48,001 nt of DNA from Candidatus Onthousia faecigallinarum (GTDB lineage: Bacteria; Bacillota_I; Bacilli_A; RF39; UBA660). Below the pieces are notes generated by a model that made no database searches, was not told the DNA's origin, and was given only the letters and a program-made list of their open reading frames with translations. This document shows, in pieces, positions 1 to 48,001 of the stretch. Every line of letters starts with the position of its first letter. The stretch's first letter is position 1. A program made the position numbers and the translations under genes. Location of the stretch: positions 1 to 48,001 of the forward strand of contig DVKE01000014.1 in NCBI GenBank assembly GCA_018716225.1, given 5' to 3'.

Positions 1-1400
1 CTGGTAGTAATATCAAATTATATTTAACAAAGCTTAATGGAAGTGAAGAAGAGGCTTTAATGAGTCCTGAAACCTATCATGAAGAAGCAGAAGAAAATAC
101 TTATACCGGAAGACCAGCCGGAGAGATGAGCTTATACAAAGGAAGTATGAACTCTAGTGAAAATAACAATTATCGTTTAAGAATGTACGTAGATGAAGAA
201 TATAATCCTCAAGGAGATGGAGGAGGATTAACCTTTTCGATTCGTATTAATGTTTATGGGTTAGCAGGAGAGAAATATGTACCTGAGACAACCAAGACAA
301 TTCTAGCTGCCAATCCATTACAAGAAGAAAAGGAAAATATGTTTAACTATGCCAGTAATGGTACCCAACATGATCCAAATGATGATGTAGACTATGCAAC
401 CGATCCAGATCCAGAATATGTAACAAATGGCTTATATTCCACCGAGGATGAAGATGGAACAAGTTATTATTTTAGAGGAAATGTAGATAATAATAATGTT
501 CAGTTTGGAGAATATACAGAAGATTATTATGTGTATGGATATAGATATGGAACTATATATTATCAGAGTTTAGAAAACTGTAAGGAAGCTAATATGGGTT
601 ATGAAGATGAAGATAGATGTACTCAAGTAAAGTTAGCAAGTGCAGGAGATAAGATGTACTGGAAGATAGTAAGAGTAAATGGAGATGGAAGCTTAAGATT
701 AATCTATAATGGAACAAGTGCAACCCCTGATAATAGTGATTTAGCACATTCATATTCAGTTGGGAATACTTTCTATAATTTAGAGCATAATGATCCAAAG
801 TATGCAGGTTATACCTACGATAATGGAACAGATTCATTTATAAAAAGAGAAGTAGATACTTGGTATAAAAATGCCTTAGGAAGTAGTATTTATGATAGTA
901 AAGTAAGTAGTGGAAGATTCTGTAGTGATAGTAGTGGATATAGAGAAGAAACAATGATGGGAGGAAGTGTATTTGCAAGTTTTGATAGATTAGCTTCAGT
1001 ATTTGGAAAATTGATGGGATTAGAAATGCAAGAAAATGTGACACCGACTTTAAAATGCCCTACTACAAGTGAAAGTTATGGTGGTTCATATAGACTAAAA
1101 GCAGGATTAATAACAGCAGATGAGTTAGTATTAGCAGGAGAAAGCTTTGGAGTTATAAGTAATAGTTATTTAACTGCAGGTGATAATGAATTTTTATGGT
1201 ATTGGAGTATGACACCATCATCAGAAGACGGTGGCTATGAAAATATGGTTAGAGTGTATTGTGAAAATGCTTTTTTGACAAGTTTAGGTGCTTTTAACAT
1301 GAACCTTTCCTTGCGTCCAGTTATCAATGTGACCACTGAAAACGGGTTTACGTCTGGAGATGGAAGTGTAGAAAATCCGTATATCTTGAATGCTGAGTAA
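1..1400 (+). CDS. Secreted C-lectin-like surface protein, 5' end outside the window
   Basis: The frame is open from position 3, so the true start lies upstream; the first ATG at 60 is internal. I do not know the function. The visible part has a beta-rich N-terminal segment, then a conserved block (KMYWKIVRVNGDGSLRLIYNG, then YDNGTDSFIKREVDTWY and a CSDSSGY motif). The C-terminus reads WSMTP...N..V...N....LRPVINV and ends SGDGSVENPYIL. That tail resembles FISUMP/DUF6273-type C-lectin-like folds, which are common on cell surfaces and include diversity-generating retroelement targets. Acidic, Asn/Tyr-rich composition fits an exported protein. A truncated paralogue sits at 18.06 kb. Family resemblance is from memory; adhesin or ligand-binding is inference. 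Confidence 0.75.
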   Translation, partial: GSNIKLYLTKLNGSEEEALMSPETYHEEAEENTYTGRPAGEMSLYKGSMNSSENNNYRLRMYVDEEYNPQGDGGGLTFSIRINVYGLAGEKYVPETTKTILAANPLQEEKENMFNYASNGTQHDPNDDVDYATDPDPEYVTNGLYSTEDEDGTSYYFRGNVDNNNVQFGEYTEDYYVYGYRYGTIYYQSLENCKEANMGYEDEDRCTQVKLASAGDKMYWKIVRVNGDGSLRLIYNGTSATPDNSDLAHSYSVGNTFYNLEHNDPKYAGYTYDNGTDSFIKREVDTWYKNALGSSIYDSKVSSGRFCSDSSGYREETMMGGSVFASFDRLASVFGKLMGLEMQENVTPTLKCPTTSESYGGSYRLKAGLITADELVLAGESFGVISNSYLTAGDNEFLWYWSMTPSSEDGGYENMVRVYCENAFLTSLGAFNMNLSLRPVINVTTENGFTSGDGSVENPYILNAE

Positions 1401-1402
1401 GT

Positions 1403-1428
1403 CTTGCAAATGACTCCTCATTTGCAAG
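1403..1428. repeat. Perfect 11-bp hairpin just after the surface gene stop
   Basis: CTTGCAAATGA (1403-1413), loop CTCC, TCATTTGCAAG (1418-1428). It starts two bases after the stop codon. It is followed by a run of G rather than T, so it is not a standard intrinsic terminator, though it could still stop or stabilise the transcript. A hairpin directly downstream of a variable-repeat-like gene end is also a known feature of diversity-generating retroelements. Confidence 0.75.
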
Positions 1429-1457
1429 GGGGGTTAAACGAATCGTGACGTGTAGTG
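1421..1457 (+). repeat. Shared 3' flank of the surface-protein loci, copy A
   Basis: TTTGCAAGGGGG, then a short spacer, then ATCGTGACGTGTAGTG. The same arrangement occurs at 18747-18782 (ATCGTGGCGTGTAGTG), downstream of the truncated paralogue. Similarity stops after this block on the 3' side in both places. The two loci therefore share a common ancestral 3' flank. Confidence 0.6.
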
Positions 1458-1503
1458 GTTTGTGTCTTTGTTCTTCTTCCCTTTGGTTTGCGCTTTGTTT
1501 CTT

Positions 1504-1611
1504 TCGCCGGATGATTTCAACAATGATAATGCTAATGTATGGAGTAAGTTTGATAATCTCGATAATGATAATGTGAACAATCAAAACGGCGTCCGTCCAG
1601 ATTCCAACTAA
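1504..1611 (+). other. Asn-codon-rich stretch resembling a DGR template/variable repeat
   Basis: Read in the frame starting at 1504 this gives SPDDF, then a segment with 11 AAC/AAT codons in 35, ending DNDNVNNQNGVRP and a TAA at 1609. The pattern of Asn codons followed by GVRP is what translated template repeats of diversity-generating retroelements look like, because adenines are the mutagenised bases. It also aligns in layout with the WSMTP...LRPVIN end of the surface protein at 1200-1330. There is no start codon or RBS, so it is not a gene itself. No reverse transcriptase or Avd gene is visible here, and base-by-base comparison with the neighbouring gene end gave no clean A-only mismatch pattern. 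It may be a remnant or an orphan template. Confidence 0.4.
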
Positions 1612-1644
1612 GGCTAGGTTTTCTAGTGTCACCGCATTTTGTTG

Positions 1645-2102
1645 GTTACGGCTTACAGATAGAGGAAGTAATATTGGAAACAAGTTTAATTCCCGGAGGA
1701 ATTCAAATAAATAATATAGATGTTCAAGGACTTAAGAAAAAAGTTCTTGGAAAATCCCTATAATGGAAGTAACAAAGTGGAGGTAGGTTTTGCTTTATTT
1801 ACAGCCCAAAGTTATAAAGAGGCACGGGCGATTGTAGGAGATTGGAAGGAAGGAGAGAGATTTGGGACGAATTAGAGAAACTAAGATACAATGATGAATT
1901 TATTGCTGTTTATGATGCTGAGATCGTACAGAAGAAGTTAGAGAATTCTGCTAGGAAAGAAGGCAAAAGTGTTGGCAAAAAGGCCGGTATTAAGCAAGAA
2001 AAACAGTCCATTGCCAGTTCTATGTTGAAAGATAATGTTCCATACAGTACGATTTCAAAGTACACAAGATTAAGTAAACAAGAAATATTAAGTTTACAAT
2101 AA
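1645..2102 (+). pseudogene. Decayed Rpn/PD-(D/E)XK-type nuclease gene (C-terminal remnant)
   Basis: Three overlapping frames together give one plausible protein tail: LETSLIPGGIQINNIDVQG, then after a shift near the A-run at 1736-1741 FLENPYNGSNKVEVGFALF and SYKEARAIVGD, then after a shift near 1855 ELEKLRYNDEFIAVYDAE. The end (QEKQSIASSMLKDNVPYSTISKYTRLSKQEI) is the coiled-coil and helix tail typical of Rpn/COG5464 recombination-promoting nucleases. The catalytic domain is missing. I infer a dead gene; the family assignment rests mainly on the tail. Confidence 0.5.
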
Positions 2103-2106
2103 GAAG

Positions 2107-2129
2107 GAAGAAAGAAATTCTTCTTTTTT
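2107..2129 (+). terminator. Rho-independent terminator after the nuclease remnant
   Basis: Stem GAAGAA (2107-2112) with TTCTTC (2118-2123), five-base loop, then six T. Confidence 0.6.
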
Positions 2130-2138
2130 GGTGATAGA

Positions 2139-2167
2139 GAAAAAGAAAAAGCGAACGTTTATTCGCT
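2139..2167 (-). terminator. Rho-independent terminator of the yjcZ-like gene
   Basis: Read on the minus strand: AGCGAA, loop TAAACG, TTCGCT, then a T-rich tract (complement of 2139-2149). It lies about 30 bases past the stop of the small minus-strand gene. Confidence 0.7.
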
Positions 2168-2195
2168 CACTTTCTTTTGAGGTATTTGGTTTGTC

Positions 2196-2360
2196 CTAGC
2201 GAGAATATCTTGCACCTATAACTATAACAAGTAAAATAAACAATACTAAAATGATGGCATAGTTACTACCTTGATTGGAACCCCATCCACATCCATAAGA
2301 AGGCCACCAGAAGTTTGACATAGAACCACAACCACAGCTACCTCCGCCGTAATAATACAT
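2196..2360 (-). CDS. YjcZ-family small sporulation-type membrane peptide
   Basis: 54 residues. The N-terminus is rich in Gly, Cys, Tyr and Trp (MYYYGGGSCGCG), followed by one C-terminal membrane helix (YAIILVLFILLVIVIGARY). That layout matches the YjcZ/YhzC-type sporulation peptides of Bacilli, whose exact role is unknown. I chose the ATG at 2360 because AAGGAGG lies seven bases upstream; a longer frame to 2405 would put the promoter inside the gene. It is transcribed on its own, divergently from ftsW, with its own terminator. The Gly/Cys-rich head is more Cys-rich than I recall for the family. Confidence 0.7.
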   Translation of the reverse strand: MYYYGGGSCGCGSMSNFWWPSYGCGWGSNQGSNYAIILVLFILLVIVIGARYSR

Positions 2361-2378
2361 ATCAATTCCTCCTTGTCT

Positions 2379-2405
2379 AGTATAAAGTATGAGAGATCTT
2401 GTCAA
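2379..2405 (-). promoter_or_regulatory. Promoter of the yjcZ-like gene
   Basis: On the minus strand TTGACA (2405-2400) and TATACT (2384-2379) with a 15-base spacer. The short spacer could mean another sigma factor is used; a sporulation sigma was not resolved. Confidence 0.45.
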
Positions 2406-2431
2406 CTTGTTAATGAAATAGACTAGATTGC

Positions 2432-2461
2432 TTGAGAAAAAATATGCTTTTGTGATATGAT
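2432..2461 (+). promoter_or_regulatory. Promoter of ftsW
   Basis: TTGAGA (2432-2437), 18-base spacer, TATGAT (2456-2461) preceded by TGTGA, giving an extended -10. Confidence 0.55.
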
Positions 2462-2489
2462 AAAGTTAGATAGAAGGACGTGATTAAGG

Positions 2490-3635
2490 GTGAAGAAAAC
2501 AAGACAAATTATTCGCTATTTAGATAAGCCCTTATTTATTATAACGGCAATTCTTTTTCTTTTTGGGCTTGTTATGATTTTTTCCGCAAGTAATGTAACT
2601 GCTTATATGAGTGGAAGAAGTGCTTATGATTTCTTTTTAAGACAAGGACTTTTTTTAATCATTGGCTTTGTTTTGTTTTGTTTGATTATTCGTTTTACAA
2701 CGAAAGCCTATGGAATGATGTCTCATTTACTTCTTGTTATTTTTACGGCTGTTTTAATTTTACTTTTGATCTATGGGAAAGCGACTAATTATGCGGTTAG
2801 TTGGATTCGGATTGGTTCTTTTACGATTCAACCGAGTGAATTCATCAAAATTATTATGATTATTTGGATGGCTCGTTATTATGAAGTGCATGCGAAGCGA
2901 TTGGGTTCTTGGTTTATTAGTTCGCTTCCTCTTATGGTGGGGGCCGTAATTACTTTTTTGATTGTTATTCAGCCGGATCTTGGAACTGCTATTATTTTTG
3001 CTCTTCTTGTAGGGTGTATCTTTTTATTCGTTCCTATCCCCAAAAGAGTGAAAAGAAATATTATTCTTTTTGTTATACTAATCATTTTGGGAGTGGCGGT
3101 TGTTTTGTTATTATCTGGGAAGTCTTTTTTGCAAAGCAGGCAATTGGAACGATTTGATTTTACGAATCCTTGTGATCGTCTTCTTGATACGGGAAATCAA
3201 GTCTGTAATGGTTATATTGCGATTAACAATGGGGGCTTAACTGGAATCGGATTGGGTAATAGTACTCAGAAATATTTATATTTACCTTATCCTTATACTG
3301 ATTTTATTTTTGCAGTCATAGTAGAAGAGTTAGGTGCTTTGGTGGGGGTAGGCTTAGTTCTTGCTTATTTATATGTTTTATATCGTATCATCAAAATAGG
3401 AAAAGCAAGTTATACCAATCGTGGAGCGATTATTTGCTATGGTGTTGCTGCTTATATCTTTATTCATATTGCCGTTAATTTGATGGGCTTATTAGGATTA
3501 ATGCCCATGACTGGGGTTCCTTTGCCTTTTGTTTGTTATGGGGGAAGTTTTACAGTTTGTTTGATGCTTGCTTTAACTTTTGTTCAACGCGTAAACATCG
3601 AAACAAAAATTCGTGAAGAAAAATTTAAAAAGTAG
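2490..3635 (+). CDS. ftsW: FtsW/RodA/SpoVE-family septal peptidoglycan glycosyltransferase
   Basis: A SEDS-family polytopic membrane protein that polymerises lipid II into glycan strands together with a partner class B PBP. 381 residues, about ten membrane helices. Family marks are visible: QPSEFIKI (about residue 120), QPDLGTAII, the extracellular loop with NNGGLTGIGLGNSTQKYLYL, YTDFIFAVIVEELG, and PMTGVPLPFVCYGGS near the C-terminus. Length and the PYTDFIF loop fit FtsW or SpoVE better than RodA, but the three cannot be separated by eye. The GTG start at 2490 has GAAGGA eleven bases upstream. It is monocistronic here and not in a dcw cluster. Confidence 0.88.
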   Translation: MKKTRQIIRYLDKPLFIITAILFLFGLVMIFSASNVTAYMSGRSAYDFFLRQGLFLIIGFVLFCLIIRFTTKAYGMMSHLLLVIFTAVLILLLIYGKATNYAVSWIRIGSFTIQPSEFIKIIMIIWMARYYEVHAKRLGSWFISSLPLMVGAVITFLIVIQPDLGTAIIFALLVGCIFLFVPIPKRVKRNIILFVILIILGVAVVLLLSGKSFLQSRQLERFDFTNPCDRLLDTGNQVCNGYIAINNGGLTGIGLGNSTQKYLYLPYPYTDFIFAVIVEELGALVGVGLVLAYLYVLYRIIKIGKASYTNRGAIICYGVAAYIFIHIAVNLMGLLGLMPMTGVPLPFVCYGGSFTVCLMLALTFVQRVNIETKIREEKFKK

Positions 3636-3640
3636 GAAAA

Positions 3641-3730
3641 TTTAAAATTCAGAAAAAAATACAGCTGAAAAAAGAATTTTGCTCTAGGGGAATTTTGTTT
3701 TTTCCCTCTTTTTTTGGTCTGAATTTTAAA
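3641..3730. repeat. Long imperfect hairpin between ftsW and comEA
   Basis: The outer arms are a perfect 13-bp match: TTTAAAATTCAGA (3641-3653) against TCTGAATTTTAAA (3718-3730). Inside lies AGGGGAA...TTTCCCT followed by a T-tract. The inner part can serve as the ftsW terminator (AGGG..CCCT then TTTTTTT). The outer arms are more than a simple terminator needs. Confidence 0.6.
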
Positions 3731-3795
3731 AATTGGCCATTTGCAAAAGTCTTTTTTCTTTGATAAAGTGCTAAACAGAAAGGAGGAGATGCAAT

Positions 3796-4488
3796 ATGAC
3801 TTGGACCTATCGTCATCGAAAACAATTATTGATCGTATTTCTTATTTGTGGTGTTCTTGGAAGTTTTGGAACTTTTTTCCTTCTTCGAAAGACTCCTCAA
3901 AACGAGAAAAAAGAAGAAGAACTTGTCTTAAGTACTTCCGACGAAAAAGAGGAAGAAGAGAAGGAAGAAGAAAAGCAGGATGAGTTTTATCTTGTCGATA
4001 TTAAAGGAGAAGTAAATGCTCCAGGGACTTATTCGGTAAAAGATGGAAGCAGGGTTATTGATGTGATTCGGTTAGCGGGGGATTTAACTGCTAATGCTGA
4101 CACTTCCGTTATTAATTTATCGAAAAAAGTAGAAGATGAAATGGTAATTATTATTTATAGTCAAGAAGAAGTTGCTAACTTTGTTCAAACGAAAGAAATA
4201 GAACAGCAGAAGCAAGAAGAATGTCGGCAACCTCAAAGTTCAACTATTATCAATGATGCCTGTATTATAGAAGAAGCAGGAGAGAATGATACTTTAGGAA
4301 AGATATCTATTAATACTGCGACAAAAGAAGAACTTATGACTTTAAATGGGATCGGAGAAGCCAAAGCAGAAGCGATTATTAAATATCGTGATGAGATAGG
4401 ATCTTTTCAGTCGATTGAGGAAATAAAAGAAGTATCAGGAATAGGGGAAGAACTTTTTGCTCAGATTAAGGAAAATATTACTACTTAA
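3796..4488 (+). CDS. comEA: ComEA, DNA receptor for natural transformation
   Basis: Membrane-anchored dsDNA-binding protein that hands DNA to the ComEC channel. 230 residues: a membrane anchor at about 10-30, a Glu/Lys-rich linker (35-70), a SLBB-type domain (FYLVDIKGEVNAPGTYSV, 72-120), a second linker, and a C-terminal helix-hairpin-helix pair (ISINTATKEELMTLNGIGEAKA and VSGIGEELF, 168-230). The ATG at 3796 has AAAGGAGG upstream. The end overlaps comEC by 32 bases, so the two are probably translationally coupled. Confidence 0.93.
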   Translation: MTWTYRHRKQLLIVFLICGVLGSFGTFFLLRKTPQNEKKEEELVLSTSDEKEEEEKEEEKQDEFYLVDIKGEVNAPGTYSVKDGSRVIDVIRLAGDLTANADTSVINLSKKVEDEMVIIIYSQEEVANFVQTKEIEQQKQEECRQPQSSTIINDACIIEEAGENDTLGKISINTATKEELMTLNGIGEAKAEAIIKYRDEIGSFQSIEEIKEVSGIGEELFAQIKENITT

Positions 4489-6583
4489 GTGGCCTTATAT
4501 CATCCTATTTCTTACTAGTTGTCTTTTTGTAATTTTTTATTACAAGACCAATCTTTATTCAAAGTATCAAGGAACAGAAAAAGAAGTGACTGGAATTATT
4601 CAAGAAATTTCTTTTGATGGATCTTATCTTGCTATGACAATAAAAGGAAAAGAAAAAATAATGACTTCTTATTATGCCAAAACAGAAGAAGAGTTAATGT
4701 TACTAAAAAAAGAACTTTCTTTAGGAGATACCATACTTCTAAAAGGTGCATTTATTACCCCCAATACTACCAAAAATTTTAATTCGTTTTCCTACCAAAA
4801 ATATTTAAAACAGAAGAAGATCTTTTATTGTATGCAAGTGGAGTCCATTACAAGAATTAAAAAGAATCAAAATATTCTATTAAAAATTCGAATGAGAATT
4901 AAAATGCATATTGATTCCTTTGATGAAGCAGCTTCTTATATTAATACTTTTGTGTTAGGCAATACAGATCAAGTAGAACAGGAGGTTTATGAAAATTTTC
5001 AAAAAATAGGTATTTCTCATCTTTTTGCCTTATCGGGTACACAAATTACATTTCTTGCAGACCTAATACAAAAGATATTAAAAAAAACCAAAAGAACAGA
5101 GATTCAAAGATTTTTAATTACTTTCTTGATTTTAATCTTATATTATCAAGTGATCGATCCTTGTGCAGCGATCGATCGGGCACTAGTCTTTTACTTTTTC
5201 TTTTCTTTGAATAAGATCTTTTATTTTCATATTTCTCCTTTCTATTTAATTCTGTTATCTTTAGCGGTTTTATTTTTCTGGCATCCCAATTATATTTTTG
5301 ATATTGGTTTTCAGTATGCTACAGTGATATCAATTGGACTTATTTTATATAGTCAGGTTAAGAAAAAGGAACACCGTAAAATAACAGAACTTTTTTTTGT
5401 CTCTGGGATTAGCTTTTTTTGTAGTATTCCCATTTCTCTTTATCACTTTCATGCCATCAATCCGATGTCAATTATATATAATTTATTTTATGTACCGTAT
5501 ATTAATTTTCTTGTTTTTCCACTTGCTATGTTAACACTAGTCTTTCCTTTTTTAAGCCCTGTTTTAAATATTCTTACTTCTTTTTTAGAAAAGAGCGTTT
5601 CTTTGGTAGCTAATTTTTCGTTTGGAACCTTTCTTTTTCCAAGGATTCCTCTTATTTTTTATTTCCTTTATGGTATTTTCTTTTTTCTTCTTTTAGGATT
5701 GAAAAAGAAAAAAATCTGGATTTTCCTTTTTTCTCTTTTGCTTTTCTTTCATTATGTGATTCCGCGTTTTACTTTAGGGGATCGTATGTATATGTTAGAT
5801 GTAGGACAAGGAGATTCCTTTTTGGTTGTTTCGGAAGGGAAAAGTATGTTAATTGATACGGGAGGAGTATTAACCTATGAAAAAGAAGACTGGGAAAAGG
5901 GAAAAGAAAAAACAGGAGGAGGAAAATATATTATTTCTTTTCTTTCTTCGCTTGGAATTTCGAAGCTTGATTTTCTTGTTTTAACCCATGGAGATGCCGA
6001 TCATGTCAAAGAGGCATTGACTTTATTAAAAGAAATTCCTATTAAAAAAATCTATTATAATGAAGGAGAAATTTCTTCTTTAGAAAAAGAAATTATAACT
6101 TTAGGGAAAGAAAAAAAGACGAAAACCGAAGTACTACATCAAGATGAGATACTTTCCTTAGGTCAGTTTACTTTTCAAGCTCTTAGCAGAGATTTAAAAG
6201 AAGAAAACGCTAGTAGTTTAATTCTTTTGGGACAAATTGATAACTATAATCTTCTTTTTATGGGAGATGCGAGTAAAAAGAGTGAACAAGAAATGTTACA
6301 AGAATATGATCTTCCCGAAATTGATATTTTAAAGATAGGTCATCATGGTTCAAGAACAAGTAGTAGTAAAGAATTTGTGAAAAAAATCAAGCCTAAAGTA
6401 GGACTTATTTCGGCTGGGAAACAGAACCGTTTTCATCATCCTCATCCAGAGGTAGTAGAAGAATATGAAAAGCAAGGGACTCTTCTTTTTTCAACGATAG
6501 AAGATGGAATGGTAGAAATCGATTTTTCTCATCAAAAGATAAGAACCTATCAAGGAAAGGAATTGTCTTTTGCTAAAAAATAG
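4457..6583 (+). CDS. comEC: ComEC, DNA uptake channel with metallo-beta-lactamase domain
   Basis: Inner-membrane channel that brings single-stranded DNA into the cell. 708 residues: N-terminal anchors and an OB-like domain (about 40-135), the multi-helix Competence domain (GISHLFALSGTQ near 190, then repeated helices to about 440), and a C-terminal metallo-beta-lactamase domain with LDVGQGDSFLV, THGDADHV (about 511) and GHHGSRTSSS (about 627), so the nuclease-like site looks intact. I accept the TTG at 4457 because AGGGGAAG stands before it; an alternative is a start inside LKWPYII a few codons later. Confidence 0.93.
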   Translation: MLRLRKILLLKWPYIILFLTSCLFVIFYYKTNLYSKYQGTEKEVTGIIQEISFDGSYLAMTIKGKEKIMTSYYAKTEEELMLLKKELSLGDTILLKGAFITPNTTKNFNSFSYQKYLKQKKIFYCMQVESITRIKKNQNILLKIRMRIKMHIDSFDEAASYINTFVLGNTDQVEQEVYENFQKIGISHLFALSGTQITFLADLIQKILKKTKRTEIQRFLITFLILILYYQVIDPCAAIDRALVFYFFFSLNKIFYFHISPFYLILLSLAVLFFWHPNYIFDIGFQYATVISIGLILYSQVKKKEHRKITELFFVSGISFFCSIPISLYHFHAINPMSIIYNLFYVPYINFLVFPLAMLTLVFPFLSPVLNILTSFLEKSVSLVANFSFGTFLFPRIPLIFYFLYGIFFFLLLGLKKKKIWIFLFSLLLFFHYVIPRFTLGDRMYMLDVGQGDSFLVVSEGKSMLIDTGGVLTYEKEDWEKGKEKTGGGKYIISFLSSLGISKLDFLVLTHGDADHVKEALTLLKEIPIKKIYYNEGEISSLEKEIITLGKEKKTKTEVLHQDEILSLGQFTFQALSRDLKEENASSLILLGQIDNYNLLFMGDASKKSEQEMLQEYDLPEIDILKIGHHGSRTSSSKEFVKKIKPKVGLISAGKQNRFHHPHPEVVEEYEKQGTLLFSTIEDGMVEIDFSHQKIRTYQGKELSFAKK

Positions 6584-6615
6584 CTTAAAATAAAAAAGAA
6601 AAGGAAGTGTTTCAA

Positions 6616-7521
6616 TTGCAAAAAATTACGAATTTAGTAAAGAAAGAAAATCAATTAAAACTAAAACAAGCTTATATGGAAGCTTATCAAGATCCTTTAT
6701 TTAAAGCCTATGTAGAAACACTTCCTCTTTCGGATGAAGTGTTAGCAGAATATACTTCGTCGATTGAAGATGCAGTTAAGGAGTTGAAAAATTGTAAACA
6801 GTGTCCAGGTTTAAAAGAGTGTCCTAATGACGTAAAAGGACATGTTTTAAGTGCTATGAAAAAAGAAGAGGGCTTAATTTTTTCTTATCTTCCTTGTTCG
6901 AAATTAAGGCGAAAAGAAAAGTCATTAGCTTATCAAAAAAATATTACTTGTTATGATTTACCGAAAGAGATTCGGGAAGCTTCTTTTCAAAAAATGGATA
7001 AAAGTGATAAAAAAAGATTTCCTATTATGGAGTATTTTACGGAATTTATAAAAGCCTATAAAAAAGGGGAAAGTCCGAAAGGAATTTATTTGCATGGATC
7101 TTTTGGGAGTGGGAAAACCTATATGATTGCAGCTTTATTCAATGAACTAGCGAAAAAAGATATTTCAAGTGTTTTAGTATATTATCCTGAGTTGCTTCGT
7201 TCTTTAAAATCTTCTTTTGGTTCAGATTATGAAGAAAAATATGAATATATAAAAAAAGCTCCTTTGCTTCTTTTGGATGATATTGGAGCGGAAAATACGA
7301 CTGCTTGGAGTCGTGATGAAGTCTTAGGACCATTATTACAATATCGGATGGAAGAACATTTACCAACTTTTTTCACTTCTAATTTTACGTTAGCAGAATT
7401 AGAAAAAAACTTAAGTATTACTGCAAATGGAAGTGAACAAGTAAAAGCGAAAAGAATTATTGAGAGAATCAAACAATTAACGGTTGATCTTTCTTTAAAT
7501 AGCAAAAACAGAAGAGAATGA
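6616..7521 (+). CDS. dnaI: DnaI, primosomal helicase loader
   Basis: AAA+ ATPase that loads the replicative helicase DnaC/DnaB in Bacilli. The N-terminal half carries the Cys-rich zinc-binding region (CKQCPGLKECP and LPCSK), the C-terminal half a Walker A GSFGSGKT (about residue 160), a Walker B LLLLDDIGAE (about 216) and an arginine-rich end (RIIERI). I prefer the TTG at 6616 over the GTG at 6607: AAGGAA ends one base before the GTG, but ten bases before the TTG. It usually follows dnaB; here it follows comEC with only a 32-base gap and no terminator. Confidence 0.9.
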   Translation: MQKITNLVKKENQLKLKQAYMEAYQDPLFKAYVETLPLSDEVLAEYTSSIEDAVKELKNCKQCPGLKECPNDVKGHVLSAMKKEEGLIFSYLPCSKLRRKEKSLAYQKNITCYDLPKEIREASFQKMDKSDKKRFPIMEYFTEFIKAYKKGESPKGIYLHGSFGSGKTYMIAALFNELAKKDISSVLVYYPELLRSLKSSFGSDYEEKYEYIKKAPLLLLDDIGAENTTAWSRDEVLGPLLQYRMEEHLPTFFTSNFTLAELEKNLSITANGSEQVKAKRIIERIKQLTVDLSLNSKNRRE

Positions 7522-7857
7522 TTATTTCTTTTCTGTTACTTGGAGAATTTCTCCTTCTTGTAGGGTAGAACAAGAATAGGCCGGAAATTCAAAAATATAA
7601 TAGGCTTTCCTTTTGGGAAAGAAAATTTTTTCTGTTTTTACATTACGATAAATTTTTAAAATTTTATAATCTTTATCGGTAAATACAATATCAACTCTCT
7701 GACAAAGAAAGCAAGTATTAATGCTTTTCTTTTTGGGGTAACATAATCCTTCGTTAATCGCTTGAAGATGAAAACGATAGCCCTTGATTCGATCTTTAAA
7801 AGTGGTTAGTACTTTGGTTTTCATTTTCTTTTTTCCTAGTTTAACAAAAACATACAT
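7522..7857 (-). CDS. DUF192-family small protein
   Basis: About 111 residues resembling the DUF192/COG1430 family of small beta-barrel proteins of unknown role: early KTKVLTTFKDRIKGYRF (the usual 'RxxGLM' region), then CQRVDIVFTDKDYKILKIYRNV matching the IDVVFLDKDGKVV block, and YIFEFPAYSC matching the final YVLEL block. There is no signal peptide, whereas many family members are exported. The ATG at 7857 has AGGTG at good spacing; the upstream GTG at 7866 overlaps that RBS. It converges on dnaI with no gap, so the two 3' ends abut. Confidence 0.7.
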   Translation of the reverse strand: MYVFVKLGKKKMKTKVLTTFKDRIKGYRFHLQAINEGLCYPKKKSINTCFLCQRVDIVFTDKDYKILKIYRNVKTEKIFFPKRKAYYIFEFPAYSCSTLQEGEILQVTEKK

Positions 7858-7964
7858 GTTGGTCACCTGTTAATAATCATAACATAAAATAAGAAGAAAG
7901 AAAAGAAAGCCTAGAATAAAATGAGAATCTATGATATTATATCAAAGAGAAAGGAGTAGATACT

Positions 7965-8687
7965 ATGAGTGGACATTCAAAATGGGCAACCATTCATCGT
8001 AAAAAAGGAGAGTTAGATGCAGCGAGAGGTAAAGTCTTTCAAAAGTTAGCGAAAGAGCTTTATGTGGCGGCAAAATCAGGTACTCCTGATGTTGATAGCA
8101 ATCCAAGTTTAAGAATGGTTGTAGAAAAGGCAAAAGCGGCGAATATGCCAAAAGATAATATTCAAAAAGCGATTGATAAAGCCAAGGGCGCCAGCGAAGG
8201 AGAAAATTATGAAAGCATTCGCTATGAAGGATATGGCCCTTCTGGAATTGCTATTATGGTAGATTGTTTAACAGACAATCGAAATCGGACGGCTTCCCAA
8301 GTTCGTTCAACTTTTACGAAAAGGGGAGGAAACCTTGGAACGGATGGATCGGTTAGTTATTTATTTGAAAGAAAAGGAATTTTAGTGATTCCAAGTGATT
8401 ACGATGAAGATGAAGTAATGATGTGTGCTTTAGATGCTGGAGCAAGTGATATGGAAACGGTAGATGGTACTTATGTTATTACTACTCCAGCGGATAAATT
8501 TATTGCTGTGAAAGATGCCCTTTCTTCTTTAGGGGTACAAGAGTTTTTAACTAGTGAAGTTACTTTTGTAGCCAAGAATGAAGTGGAAGTGGATGAAGAA
8601 ACGAAAGAAAAAGTTTTAAGTCTAGTGGAACAATTAGAAGATCTTGATGATGTACAAAATGTATACTATAACTTAAAGGAAGATTAA
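7965..8687 (+). CDS. yebC: YebC/PmpR-family protein
   Basis: 240 residues starting MSGHSKWATIHRKKG, diagnostic of the YebC/TACO1 family. The usual KAKAANMPKDNIQKAI and YEGYGPSGIAIMVDCLTDN blocks follow, then VSYLFERKG. Members have been described both as transcription regulators and as ribosome-associated factors helping translation of proline-rich stretches. The ATG has AAAGGAG upstream. Next to ruvAB as in many bacteria. Confidence 0.95.
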   Translation: MSGHSKWATIHRKKGELDAARGKVFQKLAKELYVAAKSGTPDVDSNPSLRMVVEKAKAANMPKDNIQKAIDKAKGASEGENYESIRYEGYGPSGIAIMVDCLTDNRNRTASQVRSTFTKRGGNLGTDGSVSYLFERKGILVIPSDYDEDEVMMCALDAGASDMETVDGTYVITTPADKFIAVKDALSSLGVQEFLTSEVTFVAKNEVEVDEETKEKVLSLVEQLEDLDDVQNVYYNLKED

Positions 8688-8726
8688 AAGCTTCTTTTCT
8701 ATGGGATAAAAGAAAGAGGAAGAAAT

Positions 8727-9284
8727 ATGTATGATTATATGATAGGACAAGTTACTGCTATTAAAGGAAATGCCATTGTTTTGGAAAATCAAAAAGTAGG
8801 GTACTTAATTTATACGCCAAATCCTTTCGCTTATGAAGAAGGAAAAGAATATAAAGTTTATCTTTATCAACAAATAAAAGAAGATGAACATAGTCTTTTT
8901 GGCTTTAAAACCGAGGAAGAGAAAGAATTATTTTTGCAATTGATCAGTGTGAAAGGATTGGGGCCGAAAATGGCTCTTCCTATATTGGCTACTGGTTCTA
9001 TTGCGGGGATTAGTGATGCGATTGAAAGAGAAAATATTTTATACTTAAAGAAATTTCCTAAGATTGGCGAAAAGTTAGCCAAGCAAATGATTCTTGATCT
9101 AAAAGGAAAAATTCATATTGAAGGTGAGTTGGCCGAAGAGGAAAATACAAGCGAAGAATTGCGAGATGTTTTACTTGGCCTAGGTTATAAAGATAAAGAA
9201 ATAAGAAGTGTGTTACCAAAGGTTGATACTTCTTTGAGTATTGAAGAACAAGTAAAAGCGGCTTTGAAGTTATTCTTAAAATAA
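8727..9284 (+). CDS. ruvA: RuvA, Holliday junction binding subunit
   Basis: Tetrameric protein that binds four-way junctions and directs RuvB. 185 residues: N-terminal OB fold (1-62, VGYLIYTPN), tandem helix-hairpin-helix motifs ([13 protein letters not shown] and [19 protein letters not shown], 70-125), and a C-terminal RuvB-contacting domain ([16 protein letters not shown], 140-185). GAGGAAG precedes the ATG. The gap to ruvB is about 20 bases. Confidence 0.95.
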
Positions 9285-9306
9285 AAAGAAAAGGATGGTG
9301 AAAGCA

Positions 9307-10335
9307 TTGGAAGAACGTGTTGTTAGTAGTGAGGAGTTAACCGATGATGGGATTCTTGATAATAGTATTCGACCAGAGGTCTTAGATGAATATATAGGCC
9401 AAACGGAAGTAAAAGAAAATATAAGAGTGTTTATCGAAGCGGCGAAAATGCGGAAAGAACCTCTTGATCATGTTCTTCTCTATGGTCCTCCTGGTTTGGG
9501 AAAAACAACCCTTGCTTATATTATTGCAAGAGAATTAGGTGTTGGAATTAAAACAGCCAGCGGACCAAGTATTGAAAAGTCAGGCGATTTGGCCGCTGTT
9601 TTATCTACTTTGGAGCCTGGAGATGTCTTATTTATTGATGAAATTCACCGTATGCCTCGCTATATTGAAGAAATACTCTATCCTGCTATGGAAGATTTTA
9701 CTCTTGATATTATTATTGGAAGTGAAGGCAATACCAGAAACATTAAAATTGATCTTCCTCCTTTTACTCTAGTAGGAGCGACAACCAGGGCTGGGGATTT
9801 ATCAGCTCCGTTACGGGATCGGTTTGGGATTATTTCCAAGTTAAAGTTTTATAGTATTGAAGAATTAACGGAAATTATTAAGAGAACAAGTCGTGTTTTG
9901 GCAATGCCGATTCAAGAGGATGCTGCCAAAGAACTTGCCTCTAGAAGTAGAGGAACGCCACGGGTAGCGAATCGCCTTTTTAAGCGGGTTCGAGACTTTG
10001 CTTTAGTGGATGGAAAAGAAGAAATCGATGAAGAAATTACGGAAAAGGCTTTAGATCGTTTAAAGGTAGATAAAGATGGATTAGATGATACCGACCATCA
10101 ATTATTAAAAGCAATTATTGAACGATTTAATGGTGGACCAGTAGGAGTAGAGTCCTTGGCAAGTAGTATTGGAGAAGAAGTAACTACAATCGAAGATGTT
10201 ATTGAACCTTATCTATTACAAGAGGGATATTTGAAAAGGACAAGTCGTGGAAGATGTGTAACGGAAAAAGCATACAAGCACTTAGGAATTGAATATCAAA
10301 GCGGTTTATTTAGTGGACTTTTCGATATGAATTAG
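9307..10335 (+). CDS. ruvB: RuvB, branch migration motor ATPase
   Basis: Hexameric AAA+ motor for Holliday junction branch migration. Walker A GPPGLGKT (about residue 60), Walker B LFIDEIHR (about 109), sensor 1 GATTRAG, arginine finger region PLRDRFG, and the C-terminal winged helix ([25 protein letters not shown]). Starts are ambiguous: ATG 9295, GTG 9298 and TTG 9307 are in frame. I prefer TTG 9307, giving MEERVVS as in most RuvB, with GGTG six bases upstream; the ATG lies too close to AAAAGG. Confidence 0.94.
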
Positions 10336-10345
10336 GGGGAAGAAA

Positions 10346-11371
10346 ATGGAGTTAAAAGATTTTGATTATGAATTACCAGAAGATTTGATCGCTCAAGCAC
10401 CCTTAGCTAGAAGAGATGAATCAAGATTAATGATTCTTTCAAAAGAAACAGGCGAAATTAAAGAAAAACATTTCTATGATATTATTGGTGAATTAGAAAA
10501 AGGAGATACCTTAGTATTAAACGATACCAAAGTATTGCCAGCTCGTCTCATTGGAGAAAAAGAAAAGACCAAAGCAGTCATGGAAGTTCTCCTTCTTAAG
10601 CAAGAAAAAGAAGATGAGTGGGAATGTTTGGTGAAACCGGCAAGAAGAATTCATATAGGAGAGGTCATTTCTTTTGGAAATGGAAAATTAAAAGCAGAAT
10701 GTATTGCTCTAGGAGAAGAGGGCATTCGGCATTTTAAATTTTTATATCAAGGAATTTTTTATGAGATTTTAGAAGAATTGGGAACGATGCCTTTACCTCC
10801 TTATATTCATGAAAAATTAAAAGATAAAGATCGTTATCAAACGGTTTATGCAAAAGAGTTAGGAAGTGCTGCTGCTCCTACAGCAGGGCTTCATTTTACA
10901 AGAGAACTACTAGAAAGAATAAAAGAAAAAGGAGTCAATATTGTTACTATTACGCTACATGTGGGATTAGGAACTTTTCGACCAGTACAAGAAGAGAAAA
11001 TAGAAGATCATAAAATGCATAGTGAATTTTATTCTGTTTCCGAAGAGACTGCGATAGTATTAAGAAAAACAAGGGAACAAGGGTATCGCGTTATTGCGGT
11101 AGGAACAACCTCTACTAGAACGTTAGAAACAATTTATCAAAAATATGGAACCTATCAAGCAGGAAGTGGCTGGACAAATATTTATATTTATCCAGGAAAA
11201 GAAGTCAAAAGTATTGACGGCTTAATTACCAACTTTCATCTTCCAAAATCAACTCTTATCATGTTAGTCTCTGCTATTGCAGGAAGAGAGAATATTCTTC
11301 ATGCTTATAAAATGGCAGTTGATCATAAATATCGTTTTTTCTCTTTTGGAGATGCCATGTTCATTAAATAA
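10346..11371 (+). CDS. queA: QueA, S-adenosylmethionine:tRNA ribosyltransferase-isomerase
   Basis: Transfers ribose from SAM to preQ1 in tRNA, giving epoxyqueuosine. 341 residues, full length. Family blocks: [15 protein letters not shown] at the start, [42 protein letters not shown]-like [19 protein letters not shown], and [18 protein letters not shown]. It follows ruvB by ten bases in an apparent yebC-ruvA-ruvB-queA operon. The product of QueA is reduced by QueH, encoded 2 kb downstream, so both last steps of queuosine synthesis are in this window. Confidence 0.96.
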
Positions 11372-11386
11372 AAAAATAGAAAGAAT

Positions 11387-11413
11387 AGAACCTTTAAAAG
11401 TTTTGTTCTTTTT
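11387..11413 (+). terminator. Probable terminator after queA
   Basis: AGAAC (11387-11391) pairs with GTTCT (11405-11409), followed by T-rich sequence. The stem is only five pairs with a long loop, so it is weak. Confidence 0.4.
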
Positions 11414-11484
11414 GTTTTAGTGTATTAAAAAGAATCGAAGAACAGAAAAGAAAGAAAATTTAAAAAGAAAAGAAAAATATTTTA

Positions 11485-11515
11485 TTGAAGTTTTCCTTTT
11501 CTTTTGTGATACAAT
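11485..11515 (+). promoter_or_regulatory. Extended -10 promoter before the unknown gene
   Basis: TTGAAG (11485-11490) and TGA-TACAAT (-10 at 11510-11515), spacer 19. The start of transcription would fall near 11522, which supports the GTG at 11537 as the translation start. Confidence 0.45.
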
Positions 11516-11536
11516 AAGTACATGGTGGTGATCAAA

Positions 11537-12376
11537 GTGGCAAAAGGGAAATATACTTATGAGCTTATGGGAGCAAGTTATGATCCTTATCAAAAGGGAT
11601 CTTATCGTAATCAAGAGGTAATTCATTTAAAAGAAGTCTCTCTTAATACATTAGAAGAGATTGATGTTTTTACTTGTGATAAATCACAAATTAATTTTAC
11701 GTCTTATTTGCCTGAGAGATACCAAGATAAAAATCATTTTTCGATTCGAGTAATTAACAATTACACGGATTCTAGTTATTTTGTTCGTACCATTTTTTCC
11801 CATCCTGAATTAAAGGAATTACTGGCGGGCATTAAAAGGGTGACAATTACTATCGATGGAAAACATAAAACCATCGCTCGGGTTCCTAGCACACCTCTTT
11901 CTCTTTCTTTATGGAGTAAAGTTGAACGAGCTTTAGAAGAAAAAGATCAAGATACATTAGATCGCTTTTATCATCCGAATAGTAATTATGCTTTTAAATT
12001 AAAAAGATATATGAATTCTCCTTTTTTCGAAGAAGAGTTTGGCGCTTTATCCGAATTACAAAAAGAATTTTTTGATTATCCCGTTTTTCGAAAAGCTTTT
12101 TTAAATCGAGAAAAAAAGTTTATGGCTACTCCTCGCAAAGTTACCCGTTTCACGATGGATTCTGATCTTGATCCAACTCTTTCTTATCAATTAAAACAAA
12201 CGGTTCCTTTTCAAGCAGAATATGCTACCGTTCAAGCGGTAAATCAGCAAAATAATCAAACGGATCAAGAAGAGTTTTTAGGGGAAGAAGAATTGGAACA
12301 AGCTGGATACTTTGAAAAAACAGAAGCTAAGAAGCAAGAAAAGAATAAGAAGGGACATTATGGAAGATTACGATAA
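11537..12376 (+). CDS. Conserved-looking hypothetical protein upstream of xer
   Basis: I do not recognise this 279-residue protein. It has no signal peptide or membrane helix. The first 120 residues look beta-rich (KGKYTYELMGASYDPYQKG, then VRTIFSHPELKELLAGIKRVTITIDG), followed by a helical part with many charged residues and a Gln/Glu-rich, low-complexity end (about 230-279). GGTGGTGAT stands seven bases before the GTG at 11537; an ATG at 11522 is in frame but lies at the predicted transcription start. It overlaps the xer gene by 17 bases, so they are probably cotranslated. Confidence 0.6.
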   Translation: MAKGKYTYELMGASYDPYQKGSYRNQEVIHLKEVSLNTLEEIDVFTCDKSQINFTSYLPERYQDKNHFSIRVINNYTDSSYFVRTIFSHPELKELLAGIKRVTITIDGKHKTIARVPSTPLSLSLWSKVERALEEKDQDTLDRFYHPNSNYAFKLKRYMNSPFFEEEFGALSELQKEFFDYPVFRKAFLNREKKFMATPRKVTRFTMDSDLDPTLSYQLKQTVPFQAEYATVQAVNQQNNQTDQEEFLGEEELEQAGYFEKTEAKKQEKNKKGHYGRLR

Positions 12377-13271
12377 ATATTTAGAGTATTTAGAATATCA
12401 GAAGCATTATTCTAATTATACGGTCGATAATTATAAAGAAGATATTGATGCTTATTTTGCGTATTTGAATCGAGAGGGGATTGATTATTTAAAAATAGAG
12501 TATAGTGATATTCGTCTTTATTTAATGTATTTAAAAGAAGAGAAAAAGGAGAAAGCTTCGACAATTGGTCGCCATTTAAGTGCCTTACGTAGTTTTTATC
12601 GCTATTTGGCTTCCATTGGGAAAGTGGATTCTAACTTGTTTTTGTTAATTTCTGCTCCAAAGAAAGAAAAAAATTTACCTCGTTATTTTGAGTATAATGA
12701 ATTAGAAGAACTTTTTGCCGTTCCTGATTTAACAACTGCCTTGGGACAACGAGATCGTCTTATTTTAGAACTTTTATATGCAACAGGGATTCGGGTAGGA
12801 GAACTTGTGAATATTGATTTACGCGATATTAATCGTGATCAACAACAAATTTTAATTCGTTCCGGTAAAGGAAATAAAGATAGAATTGTTCTTTATGGGG
12901 AATATGCCAAGGAAATTTTGGATCTTTATTTAAAAGAAGGTTATCAAGAATTAAAAAAAGGGGAAGAAAAGGCTTTGATTTTAAATAATCAAGGAAGAAG
13001 AATTACAACCAGAGGAGTACGCTATTTGCTTACCAATTTAATCCATAAAACTTCCTTACATAAAAATATTTCACCCCATATGATTCGTCATTCTTTTGCA
13101 ACGCATCTTTTAAATGAAGGCTGTGATATATTATCCGTTCAAGAATTATTGGGACATGCTAGTATTTCATCGACTCAAATTTATACTCATGTAACGACAG
13201 AACGCTTAAAAGAAGTGTATCGTGATGCTTTTCCAAGAGCTAAGAAAGGGGGGAATAAAAATGAATTATGA
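12360..13271 (+). CDS. xerC: XerC/XerD-type tyrosine recombinase
   Basis: Resolves chromosome dimers at dif with a partner recombinase. 303 residues: N-terminal SAM-like core-binding domain (YLEYQKHYSNYTVDNYKEDI, 1-90) and a catalytic domain with Arg in ATGIRVGEL (about 143), Lys in GKGNKDR (about 170), HMIRHSFATH (about 239-248), His in LLGHAS (about 264) and the Tyr in IYTHV (about 274), so all six catalytic positions are present. The ATG at 12360 has AAGAAGGGA upstream. Whether it is the XerC, XerD or XerH-like member cannot be told here. It overlaps its neighbours on both sides. Confidence 0.88.
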   Translation: MEDYDKYLEYLEYQKHYSNYTVDNYKEDIDAYFAYLNREGIDYLKIEYSDIRLYLMYLKEEKKEKASTIGRHLSALRSFYRYLASIGKVDSNLFLLISAPKKEKNLPRYFEYNELEELFAVPDLTTALGQRDRLILELLYATGIRVGELVNIDLRDINRDQQQILIRSGKGNKDRIVLYGEYAKEILDLYLKEGYQELKKGEEKALILNNQGRRITTRGVRYLLTNLIHKTSLHKNISPHMIRHSFATHLLNEGCDILSVQELLGHASISSTQIYTHVTTERLKEVYRDAFPRAKKGGNKNEL

Positions 13272-13893
13272 TAAAGTTTGTACGGAAATACTTGAGAAAA
13301 TAAAAACAGAAGAAAAGAAACCAACCCTTTTATTACAAGCTTGTTGTGCTCCTTGTTCTTCTGCTGTTTTAGAGCGTCTTGCTTCCTTTTTTTCGATTTC
13401 GATGTTCTTTTATAATCCTAATATTACCGAAGAAAGAGAATATGAAAAACGAAAAGAAGAGTTGCAAAAGTTTTTGTCTTTGAAATATCCCATGATTACT
13501 CTATTGAATTGCCCTTATGAAAAAGAAGCGTTTCTTTTGAAAACCAAAGGCTTAGAAAAAGAGAAAGAAGGGGGAAAACGGTGTTATGCATGTTATTCTT
13601 TGCGCCTTGAAAAGGCGGCTTTGGTAGCGAAAGAACATCATTTTGATTATTTTGGAACCACTCTTTCCATTAGTCCTTATAAAAATAGCAAATGGTTAAA
13701 TGAAATAGGGGAAGAGTTAGCGAAAAAATATCAGGTCAGCTATTTATATGCGGATTTTAAAAAGAAAAATGGTTATAAACGCAGTATCGAATTATCTCAT
13801 CTTTATCATTTATATAGACAAGATTATTGTGGATGTGTCTATTCTAAAATAGAAAGAGAACAGAAAAAAAGAGAAGAAAGTTTGGCTCACTAG
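13261..13893 (+). CDS. queH: QueH, epoxyqueuosine reductase (DUF208)
   Basis: Reduces epoxyqueuosine to queuosine in tRNA; it is the non-homologous replacement for QueG. 210 residues with the metal and Fe-S cysteines expected: LLLQACCAPCSSAVL (about 24-38), NPNITEEREYEKRKEEL, GGKRCYACYSLRLEKA (about 110), TTLSISPYKN, and the C-terminal YCGCVYSK. I chose the ATG at 13261, preceded by AAAGGGGGG; the longer frame to 13222 runs inside xer. The start overlaps xer by 11 bases. Its stop overlaps the stop of the convergent radical SAM gene by four bases. Confidence 0.93.
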   Translation: MNYDKVCTEILEKIKTEEKKPTLLLQACCAPCSSAVLERLASFFSISMFFYNPNITEEREYEKRKEELQKFLSLKYPMITLLNCPYEKEAFLLKTKGLEKEKEGGKRCYACYSLRLEKAALVAKEHHFDYFGTTLSISPYKNSKWLNEIGEELAKKYQVSYLYADFKKKNGYKRSIELSHLYHLYRQDYCGCVYSKIEREQKKREESLAH

Positions 13894-14801
13894 CTTTCTT
13901 CTTTTTCTACTCCTTCTAAATCAAAGGGTGGAATAAAGGATTCACTACAAGTACCGCCTTCTTGCATATAAGCATTTTTAATACCTAGGTCAAGGGCATA
14001 ATTGATTACATCGTTATATTCCTCTTCACAAACTGTTTCATTTAAGAAAGGGTAATCTTTCATATAATTAACCGGTGTATACTGATTCATAATACTAAGA
14101 TAGATATTATCTTGGTATTTTTGATATAAGAAATGAATAATTTTTTTCGTATCATCACCCTTAGTAGGTAATACTAAGCATCTAACAATAATCCCTTTTG
14201 TCATTATTCCATCTTTATTAAATTTATTTTTACCAGTTTGTCTATACATTTCATCAAGGGCTTTCCTTGTCACTTCAAAATAATTAGAACATTTTGATAA
14301 GGTTTCTCCTAACGTATTATCGTAATATTTAAAATCGGTTAAATAAATATCTATATATCCTTTTAATCGTTTTAAAGTTTCAACACTTTCATAACCACTC
14401 GTATTATAAACAATCGGGATGGATAATCCTTTTTTTCTTGCTTCTTTGATCGCTTCTATAATACTAGGGACAAAGTGGGTAGGGGTCACTAAGTTAATGT
14501 TATTCGCTTTCTTTTTTTCTAGTTCTAGTATCATTTCGGAAAGACGGTCAATCGTAATCTCTTTCCCAAAATTCTTAAGAGAAATTTCTTGATTTTGACA
14601 ATAGCAACACTTTAAATTACAACCACTAAAAAAGATGGTACCACTACCGTTTTCACCCGAAATAGAAGGCTCTTCAAAATAGTGTAGGGCACTTCTCGCT
14701 ACTTTTAAAGTGGCACTTTCCTTACAATAACCTAATTTTTGATAACGATTCTGATGACACTTTCTAGGGCAAAGTGTACAGTCAAGATATTCTTTTAACA
14801 T
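13890..14801 (-). CDS. Radical SAM protein of the PflA-like COG1313 type
   Basis: About 303 residues. The radical SAM cluster motif is CNLKCCYC (about 63-70) in a FFSGCNLKCCYCQNQEIS context typical of pyruvate formate-lyase-activating-enzyme-like proteins of the COG1313 group. An extra Cys cluster near the N-terminus (CTLCPRKCHQNR...GYC) may bind a second cluster. Substrate unknown; no pyruvate formate-lyase gene is nearby. The ATG at 14801 is preceded by AAAGGTG; the GTG at 14810 overlaps that RBS. It runs opposite to its neighbours, divergent from murC. Confidence 0.82.
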   Translation of the reverse strand: MLKEYLDCTLCPRKCHQNRYQKLGYCKESATLKVARSALHYFEEPSISGENGSGTIFFSGCNLKCCYCQNQEISLKNFGKEITIDRLSEMILELEKKKANNINLVTPTHFVPSIIEAIKEARKKGLSIPIVYNTSGYESVETLKRLKGYIDIYLTDFKYYDNTLGETLSKCSNYFEVTRKALDEMYRQTGKNKFNKDGIMTKGIIVRCLVLPTKGDDTKKIIHFLYQKYQDNIYLSIMNQYTPVNYMKDYPFLNETVCEEEYNDVINYALDLGIKNAYMQEGGTCSESFIPPFDLEGVEKEES

Positions 14802-14849
14802 TTCTTTCACCTTTGTTTATCCTATAGAAGAAAAGGTGTTTTGTCAATG

Positions 14850-14879
14850 TTTACAAAACAATCTTTTATAGTTTATAAT
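14850..14879 (+). promoter_or_regulatory. Promoter of murC
   Basis: TTTACA (14850-14855), 18-base spacer, TATAAT (14874-14879), about 30 bases before the TTG start. Confidence 0.5.
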
Positions 14880-14907
14880 ATAATATAAGTGGAAAGAAGG
14901 GATCAAA

Positions 14908-16239
14908 TTGAAGTATTATTGTATAGGAATTAAAGGAACTGGTATGAGTACTCTTGCTCAAATGTTATCTGATATGGGTTATGAAGTGAGTGGTTATGAT
15001 GATGCGAAAGATTATAAATTTACACAGAAAGGATTAGAAGATCGACATATTCCTATTTATTATGACAGCACGCACGATATTCCAAAGGATACGATTGTAA
15101 CCTTTTCAAAAGCATTTCAAGAAGATCATAAAGAGATTCAACGAGTAAAAAAGTTAGGGTTAACCATAAAGCCATATAATGAGATTGTAGGGGATTTAAC
15201 CAAAGAATTTGAAACCATTTCGGTTTGTGGAACGCATGGGAAAACAACCACGACCTCGATGATAAAACATTTATTAGAAAAAACCATTGGTTGTAATTAT
15301 TTTATTGGGGATGGAAGTGGTCATATTGATCGGAAAAATAAAATTTTAGTGATTGAATCAGATGAATTTAACCGTCATTTTTTAGCTTATCATCCTAAGA
15401 CAGCAGTCATTACTTGTATTGAATTAGAACATACCGAAATTTATAAAGATTTAGAAGATATGATTCAAACCTTTGAAACTTTTGCTAATAAAGCTGAACA
15501 TGTCATTGCCAATGGAGATGATCAAAACATTCGCCAAATCACTTTTAAAAATGAAGTAGTCTATTATGGGGAAAACGAAGAGAATGATTATGTGATCAAA
15601 GAAATTAAACAAGATACGAAAGGATCTCAATTTACTTTATATCAACAGAAAAAATGCTTAGGAGAATTTTATATTCCCTTATATGGTCATCATAATATTA
15701 TGAATGCTACCGCTGCTATTATTACCGCTTTAGAGCAAGGATTATCTTTAAAAGAGATAAAAGAAAACTTAAAAACTTTTCAAAATGCCAAAAGAAGATT
15801 TGCGATTGAAAGAGTAGGGTCTGCTATTATTTTGGATGATTATGCGCATCATCCAACCGAAATAAAGACAACGTTAGAAGCGGTTCGACAAAAGTTTCCG
15901 GATAAGAAAATTACTGTTGTATTCCGACCAAATACTTATTCTAGAACGGCAGCTTTTAAGAAAGAATTTGCTGAAGCCTTAAGTAAAGCCGATAAAGCTT
16001 TTATTACTCCAATTTTATGTGATCGCGAAAACCCCAAAGATTATCCACCAATTAAAAGTGAAGATGTGATCGCTCTTGTTAAAGGGGGAGAGTTGATTGA
16101 TGAAAATTCTATGGAAAAATTACTTCCTTATAAAGATAGTGTTGTTTGTTTCTTAGGTTGTGCTACTGTAGCAAGAATGATTGCAAAATGGAAAGAAATA
16201 TTACAAAAAGAGGCAAAGGAAGAAACGAAAAGTTCCTAA
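14908..16239 (+). CDS. murC: MurC, UDP-N-acetylmuramate--L-alanine ligase
   Basis: Adds L-alanine to UDP-MurNAc, the first amino acid of the peptidoglycan stem. 443 residues in three domains: N-terminal UDP-binding Rossmann domain (YCIGIKGTGMSTLAQML), central ATPase with CGTHGKTTTTSM (about 107), VIESDEFNRHF and HHNIMNATAA, and the C-terminal domain with DDYAHHPTEIKTTL and FRPNTYSRT. The start is TTG at 14908 with AAGAAGGGA seven bases before; no ATG fits. MurC is usually in the dcw cluster; here it stands alone and borders the accessory island. Confidence 0.93.
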   Translation: MKYYCIGIKGTGMSTLAQMLSDMGYEVSGYDDAKDYKFTQKGLEDRHIPIYYDSTHDIPKDTIVTFSKAFQEDHKEIQRVKKLGLTIKPYNEIVGDLTKEFETISVCGTHGKTTTTSMIKHLLEKTIGCNYFIGDGSGHIDRKNKILVIESDEFNRHFLAYHPKTAVITCIELEHTEIYKDLEDMIQTFETFANKAEHVIANGDDQNIRQITFKNEVVYYGENEENDYVIKEIKQDTKGSQFTLYQQKKCLGEFYIPLYGHHNIMNATAAIITALEQGLSLKEIKENLKTFQNAKRRFAIERVGSAIILDDYAHHPTEIKTTLEAVRQKFPDKKITVVFRPNTYSRTAAFKKEFAEALSKADKAFITPILCDRENPKDYPPIKSEDVIALVKGGELIDENSMEKLLPYKDSVVCFLGCATVARMIAKWKEILQKEAKEETKSS

Positions 16240-16355
16240 AAATTATTTGGAAAAGTGACAGTTTTATGCTATTACATTCAAAAAACATAAATAAAAAACA
16301 AGTTTTTGATAAAAGGACAAAAAGGCCCCTTACCCCATAAAATCATGTAGTTCAC

Positions 16356-17890
16356 TTAGTATAATAATTGTCTATTAGTAAATACAAGGATAGATGAAAT
16401 TAGATTTCTACCATTAGTAGTTAGATAATATTTATTTTTTCTAGCTACTTTTTTAATGATTCCATGACATTTAAGTTTATATAATAACCTAGTAGTTTTG
16501 TTAATTATATACTTAGAATCACTTTCATAAAATATTTCTTTCCTAATAGATTTATTAGTAAATCCATTTATTAAATATTTTCCATTCGAAATGACTTGTA
16601 ATAATTTAAGCGTTTCGTTATTCAATAAATTAAATCCAGTAATAGTTCTATTATTTACTTCAATTTTTTCAGATACATTTTTAATTTCTTTTAAGGTAGG
16701 CTTTTCTAAATCAATGTCTGGTAGTGCGTCAATGTATCTTTTAGTAATAGATTTACTAATCCCTACATATCTATAAAGATTAGATATACTTTTACCCATA
16801 GGTTACCCATTCTTTGATAGTCTCTAGTTTTTCATGTTCAATGATAACTTCTTTTTCTTTCATAACTTTAAAATCTCTAGGATTATTAATGGTTACTTCA
16901 ATTCTTAAATTGTTTCCCTTATCGTACATTTTAATTTAATTATTATTAATTTTAAATTTTATTCGGTAACCTTGATACCTGTGTCTTAAATCAGAAACAA
17001 TTTCGCCTTTAGTAAACTTATGAATTCTAGAAATATTTCTACCAAAGAATGAATAAATATCTTCACTACTAAATGAAAAATATGTAGTTTCAACCAGTGT
17101 CTTATAAATATTTTCTAAATCTTGTCTAGATTTAAAATTAATGTCGGTCGCAAACTCACATTGATCAATACACCAGTAGTATGAGGCAGAAAAAATTTTA
17201 TTAATGTTTGGTAAAAGAGGGTTTATTTGATTTATTAAATAATCAAATGAATTGGAAATTTTTTGATTTAAAATATTATTAGCTAATTTTTGTGCTTTAT
17301 CAAAATCTTCTATTAAGAGAACGAATTGTTATACATTTCATATTTAACATTATTTTTATCCAAAATTTTAGACAAATATTCTCGACCGTTAATATAAATT
17401 TGAACATTATAAGGAAACCAAGTTTGAATTTTCAAATACATTAAACCAAACTTTTCATCGTTGTAATAAAAATAGTAGTGTTTACATTTAGTTGGTCTCG
17501 AAGTGACTTCTAACTTTTGTGTTTCACGGTTTGGTTTAACAGTCATAGTATTACATATTTCAACGGCAGATAAAGCGGCAATTAAACCTATTTTGTTTTC
17601 TTTTTTATCTAATTCATTCATCACAATCTCGTTTTTATCAATTTTACCAGAATTAAGATAAATAGTTGTACAGTTATTATTTTTAATGTAATCATCAATA
17701 TGATCACATAACAATTTCGTTTGAGATAAAGCAAACTTATCAAAATCTTTTAACTTCACATTATTTTGAATTAAATAATATAGAAATTGACGGTAATTAC
17801 ATAGTTGTAAAATATAGCCATTAATAATCATTCTGTCAAAAGTTTCCAAAACCCCATTGATTTTTTCTTTATTTTTTGTATTATATTCAT
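16356..17890 (-). pseudogene. Decayed member of a widespread uncharacterised 'IKMYDK' family, mobile-looking
   Basis: Joining frames on the minus strand gives one protein of about 500 residues. In order: a KINGVLETFDRMIINGY start, KCKHYYFYYNDEKFGLMYLK, IQTWFPYNVQIYINGREYL, YYWCIDQCEFATDI, FFGR, KGEIVSD, IKMYDKG, LRIEVTINNPRDFKV, EWV..MGKSISNLYRY, and a C-terminal winged-helix-like part (TRLLYKLKCHGIIKKV). I recall this order from a family annotated only as hypothetical, often in many copies per genome; function unknown. Lesions: a shift near the start (about 17,860-17,885; AAGGAGG and ATG at 17890 are out of frame with the body), a shift at about 17,310, a TAA at 16936-16938 where family members read into IKMYDK, and one extra base near 16,803. 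Neighbours are intergenic. Confidence 0.65.
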
Positions 17891-17904
17891 TGCAAACCTC
17901 CTTG

Positions 17905-18050
17905 GTAGTTATGTCTTTGTAAACATGGAACAAAGGAGAAATCCCGAGATTCCGACATTTAGTAGCATAGACTACATTGCGACACAGATCGCTTATATAT
18001 TGAGTGTGCTTAAGAGCACGTAACAGTTATTATACTGTTTTGGCAAACTA
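17905..18050. other. Structured non-coding flank upstream of the decayed family gene
   Basis: Three small inverted repeats follow one another: GTAG/CTAC around 17970, GTGCT-TAAG-AGCAC near 18007-18020, and AACAGT-TATTAT-ACTGTT near 18022-18039. None has a T-run on the plus strand. Position suggests an element end or a regulatory leader, but no matching repeat was found on the other side of the pseudogene. Confidence 0.4.
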
Positions 18051-18056
18051 TTTCAA

Positions 18057-18768
18057 GTGAGGTTTGCTTTTTTTGTTATTTTAAGTTGGTTAGGGTGCGG
18101 ACAAAGTCTGCCGTATGATATAAATACCTTTCAAGAGTTAAATGATCCAAACTATATAACAGAAGGATTGTATTCTAATATTGATGAAGATGGAACTACT
18201 TATTATTATCGTGGAAATATAAAGAATAATAACTTACAATTCGGAACATATGAGGAAGATTATTATATTTATCACGGAAATAATGAAAGTTATTATCAAA
18301 GCCAGGAAAGTTGTGAAGAGGCAAAGAATAACACTTGTACTCCCGTAAAGTTAGCGTCAACTGGGGATAAGATGTACTGGAAGATTGTAAGAGTGAATGG
18401 AGATGGTAGTTTAAGATTAATTTATAATGGAATAAGTGCTACTCCTGATAGTAGTGATTTGGCTCATTCTTATTCCATAGGAGTGACTCCTTACAACTTA
18501 TCGTGGAATGATCCAAAATATACAGGATATACTTATGATAATGGAACAGATAGTTTTATGAAAAGAGAAGTCGATACATGGTATCAAAATACCTTAGGAA
18601 AGAGCAATTATGATAGAATGGTAACAAGTGGTAGATTCTGTAGTGATAGTAGTGGTTATTAAGAAGGAAGTTTTTACAATTTTTCAACGGATATATTTCC
18701 AGACGGAAGTTATTTATATGCCAGTATGGGAGAACGCTTAGCTAACTTTGCAAGGGGGATGAAATGAT
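18057..18768 (+). pseudogene. Truncated paralogue of the surface protein at the left end
   Basis: From about 18,140 the frame matches the surface protein at 1-1400 closely: ITEGLYSNIDEDGTTYYYRG, then KMYWKIVRVNGDGSLRLIYNG, SYDLAHS-like SSDLAHSYSIG, TYDNGTDSF and RFCSDSSGY. A TAA at 18660 then stops it; in the same frame EGSFYNFSTDIFPDG and MGERLANFARGMK continue to 18768, so the stop is recent. The C-lectin-like half is absent and the sequence joins the shared 3' flank directly. The 5' end is also lost: the open GTG at 18057 has no RBS and the first 25 residues do not match. It may be a dead gene or a silent sequence reservoir. Confidence 0.75.
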
Positions 18769-18782
18769 CGTGGCGTGTAGTG
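18747..18782 (+). repeat. Shared 3' flank of the surface-protein loci, copy B
   Basis: TTTGCAAGGGGG...ATCGTGGCGTGTAGTG, matching copy A at 1421-1457 with few changes. Here it directly follows the truncated reading frame. Confidence 0.6.
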
Positions 18783-18812
18783 TTTTGCCTTAATTTAAGA
18801 TATAAGTTTAAG

Positions 18813-18847
18813 AATAAAATGGCTAGAGATTTCTAAGTCATTTTATT
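18813..18847. terminator. Hairpin between the island and gerAB
   Basis: AATAAAATG (18813-18821) pairs with CATTTTATT (18839-18847), with further pairing inside (CTAGA/TCTAAG with a bulge). It lies four bases past the gerAB stop. It is A/T-rich with a weak T-tract, so termination is probable rather than sure. Confidence 0.5.
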
Positions 18848-18850
18848 GTG

Positions 18851-19735
18851 CTATTTTTTCTTTTTCAAAACGGATAATTGTTCTTTCCAAGTAGTAAGTA
18901 ATCCTCCTAATAAAATAATACTGTCAAAAAGAAGGTAAGGGGAAAATAAATAAGTAAGGCGATTGAAAATAAGAAAGCCTGATATTTTTCTTACAATCAG
19001 CATAAAAGGGTATTCGTAGCTGCTTCCATATTTCAAAGAGGTTCCAAATAAGATCATGAGGAAGCCAAGAAGGGTACAGAGATTGCTTAAGATTAGGGCA
19101 AAAGTAAGGGTTTTATTTTGCTTTTCTTTTTGATCAATGGAATCAAAGGGTATAAATAATAGGAGTAGAAGTGGTGTCATGGTATAGAGGGAAAAGAGAA
19201 GGGTTCCTTTTAAAATGGTAGGAAGATTTGTCGTGAAGAGTGGTTTTAAATAGCTTAGAGTAATAAATTGGAAGTTACCGATGAAATGAATGAGAAAAAG
19301 AGGAACAAAGAAAAGAAAAAGAAGAAAGGCGAGGGAAGTAACGCTAGAAATATTACGATTAGAGATAATAAGGATAAGTAGAAATAATAGAAGAAAAAGA
19401 GAAAAATAACTTCCTTGGGGTAGATAATGCATTTGAACAAAGTCTATGGTTTTATTTAAGATTAGAAAAATAAAGTAGCTTAACAAAAAGAGAAGAAGAA
19501 AGGCAAGTGGTTTTTTGATCTTTGAGGGAATGGTTATTTTTTGGGTTCTTAGCTTTAAAAGTATTTGGAAAAGAATAAGATTTAATATAATTCCTAGTAG
19601 ACAAGATAAAATGGTATTATCTTGACTGGTTAAGATAATCTTTCTTCCGTAAAAAAGAAAGAAGAAGTGACTAAGGAAAAAAGTGTAACAAAAAAGTGGT
19701 AATAGGCCGATCTTTCTGATTTTTGTTTCTTTCAT
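18851..19735 (-). CDS. gerAB: GerAB-type spore germination permease subunit
   Basis: Integral membrane subunit of a GerA-type germinant receptor, APC superfamily. 294 residues, almost entirely membrane helices, with the family region YEYPFMLIVRKISGFLIFNRLTYL near residue 245. Typical GerAB proteins are about 360 residues, so this one is roughly 65 short; I cannot say which helices are lost. The ATG has AAGGAGG upstream. It overlaps gerAC by four bases, last gene of an A-C-B operon. Confidence 0.75.
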   Translation of the reverse strand: MKETKIRKIGLLPLFCYTFFLSHFFFLFYGRKIILTSQDNTILSCLLGIILNLILFQILLKLRTQKITIPSKIKKPLAFLLLFLLSYFIFLILNKTIDFVQMHYLPQGSYFSLFLLLFLLILIISNRNISSVTSLAFLLFLFFVPLFLIHFIGNFQFITLSYLKPLFTTNLPTILKGTLLFSLYTMTPLLLLLFIPFDSIDQKEKQNKTLTFALILSNLCTLLGFLMILFGTSLKYGSSYEYPFMLIVRKISGFLIFNRLTYLFSPYLLFDSIILLGGLLTTWKEQLSVLKKKK

Positions 19736-20742
19736 GATTGACCTCCTTGAAAAGATAATGATAGCTTAAGATCAAGTTTACTCGTTTGATAGATTTCGTC
19801 TAAGTTTTGTTTTTCCCCTAATTTTAAATATAAAATATTTTTAAGAGGAGTGGTGCTGACATTTTCTGTTTGCTCCTTTTGAACAAAAGTTTTTATTTCT
19901 TCTTCTAAAATCTCTTCTATTTTCTTTTTGGCTTCTTTTTCTTTTTCTTTTGGTAATTCATCACTTTCAAGTGATCCTGTTATAGTAATAGAAAAAGTGT
20001 TTTCTTTCCAAGAAATATGACAGTTGAGATGCAAAAGATGAATAAAATAAGATTGTTGATCTAAAGAGATTGTTTGATAGTATTCTGTTATTTGATTGCT
20101 GAGTAGATAGCTTATTTTACTAAAGGAATGATTGTATGTAAGATCTTTTCCTAATAAAAACATGCCATTGGTTTTTAAGGTGTTATCTTCTAAGATAACG
20201 CTTGGAATAGAAGCGCTGTATTCGGGATCATAATCATGGGCATTGATGTCATCAAAGGTAAGAAGGGTTGTGGTTCCGCTTTCTTTTTGTTCTCTTCGAA
20301 TGAATTCTTTTAGATCGGTTGGATCTTGATATTGTTTTAGAATTGAAGAAAGAGGAGAAGGAGTTTCTAAGAGTAAATAATCTCCTTGTTGTAGTTTGTC
20401 TTTTAAAAAAGGAAATAATTTTTGATATTGGTTGTTCTCTAAAAGAGAAGAGTGAAGGAGCATGAGGGTAAGATGATGATAATAGGCTCTTTTGTTGTGA
20501 AGCATTTCGCCTTTTTGAAAGGCTTCTTCTAAACTTTGTCCGGTTACATGATAGATTGTGTGTTTCTTGGTGGTTTCTGTTTCTTGTTTTTCTTCTTTCA
20601 CTACAGCTAGATATAAATGATAAGTATCGTCTTGCTTTTCTATTCCTATCCCATCGATAAAGGCAAGTTTATTAATTTCATTGTACTGGCCACAGCCTCC
20701 TAAAAAGAATAGGCTGATGAAAAGAAATATTATTTTTTTCAT
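19732..20742 (-). CDS. gerAC: GerAC-type germinant receptor lipoprotein
   Basis: Ger(x)C family lipoprotein, outer subunit of the receptor. 336 residues. The signal peptide ends in LGGC with the lipidated Cys at 17, then NKLAFIDGIGIEK, the family's domain 1 start. Further blocks include SLEEAFQKGEMLHNKRAYYHHL and the C-terminal EILEEEIKTFVQKEQ. Length is slightly below the usual 370-400. It overlaps both neighbours by four bases, so the three subunits are translationally coupled. Confidence 0.85.
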   Translation of the reverse strand: MKKIIFLFISLFFLGGCGQYNEINKLAFIDGIGIEKQDDTYHLYLAVVKEEKQETETTKKHTIYHVTGQSLEEAFQKGEMLHNKRAYYHHLTLMLLHSSLLENNQYQKLFPFLKDKLQQGDYLLLETPSPLSSILKQYQDPTDLKEFIRREQKESGTTTLLTFDDINAHDYDPEYSASIPSVILEDNTLKTNGMFLLGKDLTYNHSFSKISYLLSNQITEYYQTISLDQQSYFIHLLHLNCHISWKENTFSITITGSLESDELPKEKEKEAKKKIEEILEEEIKTFVQKEQTENVSTTPLKNILYLKLGEKQNLDEIYQTSKLDLKLSLSFQGGQS

Positions 20743-22169
20743 TTTTTTTCACGCTCTCTTTCTCGAACTTTATTTTTGGTTAATAAGGGATTTCTTTTCC
20801 GAATCTTTTTGTTTTTGGATTTAATGAGGGAATCGCCTAATTCTTCTTTGACAAGGGGAGAAATGGGGGCAAAATAAGGTAGGTTTAAAGTGGTGGTGGT
20901 TGTAAGACTTGCTAGAAGAAAAATAGCTCCCCAAAAAATGCCAAAGATACCAAAAAACATTGCTAGAAACATCATGATAAAACGAAGCCAACGTAAGGAA
21001 GAAATCATTTCTTGGGAAGTAAAAGCAAGGCCTGAAATAGCAGAGATTGAAATAACTATAATCATGATGGGGGAGATGATTCCTGCCGATACGGCGGCAT
21101 CTCCTAGAATTAAGCCTCCTAAAATAGAGACAGCACTTCCCATGGAAGCGGGTTTTCGAATATCACTTTCTCTTAAAATTTCAAAAGAAATACTCATAAA
21201 TAAGGCTTCGGTTAAAGCGGAAAAAGGAACACTTTCTCGTTGGGCGGCAAAATTGAGTAAGAGATCAAAGGGAAGCATATCTTGATTATGGGTAGTAAGT
21301 GCTATATAAAGAGCGGGGGTAAAGATGGCAATAAGAAAAGCCAGAAGGCGGATGATGCGAAGGAAGGAGATATGAAAAGAACGTTGATAATAATCGTCTG
21401 GGCTATGCAGGTAATCAACAAAGAAAGTAGGAGTAATTAAGGCAAAAGGAGAGTTGTCCGTAATAATTACAATTTTTCCTTCTAACAAAGCTTGGGCTGC
21501 TCGATCGGGACGTTCTGTCGCTAGTACGGTAGGAAACAAGAAATTATGTTTTTCTTCCAAATACCTTTTTAAAGAACCACTATCGAAAACCCCATCTACA
21601 TTGATTCTTTCTAACTTTTTCTTAACGGTTTCCACATTTTCTTTTAAAGCAATATCATTCATATAAAGAATTCCGGTTTTTACTCTTGATTCCTTTCCTA
21701 GAAATAAAGTTTCCATAAAGCAATGTTCACAACGAAGTCTTCTTCTGATTAGGCCTAAGTTGGTATTAAAGTTTTCATTGAAAGCATCTTTGCTCCCTCG
21801 GATCGTACTTTCACTGTTTGCTTCTCCAATTCCTCGATCAAGAGAGGCTTTCGCTTCAATGGCAATTCCTTTTTCTTCTTCGTAGATTAAAAGAGCAAAA
21901 CCTTTACAGACAAAATCTATCATTTGATCCAGATCTTTTACTTTGATAACAGAATTATCGGGAAGAAAGTTATACAACAAGAATTCTTCATTTTCTTTGG
22001 TTAAGGAAAGATTGGTTAAGCGATCTAAAATATATTCATTAATAAAACTGGAGTTGCATAATACCTCATTTTGAACAAGATAAATCGTACATTCCCCAAT
22101 TTGAAAATCGCGGATAATGAGATCCGAGGCATTTCCAAAAGCTTCTTTGATTTTTTTTATTGTTTCCAC
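20739..22169 (-). CDS. gerAA: GerAA-type germinant receptor subunit
   Basis: Largest receptor subunit. 476 residues: a soluble N-terminal half with the GerA family marks (EAKASLDRGIGEANSESTIRGSKDAFNE, about 122-148, then INTNLGLIRRRL-like FNTNLGLIRRR) and VDGVFDSG, then TERPDRAAQALLEGKIVIITDNSPFALI and FVDYLHSPDDYYQRS, and a C-terminal membrane half with RESVPFSALTEALFMSISFEILREA-like and RKPASMGSAVSILGGLILGDAAV. I start at GTG 22169, preceded by AAGGTGAT; the open frame to 22214 lacks an RBS. The intact triplet indicates that this organism or a recent ancestor makes spores. Confidence 0.92.
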   Translation of the reverse strand: METIKKIKEAFGNASDLIIRDFQIGECTIYLVQNEVLCNSSFINEYILDRLTNLSLTKENEEFLLYNFLPDNSVIKVKDLDQMIDFVCKGFALLIYEEEKGIAIEAKASLDRGIGEANSESTIRGSKDAFNENFNTNLGLIRRRLRCEHCFMETLFLGKESRVKTGILYMNDIALKENVETVKKKLERINVDGVFDSGSLKRYLEEKHNFLFPTVLATERPDRAAQALLEGKIVIITDNSPFALITPTFFVDYLHSPDDYYQRSFHISFLRIIRLLAFLIAIFTPALYIALTTHNQDMLPFDLLLNFAAQRESVPFSALTEALFMSISFEILRESDIRKPASMGSAVSILGGLILGDAAVSAGIISPIMIIVISISAISGLAFTSQEMISSLRWLRFIMMFLAMFFGIFGIFWGAIFLLASLTTTTTLNLPYFAPISPLVKEELGDSLIKSKNKKIRKRNPLLTKNKVREREREKK

Positions 22170-22246
22170 TTGTATCACCTTATTCTTAGTATGGACGAAA
22201 GAGACGAAAAACATTATAATAAATACAAAAGAAAGAGGAAGATAGT

Positions 22247-23461
22247 ATGGAAAGGAAAGAAAAAACGAAACGGATGGGAGAAGTGATTGGTTATGATCAT
22301 TTTGGACGCGGAATTATCAAACAAGAAGGAAAAGTTGTTTTTGTACCTCATGTAAAAAAAGGTGATACTGTTTCTTATATTATGGTGAAAGAAAAGAAGC
22401 ATTATGCGATCGGCCGAACTATTTTCGAAGAAAAAACGCTTTGTCCTTCTTATCAGGAGTGTGGAGGTTGTCAGATTTTACATCTTTCTTATCCAGAACA
22501 ATTAGCTTTTAAGCAAGAAAAAGTAAAGAATATCTTGGAACATTATACGAAATATTCTTATGAAAAAGAAATTCCGATTTTAAAAACGGAGCCTTTTTTC
22601 TATCGAAATAAAGTGATTCTTCATATTAAGGGAAAAGAGATTGGCTTCTACCAAGAGGAAACAAATAAAATTGTTCCTTTTTCTACTTGTCTTTTGTTAA
22701 AGAAAAAAATGCTTGAGGTTATTGCGTCTATCCGTTTCTTTTTACAGAAAGAACAAGGCTTAACGGAAGCGATGATTCGAGTGTTAGAAGATCAAGTGTT
22801 GCTTTCTCTTAAGGGAACCCTATCAAAGAAGAAAATTAGTTCTTTCTTTCTTCCGCTTTGTGATATTCTTTTTTATAATGAGGAGGCCCTTACGAAAAAG
22901 ACACAATTAGAGGTTAAGATTTTTGATACTCTTTTTGTGGTTTCGAAAGATTCTTTCTTTCAAGTGAATGATCTTGGGTTAAAGAAAATTTATCAGACGG
23001 TAATTGACTTTGTGAAAGATACGAAACGGGGGATTGCTTTTGATTTATATTGTGGAACCGGAACATTATCACTTTTAATTGCTCCTTATGAAAAAGAAGT
23101 TTATGGGGTGGAATTATCGAAAGAGGCAATTCGAAATGCGAATGTTTCAAAGAAGAGAAATAACATCGAAAATGTTTCTTTTTTTGCTCAAGATACTGGA
23201 GTGTTTTTGAGTCAAAATAAAAAGACACCCGATCTTATTCTTGTCGATCCCCCAAGAGCAGGTCTTTCAAAGAAAGTTCGTCAGCAGATGAAAGAGTGTT
23301 CTCCCAAATATATTCTCTATGTTTCGTGTGATCCTTTGACTTTAGCAAGAGATCTAGAAGAGTTTCGAGAGAGTTACCAGCTTGAAAATATGGTAGCCAT
23401 TGATGAGTTTCCAAATACTTATCATATGGAATGTGTTGCTTTATTAATGCGAAAAGAATAA
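22247..23461 (+). CDS. rlmD: 23S rRNA (uracil-5-)-methyltransferase, RlmCD/TrmA family
   Basis: SAM-dependent m5U methyltransferase. 404 residues: N-terminal TRAM-like domain (VIGYDHFGRGIIKQEGKVVFVP), Fe-S cysteines in CPSYQECGGCQ (about 65-76), then FDLYCGTGTLSL (about 265), LVDPPRAGL (about 331), and the catalytic Cys in YVSCDPLTLARDL (about 360). The end NTYHMECVALL carries the conserved Glu. Family members modify U747, U1939 or tRNA U54; by gene type the Bacilli RlmCD-like role is likeliest, but the target cannot be read from sequence. The intergenic space is shared with divergent gerAA. Confidence 0.88.
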   Translation: MERKEKTKRMGEVIGYDHFGRGIIKQEGKVVFVPHVKKGDTVSYIMVKEKKHYAIGRTIFEEKTLCPSYQECGGCQILHLSYPEQLAFKQEKVKNILEHYTKYSYEKEIPILKTEPFFYRNKVILHIKGKEIGFYQEETNKIVPFSTCLLLKKKMLEVIASIRFFLQKEQGLTEAMIRVLEDQVLLSLKGTLSKKKISSFFLPLCDILFYNEEALTKKTQLEVKIFDTLFVVSKDSFFQVNDLGLKKIYQTVIDFVKDTKRGIAFDLYCGTGTLSLLIAPYEKEVYGVELSKEAIRNANVSKKRNNIENVSFFAQDTGVFLSQNKKTPDLILVDPPRAGLSKKVRQQMKECSPKYILYVSCDPLTLARDLEEFRESYQLENMVAIDEFPNTYHMECVALLMRKE

Positions 23462-23474
23462 CAAAGAGGTTTCA

Positions 23475-23542
23475 TTGACTTTTGGGGAAAGAAATGGTAT
23501 ATTTATTACGAAAAAATGCTGTTTATGGCATAAATTCGTAAT
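23475..23542 (+). promoter_or_regulatory. Promoter with a nested palindrome over the start site (ATPase gene)
   Basis: TTGACT (23475-23480), 17-base spacer, TATATT (23498-23503). Directly after the -10 lies ATTACGAA (23505-23512) with its exact complement TTCGTAAT (23535-23542), and inside it ATGC/GCAT (23516-23519, 23528-23531). The palindrome covers the expected transcription start, as an operator or an early RNA hairpin would. Confidence 0.6.
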
Positions 23543-23554
23543 GAAGGATATAGG

Positions 23555-24803
23555 ATGGAAATAAAAAGAGACTACTATTTAAATAAGTTAATAAGTAAAA
23601 AGAATAATCGTTTAATTAAAATTATTACTGGAATCAGAAGATGTGGAAAATCTTATTTATTAAATACTATTTTTACGAATTATTTATTACAGAATGGGGT
23701 AAAACAAGATCATATTGTTTTTGTCGCTTTAGATGATATTTCAAATGAGGAGTTATTAGATCCTCATAAATTAAATGATTATATTAGAGACCAACGCAAA
23801 GATAAGGATATGTATTATGTTCTTTTGGATGAAATTCAATTAGTAGATAAATTTGTTCCTCTTTTAAATGGTCTCCTTCGCTTAGATAATGTTGATATTT
23901 ATGTCACTGGTGGTAATTCTAAATTTTTATCAAGTGATATTGTAACGGAGTTTAGAGGTAGGGGTGATGAAATCAGAGTTTATCCGCTTTCTTTTTCTGA
24001 GTTTCTGTCAGTTTATGATGGTAGTAAGTATGAGGCTTGGAAAGAATATATCTCTTATGGAGGATTACCTCTTGTTCTTTTACAGAAAACATCAGAAGAT
24101 AAGGTAAGTTATTTAAATAGTCAACAGAAAAATGTATATTTAAACGATGTGATTGAAAGAAATAAAGTAAACAATGATAAGGAATTATATGAACTTGTAG
24201 AAATATTGGCTTCTGGCCTTGGCTCTTTAACCAATCCTTTAAAATTATATAATACGTTTAAAAGCAGGAACAAAGAAAGTACCGTTACCGATAAAACAAT
24301 ATATTCTTACTTACAATATTTAGAAGAAGCTTTTTTGATTGAAAAAGCAGTAAGATATGATATTAAAGAAAAGCAATACATTGAAACTCCATATAAATAT
24401 TATTTTACCGATCTTGGAATACGCAATTCCTTTCTTGGCTTTCGCCAAATAGAAGAAAGTCATATTATGGAAAATGTGATATTTAATGAGCTAAAAAGAC
24501 GAGGTTATAATGTTGATGTTGGAGTGGTAGAAGTAAGAGAAAAAGATTCTCGAAAAAGAGTGGAAATCGATTTTGTTGTCAATAAAGGGTATGATCGATA
24601 ATCGATATTATATTCAATCGGCTTTAAACATAGATAATGAAGAGAAAAAAGACCAAGAATTAAGGCCCTTATTAAATGTAAATGACTTTTTTAAAAAAAT
24701 TATTATTATCAATAGCGATATTCCGAAATATAAAAATGAGGAAGGAATTCTTATTATAGGAATTTATGACTTTTTATTGAATGAAAATAGTTTAGAATTT
24801 TAA
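23555..24803 (+). pseudogene. AAA-family ATPase with DUF4143, broken by a 7-bp duplication
   Basis: Residues 1-349 give an ATP-binding protein with Walker A TGIRRCGKSYLL (about 27), VLLDEIQLVDKFVPLLNGLL, YVTGGNSKFLSSDI, LRGRGDEIRVYPLSFSEF-like sequence and the C-terminal DUF4143 part (IYSYLQYLEEAFLIEKAVRYD, YYFTDLGIRNSFLGFR, VEIDFVV). The frame then ends at 24600, and the true end (YYIQSALNI...EGILIIGIYDFLL) continues one frame over to 24803. The cause is visible: ATCGATA at 24594-24600 is repeated exactly at 24601-24607; removing one copy restores DRYYIQSALNI. The role of these orphan ATPases is unknown, often accessory. Only about 70 residues are displaced, so partial function is possible. 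Confidence 0.85.
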
Positions 24804-24814
24804 GAAAAAAGCAA

Positions 24815-24882
24815 GAAAAAGAGATCAAGATTGAAAAAGGGAGTGGTTTTTTCCTATCAACCGGAAGGGATCTTTTTCTTTT
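24815..24882 (+). terminator. Terminator after the ATPase gene
   Basis: GAAAAAGAGATC (24815-24826) pairs with GATCTTTTTC (24869-24878) with a two-base bulge, followed by TTTT. A smaller inner hairpin lies in the long loop. Confidence 0.55.
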
Positions 24883-24925
24883 CAAAGAGAACAGAAGATA
24901 GTATAATGAAGAGGAGGAGAAAGAT

Positions 24926-25588
24926 ATGGAAGAATTATTTCAGAAATTAAAAATTACACCCAAAAATTTAACTCTTTATAATATTGCTTTTTCTCATTCT
25001 TCTTATGCGAATGAACATCGCGCTAAGAAAGATTATGAGCGTTTAGAGTTTTTAGGAGATGCGGTCGTCGATTTGGTGGTGGCGGATTATCTTTATAATA
25101 ATGAGCAAGAAAATGAAGGGGAGATGACAAAGGTAAGAGCTAGTTATGTTTGTGAAAATGCTCTTTATGAATATTCTACTTCGCTTGGACTTCAACGATA
25201 TCTTAAAGTAGGACATGGGGAAGAACATGCTGGGGGAAAATATAAGAAAGCGATTGTGGCGGATATTTTTGAGGCTTTAGTAGGAGCGATTTATGTGGAT
25301 CTTGGTTATGCGACGGTTCGAAGGGTTGTTTTAAATATTATTGTTCCTTATATTAAGGATCCGAAAGTAACATTTTTTCAAGATTACAAATCGGCTTTAC
25401 AAGAGGCGGTTCAAACGGATAAGAGAAGTCTTTATTATGATCTAGTGAAAGAAGAAGGGCCATCTCATCAAAAAACATTTACGATGGAAGTAAAAATCGA
25501 TGGAATCGTTTATGGGAGAGGTGTTGGCAGTAGTAAGAAAGAAGCAGAGCAGGAAGCGGCTAAGAATGCTTTGGAAAAGTTAGCTTAA
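24926..25588 (+). CDS. rnc: Ribonuclease III
   Basis: Double-strand-specific endoribonuclease for rRNA and mRNA processing. 220 residues: catalytic domain with the signature ERLEFLGDAVVDLVV (about 41-55), the second acidic site in KKAIVADIFEALVGAIYVDLGY (about 108-130), then a dsRNA-binding domain (DYKSALQEAVQ, GVGSSKKEAEQEAAKNALEKL). The ATG has GGAGGAG upstream. It leads a three-gene run with an unknown gene and an RNase J homologue. Confidence 0.96.
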   Translation: MEELFQKLKITPKNLTLYNIAFSHSSYANEHRAKKDYERLEFLGDAVVDLVVADYLYNNEQENEGEMTKVRASYVCENALYEYSTSLGLQRYLKVGHGEEHAGGKYKKAIVADIFEALVGAIYVDLGYATVRRVVLNIIVPYIKDPKVTFFQDYKSALQEAVQTDKRSLYYDLVKEEGPSHQKTFTMEVKIDGIVYGRGVGSSKKEAEQEAAKNALEKLA

Positions 25589-25603
25589 AATAAGGGGGAA
25601 AAT

Positions 25604-26077
25604 ATGACGGAAAAATCATTAAAATTATATCGTTTTGTATTAAAAACGTTAGTAGCAGAAGCAGAAGCGAATTATCAGGAAAGAAACCTTTTTGTGCAAT
25701 TTTTGCTTTTCAATTATCCGGATTATGTACAGGATCCCTATGTTTTTTATCAAGTGACACAATTGGCGGAATCTTTGGAAGTGGGTGCTCAAGTGTTAGG
25801 AGAGCTTTCTTTGCGGTTGGAGGAGTCTTTTGAGCAAGAAAAGGAATTTGTCGAAGAACCTTATTTAAGGGCTTCTTTGCAAATGATGAATTATTCTATT
25901 GCTCAAGAAAAATATTTTCGACATGTTCAAGATTATCAATTGTTAAAGTTGCATCCTCTTTCTAATCTGATTCCTTTTGCTTTTGAAGCAGCCAAAGAAA
26001 AAGAAGGACAATTACACAATGAATTGGAAGAAGAGAAGCAGAAGATTAAGCAATATTTGCCAAAAAAGAAGAAATGA
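25604..26077 (+). CDS. Unknown helical protein between rnc and RNase J
   Basis: I do not recognise it. 157 residues, acidic, no membrane helix or signal, predicted mostly helical, with a Lys/Glu-rich end (EEEKQKIKQYLPKKKK). The RBS AAGGGGGAAA before ATG 25604 is good, and the gap after rnc is 15 bases. Being between two ribonuclease genes suggests a helper in RNA processing or a structural linker, but that is inference only. Confidence 0.6.
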   Translation: MTEKSLKLYRFVLKTLVAEAEANYQERNLFVQFLLFNYPDYVQDPYVFYQVTQLAESLEVGAQVLGELSLRLEESFEQEKEFVEEPYLRASLQMMNYSIAQEKYFRHVQDYQLLKLHPLSNLIPFAFEAAKEKEGQLHNELEEEKQKIKQYLPKKKK

Positions 26078-26123
26078 GGTATAATACTGTTCGTTTGCTA
26101 CGTTAGGAAAGAAAGGAGTTTAT

Positions 26124-27776
26124 ATGAGTAAAATAAAAATATTTAGTCTCGGTGGCTTAAATGAAAACGGCAAAAATATGTATGTTGTCGAAGTGGATAA
26201 AAAGATTTATGTTTTTGATGCCGGACTAAAATATGATAATGAACGTAATTTGGGAATTGATTATATTATTCCTAATTTTGATTATTTAGTGAAAAACAAA
26301 AAGAGAATTCAAGGAATCTTTTTAACGCATGGACATGAAAGTAATATGGGAGCGATTCCTGATATGGCAAAGCGTTTAAAAGGGGTTTCTGTTTATGGGA
26401 CGAAATTAACCTTAGAGATTTTGCGAATGGATATGACGGAAGAAGAAATGAAATGTATTCATTTTCATGAAATCAAACCCCATTGTAAGTTGGATTTTAA
26501 AACCGAAACTATCTTTACTATTGGCATGACGCATTCGATTCCGGATGCTATTTGTTACGTTTTAAATACAAAAGCTGGAGCGATTGTCTATACGGGAGAT
26601 TTTACTTTTGATCATGCGATGACGGGAATTTATAAGACCGATATTGGGCGTCTTGCTTATGTAGGAAAACAAGGGGTTCTTTGTTTGATGGCTGAGTCAT
26701 TATATGCGGAACGTCCTGGATATACCGCGCCGAATAATCGGGTAGAGGATTTTATTCGAACTGTTCTTGCTAAGAATGAAAACCGTATTATTGCAACCGT
26801 CTTTCCGGCTCATATTTATCGTATTCAAGAAATCTTTAATGAAGTATCGAAGACGCATCGTAAAATTGTTATTATGGGCAAGAGTCTACAAAATTTAATT
26901 CATTATGCTTTAAATCATCATTATTTAAAATTGGATAAAAGAGTGATTGGTGATTTAAGTAATCTAGAAGATAAAAATGCGGTTGTATTGATTTCGGATG
27001 AAAAAGAAAAACCTTTTGCGAACTTAGAGAGGATTTTAAGAGGCTTTGATAAATATATTAAGTTGAAAAAAACGGATACGATCTTTATCACAGAGCCAGC
27101 CTATGAAGGGATCGAAAAGCGTCTTTCTTACGTTATGGATGAAATTGCTATGCAAGGTGTTAATGCCGTAAGTTTGTCCAGCAAAAAACATCTTCTTCAT
27201 CATGCTTCGAGTGAGGATTTAAAGCTTTTGATTAACATTTTACAACCAAAATATTATTTTCCGGTGAAGGGAGAGTATCGGCATCAATTTGCGAATGCGG
27301 AAATAGCGGAAAGTCTTGGTATTCCCAAAGAAAACATTTTATTAAAACAAAATGGTGATGTAGTAACCTTTGAAAATGGTAATTTGGTTGATACGAAAGA
27401 GCATATTGAAACGGATGAAATCTTAATTGATGGCAAAAGTTCTGGCGATATTGGGGATCTTGTTTTAAAAGATCGGGAAATGTTAGGAGAAAATGGAATT
27501 GTGATTATCAGTTGTACGTTGGATCGTGATACCAAAGAAATCTTATCCGGTCCTGAAGTTTTAACCCGTGGTTTTATTTATGTCAAAGAAAATCTTGATG
27601 TGATTGAAGAAATTAAAAATATGACCAAAGAAGTTCTTGAGCATAATATTGAAGTTGGTAGCAAACGGGTAGATTATGCTAAGATCAAGAATGAAGTACG
27701 AGAGGCCTTAGGCAAATACTTCTATAAAACCATGGAATCAAAGCCCATGATTATTACTGTGATCCAAGAAGTTTAA
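26124..27776 (+). CDS. RNase J family protein (J2-like) with degenerate metal site
   Basis: 550 residues with the RNase J layout: beta-lactamase part, beta-CASP part and C-terminal domain (PVKGEYRHQ near 380; GPEVLTRGFIYVKENLDVIEE near 475). RNase J enzymes decay mRNA and mature rRNA by 5' exo- and endonucleolysis. The first metal motif, normally HxHxDH, is HGHESN (69-74): both the Asp and the second-site His are gone. Other positions remain (MTHSIPD about 135, YTGDFTFD about 159). B. subtilis RNase J2 also has a weakened motif and acts as partner of J1, so a J2-like scaffold role is likely. The other J paralogue would be elsewhere. Confidence 0.85.
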   Translation: MSKIKIFSLGGLNENGKNMYVVEVDKKIYVFDAGLKYDNERNLGIDYIIPNFDYLVKNKKRIQGIFLTHGHESNMGAIPDMAKRLKGVSVYGTKLTLEILRMDMTEEEMKCIHFHEIKPHCKLDFKTETIFTIGMTHSIPDAICYVLNTKAGAIVYTGDFTFDHAMTGIYKTDIGRLAYVGKQGVLCLMAESLYAERPGYTAPNNRVEDFIRTVLAKNENRIIATVFPAHIYRIQEIFNEVSKTHRKIVIMGKSLQNLIHYALNHHYLKLDKRVIGDLSNLEDKNAVVLISDEKEKPFANLERILRGFDKYIKLKKTDTIFITEPAYEGIEKRLSYVMDEIAMQGVNAVSLSSKKHLLHHASSEDLKLLINILQPKYYFPVKGEYRHQFANAEIAESLGIPKENILLKQNGDVVTFENGNLVDTKEHIETDEILIDGKSSGDIGDLVLKDREMLGENGIVIISCTLDRDTKEILSGPEVLTRGFIYVKENLDVIEEIKNMTKEVLEHNIEVGSKRVDYAKIKNEVREALGKYFYKTMESKPMIITVIQEV

Positions 27777-27797
27777 AGAGAAAAAATTCTCTTTTTT
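27775..27797 (+). terminator. Terminator after the RNase J gene
   Basis: AAAGAGAA, loop AAAA, TTCTCTTT, then TTT. Confidence 0.65.
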
Positions 27798-27846
27798 GTT
27801 ATGGAGGAAAAAGCTTTGTCATAGATTAAACTAGAGGTGAAAAAGC

Positions 27847-28713
27847 ATGAAGAAGAAGATCTTAGAAGCTTCGATCGCTTGTCTTTTCGTGCTGTTTAGT
27901 TTCTATTATACCGAGAAAGCAATTCACATTGTGGAGCAAAAAGATCCCATTATGAAACAGATTTTAAAAGAAAAAGAGAAGAAGGAAGAAACTTCGGTTG
28001 ATGCTGTTTTAAACGATCAATTTCTTTTGCCTGGTTATAATGGTTATATGGTGGATGTAGAAGCTTCTTTTTCTAAGATGAAGCGTTATGGAAGTTATAA
28101 TGAAAATTTATATGTCTTTGAAGAGGTAGAACCTACGATTTCTATCGAAGATTACTATGATAAATATATTTCAAGTGGGAATGGTCTTACCAATACGATT
28201 GCTTTTATTTTTGTAATTAAAGAGGGGATGGAAGTGGATGAAATAAAAACTGTTTTAGATCAGAATAATGTAAGAGGAACTTTTTTTGTCGATGGTGTTT
28301 GGTTGGAGCAAAAGAAAGATGAAGTATATCAATTGGTCGATGATTTTCATGAGGTGGAAATTTTAAGTTATGATGGGGGTTATGATCCCTTGTTATTTAC
28401 AGGAGTTTTAGACCAATTGCAGCTGCTTACCAATCAAAAGGGAAAATACTGTTATGCCGAATATGATCAAAAAGAAATATTAGAACTTTGTGAAAAAGAG
28501 AAGATGCATACAATTATTCCAACGTTAAGAGTAGAAAAGAATTTTTATCAGACTGTGAAAGGAAAAGTAGGGGCAGGTTATATTATTGAAGTTGAGAATA
28601 CCAAAGAAAATAGAAAAGAATTAGGGGTTGTAATCAATTATTTAAAACAAAGAGGTTATCAATTAGACACGTTAGATCATTTGTTGTCAGAGGCAAGAGA
28701 TTTTGAAAAATAA
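27847..28713 (+). CDS. Membrane-anchored NodB-fold (polysaccharide deacetylase-like) protein, probably inactive
   Basis: 288 residues. One N-terminal signal anchor (LEASIACLFVLFSFYYTEKA, about 7-26), a Lys/Glu linker, then about 200 residues with the NodB order: TNTIAFIFVIKEGMEVDEIKTVLDQNN where active enzymes have the TFDDGP motif, RGTFFVDGVWLEQK matching ATFFVxG, and VEILSYDGGYD where active enzymes have the metal-binding HxxxH. The catalytic Asp and both His are missing. It may bind glycans or another protein at the wall. AGAGGTG precedes the ATG. It has its own short transcription unit between the RNase J terminator and the thrS leader. Confidence 0.6.
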   Translation: MKKKILEASIACLFVLFSFYYTEKAIHIVEQKDPIMKQILKEKEKKEETSVDAVLNDQFLLPGYNGYMVDVEASFSKMKRYGSYNENLYVFEEVEPTISIEDYYDKYISSGNGLTNTIAFIFVIKEGMEVDEIKTVLDQNNVRGTFFVDGVWLEQKKDEVYQLVDDFHEVEILSYDGGYDPLLFTGVLDQLQLLTNQKGKYCYAEYDQKEILELCEKEKMHTIIPTLRVEKNFYQTVKGKVGAGYIIEVENTKENRKELGVVINYLKQRGYQLDTLDHLLSEARDFEK

Positions 28714-28723
28714 AGAAATTTGT

Positions 28724-28751
28724 TTGACAAAGTTATATTTTGTAGTACAAT
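28724..28751 (+). promoter_or_regulatory. Promoter of the T-box/thrS operon
   Basis: Consensus TTGACA (28724-28729), 16-base spacer, TACAAT (28746-28751). Confidence 0.75.
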
Positions 28752-28759
28752 GAAGTTGT

Positions 28760-28980
28760 AGGAAGAAATACATTTGAGTAGAGGATAAGATAAAAAGACG
28801 ATCTTAGTGAAAGAGACTTCATGGTGGGTGAGAATGAAGAAGATCCTTTTTGTTACTCCCTTTACGAGTAGGGTTAGATAAAGTAACCCCGGGTCATTCC
28901 GTTAAAAGAAAAAAAGTGAAAAAGAGGATGGTACCGTGTTTATGCACTCCTACTAGTGATATTGCTAGTAGGAGTTTTTT
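28760..28980 (+). promoter_or_regulatory. T-box riboswitch (threonine)
   Basis: The leader has the T-box sequence AGGATGGTACCGTG (28925-28938), close to the AGGGTGGNACCGCG consensus. It is followed by a strong terminator: CTCCTACTAG (28947-28956), loop, CTAGTAGGAG (28965-28974), TTTTTT. Upstream is a Stem I-like hairpin whose tip is CTTCAT/ATGAAG around GGTGGGTGAGA, and other stems follow. UGGU in the T-box would pair with the ACCA end of uncharged tRNA. Stop-or-go transcription then depends on tRNA-Thr charging, given thrS downstream. I could not place the specifier codon with certainty; an ACT stands near the base of Stem I. Confidence 0.9.
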
Positions 28981-28994
28981 ATAAGGAGAAAGAA

Positions 28995-29684
28995 ATGAAA
29001 AAAAGTAAAAAAGAGCTTGTCAATATTAAAGAATTTATGGCTAATTGGCTACAGACCCCTTATCAAGAGCGGGGATATAGTAAAAAAGTAGAAGATCAGA
29101 TTCGGAAGATGGAGAAGTGGAAGAGTAAGTTAGAAGAAAAGAAGAATTCTGGTATTCCTTTTACGGCAGATGATCTGATTATAGAAAAAAGAATTCAGAA
29201 AATGGAACATAAACTAAAAAAGAGAAAACACGTCTTAACCCATCGAGGTATGTATGGCTTTCTTTTGGAGCATGGGGATCCTCTTCCTAGAAAGGCTTCT
29301 TTTAAAGAGGCCAAACGGCAAGATTATGCAGGACAGCGTATTGTTTATGTTCAAGATGAAACCAAAGGTCGGGCGGTTGTTCCTTATTATGTTCCAAGGG
29401 CGGTGCAAGTTGCTCCTCATTTAAAAGATCAAGAGGAAACGCCTCTTTTGGAACGGCGTATTTCTTCTTTATTAAGTGAGTATAAGAAAGCGATCAAACA
29501 AAATGATTGGGATTATGCCGCTTTAATTTTAGAAGCGGTGGTGGAGAATCAAATGGAGTATTGTGAAACTTTTGGTCATATTTTAAAAAGTGCAGAGAGT
29601 TTCTTAAGGGAAGATACCTTTTCTTTGGATAAGCCAAACCGAAGAGAACAGCAATTTAAAACATATCAATATAGGAGGAAATAA
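28995..29684 (+). CDS. Unknown basic protein inside the T-box-thrS operon
   Basis: I do not recognise it. 229 residues, strongly charged, no signal or membrane helix. It has a long Lys/Glu coiled-coil-like part (VEDQIRKMEKWKSKLEE, residues about 25-85), then KASFKEAKRQDYAGQRIVYV, VPRAVQVAP, and a helical C-terminal third. The ATG at 28995 has AAGGAG, 15 bases past the T-box terminator; the frame open from 28956 would begin inside the terminator stem. Two bases separate it from thrS, so it is transcribed under threonine control. That arrangement suggests a link to threonine or translation, but no motif shows it. Confidence 0.7.
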   Translation: MKKSKKELVNIKEFMANWLQTPYQERGYSKKVEDQIRKMEKWKSKLEEKKNSGIPFTADDLIIEKRIQKMEHKLKKRKHVLTHRGMYGFLLEHGDPLPRKASFKEAKRQDYAGQRIVYVQDETKGRAVVPYYVPRAVQVAPHLKDQEETPLLERRISSLLSEYKKAIKQNDWDYAALILEAVVENQMEYCETFGHILKSAESFLREDTFSLDKPNRREQQFKTYQYRRK

Positions 29685-29686
29685 AA

Positions 29687-31429
29687 ATGAAAAATATAAA
29701 AGAAGATAAAGAATTAATGCCTTTAAATCATAGTTGCGCCCATTTATTAGCACAAGCGGTAAAACATTTATATCCTGAAGCAAAGTTTTGGGTAGGACCC
29801 GTGATTGAAGATGGCTTTTACTATGATATTGATTTAGGTGATCAAGCGATTACGGAAGAAGATTTACCAAAAATTGAAAAAGAAATGAAAAAGATTGCGA
29901 AAGATGGTAAAAAAATTGTTCGACATGAGATTAGTCGAGAAGAAGCTTTAGAGATGTTTAAAGATGATCCTTATAAAATTGATTTGATTGAAAATATGCC
30001 TAAAGATGAAGTTATTAGTTGTTATACCCAAGGGGATTTTACGGATCTTTGTCGGGGTCCTCATGTAGATAGTGTCAAAGAATTAAAGTATTTTAAACTT
30101 TTAAAATGTAGTGGTGCTTATTTTAAAGGGGATTCTAAGAATAAAGTATTACAGAGAATCTATGGGGTTTGTTATAAAACAGCAGAAGATCTAGAAGAGC
30201 ACTTAAAAATGTTAGAAGAAGCGAAACAAAGAGATCATCGGAAACTTGGAAAAGAGTTAGGCATTTTTATGATTAGTGAGTATGGTCCTGGTTTTCCTTT
30301 CTTTTTACCAAATGGAATGATTCTTCGAAATGTTTTAGAAAATTTTTGGTATGAAGAACATACAAAGGAAGGATATCAATTTATCAAGACTCCTATTATG
30401 CTAAGTAAGGAGCTTTGGGAAGTATCGGGACATTGGGATAATTATCGAGAGAATATGTATACTTCTATGATTGACGAAAAAGAATTTGCGATTAAGCCTA
30501 TGAATTGTCCTGGAGGAATGCTTGTTTACAAAAATTCTTTGCACTCTTATAAAGATCTTCCAATTCGTTGTGGAGAGTTGGGGCAAGTTCATCGTCATGA
30601 AGCGAGTGGTGCTTTAAATGGTTTGTTTCGAGTGCGCACGTTTACGCAAGATGATGCTCATATTTTTATGAGGGAAGATCAAATTGAAGAAGAGATTATT
30701 CGTTTGATAGCCTTTATTGATCGAATTTATTCCCTTTTTGGTTTAACTTATGATATTGAATTGTCAACACGTCCTGAAGATAAATATATTGGAACAATCG
30801 AATCTTGGAACAAGAGCGAAGCCATTTTACAAGAGGCTTGTAAGAAGGCAGGTCATGATTGTAAGATTAATCCGGGTGATGGTGCATTTTATGGTCCGAA
30901 ACTTGACTTTCATATTAAAGATTCTCTTGGAAGGGTTTGGCAATGTGGTACCATTCAGTTGGATGCAAATCTACCAGAACGTTTTGATTTGACTTATATC
31001 GATAAAGATGGAGCAAAAAAACGACCAGTTATGCTTCATCGAGTTATTTTTGGTTCGATTGAACGGTTTATTGGTATTTTGATTGAGCATTTTGCCGGAG
31101 CTTTTCCAACTTGGTTATCACCATTACAAGTAAATATTATTCCCGTAAATCCTGAAGTGCATTTGGAGTATGCTAAAGAAATAGAGCAACGGTTGCAGAA
31201 AGAGAATATTCGGGTAAAAGTGGATGCTCGTAATGAGAAATTAAGTTATCGTATGAGAGAAAGCCAAACGATGAAGACTCCTTATAATTTAATTTTAGGA
31301 GACAAAGAGCAAGAAGATGGTACCATTAGTTATCGTCTTCATGGAAAACAGGAGACGAACACAGTTTCGATTGAGGAATTTATCACTTTAATCAAAGAAG
31401 AAATTGAGCAAAAGAAATTAAGATCATAA
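29687..31429 (+). CDS. thrS: Threonyl-tRNA synthetase without the TGS domain
   Basis: Charges tRNA-Thr and clears mischarged Ser. 580 residues. It starts directly at the editing domain: HSCAH (15-19) and CRGPH (121-125) are the editing-site HxxxH/CxxxH. The class II catalytic core follows with MNCPGGMLVYK, GELGQVHRHEASGAL (motif 2), DDAHIF, and the motif 3 region HRVIFGSIERFIGILIEHFAGAFPTWLSP, then the anticodon-binding domain. Usual bacterial enzymes have about 60 more N-terminal residues forming a TGS domain; here ATG 29687 has AGGAGG and no room upstream, since the previous gene ends two bases before. Regulated by the T-box. Confidence 0.95.
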   Translation: MKNIKEDKELMPLNHSCAHLLAQAVKHLYPEAKFWVGPVIEDGFYYDIDLGDQAITEEDLPKIEKEMKKIAKDGKKIVRHEISREEALEMFKDDPYKIDLIENMPKDEVISCYTQGDFTDLCRGPHVDSVKELKYFKLLKCSGAYFKGDSKNKVLQRIYGVCYKTAEDLEEHLKMLEEAKQRDHRKLGKELGIFMISEYGPGFPFFLPNGMILRNVLENFWYEEHTKEGYQFIKTPIMLSKELWEVSGHWDNYRENMYTSMIDEKEFAIKPMNCPGGMLVYKNSLHSYKDLPIRCGELGQVHRHEASGALNGLFRVRTFTQDDAHIFMREDQIEEEIIRLIAFIDRIYSLFGLTYDIELSTRPEDKYIGTIESWNKSEAILQEACKKAGHDCKINPGDGAFYGPKLDFHIKDSLGRVWQCGTIQLDANLPERFDLTYIDKDGAKKRPVMLHRVIFGSIERFIGILIEHFAGAFPTWLSPLQVNIIPVNPEVHLEYAKEIEQRLQKENIRVKVDARNEKLSYRMRESQTMKTPYNLILGDKEQEDGTISYRLHGKQETNTVSIEEFITLIKEEIEQKKLRS

Positions 31430-31453
31430 AAAAAGAGCTTCGGCTCTTTTTTT
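31428..31453. terminator. Bidirectional terminator between thrS and the metal-binding-type lipoprotein gene
   Basis: AAAAAAAGAGC, loop TTCG, GCTCTTTTTTT. Symmetric, with T-runs in both directions, so it can serve both convergent genes. Confidence 0.85.
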
Positions 31454-32345
31454 ATGTGGTTTCTGTTCCGTGATAAAGCTCTTCCCTTAGGGCATCTAAG
31501 TTTCGATTCATAAGGATTAGATAATCTAGTTTAGATTCTCGTTCGGAATCACTTAAAATGGTAATCTTTTCAAAGTATTGATAACTTACTTGATTCGGGT
31601 ATTGATTAATGATATTTTGAACGTTAGAGGTGATTTCATTATCTTCATAAGTAAAGATTTTGGTAATCGCTCCACTTTCAATGAGATCTTGGATAGTGAC
31701 AAGATCTTTTTCGCTGGTATCATCATTTAATAAGTACACGGTAACTCCATATTTTTCAAGAAAACGGAACGCATTATCGGCAGCGACAATGGTTTTATAT
31801 GGAGCATTTTCAACGGTTAAGCGGATATCGGCATCCAGTTCGGAAATTTCCACTTTCAAGTCCTCATAATTTTTTTCCACTTCATCTTTTAATAGAGTGT
31901 TTTCAAGATATTCTTGTAAACTAATGCGAACATTTTGACACATCATTAACATAAAAGAAGGATCGTTCCAAAGTTGATCGGTATCATAATCATTCTCTAA
32001 AACATAAGAGCTGTCAATAATTTTTAAATCACTATTATAATCTAAAAGTTTAATTGCTAAATCTCTTTCTCGATCAATTAATCCTGTGTAAATAAATAAG
32101 TCTTTTTTGGCAAAGTCTTGGAGTTGCTTGTCTGTTAATTCATAAGTATCAGGATCGACACCATCGGGATAAATGGATGAAATCGTTGCGTGATCGCCAT
32201 ACAGTTTTTCAATAATATACTCATTGGGATAATTGGTGGTAATAATTTCAATATCTTCCATTGTATCGCTTTTACAACCACAGCATAGAGTAATAAGTCC
32301 CCCTAACAAAATAAATTTAAACCATTTCTTCATTTTTTGTAACAT
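31452..32345 (-). CDS. ZnuA/TroA-fold lipoprotein lacking the usual metal ligands
   Basis: 297 residues: signal peptide with an LCCGC lipobox-like end (about 20-24), then the cluster A-I substrate-binding layout ([85 protein letters not shown]). These proteins normally give Zn or Mn to an ABC importer through three His and one acidic residue. Here the ligand positions read D in GVDPDTYEL, no His at NDPSF, and DN in place of His before AF. No permease or ATPase gene is adjacent. The start at 32345 has AAAGGA eight bases upstream and lies within the end of yidD. Confidence 0.72.
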
Positions 32346-32565
32346 TCTTCTTATCCTTTCTTTTTACCGGGTCATAACCAAATTTTGCTCCTGGATGACA
32401 TTTTAGTATTCTTTTTATACTTAAAAAAGCTCCTTTTATACAGCCGTATTCTTCAATGGCCTCAATGGCATAATTGGAGCAGGTAGGATAAAAATGACAT
32501 CCTCCATGAAAAGGTCCCGGTATTTTTTGATAGAGGTGAATGAGGCCGATTAAAACTTTTTTCAT
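32317..32565 (-). CDS. yidD: YidD, membrane protein insertion efficiency factor
   Basis: 82 residues with the family motif block: [31 protein letters not shown] and [16 protein letters not shown]. It supports YidC-dependent membrane insertion from the inner face of the membrane. GGTGAT precedes the ATG. Usually found near rpmH-rnpA-yidC; here it is separate. Its end overlaps the following lipoprotein gene by 29 bases, so the two are probably coupled. Confidence 0.92.
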
Positions 32566-32688
32566 ATCATCACCGTGATCTCATTTTACTATAAAAGAAG
32601 AAAAACCTCAAGGGGGCAGAAAGAAATCTCTTTGAAGGAAAGAGAAAATAGCTTATAATAGAAGAAAGAAGAAAGTAGGTGAGGCCTT

Positions 32689-35124
32689 GTGTTTGACACA
32701 TTGGACTTAAAGAAAGATAGTTTTTCTTTTGAGGTAGAAGATTTGACGGAGGAAAAGATTCGTTTGGCTTTACAAAACGGTTTTCGACCGAATGCTTCGG
32801 ACTTACTAGCACATCCTTCTTTTTGTAAAAATCGTATTTTTATGCAAACATTAATCGAATTTGATTCTTCCTATGAAGTGTTCGATTATAATCTTTCGTT
32901 TGAAAGGAAACGGGGTATTCTTACGGCTTGCCTTATTGAAAAAGATGCAAAAAAATTTCTTTCTCTTCCGTTCCTTACCCCAGAATATGGTTATGAAGGA
33001 GGAGCAGCGTTCGCTTACGAGGTGGTAAAATTATTGTTTTTTGAAATAGAAGAAGAGGACCAAAATACTCAACAATTTTATTATCAACGGATGAATCAGC
33101 TTTTGGATGGCTTGGTGTTAGCATCTTATCGTAAAATGCGACGATTTCGGGCTTTTTCCGATTATGCGGATATTAATGAGAAGGTTTTATTTTATTTAAA
33201 ACGGTATTCCTATGCGAAAGATCAAGAGTTTCTTTCTCTTTTAGCTGATGAGATTGTCTTTGAAACGAAAAAAGAAAATCTTACTCCTTATTATAGGAAG
33301 AAAGTTGAGGAATTGGCTCAAGTATATGAAAAAGAAAGACGGCTTCCCCGAGAGCTTACGACTCCTTTTTATCGTAAAATCTTACAATTTCAACAACAAT
33401 ATTTTACGAAAAAAAAGAAAAAAGAGTGGGTGGAACGTTTGACTTGCTTTCTACCTCTTACTTCTTCGATGAGTCAAAAAATTCAAATTTCTGATGATTT
33501 GAAGGCTCTTTCGGCAGAAGAAATCAAACAAATGGTATCAAAGGAAGAAATCGAACGGTTGCATGAAAAATTATACCAGTGGAAAAAGTTAAAAAAAGAG
33601 GGGATTGTATTAGATTCTAAGCTATTTATGAGTTTGGATGATCTTTTCTTTCAAAATCAACTTACGAAAGAGGGCATATCTTCTATTTTCCCTCAGGCAT
33701 CCAAACGAGGAATCAAGATGTTAGTGAATCAATACACAAAAGTAATTCTGTCTCATCTTCCTTCTTTTCGTCATCCGACAGCGGTAACGATGCATCGTTC
33801 TTCTTATCCTTATCACTATCACAATTATAAGATTGCAACAAATTATCATATTGCTTCTTTTTTAGCAGAGCTTCTTTTAATTTCTTCCAAACAAGATCTG
33901 GAAGATATCTTTTATCAAGGAAAAAAAGATCCTTCTTTGCGGGAATTGTTACCGATTTTTGGTTATTTTAGAGAGACGTCAGCGGAAGCGCTTAAAAATA
34001 TTTATGCCAATTATTCTATGATTTTGCGACATATGAAAGAGGAAAGAAAGATCCATGTTGAAAGAAAAGAAGAAGTTATGAATCATTTTGATCAAGTTCT
34101 TCTTTTATCTCAAGCTTATGGGAGTGTTGATGATATTTCACTTGCGGTATTAGGACAGGATCGTGTGGATAAAATTGTTTCTTTTCAAGAAACGAGTCAG
34201 GATTCAAAAAAATATTTAAATACTTATCTAGCTATGATAAAGGAGAAAAAAGTAACCATTCCTCCTATTTCGGGAACTTATCAGTATTATTCTTATGCGA
34301 CAGCCGAAAATTTTGATGTTGAACGATTGATGATTGGCAAAAATTGTGATTCGAGTTGTATTGGGCCGGATAATGCGGGAGAAGCGGCTTTCTATGAGTG
34401 CTTAACTCAAGAAACGGGGGATGTGTTAATGATTCGGGATCAGGAAACGCAAGAATTTGTGGCAAGGGCTCTTCTTTTCCGGCGGGGAAACTTTGTCATT
34501 ATGGATTTTATTCATGATCGCTTGGGCATTGCTTCTCAGTTTTATACGAAGGATTTTTTAGTACCGCTAGGAATGGAAATGATGGCGAAGGCGAAAGAAC
34601 AGGGAGATAATTTAGAATACTTTTTTGTAAACGATCCTACGGGCCTTTTGGAAGAAGAATTTCCAACGATAGAGCATTTGGCTTTTGTTGATTCAATGCC
34701 CCATGCTGATTTAGAAGAGCTTGCTTCTTTAATTACCCCGCATGAAGGGGAAATTGATCCCAATCCATCCCTGGTTATCGAAGGATCTTATGATACGGTT
34801 TCTTCTCCTCTTAAAAGGTTAGAGGAAGTGACAGAGAAAGAGATGGATCGTCTTTTGGCTTTAGATGTTTTATTAGAAGAAAAAAAGTCTTTACGGGAAG
34901 AAAAAGCCCGAAATTTTGAACCTTTTCAAAGAGAAAAGTATGAAGAATTATATAAAGGGGATGAATTTTATCTTGGTATTTTAAAGGATCATTCGTTGGA
35001 GATGATGTGTTTACCAACAATGAATTCGGAAAAAAGAAAACAAGTGGAAGCGGTAAGAGATTATTTATTAGAAGAGAATCAAAACAGGGTACAAGTCGAT
35101 TTTAAAAGAGGTAGTTTGAAATGA
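32689..35124 (+). CDS. Large unknown protein with a GNAT-like C-terminal part
   Basis: 811 residues, no signal or membrane helix. I do not recognise the family. The N-terminal two thirds are helical and charged. From about residue 540 there is a distinct domain: ENFDVERLMIGKNCDSSC, IGPDNAGEAAFYECL, then GDVLMIRDQETQEFVARALLFRRGNFVIMDFI and a helix MEMMAKAKEQG followed by YFFVND. The beta-strand/beta-strand/helix order with VARALLFRRGN looks like an acyltransferase (GNAT) core or a PcfJ-like domain; this is a weak structural guess. The GTG start has AGGTGAGG upstream. It overlaps the next gene by four bases. Confidence 0.6.
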   Translation: MFDTLDLKKDSFSFEVEDLTEEKIRLALQNGFRPNASDLLAHPSFCKNRIFMQTLIEFDSSYEVFDYNLSFERKRGILTACLIEKDAKKFLSLPFLTPEYGYEGGAAFAYEVVKLLFFEIEEEDQNTQQFYYQRMNQLLDGLVLASYRKMRRFRAFSDYADINEKVLFYLKRYSYAKDQEFLSLLADEIVFETKKENLTPYYRKKVEELAQVYEKERRLPRELTTPFYRKILQFQQQYFTKKKKKEWVERLTCFLPLTSSMSQKIQISDDLKALSAEEIKQMVSKEEIERLHEKLYQWKKLKKEGIVLDSKLFMSLDDLFFQNQLTKEGISSIFPQASKRGIKMLVNQYTKVILSHLPSFRHPTAVTMHRSSYPYHYHNYKIATNYHIASFLAELLLISSKQDLEDIFYQGKKDPSLRELLPIFGYFRETSAEALKNIYANYSMILRHMKEERKIHVERKEEVMNHFDQVLLLSQAYGSVDDISLAVLGQDRVDKIVSFQETSQDSKKYLNTYLAMIKEKKVTIPPISGTYQYYSYATAENFDVERLMIGKNCDSSCIGPDNAGEAAFYECLTQETGDVLMIRDQETQEFVARALLFRRGNFVIMDFIHDRLGIASQFYTKDFLVPLGMEMMAKAKEQGDNLEYFFVNDPTGLLEEEFPTIEHLAFVDSMPHADLEELASLITPHEGEIDPNPSLVIEGSYDTVSSPLKRLEEVTEKEMDRLLALDVLLEEKKSLREEKARNFEPFQREKYEELYKGDEFYLGILKDHSLEMMCLPTMNSEKRKQVEAVRDYLLEENQNRVQVDFKRGSLK

Positions 35125-35333
35125 AAAAAATAGGGAAAGTTATGGTGTTTGATGGTAGGACAGGAATTATATTTGCTTTGGAAGAGGAGAAAACAGTCGA
35201 TTTTTCGGCAAGAGATTTTAGTGAAGATTCCTTAAAAGTAGGAGATGTTGTGGAGTTTCGAGAAGAAAAAAGAGCCGATGAGGTTCGGTTGGCTCGCAAT
35301 ATAAAAGTGATTCAAAAGAAAAAAACTCATTAA
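35121..35333 (+). CDS. Small OB-fold, cold-shock-like protein
   Basis: 70 residues. KIGKVMVFDGRTGIIFALEEE matches the start of cold-shock proteins (KGTVKWFNxxKGFGFI), followed by DFSARDFSEDSLKVGDVVEFREEKRADEVRLARNIKVI, the second half of a five-strand OB fold. The aromatic RNA-binding residues of classical CspA (FGF, FVHFSAI) are mostly missing, so nucleic acid binding may be altered. It is coupled by a four-base overlap to the 811-residue gene. Confidence 0.65.
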   Translation: MKKIGKVMVFDGRTGIIFALEEEKTVDFSARDFSEDSLKVGDVVEFREEKRADEVRLARNIKVIQKKKTH

Positions 35334-35335
35334 TA

Positions 35336-36103
35336 TTAGGAATTTAATAAGAAGTGAGAGCCTAACATTACAATGAAACCGAAAAGGAAAGATAGGATGG
35401 TTGTCTTTCTTTTTTGATAGGAAAAAGCTTCTTTTAATAATTCATAAATGGAAATATGAATCATGATACCGGCGATCATACTTAATAAAAAGCCCATGAT
35501 CTGGTCATTGATAAAAGGAGCGAGAAAAAGATAGGCAACAAGAGCACCGAAGGGTTCGGATAAACCGGAAAATAAAGTGTAAAGACAGGCTTTTTTTCTT
35601 GAATTAGTAGCATAATAAACAGGAATGGAAATACTAATTCCTTCGGGAATATTATGTAGGGCAATCGCGATTGTTAACGTAAGGCCTAGGGCCATATTTT
35701 GACTAGAAGAAAGAAAGGTTGCAATTCCTTCGGGTAGATTATGAAGAATAATGGCGATCATCGAAACGAGACCGATTCGATAGAGTTTTTGATTTTTAAC
35801 TCCTTTTGTCTTTTTTTTTTGCATATGTCGATCGACAAACATGGATAAAAGGAGACCTAACACAAAGAAAATGAATAAGAAAAGGTAGGCGGGTATGGGG
35901 AAGAAAACATTTTTTAAAAGAACAATTGACTCTGGAAGAAGATCCGTAAGAGAAACGGTAATCATGACTCCGGCGGCAAAAGAGAGGGTAGCGGCTAGAA
36001 AACGCTCTTTTTCTTGAAAAGAAAAAAAGATAGGGATCGTTCCTAGTAAAGTGGAAAGTCCGGCCATACAAGAAAAAAGAAAAGCATAAGATATTTGGCT
36101 CAT
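35336..36103 (-). CDS. zupT: ZIP-family metal transporter (ZupT-like)
   Basis: 255 residues, about eight membrane helices. The metal-site signature appears twice as in the ZIP family: HNLPEGIATF (helix IV) and HNIPEGISISIPVYYA (helix V). Imports Zn and other divalent metals. LPES earlier and SGLSEPFGAL later also match. The ATG at 36103 has GGTGAT upstream; the ATG at 36115 has no RBS. It converges on the OB-fold gene with two bases between stops, and is 3 kb from the ZnuA-fold lipoprotein. Confidence 0.92.
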   Translation of the reverse strand: MSQISYAFLFSCMAGLSTLLGTIPIFFSFQEKERFLAATLSFAAGVMITVSLTDLLPESIVLLKNVFFPIPAYLFLFIFFVLGLLLSMFVDRHMQKKKTKGVKNQKLYRIGLVSMIAIILHNLPEGIATFLSSSQNMALGLTLTIAIALHNIPEGISISIPVYYATNSRKKACLYTLFSGLSEPFGALVAYLFLAPFINDQIMGFLLSMIAGIMIHISIYELLKEAFSYQKRKTTILSFLFGFIVMLGSHFLLNS

Positions 36104-36178
36104 AGCTATCACCATTACATTTTATCGGGAAAGAGGAAAAAGTAGAACGGAAACTTTTAAAAAATTGCTTGTTTTGCT

Positions 36179-36207
36179 TTTCAAAGAAAGCGAAAATGCG
36201 CTATAAT
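36179..36207 (+). promoter_or_regulatory. Promoter of the comN-secDF-rsh operon
   Basis: TTTCAA (36179-36184), 17-base spacer, TATAAT (36202-36207). Confidence 0.5.
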
Positions 36208-36230
36208 GTTGTTAGTTTGGTGGTGATCAC

Positions 36231-36515
36231 ATGGATTTGGAATTTAACAGTCAAGAAGAGTTGTATCAAAGAGTGTTACCCGCTTTAAGAGCAAAATGTC
36301 AGGAACTCGCCCGACTTGGACTCTCTTATATCCGCGAAAAAGATATTTGGAATTATTTGATTTTAAATAAGTGGAGAAAAGCTCAGGATCTACAATTGTC
36401 TGATATTGTGAGTGATATTATGCATGTTGATAGTTATGAACTTGACTGTTATGTTAAGGATATGATGTTTCAGGCCAAAAGGAAAAGAGAAGAAGAGAAT
36501 TTAGAAGTAATATGA
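36231..36515 (+). CDS. comN: ComN-type post-transcriptional regulator
   Basis: 94 residues of the Bacilli family typified by ComN (YrzD), which controls comE transcript localisation and competence. Helical, with RVLPALRAKCQELARLGLSYI, REKDIWNYLILNKWRK and LSDIVSDIMHVDSYELDCYVKDM. Its place directly ahead of secDF matches B. subtilis. The ATG has GGTGGTGAT. The end is ten bases before secDF. comEA-comEC are also in this window, though any control of them is inference. Confidence 0.8.
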   Translation: MDLEFNSQEELYQRVLPALRAKCQELARLGLSYIREKDIWNYLILNKWRKAQDLQLSDIVSDIMHVDSYELDCYVKDMMFQAKRKREEENLEVI

Positions 36516-36525
36516 GGTGAAAGTG

Positions 36526-38769
36526 ATGAAAGCAAAAAGAAATAGTGTAATAATAAGGACTCTTTTATTAACCGCTTTATCGGTTTTAATCTGCTTTGTT
36601 TTGAATCCTGTTTTTAAGAATTTAAAATATGGGCTAGATTTACAAGGGGGATTTGAAATTTTATATCAAGTAACTCCTTTGGATGGAAGTAAAATGACAA
36701 AAGAAAAATTAACTTCTACTTATCATAGTATGAGTCGAAGAATTGATTCTCTTGGGGTAAGTGAACCGGAAATTATTTTAGAAGGGAATGATAAAATTCG
36801 GGTAAGACTTGCAGGGGTAACCAATCAAGAAGAGGCAAGGGAGACTTTGTCTACGGTCGCATCGCTTACTTTTCGAGATACGAATGATAATCTATTAATG
36901 ACGAGTGAAGTTTTGGAATCTGGGGGAGCGAGACTTACTACTGATAGTAATGGAAGACCGGCGGTTGCTTTAAGTATTGCCGATGTGGATACTTTTTATG
37001 AAGTCACGAATCGGGTTAAAGATTATGAGGATAATCGCATTGTTATTTGGCTTGATTTTGAGGAAGGAACGGATAGTTATGCGGCAAGTCAATATACTTG
37101 TGGAACGGAAAGTTCGCATTGTTTAAGTGCAGCGACAGTTAATCAAGCTTTTGCTAGTGATGTAATTATTCAAGGGAACTTTACCGAGGAACAGGCTCAG
37201 AATTTGGTTGATCTTATTAATTCGGGGTCTCTTCCTGCCAAATTAACCGAAGTTTCAAGTCAAACGGTAGGAGCTTCTTTTGGAGAAGCTACTTTACAAA
37301 AGACGTTGATCGCTGGCATTGTTGGTATTAGTTTGGTAGCGTTGTTGTTAATCTTTGTTTATCATTTTGCAGGTTTTATTTCTTCTGTCTGTATTCTTCT
37401 TTATACTTTACTCGTCTTTGCTGTCTTTTGGTTAGTAGGAGGTGTGTTGACTTTACCTGGTATCGCAGCTTTACTTTTAGGTATTGGAATGGCTGTGGAT
37501 GCGAATGTTTTAACCTATGCCAGGATTAAAGAAGAATTACAAAAAGGTAGAAGTTTGGAATCGGCTTTTAAAAATGGAAGCAAAGCTAGTTTTACGACGA
37601 TTCTAGATGCAAACTTAACCACTCTTTTAGTAGCGATCATCATGTTTATTTTTGGAGAAAGTAGTGTCAAAGGATTTGCAACCATGCTTATCATTAATAT
37701 TGCCGTTACTATGGTAACCATGGTTGGTATTACGAGAATGATGATGAAAGGTTTTGTAAAAACTGGCTATTTTGATGATAAATTAAATCTTTTCTTACAT
37801 GTAAAAAAGAAAGATCTTGAAAAAGAAACGCTAGAGAAGAAACCGAAGAATTATCTTCGTATGAGTAAATATTTTGCTATTTTCTCTTGTGTTTGCATTT
37901 TAATTGGCACCGTTTTCTTTGGTGTAAAGGGATTCCATTTAGGAATTGATTATCAAGCTGGGAGTGATATTACTTTAGTTTCCTCGAATCCAATTTCAGA
38001 ATCTAGTCTTGATGCGGACTTAGAGAGTTTAGGACTTACGAAAGTCTCTTATGAGGCGGGAGATGGAGAAGTTTCTCTTCGGGTAAAAGATGTGTTAGCG
38101 GATGATGAGATTGCCGAAGTAACGAATTATTTTACCAATAAATATCAAGCTGATGTTGATATTGGGGTGGTAAGTAATATTGTAGCCCAAGAACTGATTA
38201 AAAATGCTGCTATTTCTATTGCTCTTTCTTTAATCGGTATTATCCTATATGTAAGTTTCCGCTTTACTTTCCATTTTGGATTAAGTTCTGTTTTATGCTT
38301 AATTCATGATGCTCTTATGATGGTCGCTGGAATTTTAATTTTCCAAGTAGAAGTGAATTCCATGTTTATAGTAGCCATTTTAACCATTATTGGTTATTCG
38401 ATTAATAATACGATTGTTGTCTTTGATCGTATCAGGGAAAATAGGAAGAAAAAAGATAGTGCGAAATTAAAAGAAGGAGAGTTGGAAGACCTTGTTAACT
38501 TAAGCATAGGGCAAACGATGAGCCGTAGTATTTATACTTCTTTAACTACTTTGCTTCCTATTATTGCTCTTATGATCTTTGGCAGTAGTGGAATTTTAAC
38601 TTTTAATGTAGCTATGGTGATTGGTTTAATTGCCGGAACTTATTCGTCGATCTTTTTAGCTGGTTATATCTATGTTAAATTAGAGAAGAGAAGTGCAAAA
38701 AAGAACAAGCCAAAGAAAATAAGAAGACAGGAGGTTCAAGAAAAAATTATCAAAGGAATTAATGATTGA
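36526..38769 (+). CDS. secDF: SecDF, fused protein-export helper
   Basis: RND-type membrane protein that uses proton flow to pull secreted proteins through SecYEG. About 747 residues: SecD half with YGLDLQGGFEI (about 34), RRIDSLGVSEPEI, and helices with GIGMAVDANVLTYARIKEEL; SecF half with GIDYQAGSDITL (about 478), GYSINNTIVVFDRIRENR, and MSRSIYTSLTTLLPIIAL. The fused form is typical of Bacilli. The ATG at 36526 has GAGGTGA; the GTG at 36517 overlaps it. An odd CGTESSHC pair near residue 190 in the outer domain may form a disulfide. Confidence 0.95.
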   Translation: MKAKRNSVIIRTLLLTALSVLICFVLNPVFKNLKYGLDLQGGFEILYQVTPLDGSKMTKEKLTSTYHSMSRRIDSLGVSEPEIILEGNDKIRVRLAGVTNQEEARETLSTVASLTFRDTNDNLLMTSEVLESGGARLTTDSNGRPAVALSIADVDTFYEVTNRVKDYEDNRIVIWLDFEEGTDSYAASQYTCGTESSHCLSAATVNQAFASDVIIQGNFTEEQAQNLVDLINSGSLPAKLTEVSSQTVGASFGEATLQKTLIAGIVGISLVALLLIFVYHFAGFISSVCILLYTLLVFAVFWLVGGVLTLPGIAALLLGIGMAVDANVLTYARIKEELQKGRSLESAFKNGSKASFTTILDANLTTLLVAIIMFIFGESSVKGFATMLIINIAVTMVTMVGITRMMMKGFVKTGYFDDKLNLFLHVKKKDLEKETLEKKPKNYLRMSKYFAIFSCVCILIGTVFFGVKGFHLGIDYQAGSDITLVSSNPISESSLDADLESLGLTKVSYEAGDGEVSLRVKDVLADDEIAEVTNYFTNKYQADVDIGVVSNIVAQELIKNAAISIALSLIGIILYVSFRFTFHFGLSSVLCLIHDALMMVAGILIFQVEVNSMFIVAILTIIGYSINNTIVVFDRIRENRKKKDSAKLKEGELEDLVNLSIGQTMSRSIYTSLTTLLPIIALMIFGSSGILTFNVAMVIGLIAGTYSSIFLAGYIYVKLEKRSAKKNKPKKIRRQEVQEKIIKGIND

Positions 38770-38789
38770 TTCGAAGGGAGGAGATTCAT

Positions 38790-40937
38790 TTGTCTCATTC
38801 GAAAGAAAAAGTTACCATTGATGCTTTGCTTGACAAAGCGAAGGGATATATGAAAAAAGATGAGCTGAAGAAAATAAAAGAGGCTTATCTTTTTGCCAAA
38901 GAAAAGCATGAAGGACAATACCGCAAAACAGGGGAAGAATATATTTTTCATCCGTTAGCAGTAGCGATGATTCTAACGACCATTTATGCGGATAGTGAGA
39001 GTATTGAAGCAGCCTTATTGCATGATGTGTTAGAAGATTGTGATTGTACCAAAGAAGAACTGGAAGAACACTTTGGAAAAACGGTAACAAAATTGGTAGA
39101 TGGCGTTACCAAACTAGGACGGATTCATTTTTCTACCGATAATGAATATTTAATTGAATATTATAAAAAAATTATTGTAGGAATGAGTGAAGATGTTCGA
39201 GTTATTATTATTAAGTTAGCCGATCGTCTTCATAATATGCGCACTCTTTGGGCGATTCCAGAGGAAAAACAAAAGCGGAAAGCCAAGGAGGTTTTAGAGA
39301 TTTTTGCGCCCCTTGCTCATCACTTAGGAATTCATAAGATTAAAAGTGAATTAGAAGATTTGGCATTACGTTATTTAAAACCAACTGTTTTTTATGATAT
39401 TGCTGAAAAATTAAACAAAACAAAAGTCGAACGGGATCGGACGGTTAATGAGATGATGAAAGAAGTGTCCGATTTGTTAAATGAGCATCATATTTCGCAT
39501 GAAATTAAAGGAAGAGCGAAGAGTATTTATAGTATTTATAACAAGCTCGATCGGGGAAAGAAATTTAGTGATATCTATGATTTGTTAGCGATCCGTATTC
39601 TAGTAAATACGGAACAAGACTGTTATTTGGCACTTGGAATTATTCATTCCAAATTTCGGCCGTTACCCAATCGTTTTAAAGACTACATCGCTATGCCGAA
39701 AGTAAATATGTATCAATCTCTTCATACTACTGTTTTTGGAATTGATGGTTATTTGTTTGAAATTCAAATTCGTACCTATCAAATGGATGAAGTAGCAGAA
39801 AATGGTATCGCTTCTCATTGGGCTTATAAAGAGCATAAAGATGCTTCTAAATTAATGCAAAATACGACCGAACAGAAACTACAATTCTTTAAATCGATTA
39901 TGGAATTATCGCAAGATAAAATGAGTAGTGAAGAATTTATTAATAGTGTCAAGGATGAGGTTTTAAATAATAATATTTATACCTTTACACCCAAAGGTGA
40001 TGTCATTGAGTTACCAAGAGGGGCAACTCCTTTGGATTTTGCTTATAAAGTTCATACGAGAGTAGGGGAAACAACCGTGGGAGCTATTGTCAATAATAAT
40101 ATTGTTCCCCTTGACTATCAGTTGCAAAACAATGATATTGTCAAAATTAATACTAATAAAAATGCCCATCCTTCCAAAGAATGGTTAAATATTGTAAAAT
40201 GTACCCAGACGAAGAATAAAATTCGAGGTTATTTCAGTAAGAACGAAAAAGAAATTTTGATGGAGCGAGGAAAAGAGGCTCTTGAAAAAGAATTACGGAA
40301 GAAAAAATATAGTATTCAAGAATTTTATAAAGAAGAAAATGAAAAACAAATTCTTGAAACGCTAAAAATAGACAATATGGATGAGTTATACTTAGATATC
40401 GGGAATGGGAAGTATAGTCCTATTACGGTCATTCGGACAGTTTTCAAGCAAGAGGAAGAAGAAAAACCAAAATCGAAACCAATTCCAAAATCAAACGAGG
40501 TTTCTTCGGATATTGTTGTTGCAGGCATTGATAACATTCGTGTAAGTCTTGCTTCCTGCTGTGATCCTGTCTATGGAGATGATATTATTGGCTATATTAC
40601 GAGAGGGAATGGTATTACGATTCATAGAAGTAATTGTCATAATCTTGCTATGATGGAAGAGAGATGTGTTTCTGTTTCTTGGAGTAATACACCTGCTAGC
40701 AAGTACGAAGTGTCCTTAATTATTTATTCCAATACCAATGAAAATCATCTAGCTGATATTATTCAGCAAACAAGTCGCCTGAATGTCAATGTAGATGGGG
40801 TAAAAGTGGTTTCGAAAGATCAATATAATGTTTACCAGATGGAAGCCTATGTAAAAAATAAAGAACATCTTGAAAAATTGATGCAAGAGTTAAAAAAAGA
40901 ACCATATATTGTTAATGTAGAAAGGTTAATTCAATGA
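38790..40937 (+). CDS. relA: RelA/SpoT homologue, bifunctional (p)ppGpp synthetase/hydrolase
   Basis: Makes and degrades the alarmone (p)ppGpp. 715 residues: HD hydrolase domain (HPLAVAMIL, AALLHDVLEDC, ADRLHNMRTL), synthetase domain (KGRAKSIYSIYNKL, FSDIYDLLAIRILV, KDYIAMPKVNMYQSLHTTV), TGS domain (YTFTPKGDVIELPRGATPLDFAY), zinc-finger-like region (ASCCDPVYGDDIIGYITRGNGITIHRSNC) and a C-terminal ACT domain. Both catalytic parts look intact. The start is TTG at 38790, with GGGAGGAG eight bases before; the upstream TTG at 38766 overlaps the secDF end. Confidence 0.95.
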   Translation: MSHSKEKVTIDALLDKAKGYMKKDELKKIKEAYLFAKEKHEGQYRKTGEEYIFHPLAVAMILTTIYADSESIEAALLHDVLEDCDCTKEELEEHFGKTVTKLVDGVTKLGRIHFSTDNEYLIEYYKKIIVGMSEDVRVIIIKLADRLHNMRTLWAIPEEKQKRKAKEVLEIFAPLAHHLGIHKIKSELEDLALRYLKPTVFYDIAEKLNKTKVERDRTVNEMMKEVSDLLNEHHISHEIKGRAKSIYSIYNKLDRGKKFSDIYDLLAIRILVNTEQDCYLALGIIHSKFRPLPNRFKDYIAMPKVNMYQSLHTTVFGIDGYLFEIQIRTYQMDEVAENGIASHWAYKEHKDASKLMQNTTEQKLQFFKSIMELSQDKMSSEEFINSVKDEVLNNNIYTFTPKGDVIELPRGATPLDFAYKVHTRVGETTVGAIVNNNIVPLDYQLQNNDIVKINTNKNAHPSKEWLNIVKCTQTKNKIRGYFSKNEKEILMERGKEALEKELRKKKYSIQEFYKEENEKQILETLKIDNMDELYLDIGNGKYSPITVIRTVFKQEEEEKPKSKPIPKSNEVSSDIVVAGIDNIRVSLASCCDPVYGDDIIGYITRGNGITIHRSNCHNLAMMEERCVSVSWSNTPASKYEVSLIIYSNTNENHLADIIQQTSRLNVNVDGVKVVSKDQYNVYQMEAYVKNKEHLEKLMQELKKEPYIVNVERLIQ

Positions 40938-41368
40938 GAGTAATTGTTCAAAGATGTAAAAATGCAAAGTGTATTATCAATCAAAAAGTAAAGAGTGAAA
41001 TTGAAGAAGGTCTCGTGTTATTTGTTGGTTTTACCGAAGGGGATACCAAAGAGACCATTTTGGGGATGGTTAATAAGATTTTAAATCTTAGAATTTTTGA
41101 TGATGATGATGGTGTTATGAATCGTTCTGTTTTAGATGTTAAGGGAGAAATTTTATCCATTTCTCAGTTTACTCTTTATGCTGACTGTAAAAAAGGAAAT
41201 CGTCCCAGTTATTTAAAAGCGATGAAGGGTCCAAAAGCATCTTTGTTATATGATTTTTTTAACAAAACCTTATCCGATTATCTTTCTGTTCAAACAGGTG
41301 TATTTGGAGCGAATATGGATATTTGTTTTACGAATCATGGGCCGGTTACCATTATGTTAGAAAGGTGA
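40934..41368 (+). CDS. dtd: D-aminoacyl-tRNA deacylase
   Basis: Removes D-amino acids, and Gly from tRNA-Ala, from tRNA. 144 residues, full length: MRVIVQRCKNAKCII start, LVLFVGFTEGD, ILNLRIFDD, the active-site SQFTLYADCKKGNRPSY (about 76) and the cross-subunit NHGPVTIML (about 134). The ATG overlaps the relA stop by four bases, as in B. subtilis, where the two genes are also adjacent. Confidence 0.96.
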   Translation: MRVIVQRCKNAKCIINQKVKSEIEEGLVLFVGFTEGDTKETILGMVNKILNLRIFDDDDGVMNRSVLDVKGEILSISQFTLYADCKKGNRPSYLKAMKGPKASLLYDFFNKTLSDYLSVQTGVFGANMDICFTNHGPVTIMLER

Positions 41369-41376
41369 GGGATCTT

Positions 41377-42438
41377 ATGTATCGCAATCGAATTAATTAT
41401 AAACTATTAAATTTCTTAATTTTAATGGGATTGCTTTATATTATTGTAACGAATATCGGAACTTGGTTTCAAATTTTTATGTCCGTCGTTCGGGTGTGTT
41501 TGCCTTTTCTTATCGCTTTTGCCATTGCTTATGCTCTTTCTCCTTTTGTTCGTAAATTAGAAGCGAAAGGAGTACGAAAATCGTTAGCTGTAACTACCGT
41601 GGTTTTAGGTACTTTAGTTATTTTGGTTGCAATTTTAAGCATCACATTACCTCTTTTATATAATCAATTAGTATCTTTTGCTTCTTCTATTGGAACGGTT
41701 TTAGAAGATGTGGGTGAAAAATTTAATTGGGATTTAACTTTTGTTGAAAATGCAGTTAATTCTTTTTTAGGTAATGCGATTGATGGGCTTGCTCAATTGA
41801 CAAGGGAAGGAACCTTTGACTTTGTAGGAAAGACGATGTCTTTCTTGGGAAATCTAGTGATTGTTTTTGTGGTAACTACTTACTTTCTTTCTTATATGGA
41901 TAAAATTAGAGCATTCTTTAAACGCGTTTTACAAAATTATCGGAATAAGAGTTATCAATATGTCAAAACACTAGATCATGAATTCAGTAATTATTTAAAA
42001 GGATTAGGTCTTTTTATGGTAATCCAATTTTTTGAATATTCCATTGTCTTCTTAATTGCGGGTCATCCCAACTGGTTATTGTTTGGCGTACTAGCTTCCC
42101 TTACTACTATTATTCCTTATTTTGGAGGGCTATTTACGAACATTTTAGCACTGTTAACCGCTTCGGTTGTTAGTTCTAAAGTGTTTATTGCGACTTTGAT
42201 TATTTGTCTTATTTTTCCACAATTAGATGGCTATATTATTTCACCAAGGGTATATGGAAAAACGAATAATATCAATCCACTCGTTACGATTATGGTTGTA
42301 TCGATTGGGGGTACCATTGGCGGATTTTTTGGAATTGTCATTGCCCTTCCAGTTTATATTTTAATTTCTACCAGTTATCGTTTCTTTAAAAATGATATCA
42401 AGAAGGGCATGAAAAAAGTAAAAGAGCAAATTAAGTAA
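41377..42438 (+). CDS. AI-2E family permease
   Basis: 353 residues with the AI-2E transporter/YtvI layout: helices at the N-terminus (LLNFLILMGLLYIIVTNI, LPFLIAFAIAYALSPFVRKLEAKGVRKSLAVTTVVLG), a soluble stretch (about 100-150), and a C-terminal helix bundle with NPLVTIMVVSIGGTIGGFFGIVIALP, the best family mark. Substrates in this family are varied, including Na/H exchange in some members, so no substrate is claimed. The ATG at 41377 has AAAGGTGAGG. Last gene of the comN operon. Confidence 0.88.
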   Translation: MYRNRINYKLLNFLILMGLLYIIVTNIGTWFQIFMSVVRVCLPFLIAFAIAYALSPFVRKLEAKGVRKSLAVTTVVLGTLVILVAILSITLPLLYNQLVSFASSIGTVLEDVGEKFNWDLTFVENAVNSFLGNAIDGLAQLTREGTFDFVGKTMSFLGNLVIVFVVTTYFLSYMDKIRAFFKRVLQNYRNKSYQYVKTLDHEFSNYLKGLGLFMVIQFFEYSIVFLIAGHPNWLLFGVLASLTTIIPYFGGLFTNILALLTASVVSSKVFIATLIICLIFPQLDGYIISPRVYGKTNNINPLVTIMVVSIGGTIGGFFGIVIALPVYILISTSYRFFKNDIKKGMKKVKEQIK

Positions 42439-42454
42439 TTTTTTTTGTTCGAGG

Positions 42455-42482
42455 GAAAGTCAGATGGTTGACTTTCTTTTTT
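42455..42482 (+). terminator. Terminator of the comN-secDF-relA-dtd operon
   Basis: GAAAGTCA, loop GATGGT, TGACTTTC, then TTTTTT. Confidence 0.8.
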
Positions 42483-42521
42483 CTTTTTTTTTATAATAAG
42501 AAGAGAAAAGGAGAAAATAGA

Positions 42522-44000
42522 ATGGAATCTGTAATAAACACTCAAAAGAATTCAAAAGAATTTCGAGTTTTAACCAAAATCTTTTCCTATCATTATCAAC
42601 ATCGAAGACCTCAAAAGCCTCTTCTTTATTATCCTGAATTTAAAAAATTAATAGTACGTTTTGTTGAAAATTTGATGAATTGTTATTTAGAAACAACTTC
42701 TTTTGATGTTGGTCCTCATTTTCAACCACATTGTGAAATTGTAGATTTTAAAGGACGTGCGAAAGGCAGTTATCACTATGATACTATAAAAATAGATGAG
42801 TTAAGTGTTTGGCATCTTTATCAAGGAAATTTATTAGAATTTTTGATACCTTGTCATGAATTATTGCATTTTAAATATGATATTGACTTAGTTTGTGGTA
42901 CTATCAATCAAGATGTTATCCGTATTTTAAAAGAAAGTTTAATCGCATTAGATGCTTTAAAATCAAAGAAAGGGTTGGATTATAGTTATTACCAAGAAAA
43001 CTATGGTTTTGAAAGTTCAGAAAAAGTAGCGAATATCGAAGGGATTAAATTATTTCGAAACATATTACATATCATGAATATTACTCTTCAATCAGAAGAT
43101 GAGGAAAAGCTAACTTCTTTTTATCAAAAAAATAGACTAGAATATCAAAATTATTTTCGAGACTTTCGAAAAAATATGCGCGTGACTCAAGATTATATGG
43201 ATTTTGAAGAGGCCTTTGATCAGCTGTTTTTCCATCATCCTAGTTGGTATCACTTTAAGCAGTTGCGAATCGAGTATAAATTAGATAAGAAAGGAAATAT
43301 ACGCAAAAGAACAAGAGAAGAGCTTTTAGAACAATTAAAAGAAAAGGTGAGCAAAGAGAAAAAGAATTATATTATAAGTTTGTTATCGCAAGAAAAAGAA
43401 AAAAAGAATACCATAGAAGATTTTGCAGGTTCAAAAAGTGAGAATGCGTTTCGAAAAGATGAAATCCTTCCTGGGATTATTTCGGCGAAATCCTATCAAA
43501 GACTTACTTGTTCAAGTTCTTTAAAGATTACTTCAAAGCAATTTGAAATAAGTGATCAATATAATTGTTATATCGTTCCCTTTTATGGGGCTTTTATGGG
43601 AGATACCGATTGTGAAACTTTAGAAGATCTTTGGCGTTTTTCTTATTTTGCAAAATATTTAGAAAAAGGCTATCATTTTAAATTGGGCCCAGCCAGTAAT
43701 AATTTTTTTAAAAGAGGTATTTTCTGTACAAATTATGAAGAATTATGGAGAAAGCAGAAGGAACAAATCGAAATGTTTGAAAACTTAGCAAAACGTCCTA
43801 TTTCTTTGAATAGTAAGCGGAAAGCTTTAGAAAAAATGTTAGAACAAGAAAAAACATCTCCTGATGAGATGGTGGATTATTCTTTACGAAAGTGTTATGA
43901 AGAGATGAGGACTTGTAGTCGAAAAGTAGATTTTAATAAAAAATTTGGGGCTTTAGATGTTAAAAAGAAAATAAAACAAATTGAAAAGAAAATTCAGTGA
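42522..44000 (+). CDS. Unknown protein with a HELLH (zincin-like) motif
   Basis: I do not recognise it. 493 residues, soluble, no signal peptide. The motif CHELLHFKYD (His112, Glu113, His116) matches HExxH of zinc metallopeptidases, inside a helix-like stretch LLEFLIPCHELLHF. A clear third ligand is not visible. The rest is helical and charged, with a Lys/Glu-rich middle (290-330) and a Cys-bearing part later (LTCSSSLKIT, QYNCYIVPFYGAFMGDTDC). The ATG at 42522 has AAAGGAG; the frame open from 42468 starts inside the upstream terminator. A palindrome GAAAAAAGCTTTTTTC follows the stop (44002-44017) and may help termination. Confidence 0.6.
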   Translation: MESVINTQKNSKEFRVLTKIFSYHYQHRRPQKPLLYYPEFKKLIVRFVENLMNCYLETTSFDVGPHFQPHCEIVDFKGRAKGSYHYDTIKIDELSVWHLYQGNLLEFLIPCHELLHFKYDIDLVCGTINQDVIRILKESLIALDALKSKKGLDYSYYQENYGFESSEKVANIEGIKLFRNILHIMNITLQSEDEEKLTSFYQKNRLEYQNYFRDFRKNMRVTQDYMDFEEAFDQLFFHHPSWYHFKQLRIEYKLDKKGNIRKRTREELLEQLKEKVSKEKKNYIISLLSQEKEKKNTIEDFAGSKSENAFRKDEILPGIISAKSYQRLTCSSSLKITSKQFEISDQYNCYIVPFYGAFMGDTDCETLEDLWRFSYFAKYLEKGYHFKLGPASNNFFKRGIFCTNYEELWRKQKEQIEMFENLAKRPISLNSKRKALEKMLEQEKTSPDEMVDYSLRKCYEEMRTCSRKVDFNKKFGALDVKKKIKQIEKKIQ

Positions 44001-44071
44001 TGAAAAAAGCTTTTTTCAATATTTACGAAAACTCGGTACTTTTTTGTATTACGAAAGAACAGATTAATAGT

Positions 44072-44121
44072 ACTTAAGTACTTAAGTCCCTCTTGAAAAA
44101 TATTGATGCTTATGCTAGAAT
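44072..44121 (+). promoter_or_regulatory. Promoter of the DUF177-rpmF operon with an upstream palindrome
   Basis: TTGAAA (44093-44098), 17-base spacer, TAGAAT (44116-44121). Just upstream is a perfect 16-bp palindrome ACTTAAGTACTTAAGT (44072-44087), overlapping a second 14-bp one (AGTACTTAAGTACT). Their place suggests a dimeric regulator site. Confidence 0.55.
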
Positions 44122-44167
44122 GTATGTGTTTCCAAAAGTGATAAGGGACTTGAATTAGGTGATGAAA

Positions 44168-44635
44168 GTGAATATTCAAAAGTTATTAAGAGGCGAAGAA
44201 AATTCGATCGATATTGTAGGAGAATTCGAAATACCTTATGAATGGTATCAAAATACAGATATTGTTTCTTTAAGACCTGTTAAAGCGAAAGGAACACTTA
44301 CTTATTTTGATGATGAAAATATTCTTTTAAATATGGATGTTTCAGGAACCATGATTTTGAAAGATTCTATTTCTTTAGAAGAGATCCCATATCCTTTTTC
44401 CTTTCAAATGGAAGAAAATGTTGCTGAAAGATTAGAAAAAGATCAAAATGATCTTGATATTCTTTCCATTTTGTGGGAAAATATAGTACTAGAGATCCCT
44501 ATGCATTATACTCAAGTCCAAGACTTAGAGCAATATCAAGGGGATGGATGGAAATTAGTGTCGGAAGAGGATTATCAAAAAAAAGAAAAAAATAATCCAT
44601 TTCAAGAATTATTAGAAAAGATGGAAGAGGAGTGA
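44168..44635 (+). CDS. yceD: DUF177/YceD-family protein
   Basis: About 155 residues: [70 protein letters not shown], then [16 protein letters not shown]. This is the DUF177 layout (23S rRNA accumulation protein YceD), which in most bacteria sits directly before rpmF as here. The GTG at 44168 has AGGTGAT four bases before; ATG 44162 and GTG 44159 overlap that RBS. Usual members have a CxxC-like Cys region; none is seen here. Confidence 0.82.
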
Positions 44636-44640
44636 GAGAA

Positions 44641-44847
44641 ATGTTAAAGCTAGATATTCAATTGTTTGCAGTGCCATTTCATAGGGTTTCTAAAACTAGA
44701 AAAAGAATGAGAAGAGCACATAATGCTTTAAGAGTTCCAGGAATGGTAGCTTGTCCAAAGTGTGGGGAAATGATTAAACCTCATCGTGTCTGCCCAAATT
44801 GTGGAGCTTACAAAGGAAAAACAGTTGTGGCCAAGGAAGAAGCTTAA
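44641..44847 (+). CDS. rpmF: Ribosomal protein L32 with an N-terminal leader
   Basis: The body is clearly L32 ([25 protein letters not shown], zinc ribbon [18 protein letters not shown]). Ordinary L32 begins MAVPxRRTSKT. Here ten residues, [10 protein letters not shown], come first, sharing the A-V-P junction. [10 protein letters not shown] matches the leader of Firmicutes L27 (MLKLNLQFFA), which Prp protease removes after FA. GAGGAG stands seven bases before ATG 44641, and no start codon lies at the usual position, so the leader is translated. Cleavage would leave VPFHRVSKT, close to the mature L32 end. A prp gene is not in the window. Confidence 0.95.
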
Positions 44848-44862
44848 AACTTCTTTTTTTTT
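44837..44862 (+). terminator. Terminator after rpmF
   Basis: AAGAAG (44837-44842, inside the last codons), loop CTTAAAA, CTTCTT, then a run of T. Confidence 0.65.
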
Positions 44863-44866
44863 CGAA

Positions 44867-44890
44867 AAAAAGAGATATCTCGTGTATAAT
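44867..44890 (+). promoter_or_regulatory. Probable promoter of addB-addA
   Basis: TATAAT at 44885-44890 with TG before it (GTGTATAAT). The -35 is poor. A perfect 10-bp palindrome GAGATATCTC (44872-44881) fills the spacer and could bind a repressor. Confidence 0.45.
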
Positions 44891-44911
44891 AGAATAGAAA
44901 GGAGAACTTCT

Positions 44912-47191
44912 ATGAAAGGATTATCAAAAGAGGAAAGTTATTATATTATTACCCCTTCGAAAAGAAAGATGAAGATTTTAGAAGAGTTAGAACAGGAGGA
45001 TGAATTCTACTCTGTTACTTTTGATAGCTTGGAATCTTTGAAGGAAAAGTATTTTTTTCATATCAAAGACGAAGCGATTCTTTCTCTTTTAGAGCAAGGG
45101 GAATCCCTTGAAGTGGCGAAAGAGATTTTAAAGTTGTTATATCCTATTTCTCTTGATCAAACTTATTTTTCTTCAAAATTAAAAAAAATACAATATTATA
45201 AAAAGGAACTAGAAGAGAAAGGGTATTTGGAATATGATCTTAGTTTTCGTGATTTTCTTAAGACCAAAAAGGTCATAGTAGATGGTTATCTTCTATTAGA
45301 ACCTTATGAAGAAAAAATGTTAGAAGATCTACATGCTATCTTTTGGGAAGAAGAACCATCGTATCCTTTTCAGGAAGTTTATCATTATGGGACAATGCGA
45401 GCAGAAGTAGTAGGAGTAGCGGATCGGATTCGTCAGTTAAATAAGAAGGGGGTCTCTTATCGGCATATTTTGTTAGCAGGGGTAGATTCTTCTTATTTCT
45501 ATCTTTTGGAAGAGATTTTTTCGCAATATGATATTCCTTTTTTTTATCCTTTTGAAGATAACTTTTTAACGACTAAGATGGGAAAGAAGTACTTTCGAGA
45601 ACGTAATTTAGAAGAGATGAAAAACGAGGAAGTGCGGCATCAGTTGTTGGTAATAGAAGAAAAATTAGATTTTGCCAAGAATAGTCCTTATTATGATTTG
45701 TTACTTCAGGATGAATTGAAAAAAGTTACTTTAGTAAAACAAGAATATTATGATATGGTTACCGTCGTAGATGAGGCTTTGACAACGCCTTTTGTTTTAG
45801 GAGAGGATGATTATCTTTTTATTTTAGGTTGGAATCAAAACAAATTACCTCATTTGAAAAAAGATGAAGATTATTTGAGTGATCGTGAAAAAAAAGAAGT
45901 CGATCTTTTAACGAGTGACCTTTGGAATAAAAAGAAAAAAGAAGAGTTTTTACAAGCTTGTGGTAGTATTCCGCATAAAGTTATTTCTTATAAAGATACT
46001 TCTTTGCAGGAGACTTTTTATCCTAGTAGTATGATCGAAGAAGAAAATATCTTGGTGAAAGAAGCGGAGAAACATTCCTTCTTTTATAGTGATTCTTATA
46101 ATCAATTTACGTATGCTTCTCTTTTAGATCAATATTATACTTATCATGAAGAAAACCCTCTTTTGTTGGAATTACAAGATTATTATTCGGTTTCTTTCTA
46201 CCGTTCTTATGATCATTTATATCATTCTGTTATCACCAAAAAAGAGCCTCTTGTCCTATCTTATTCTCATCTTTCCGATTATGCCCTTTGTCCTTTTCGT
46301 TATTATGCCAAATATGTTTTGCATTTAGAAGAATATATGCCTTCTTTCGCTCAAAAATTAGGAAATATTTTTCACTATGTCCTATCGAAAATGTATCAGG
46401 AATCGTTTGACTTTGAAAAGAGTTATCAATATATTTTAAAAGAAGAGAATTTGACTTTAAAAGAGCAATTTTTCATGAGACGGTTGAAAGAAGAATTGTT
46501 GTTCTTAGTCGAAACCATTAAAGAACAAGAACAAACGACTGGTTTAACTTCGCAGTTTCTTGAGAAAAAAATTGAAATTCCTTTGCGAGATCAGGTTACC
46601 ATCAAAGGCTTTCTTGATAAGATTTTATATCGTAAGATAGGGGATAAAACTTACTATGCTATTATTGACTATAAAACGGGACAAATTCATCTTCAACTTG
46701 ATTATTTGAAAGATGGATTATATATGCAGTTGCCCTGTTATCTTTATTTGGTTGAAAAAAGTGGGATCTTTGATCAACCTGTTTTTGCTGGCTTTTATTA
46801 TCAGAAGTTACTTTCTTCTTCGAAAACGCTCGAGGAGAAGAAAAAGGATTTAAGGTTATTTGGGGTTAGTGCCGAAGAAGAGGATACGCTTGCCATATTA
46901 GATGAAAACTATTCTAAAAGCGATTGGATCAAAGGGCTTTCGGTAACCAAACAAAACACGATTAGTAGTCGGGCGAAAGTCATGACGGAAGAGCAGAAAG
47001 AGGTCATGGTTTCCTTAGTCGAAAAGAAAATACTAGAGTTTAGCAAGGCAATTGAAGAAGGTGCTTTTCCGATTCAACCTAAGATCGTGGAACGCAAAAA
47101 CGTTAGTTGTGAATATTGTTCTTTTGCCTCTTTTTGTTTCCATGATGAAAAAGATAATCGTTATGTAGAAAAAGAAGAGAAGGAGGTGTAG
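44912..47191 (+). CDS. addB: AddB-like nuclease subunit of the recombination helicase-nuclease
   Basis: 759 residues. The C-terminal RecB-family nuclease is intact: LSYSHLSDYALCPFRYYAKYVL (Cys about 459), IKGFLDKILYR and YAIIDYKTG (about 565-590, PD-(D/E)XK), and the Fe-S cysteines C733, C736, C742 (CEYCSFASFC) pairing with the first. AddB processes double-strand ends with AddA. B. subtilis AddB is about 1160 residues, so the N-terminal helicase-like part is about a third shorter, and no Walker A motif is visible. The ATG at 44912 has AAAGGAGAA; the frame open from 44786 lies within rpmF. Confidence 0.85.
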   Translation: MKGLSKEESYYIITPSKRKMKILEELEQEDEFYSVTFDSLESLKEKYFFHIKDEAILSLLEQGESLEVAKEILKLLYPISLDQTYFSSKLKKIQYYKKELEEKGYLEYDLSFRDFLKTKKVIVDGYLLLEPYEEKMLEDLHAIFWEEEPSYPFQEVYHYGTMRAEVVGVADRIRQLNKKGVSYRHILLAGVDSSYFYLLEEIFSQYDIPFFYPFEDNFLTTKMGKKYFRERNLEEMKNEEVRHQLLVIEEKLDFAKNSPYYDLLLQDELKKVTLVKQEYYDMVTVVDEALTTPFVLGEDDYLFILGWNQNKLPHLKKDEDYLSDREKKEVDLLTSDLWNKKKKEEFLQACGSIPHKVISYKDTSLQETFYPSSMIEEENILVKEAEKHSFFYSDSYNQFTYASLLDQYYTYHEENPLLLELQDYYSVSFYRSYDHLYHSVITKKEPLVLSYSHLSDYALCPFRYYAKYVLHLEEYMPSFAQKLGNIFHYVLSKMYQESFDFEKSYQYILKEENLTLKEQFFMRRLKEELLFLVETIKEQEQTTGLTSQFLEKKIEIPLRDQVTIKGFLDKILYRKIGDKTYYAIIDYKTGQIHLQLDYLKDGLYMQLPCYLYLVEKSGIFDQPVFAGFYYQKLLSSSKTLEEKKKDLRLFGVSAEEEDTLAILDENYSKSDWIKGLSVTKQNTISSRAKVMTEEQKEVMVSLVEKKILEFSKAIEEGAFPIQPKIVERKNVSCEYCSFASFCFHDEKDNRYVEKEEKEV

Positions 47192-47192
47192 T

Positions 47193-48001
47193 ATGCCAAA
47201 GTTTACAGAGGAACAACAACAAGCGATTGACCGGGAAGGAGAAAACATTTTAGTAAGTGCCGGAGCAGGATCCGGGAAGACAGCTGTTTTAACGGAGCGG
47301 GTCTTGCGTAAGATCAAAGAAGGAATTTCTATTAAACAGCTTTTAATCTTAACTTTCACCAATAAAGCGGCGATGGAAATGAAAGAACGGATTCGAAAGA
47401 AGCTAGCGAAAGAACATCTCCAAGATCAATTGGATCAGATTGATAGTAGTTATATTACTACTTTTGATGCTTTTTCACTTGCTATTGTCAAGAAATATAG
47501 TGATGTTTTGGGCGTTTCAAAACAGGTCAAAATAATGGAAGAAAGTATCTTACGTTTGAAAAAGAAAGAAATTTTAGAGGAAATTTTTGATGCTTATTAT
47601 CAAAATCCAACTCCTTCCTTTGAACACTTGATTTATTATTTCTGTTTTAAGGGAGATGATTCCTTAAAAGAAAAAATTTTATCTTTGAACGAAAAGTTAG
47701 ATTTGATTATTGAAAAAGAGGAGTATCTAAAAGATTATCTTGATACTTATTATAATGAAAAGATTGTAGAAGAAAGAGTAGAGGAGTATCTTGCGCTTAT
47801 TCAAACAAAAAAAGAAGCCCTTTATGAATGCTATCAGGATTTTACTTCTCTTTTGGAAGGAAAATATTTAAGTAAAATCCTTGTTTTATTTGAGCCTTTA
47901 TGGAATAATAAGAGTTATGAAGAAATGAAATCCCATCTTGATTTTTCCCTTCCTCGTCTTCCGGCAGGAATGGGGGAAGAAGGAAAACAAGCCAAAGAAC
48001 A
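47193..48001 (+). CDS. addA: AddA helicase-nuclease, 3' end outside the window
   Basis: UvrD-type helicase and nuclease subunit acting with AddB on double-strand breaks. The visible 269 residues carry the Q-motif (FTEEQQQAI), Walker A SAGAGSGKTAVLTERVL (about 22-38), motif Ia (LTFTNKAAMEMKERI) and TTFDAFS (about 90). The rest runs off the window. AGGAGGTG precedes the ATG; it starts two bases after the addB stop, as in the usual addB-addA operon. Confidence 0.95.
   Translation, partial: MPKFTEEQQQAIDREGENILVSAGAGSGKTAVLTERVLRKIKEGISIKQLLILTFTNKAAMEMKERIRKKLAKEHLQDQLDQIDSSYITTFDAFSLAIVKKYSDVLGVSKQVKIMEESILRLKKKEILEEIFDAYYQNPTPSFEHLIYYFCFKGDDSLKEKILSLNEKLDLIIEKEEYLKDYLDTYYNEKIVEERVEEYLALIQTKKEALYECYQDFTSLLEGKYLSKILVLFEPLWNNKSYEEMKSHLDFSLPRLPAGMGEEGKQAKE

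Follow-up and report, generated by a model that had tools for sequence, protein, structure and literature searches.

Known systems

The closest described system is the diversity-generating retroelement (DGR) of Bordetella phage BPP-1 (mtd, avd, template repeat, brt). In phage DGRs the hairpin that follows the variable repeat (VR) lies 4-34 bp from it and carries a GRNA loop (PMC3240598). Multi-target DGRs have several VRs per genome and one or more template repeats (TRs) (PMC6642488), remote targets have been named, and DGRs are enriched in Firmicutes (PMC8144416). The accessory proteins Avd and MSL are already known, MSL corresponding to PF01624, MutS domain I (PMC10053308). Our search for papers on DGRs in the present lineage found none, which is weak evidence since it covered a minority of journals; it likewise returned nothing on DGRs in Mollicutes, with a MutS-like protein or with orphan template repeats, and one unrelated review for Tenericutes.

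The system described here, from the genus Candidatus Onthousia (Bacilli), shares with that of BPP-1 adenine-specific differences between TR and VR, an RT with IGxxxSQ and YMDD motifs, an Avd-like protein, a hairpin with a 4-nt loop after the VR-bearing gene, and a target domain that is probably C-type-lectin-like. It differs in being chromosomal in gut Bacilli, in its extra MutS_I-like ORF and in having no relative in IMG/VR, on which ground a phage origin was rejected. The unit in the window departs further from BPP-1 in that it has no RT.

A conserved Asn-rich stretch downstream of a surface gene

The window, the whole stretch of DNA analysed (48,001 nucleotides), is the entire contig C62 of a draft genome of 1.149 Mb in 67 contigs that is 92% complete. 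Its densest open Asn stretch, in a composition scan of the whole window, is the forward-strand frame at 1504-1611, SPDDFNNDNANVWSKFDNLDNDNVNNQNGVRPDSN*, in which 11 of 35 codons are AAC or AAT. The earlier note had counted these codons correctly and likened the stretch to a DGR template, placing it about 100 bases past a C-lectin-like gene, with no RT or Avd in the window and with a neighbouring gene end that does not differ from it by adenine changes only. Each of these observations held, as set out below.

Asn density by itself is suggestive at most, because the count of 11 was also reached in 1 of 40 replicas of the window generated by a first-order Markov model. In so A+T-rich a genome such a frame might arise by chance, or might be a coding repeat with no relation to DGRs; we find either hardly credible, as both are refuted by conservation and by A-biased mismatches. 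Among the 35 genomes of this genus that made up our comparison set, 17 (the window's own, G000, included) have the region 1420-1760 at E 1e-5 or better, and it occupies the same position between target gene and RT. This homology, together with adenine-biased columns in three gene ends of the same genome (see below), places the stretch beyond chance and supports the view that 1505-1600 is, by descent, a DGR template repeat.

The TR proper (1505-1600, forward strand) has adenine at 33 of its 96 columns. It is preceded by a leader at 1429-1504 (+) that extends from a hairpin to the TR and whose 5' part is duplicated at 18747-18787, and it is followed by the conserved 3' part of the putative template RNA at 1601-1763 (+), ending in a conserved stem. 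Across the aligned copies, 97.3% of the cells of this terminal stem are paired, and compensatory changes occur in 5 cells against 1.5 expected (0/500 shuffles); the count of pairs altered on both sides was not significant (171/500 shuffles). Two pairs of the stem are broken in the window copy. A near-identical solitary copy of the TR is present at C14:1-262, matching at 83 of 86 core positions.

The site that in congeners holds an MSL-like ORF, Avd and RT is occupied in the window by a remnant at 1720-2102 (+) resembling Rpn and a PHROG transposase (phrog_3300, 7e-8, for 1842-2102). Profile and sequence searches gave no match to a DGR RT or Avd anywhere on the window contig.

Upstream of the TR lies a surface gene of the target family (3-1400, +), its 5' end cut by the start of the contig; members of the family have a C-terminal domain that is probably C-type-lectin-like. 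The gene's stop at 1400 is about 104 bases upstream of the TR. The segment 1203-1328 (+), at the site of the VR in cassette genes (WSMTP...LRPVIN), differs from the TR by 23 A and 39 non-A mismatches; it is therefore not a VR of the window TR, and the gene was rejected as a target of that template.

Immediately 3' of the gene stop is a hairpin, CTTGCAAATGA-CTCC-TCATTTGCAAG, at 1403-1428 (+), with an 11-bp stem and a 4-nt loop. Stems of 8-12 bp with a 4-nt loop stand at the same site in 16 of the 17 units with both gene and TR sequence. In contrast to the phage hairpins described above, those of the Onthousia units lie about 80 bp downstream of the VR and have the loop CTCC or CTTC.

The window holds a second dead unit of the target family at 18057-18790 (+), consisting of an internal gene fragment with a stop at 18660 followed by the duplicated TR leader (18747-18787); neither VR nor TR is present there.

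Variable gene ends in the same genome

Sequence matches to the stretch in its own genome comprised the near copy on C14 and two diverged gene ends, on C31 and C6. A search of that genome with the conserved 3' flank of the VR retrieved five gene ends, on C6, C7, C19, C31 and the window itself. Three of them, the unlinked ends on C6, C19 and C31, align to the TR without gaps, and the columns that vary among them fall on 28 of the 33 TR adenines and on 6 of the remaining 63 columns (Fisher test, p=1.5e-13). At the level of sequence, this pattern is the signature of adenine-directed mutagenesis, and together with the cassettes of congeners it bears out the likeness to a DGR template.

The same columns bear on whether the stretch could be a dead surface-gene end, that is, a decayed old VR rather than a template. 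It does read openly as PDDFNNDNANVW...GVRP and adjoins genes of the target family. VRs, however, have altered adenines, whereas the stretch retains adenine at 28 of the 34 VR-variable columns, and its ending, exactly like that of congener TRs, is the TR-specific CCAGATTCCNACTAAGGCTAG, where the gene has CCAGTTATCAATGTGAC. We therefore regard a dead gene end as very improbable.

The present VRs were written from a different copy. At seven columns C6, C19 and C31 agree with one another and the window TR differs, so that another (sister) template wrote them; the inferred donor, with A allowed at each variable column, has AACAACAACAAT where the window TR has GATAATGATAAT. Every DGR-type VR found differs from the window TR by 7-15 non-A mismatches. 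The genome-wide check proposed in the earlier note, for gene ends with mismatches only at the adenines of the stretch, thus succeeded in part: the mismatches on C6, C19 and C31 are A-biased, but none of these ends is adenine-only, and the available assembly contains no clean TR/VR pair. The C7 end is more divergent from both known TRs and may have had a further donor.

These data also bear on a functional role for the solitary TR, which would be transcribed and serve in trans as an extra template for the RT of other copies. The solitary TR has retained its ends and most of the structure of its 3' RNA, the C14 copy is near-identical, and DGRs with multiple TRs have been reported (PMC6642488). 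Against this, A-only changes to the window TR explain none of the five gene ends, the seven columns shared by three VRs set it apart, two pairs of the terminal stem are broken, and the adjacent gene has no VR. Use in trans is accordingly unlikely in our judgement; a stranded template is the reading that we develop below.

Complete cassettes in congeners

Many congeners carry a full cassette in the order target gene, hairpin, TR, MutS_I-like ORF, Avd, DGR-type RT. In a typical unit the surface gene encodes a signal peptide and ends in WSMTP..VR..RPVINVTT, followed by the hairpin and leader; the TR ends in CCAGATTCCNACTAAGG, and after it come a conserved RNA segment of about 160 bases, a 111-aa ORF, the Avd-like protein and the RT. 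A congener RT matched RVT_1 (5.5e-20) and phrog_1423 (2.7e-75), and IGNVTSQ and YMDD are invariant in 7 congener RTs, the former being of the DGR type IGxxxSQ instead of QGxxxSP. Its best PDB match was the 8ub7 series (328 aa), which reads IGSLTSQ/YMDD and which we take to be BPP-1 Brt. The congener Avd matched phrog_3206, 'Avd protein of DGR' (2.6e-8), and NCBIfam Avd at 1.3e-5, below the cut-off of that model. As with the known accessory MSL, the 111-aa ORF between TR and Avd matches MutS_I; this was its only Pfam match (PF01624, E 0.12), and its MSL identity is just a lead because the score of 13.1 bits lies below the cut-off of 20.6.

TR and VR sequences in congeners differ almost exclusively at adenines. 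In G007, a TR and a VR on another contig mismatch at 24 of 33 adenines and at 0 of 62 other columns; the corresponding figures are 23/35 and 0/60 in G020, 22/35 and 0/60 in G030, and 20/35 and 0/60 in G001. A TR with at least one VR at 0 or 1 non-A mismatch was present in 11 congeners (G001, G007, G008, G012, G014, G020, G024, G027, G029, G030 and G034), and the best pairs in G010, G011 and G017 had 4-5 non-A mismatches; some TRs in the genus are decayed. Judged by these features, the congener system is a DGR. Relatives of its RT are spread across many uncultured gut Bacilli.

Similar to multi-target bacterial DGRs, for which multiple TRs per genome are precedented (PMC6642488), the Onthousia system has remote VRs on other contigs that differ by adenines only or nearly so (G007, G020, G029 and G030), and the VR-end pattern has up to nine matches per genome (G007). 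Unlike in those systems, TR copies with no adjoining RT recur, at C14 and C62 of the window's genome and at G018:C1, G029:C18 and G024:C4; solitary or decayed TRs are also seen in G018, G029 and G024.

RT and Avd in the same genome

The earlier note had asked for a genome-wide search for a DGR-type RT, and this turned up two RT 3' ends, both at contig ends. The last 48 residues of a congener DGR RT match C23:38367-38510 (-) and C21:1-144 (+) at 79% identity, and a second RT query matched both again. Each is a 51-aa open frame whose gene body is unassembled in the 92%-complete draft. The two ends are identical over their first 131 nt and have different flanking genes thereafter, as is usual where an assembly stops at two near-identical repeats. 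The earlier note would have abandoned the template for a genome with neither an RT nor an A-biased gene end; this genome has RT 3' ends as well as A-biased gene ends.

The sole two full RVT_1 hits in this genome, on C27 and C11, were rejected as DGR RTs: both score above the cut-off of the NCBIfam model of group II intron RT/maturase (TIGR04416, 427 and 321 bits) and so belong to group II introns. Matches to Avd among the contigs were at chance level only. Because the RT bodies and Avd are not assembled, we infer, rather than observe, a working DGR with intact RTs in this genome.

Contig breaks in the draft coincide with target genes, TRs and RTs of DGRs, namely at the starts of C14, C19, C21, C31 and C62 and at the end of C23. 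Such drafts break at DGR genes because of the repeated nature of cassettes, TRs and VR genes, and surveys that demand RT, TR and VR on one contig will therefore miss DGR RTs, those of the present genome included.

Fold of the VR-bearing domain

The whole target protein was poorly folded by AF2 (pLDDT 42.7), and its C-terminal VR-bearing domain alone reached a pLDDT of 89.5 (41 sequences). Foldseek against the PDB gave no significant match to this domain (none below E 0.3), and a sequence profile (A5) search against the PDB gave none. VIA-align paired the model with an IgA peptidase domain of T. ramosa (9qa6, Z 12.9), a fimbrial protein of Bacteroides (4eps, Z 6.3), the C-terminal domain of Legionella Lcl (Z 5.4) and the G1 domain of aggrecan (Z 2.6), the last two of which are presumably C-type-lectin-like. 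The model thus points, with moderate support, to a C-type-lectin-like fold for the VR-bearing domain.

A probable stranded template

We consider it very probable that the window holds a stranded, likely relic TR of an Onthousia-type chromosomal DGR, and that other DGR copies in the genome wrote the present VRs. It is stranded in that its unit has no msl, avd or rt and the neighbouring gene end is non-templated; the TR itself is probably vestigial.

By analogy with the DGR family, the mechanism would be mutagenic homing. In an intact unit, the DGR RT and Avd would copy the TR RNA with its structured 3' part, adenines would be misread in the copying, and the cDNA would replace the VR at the 3' end of target genes, thereby changing the variable residues of surface proteins that bear a signal peptide and, at the C terminus, a C-type-lectin-like domain. 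A complete cassette would once have stood at the window site and lost its enzymes, other cassettes in the genome having persisted; these other copies, of which the RT 3' ends at C21 and C23 would be part, would then have written the VRs of C6, C19, C31 and probably C7.

The genus harbours a DGR family that is chromosomal and multi-target, in gut Bacilli with small genomes, and because its intact and decaying states coexist, DGR loss can be traced step by step. A broader proposal, which we rate as rather improbable, is that the solitary TRs of the genus are satellite templates, with a single RT and Avd set acting in trans on dispersed templates. If so, each template would write a distinct sequence vocabulary into a shared surface-gene pool.

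Interrupted and altered copies in congeners

In four congeners the DGR RT is interrupted within its YMDD codons by a group II intron (Rfam RF02005, RF00029) that starts GTGCGAC and ends CTACTCGAT; the flanking exons, when joined, restore YMDDG. Both ends of the intron were seen in two of the four and the 3' end only in the other two. The copies lie at about 3842-5752 of L058 (G008:C20), at about 6315-8230 of the reverse complement of L061 (G011:C17, minus strand), at L072:103-176 (G030:C11) and at L073:3-76 (G018:C120).

A TR at about 3840-3945 of L063 (G018:C30) keeps its ends and 3' flank around an unrelated centre of about 60 bases that is pyrimidine-rich and has few adenines. On the minus strand of L059 (G012:C41), at about 4011 of the reverse complement, a DGR RT reads YMDG for YMDD and then breaks frame. 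This broken RT adjoins a TR/VR pair with mismatches at 26 of 35 adenines and 1 of 63 other columns, and the RT was perhaps recently lost. A further family of RTs in congeners (e.g., G004:C51, G015:C36 and G002:C1) shares about 45-48% identity with the DGR RT and often has internal stops; it is possibly another, partly dead DGR lineage.
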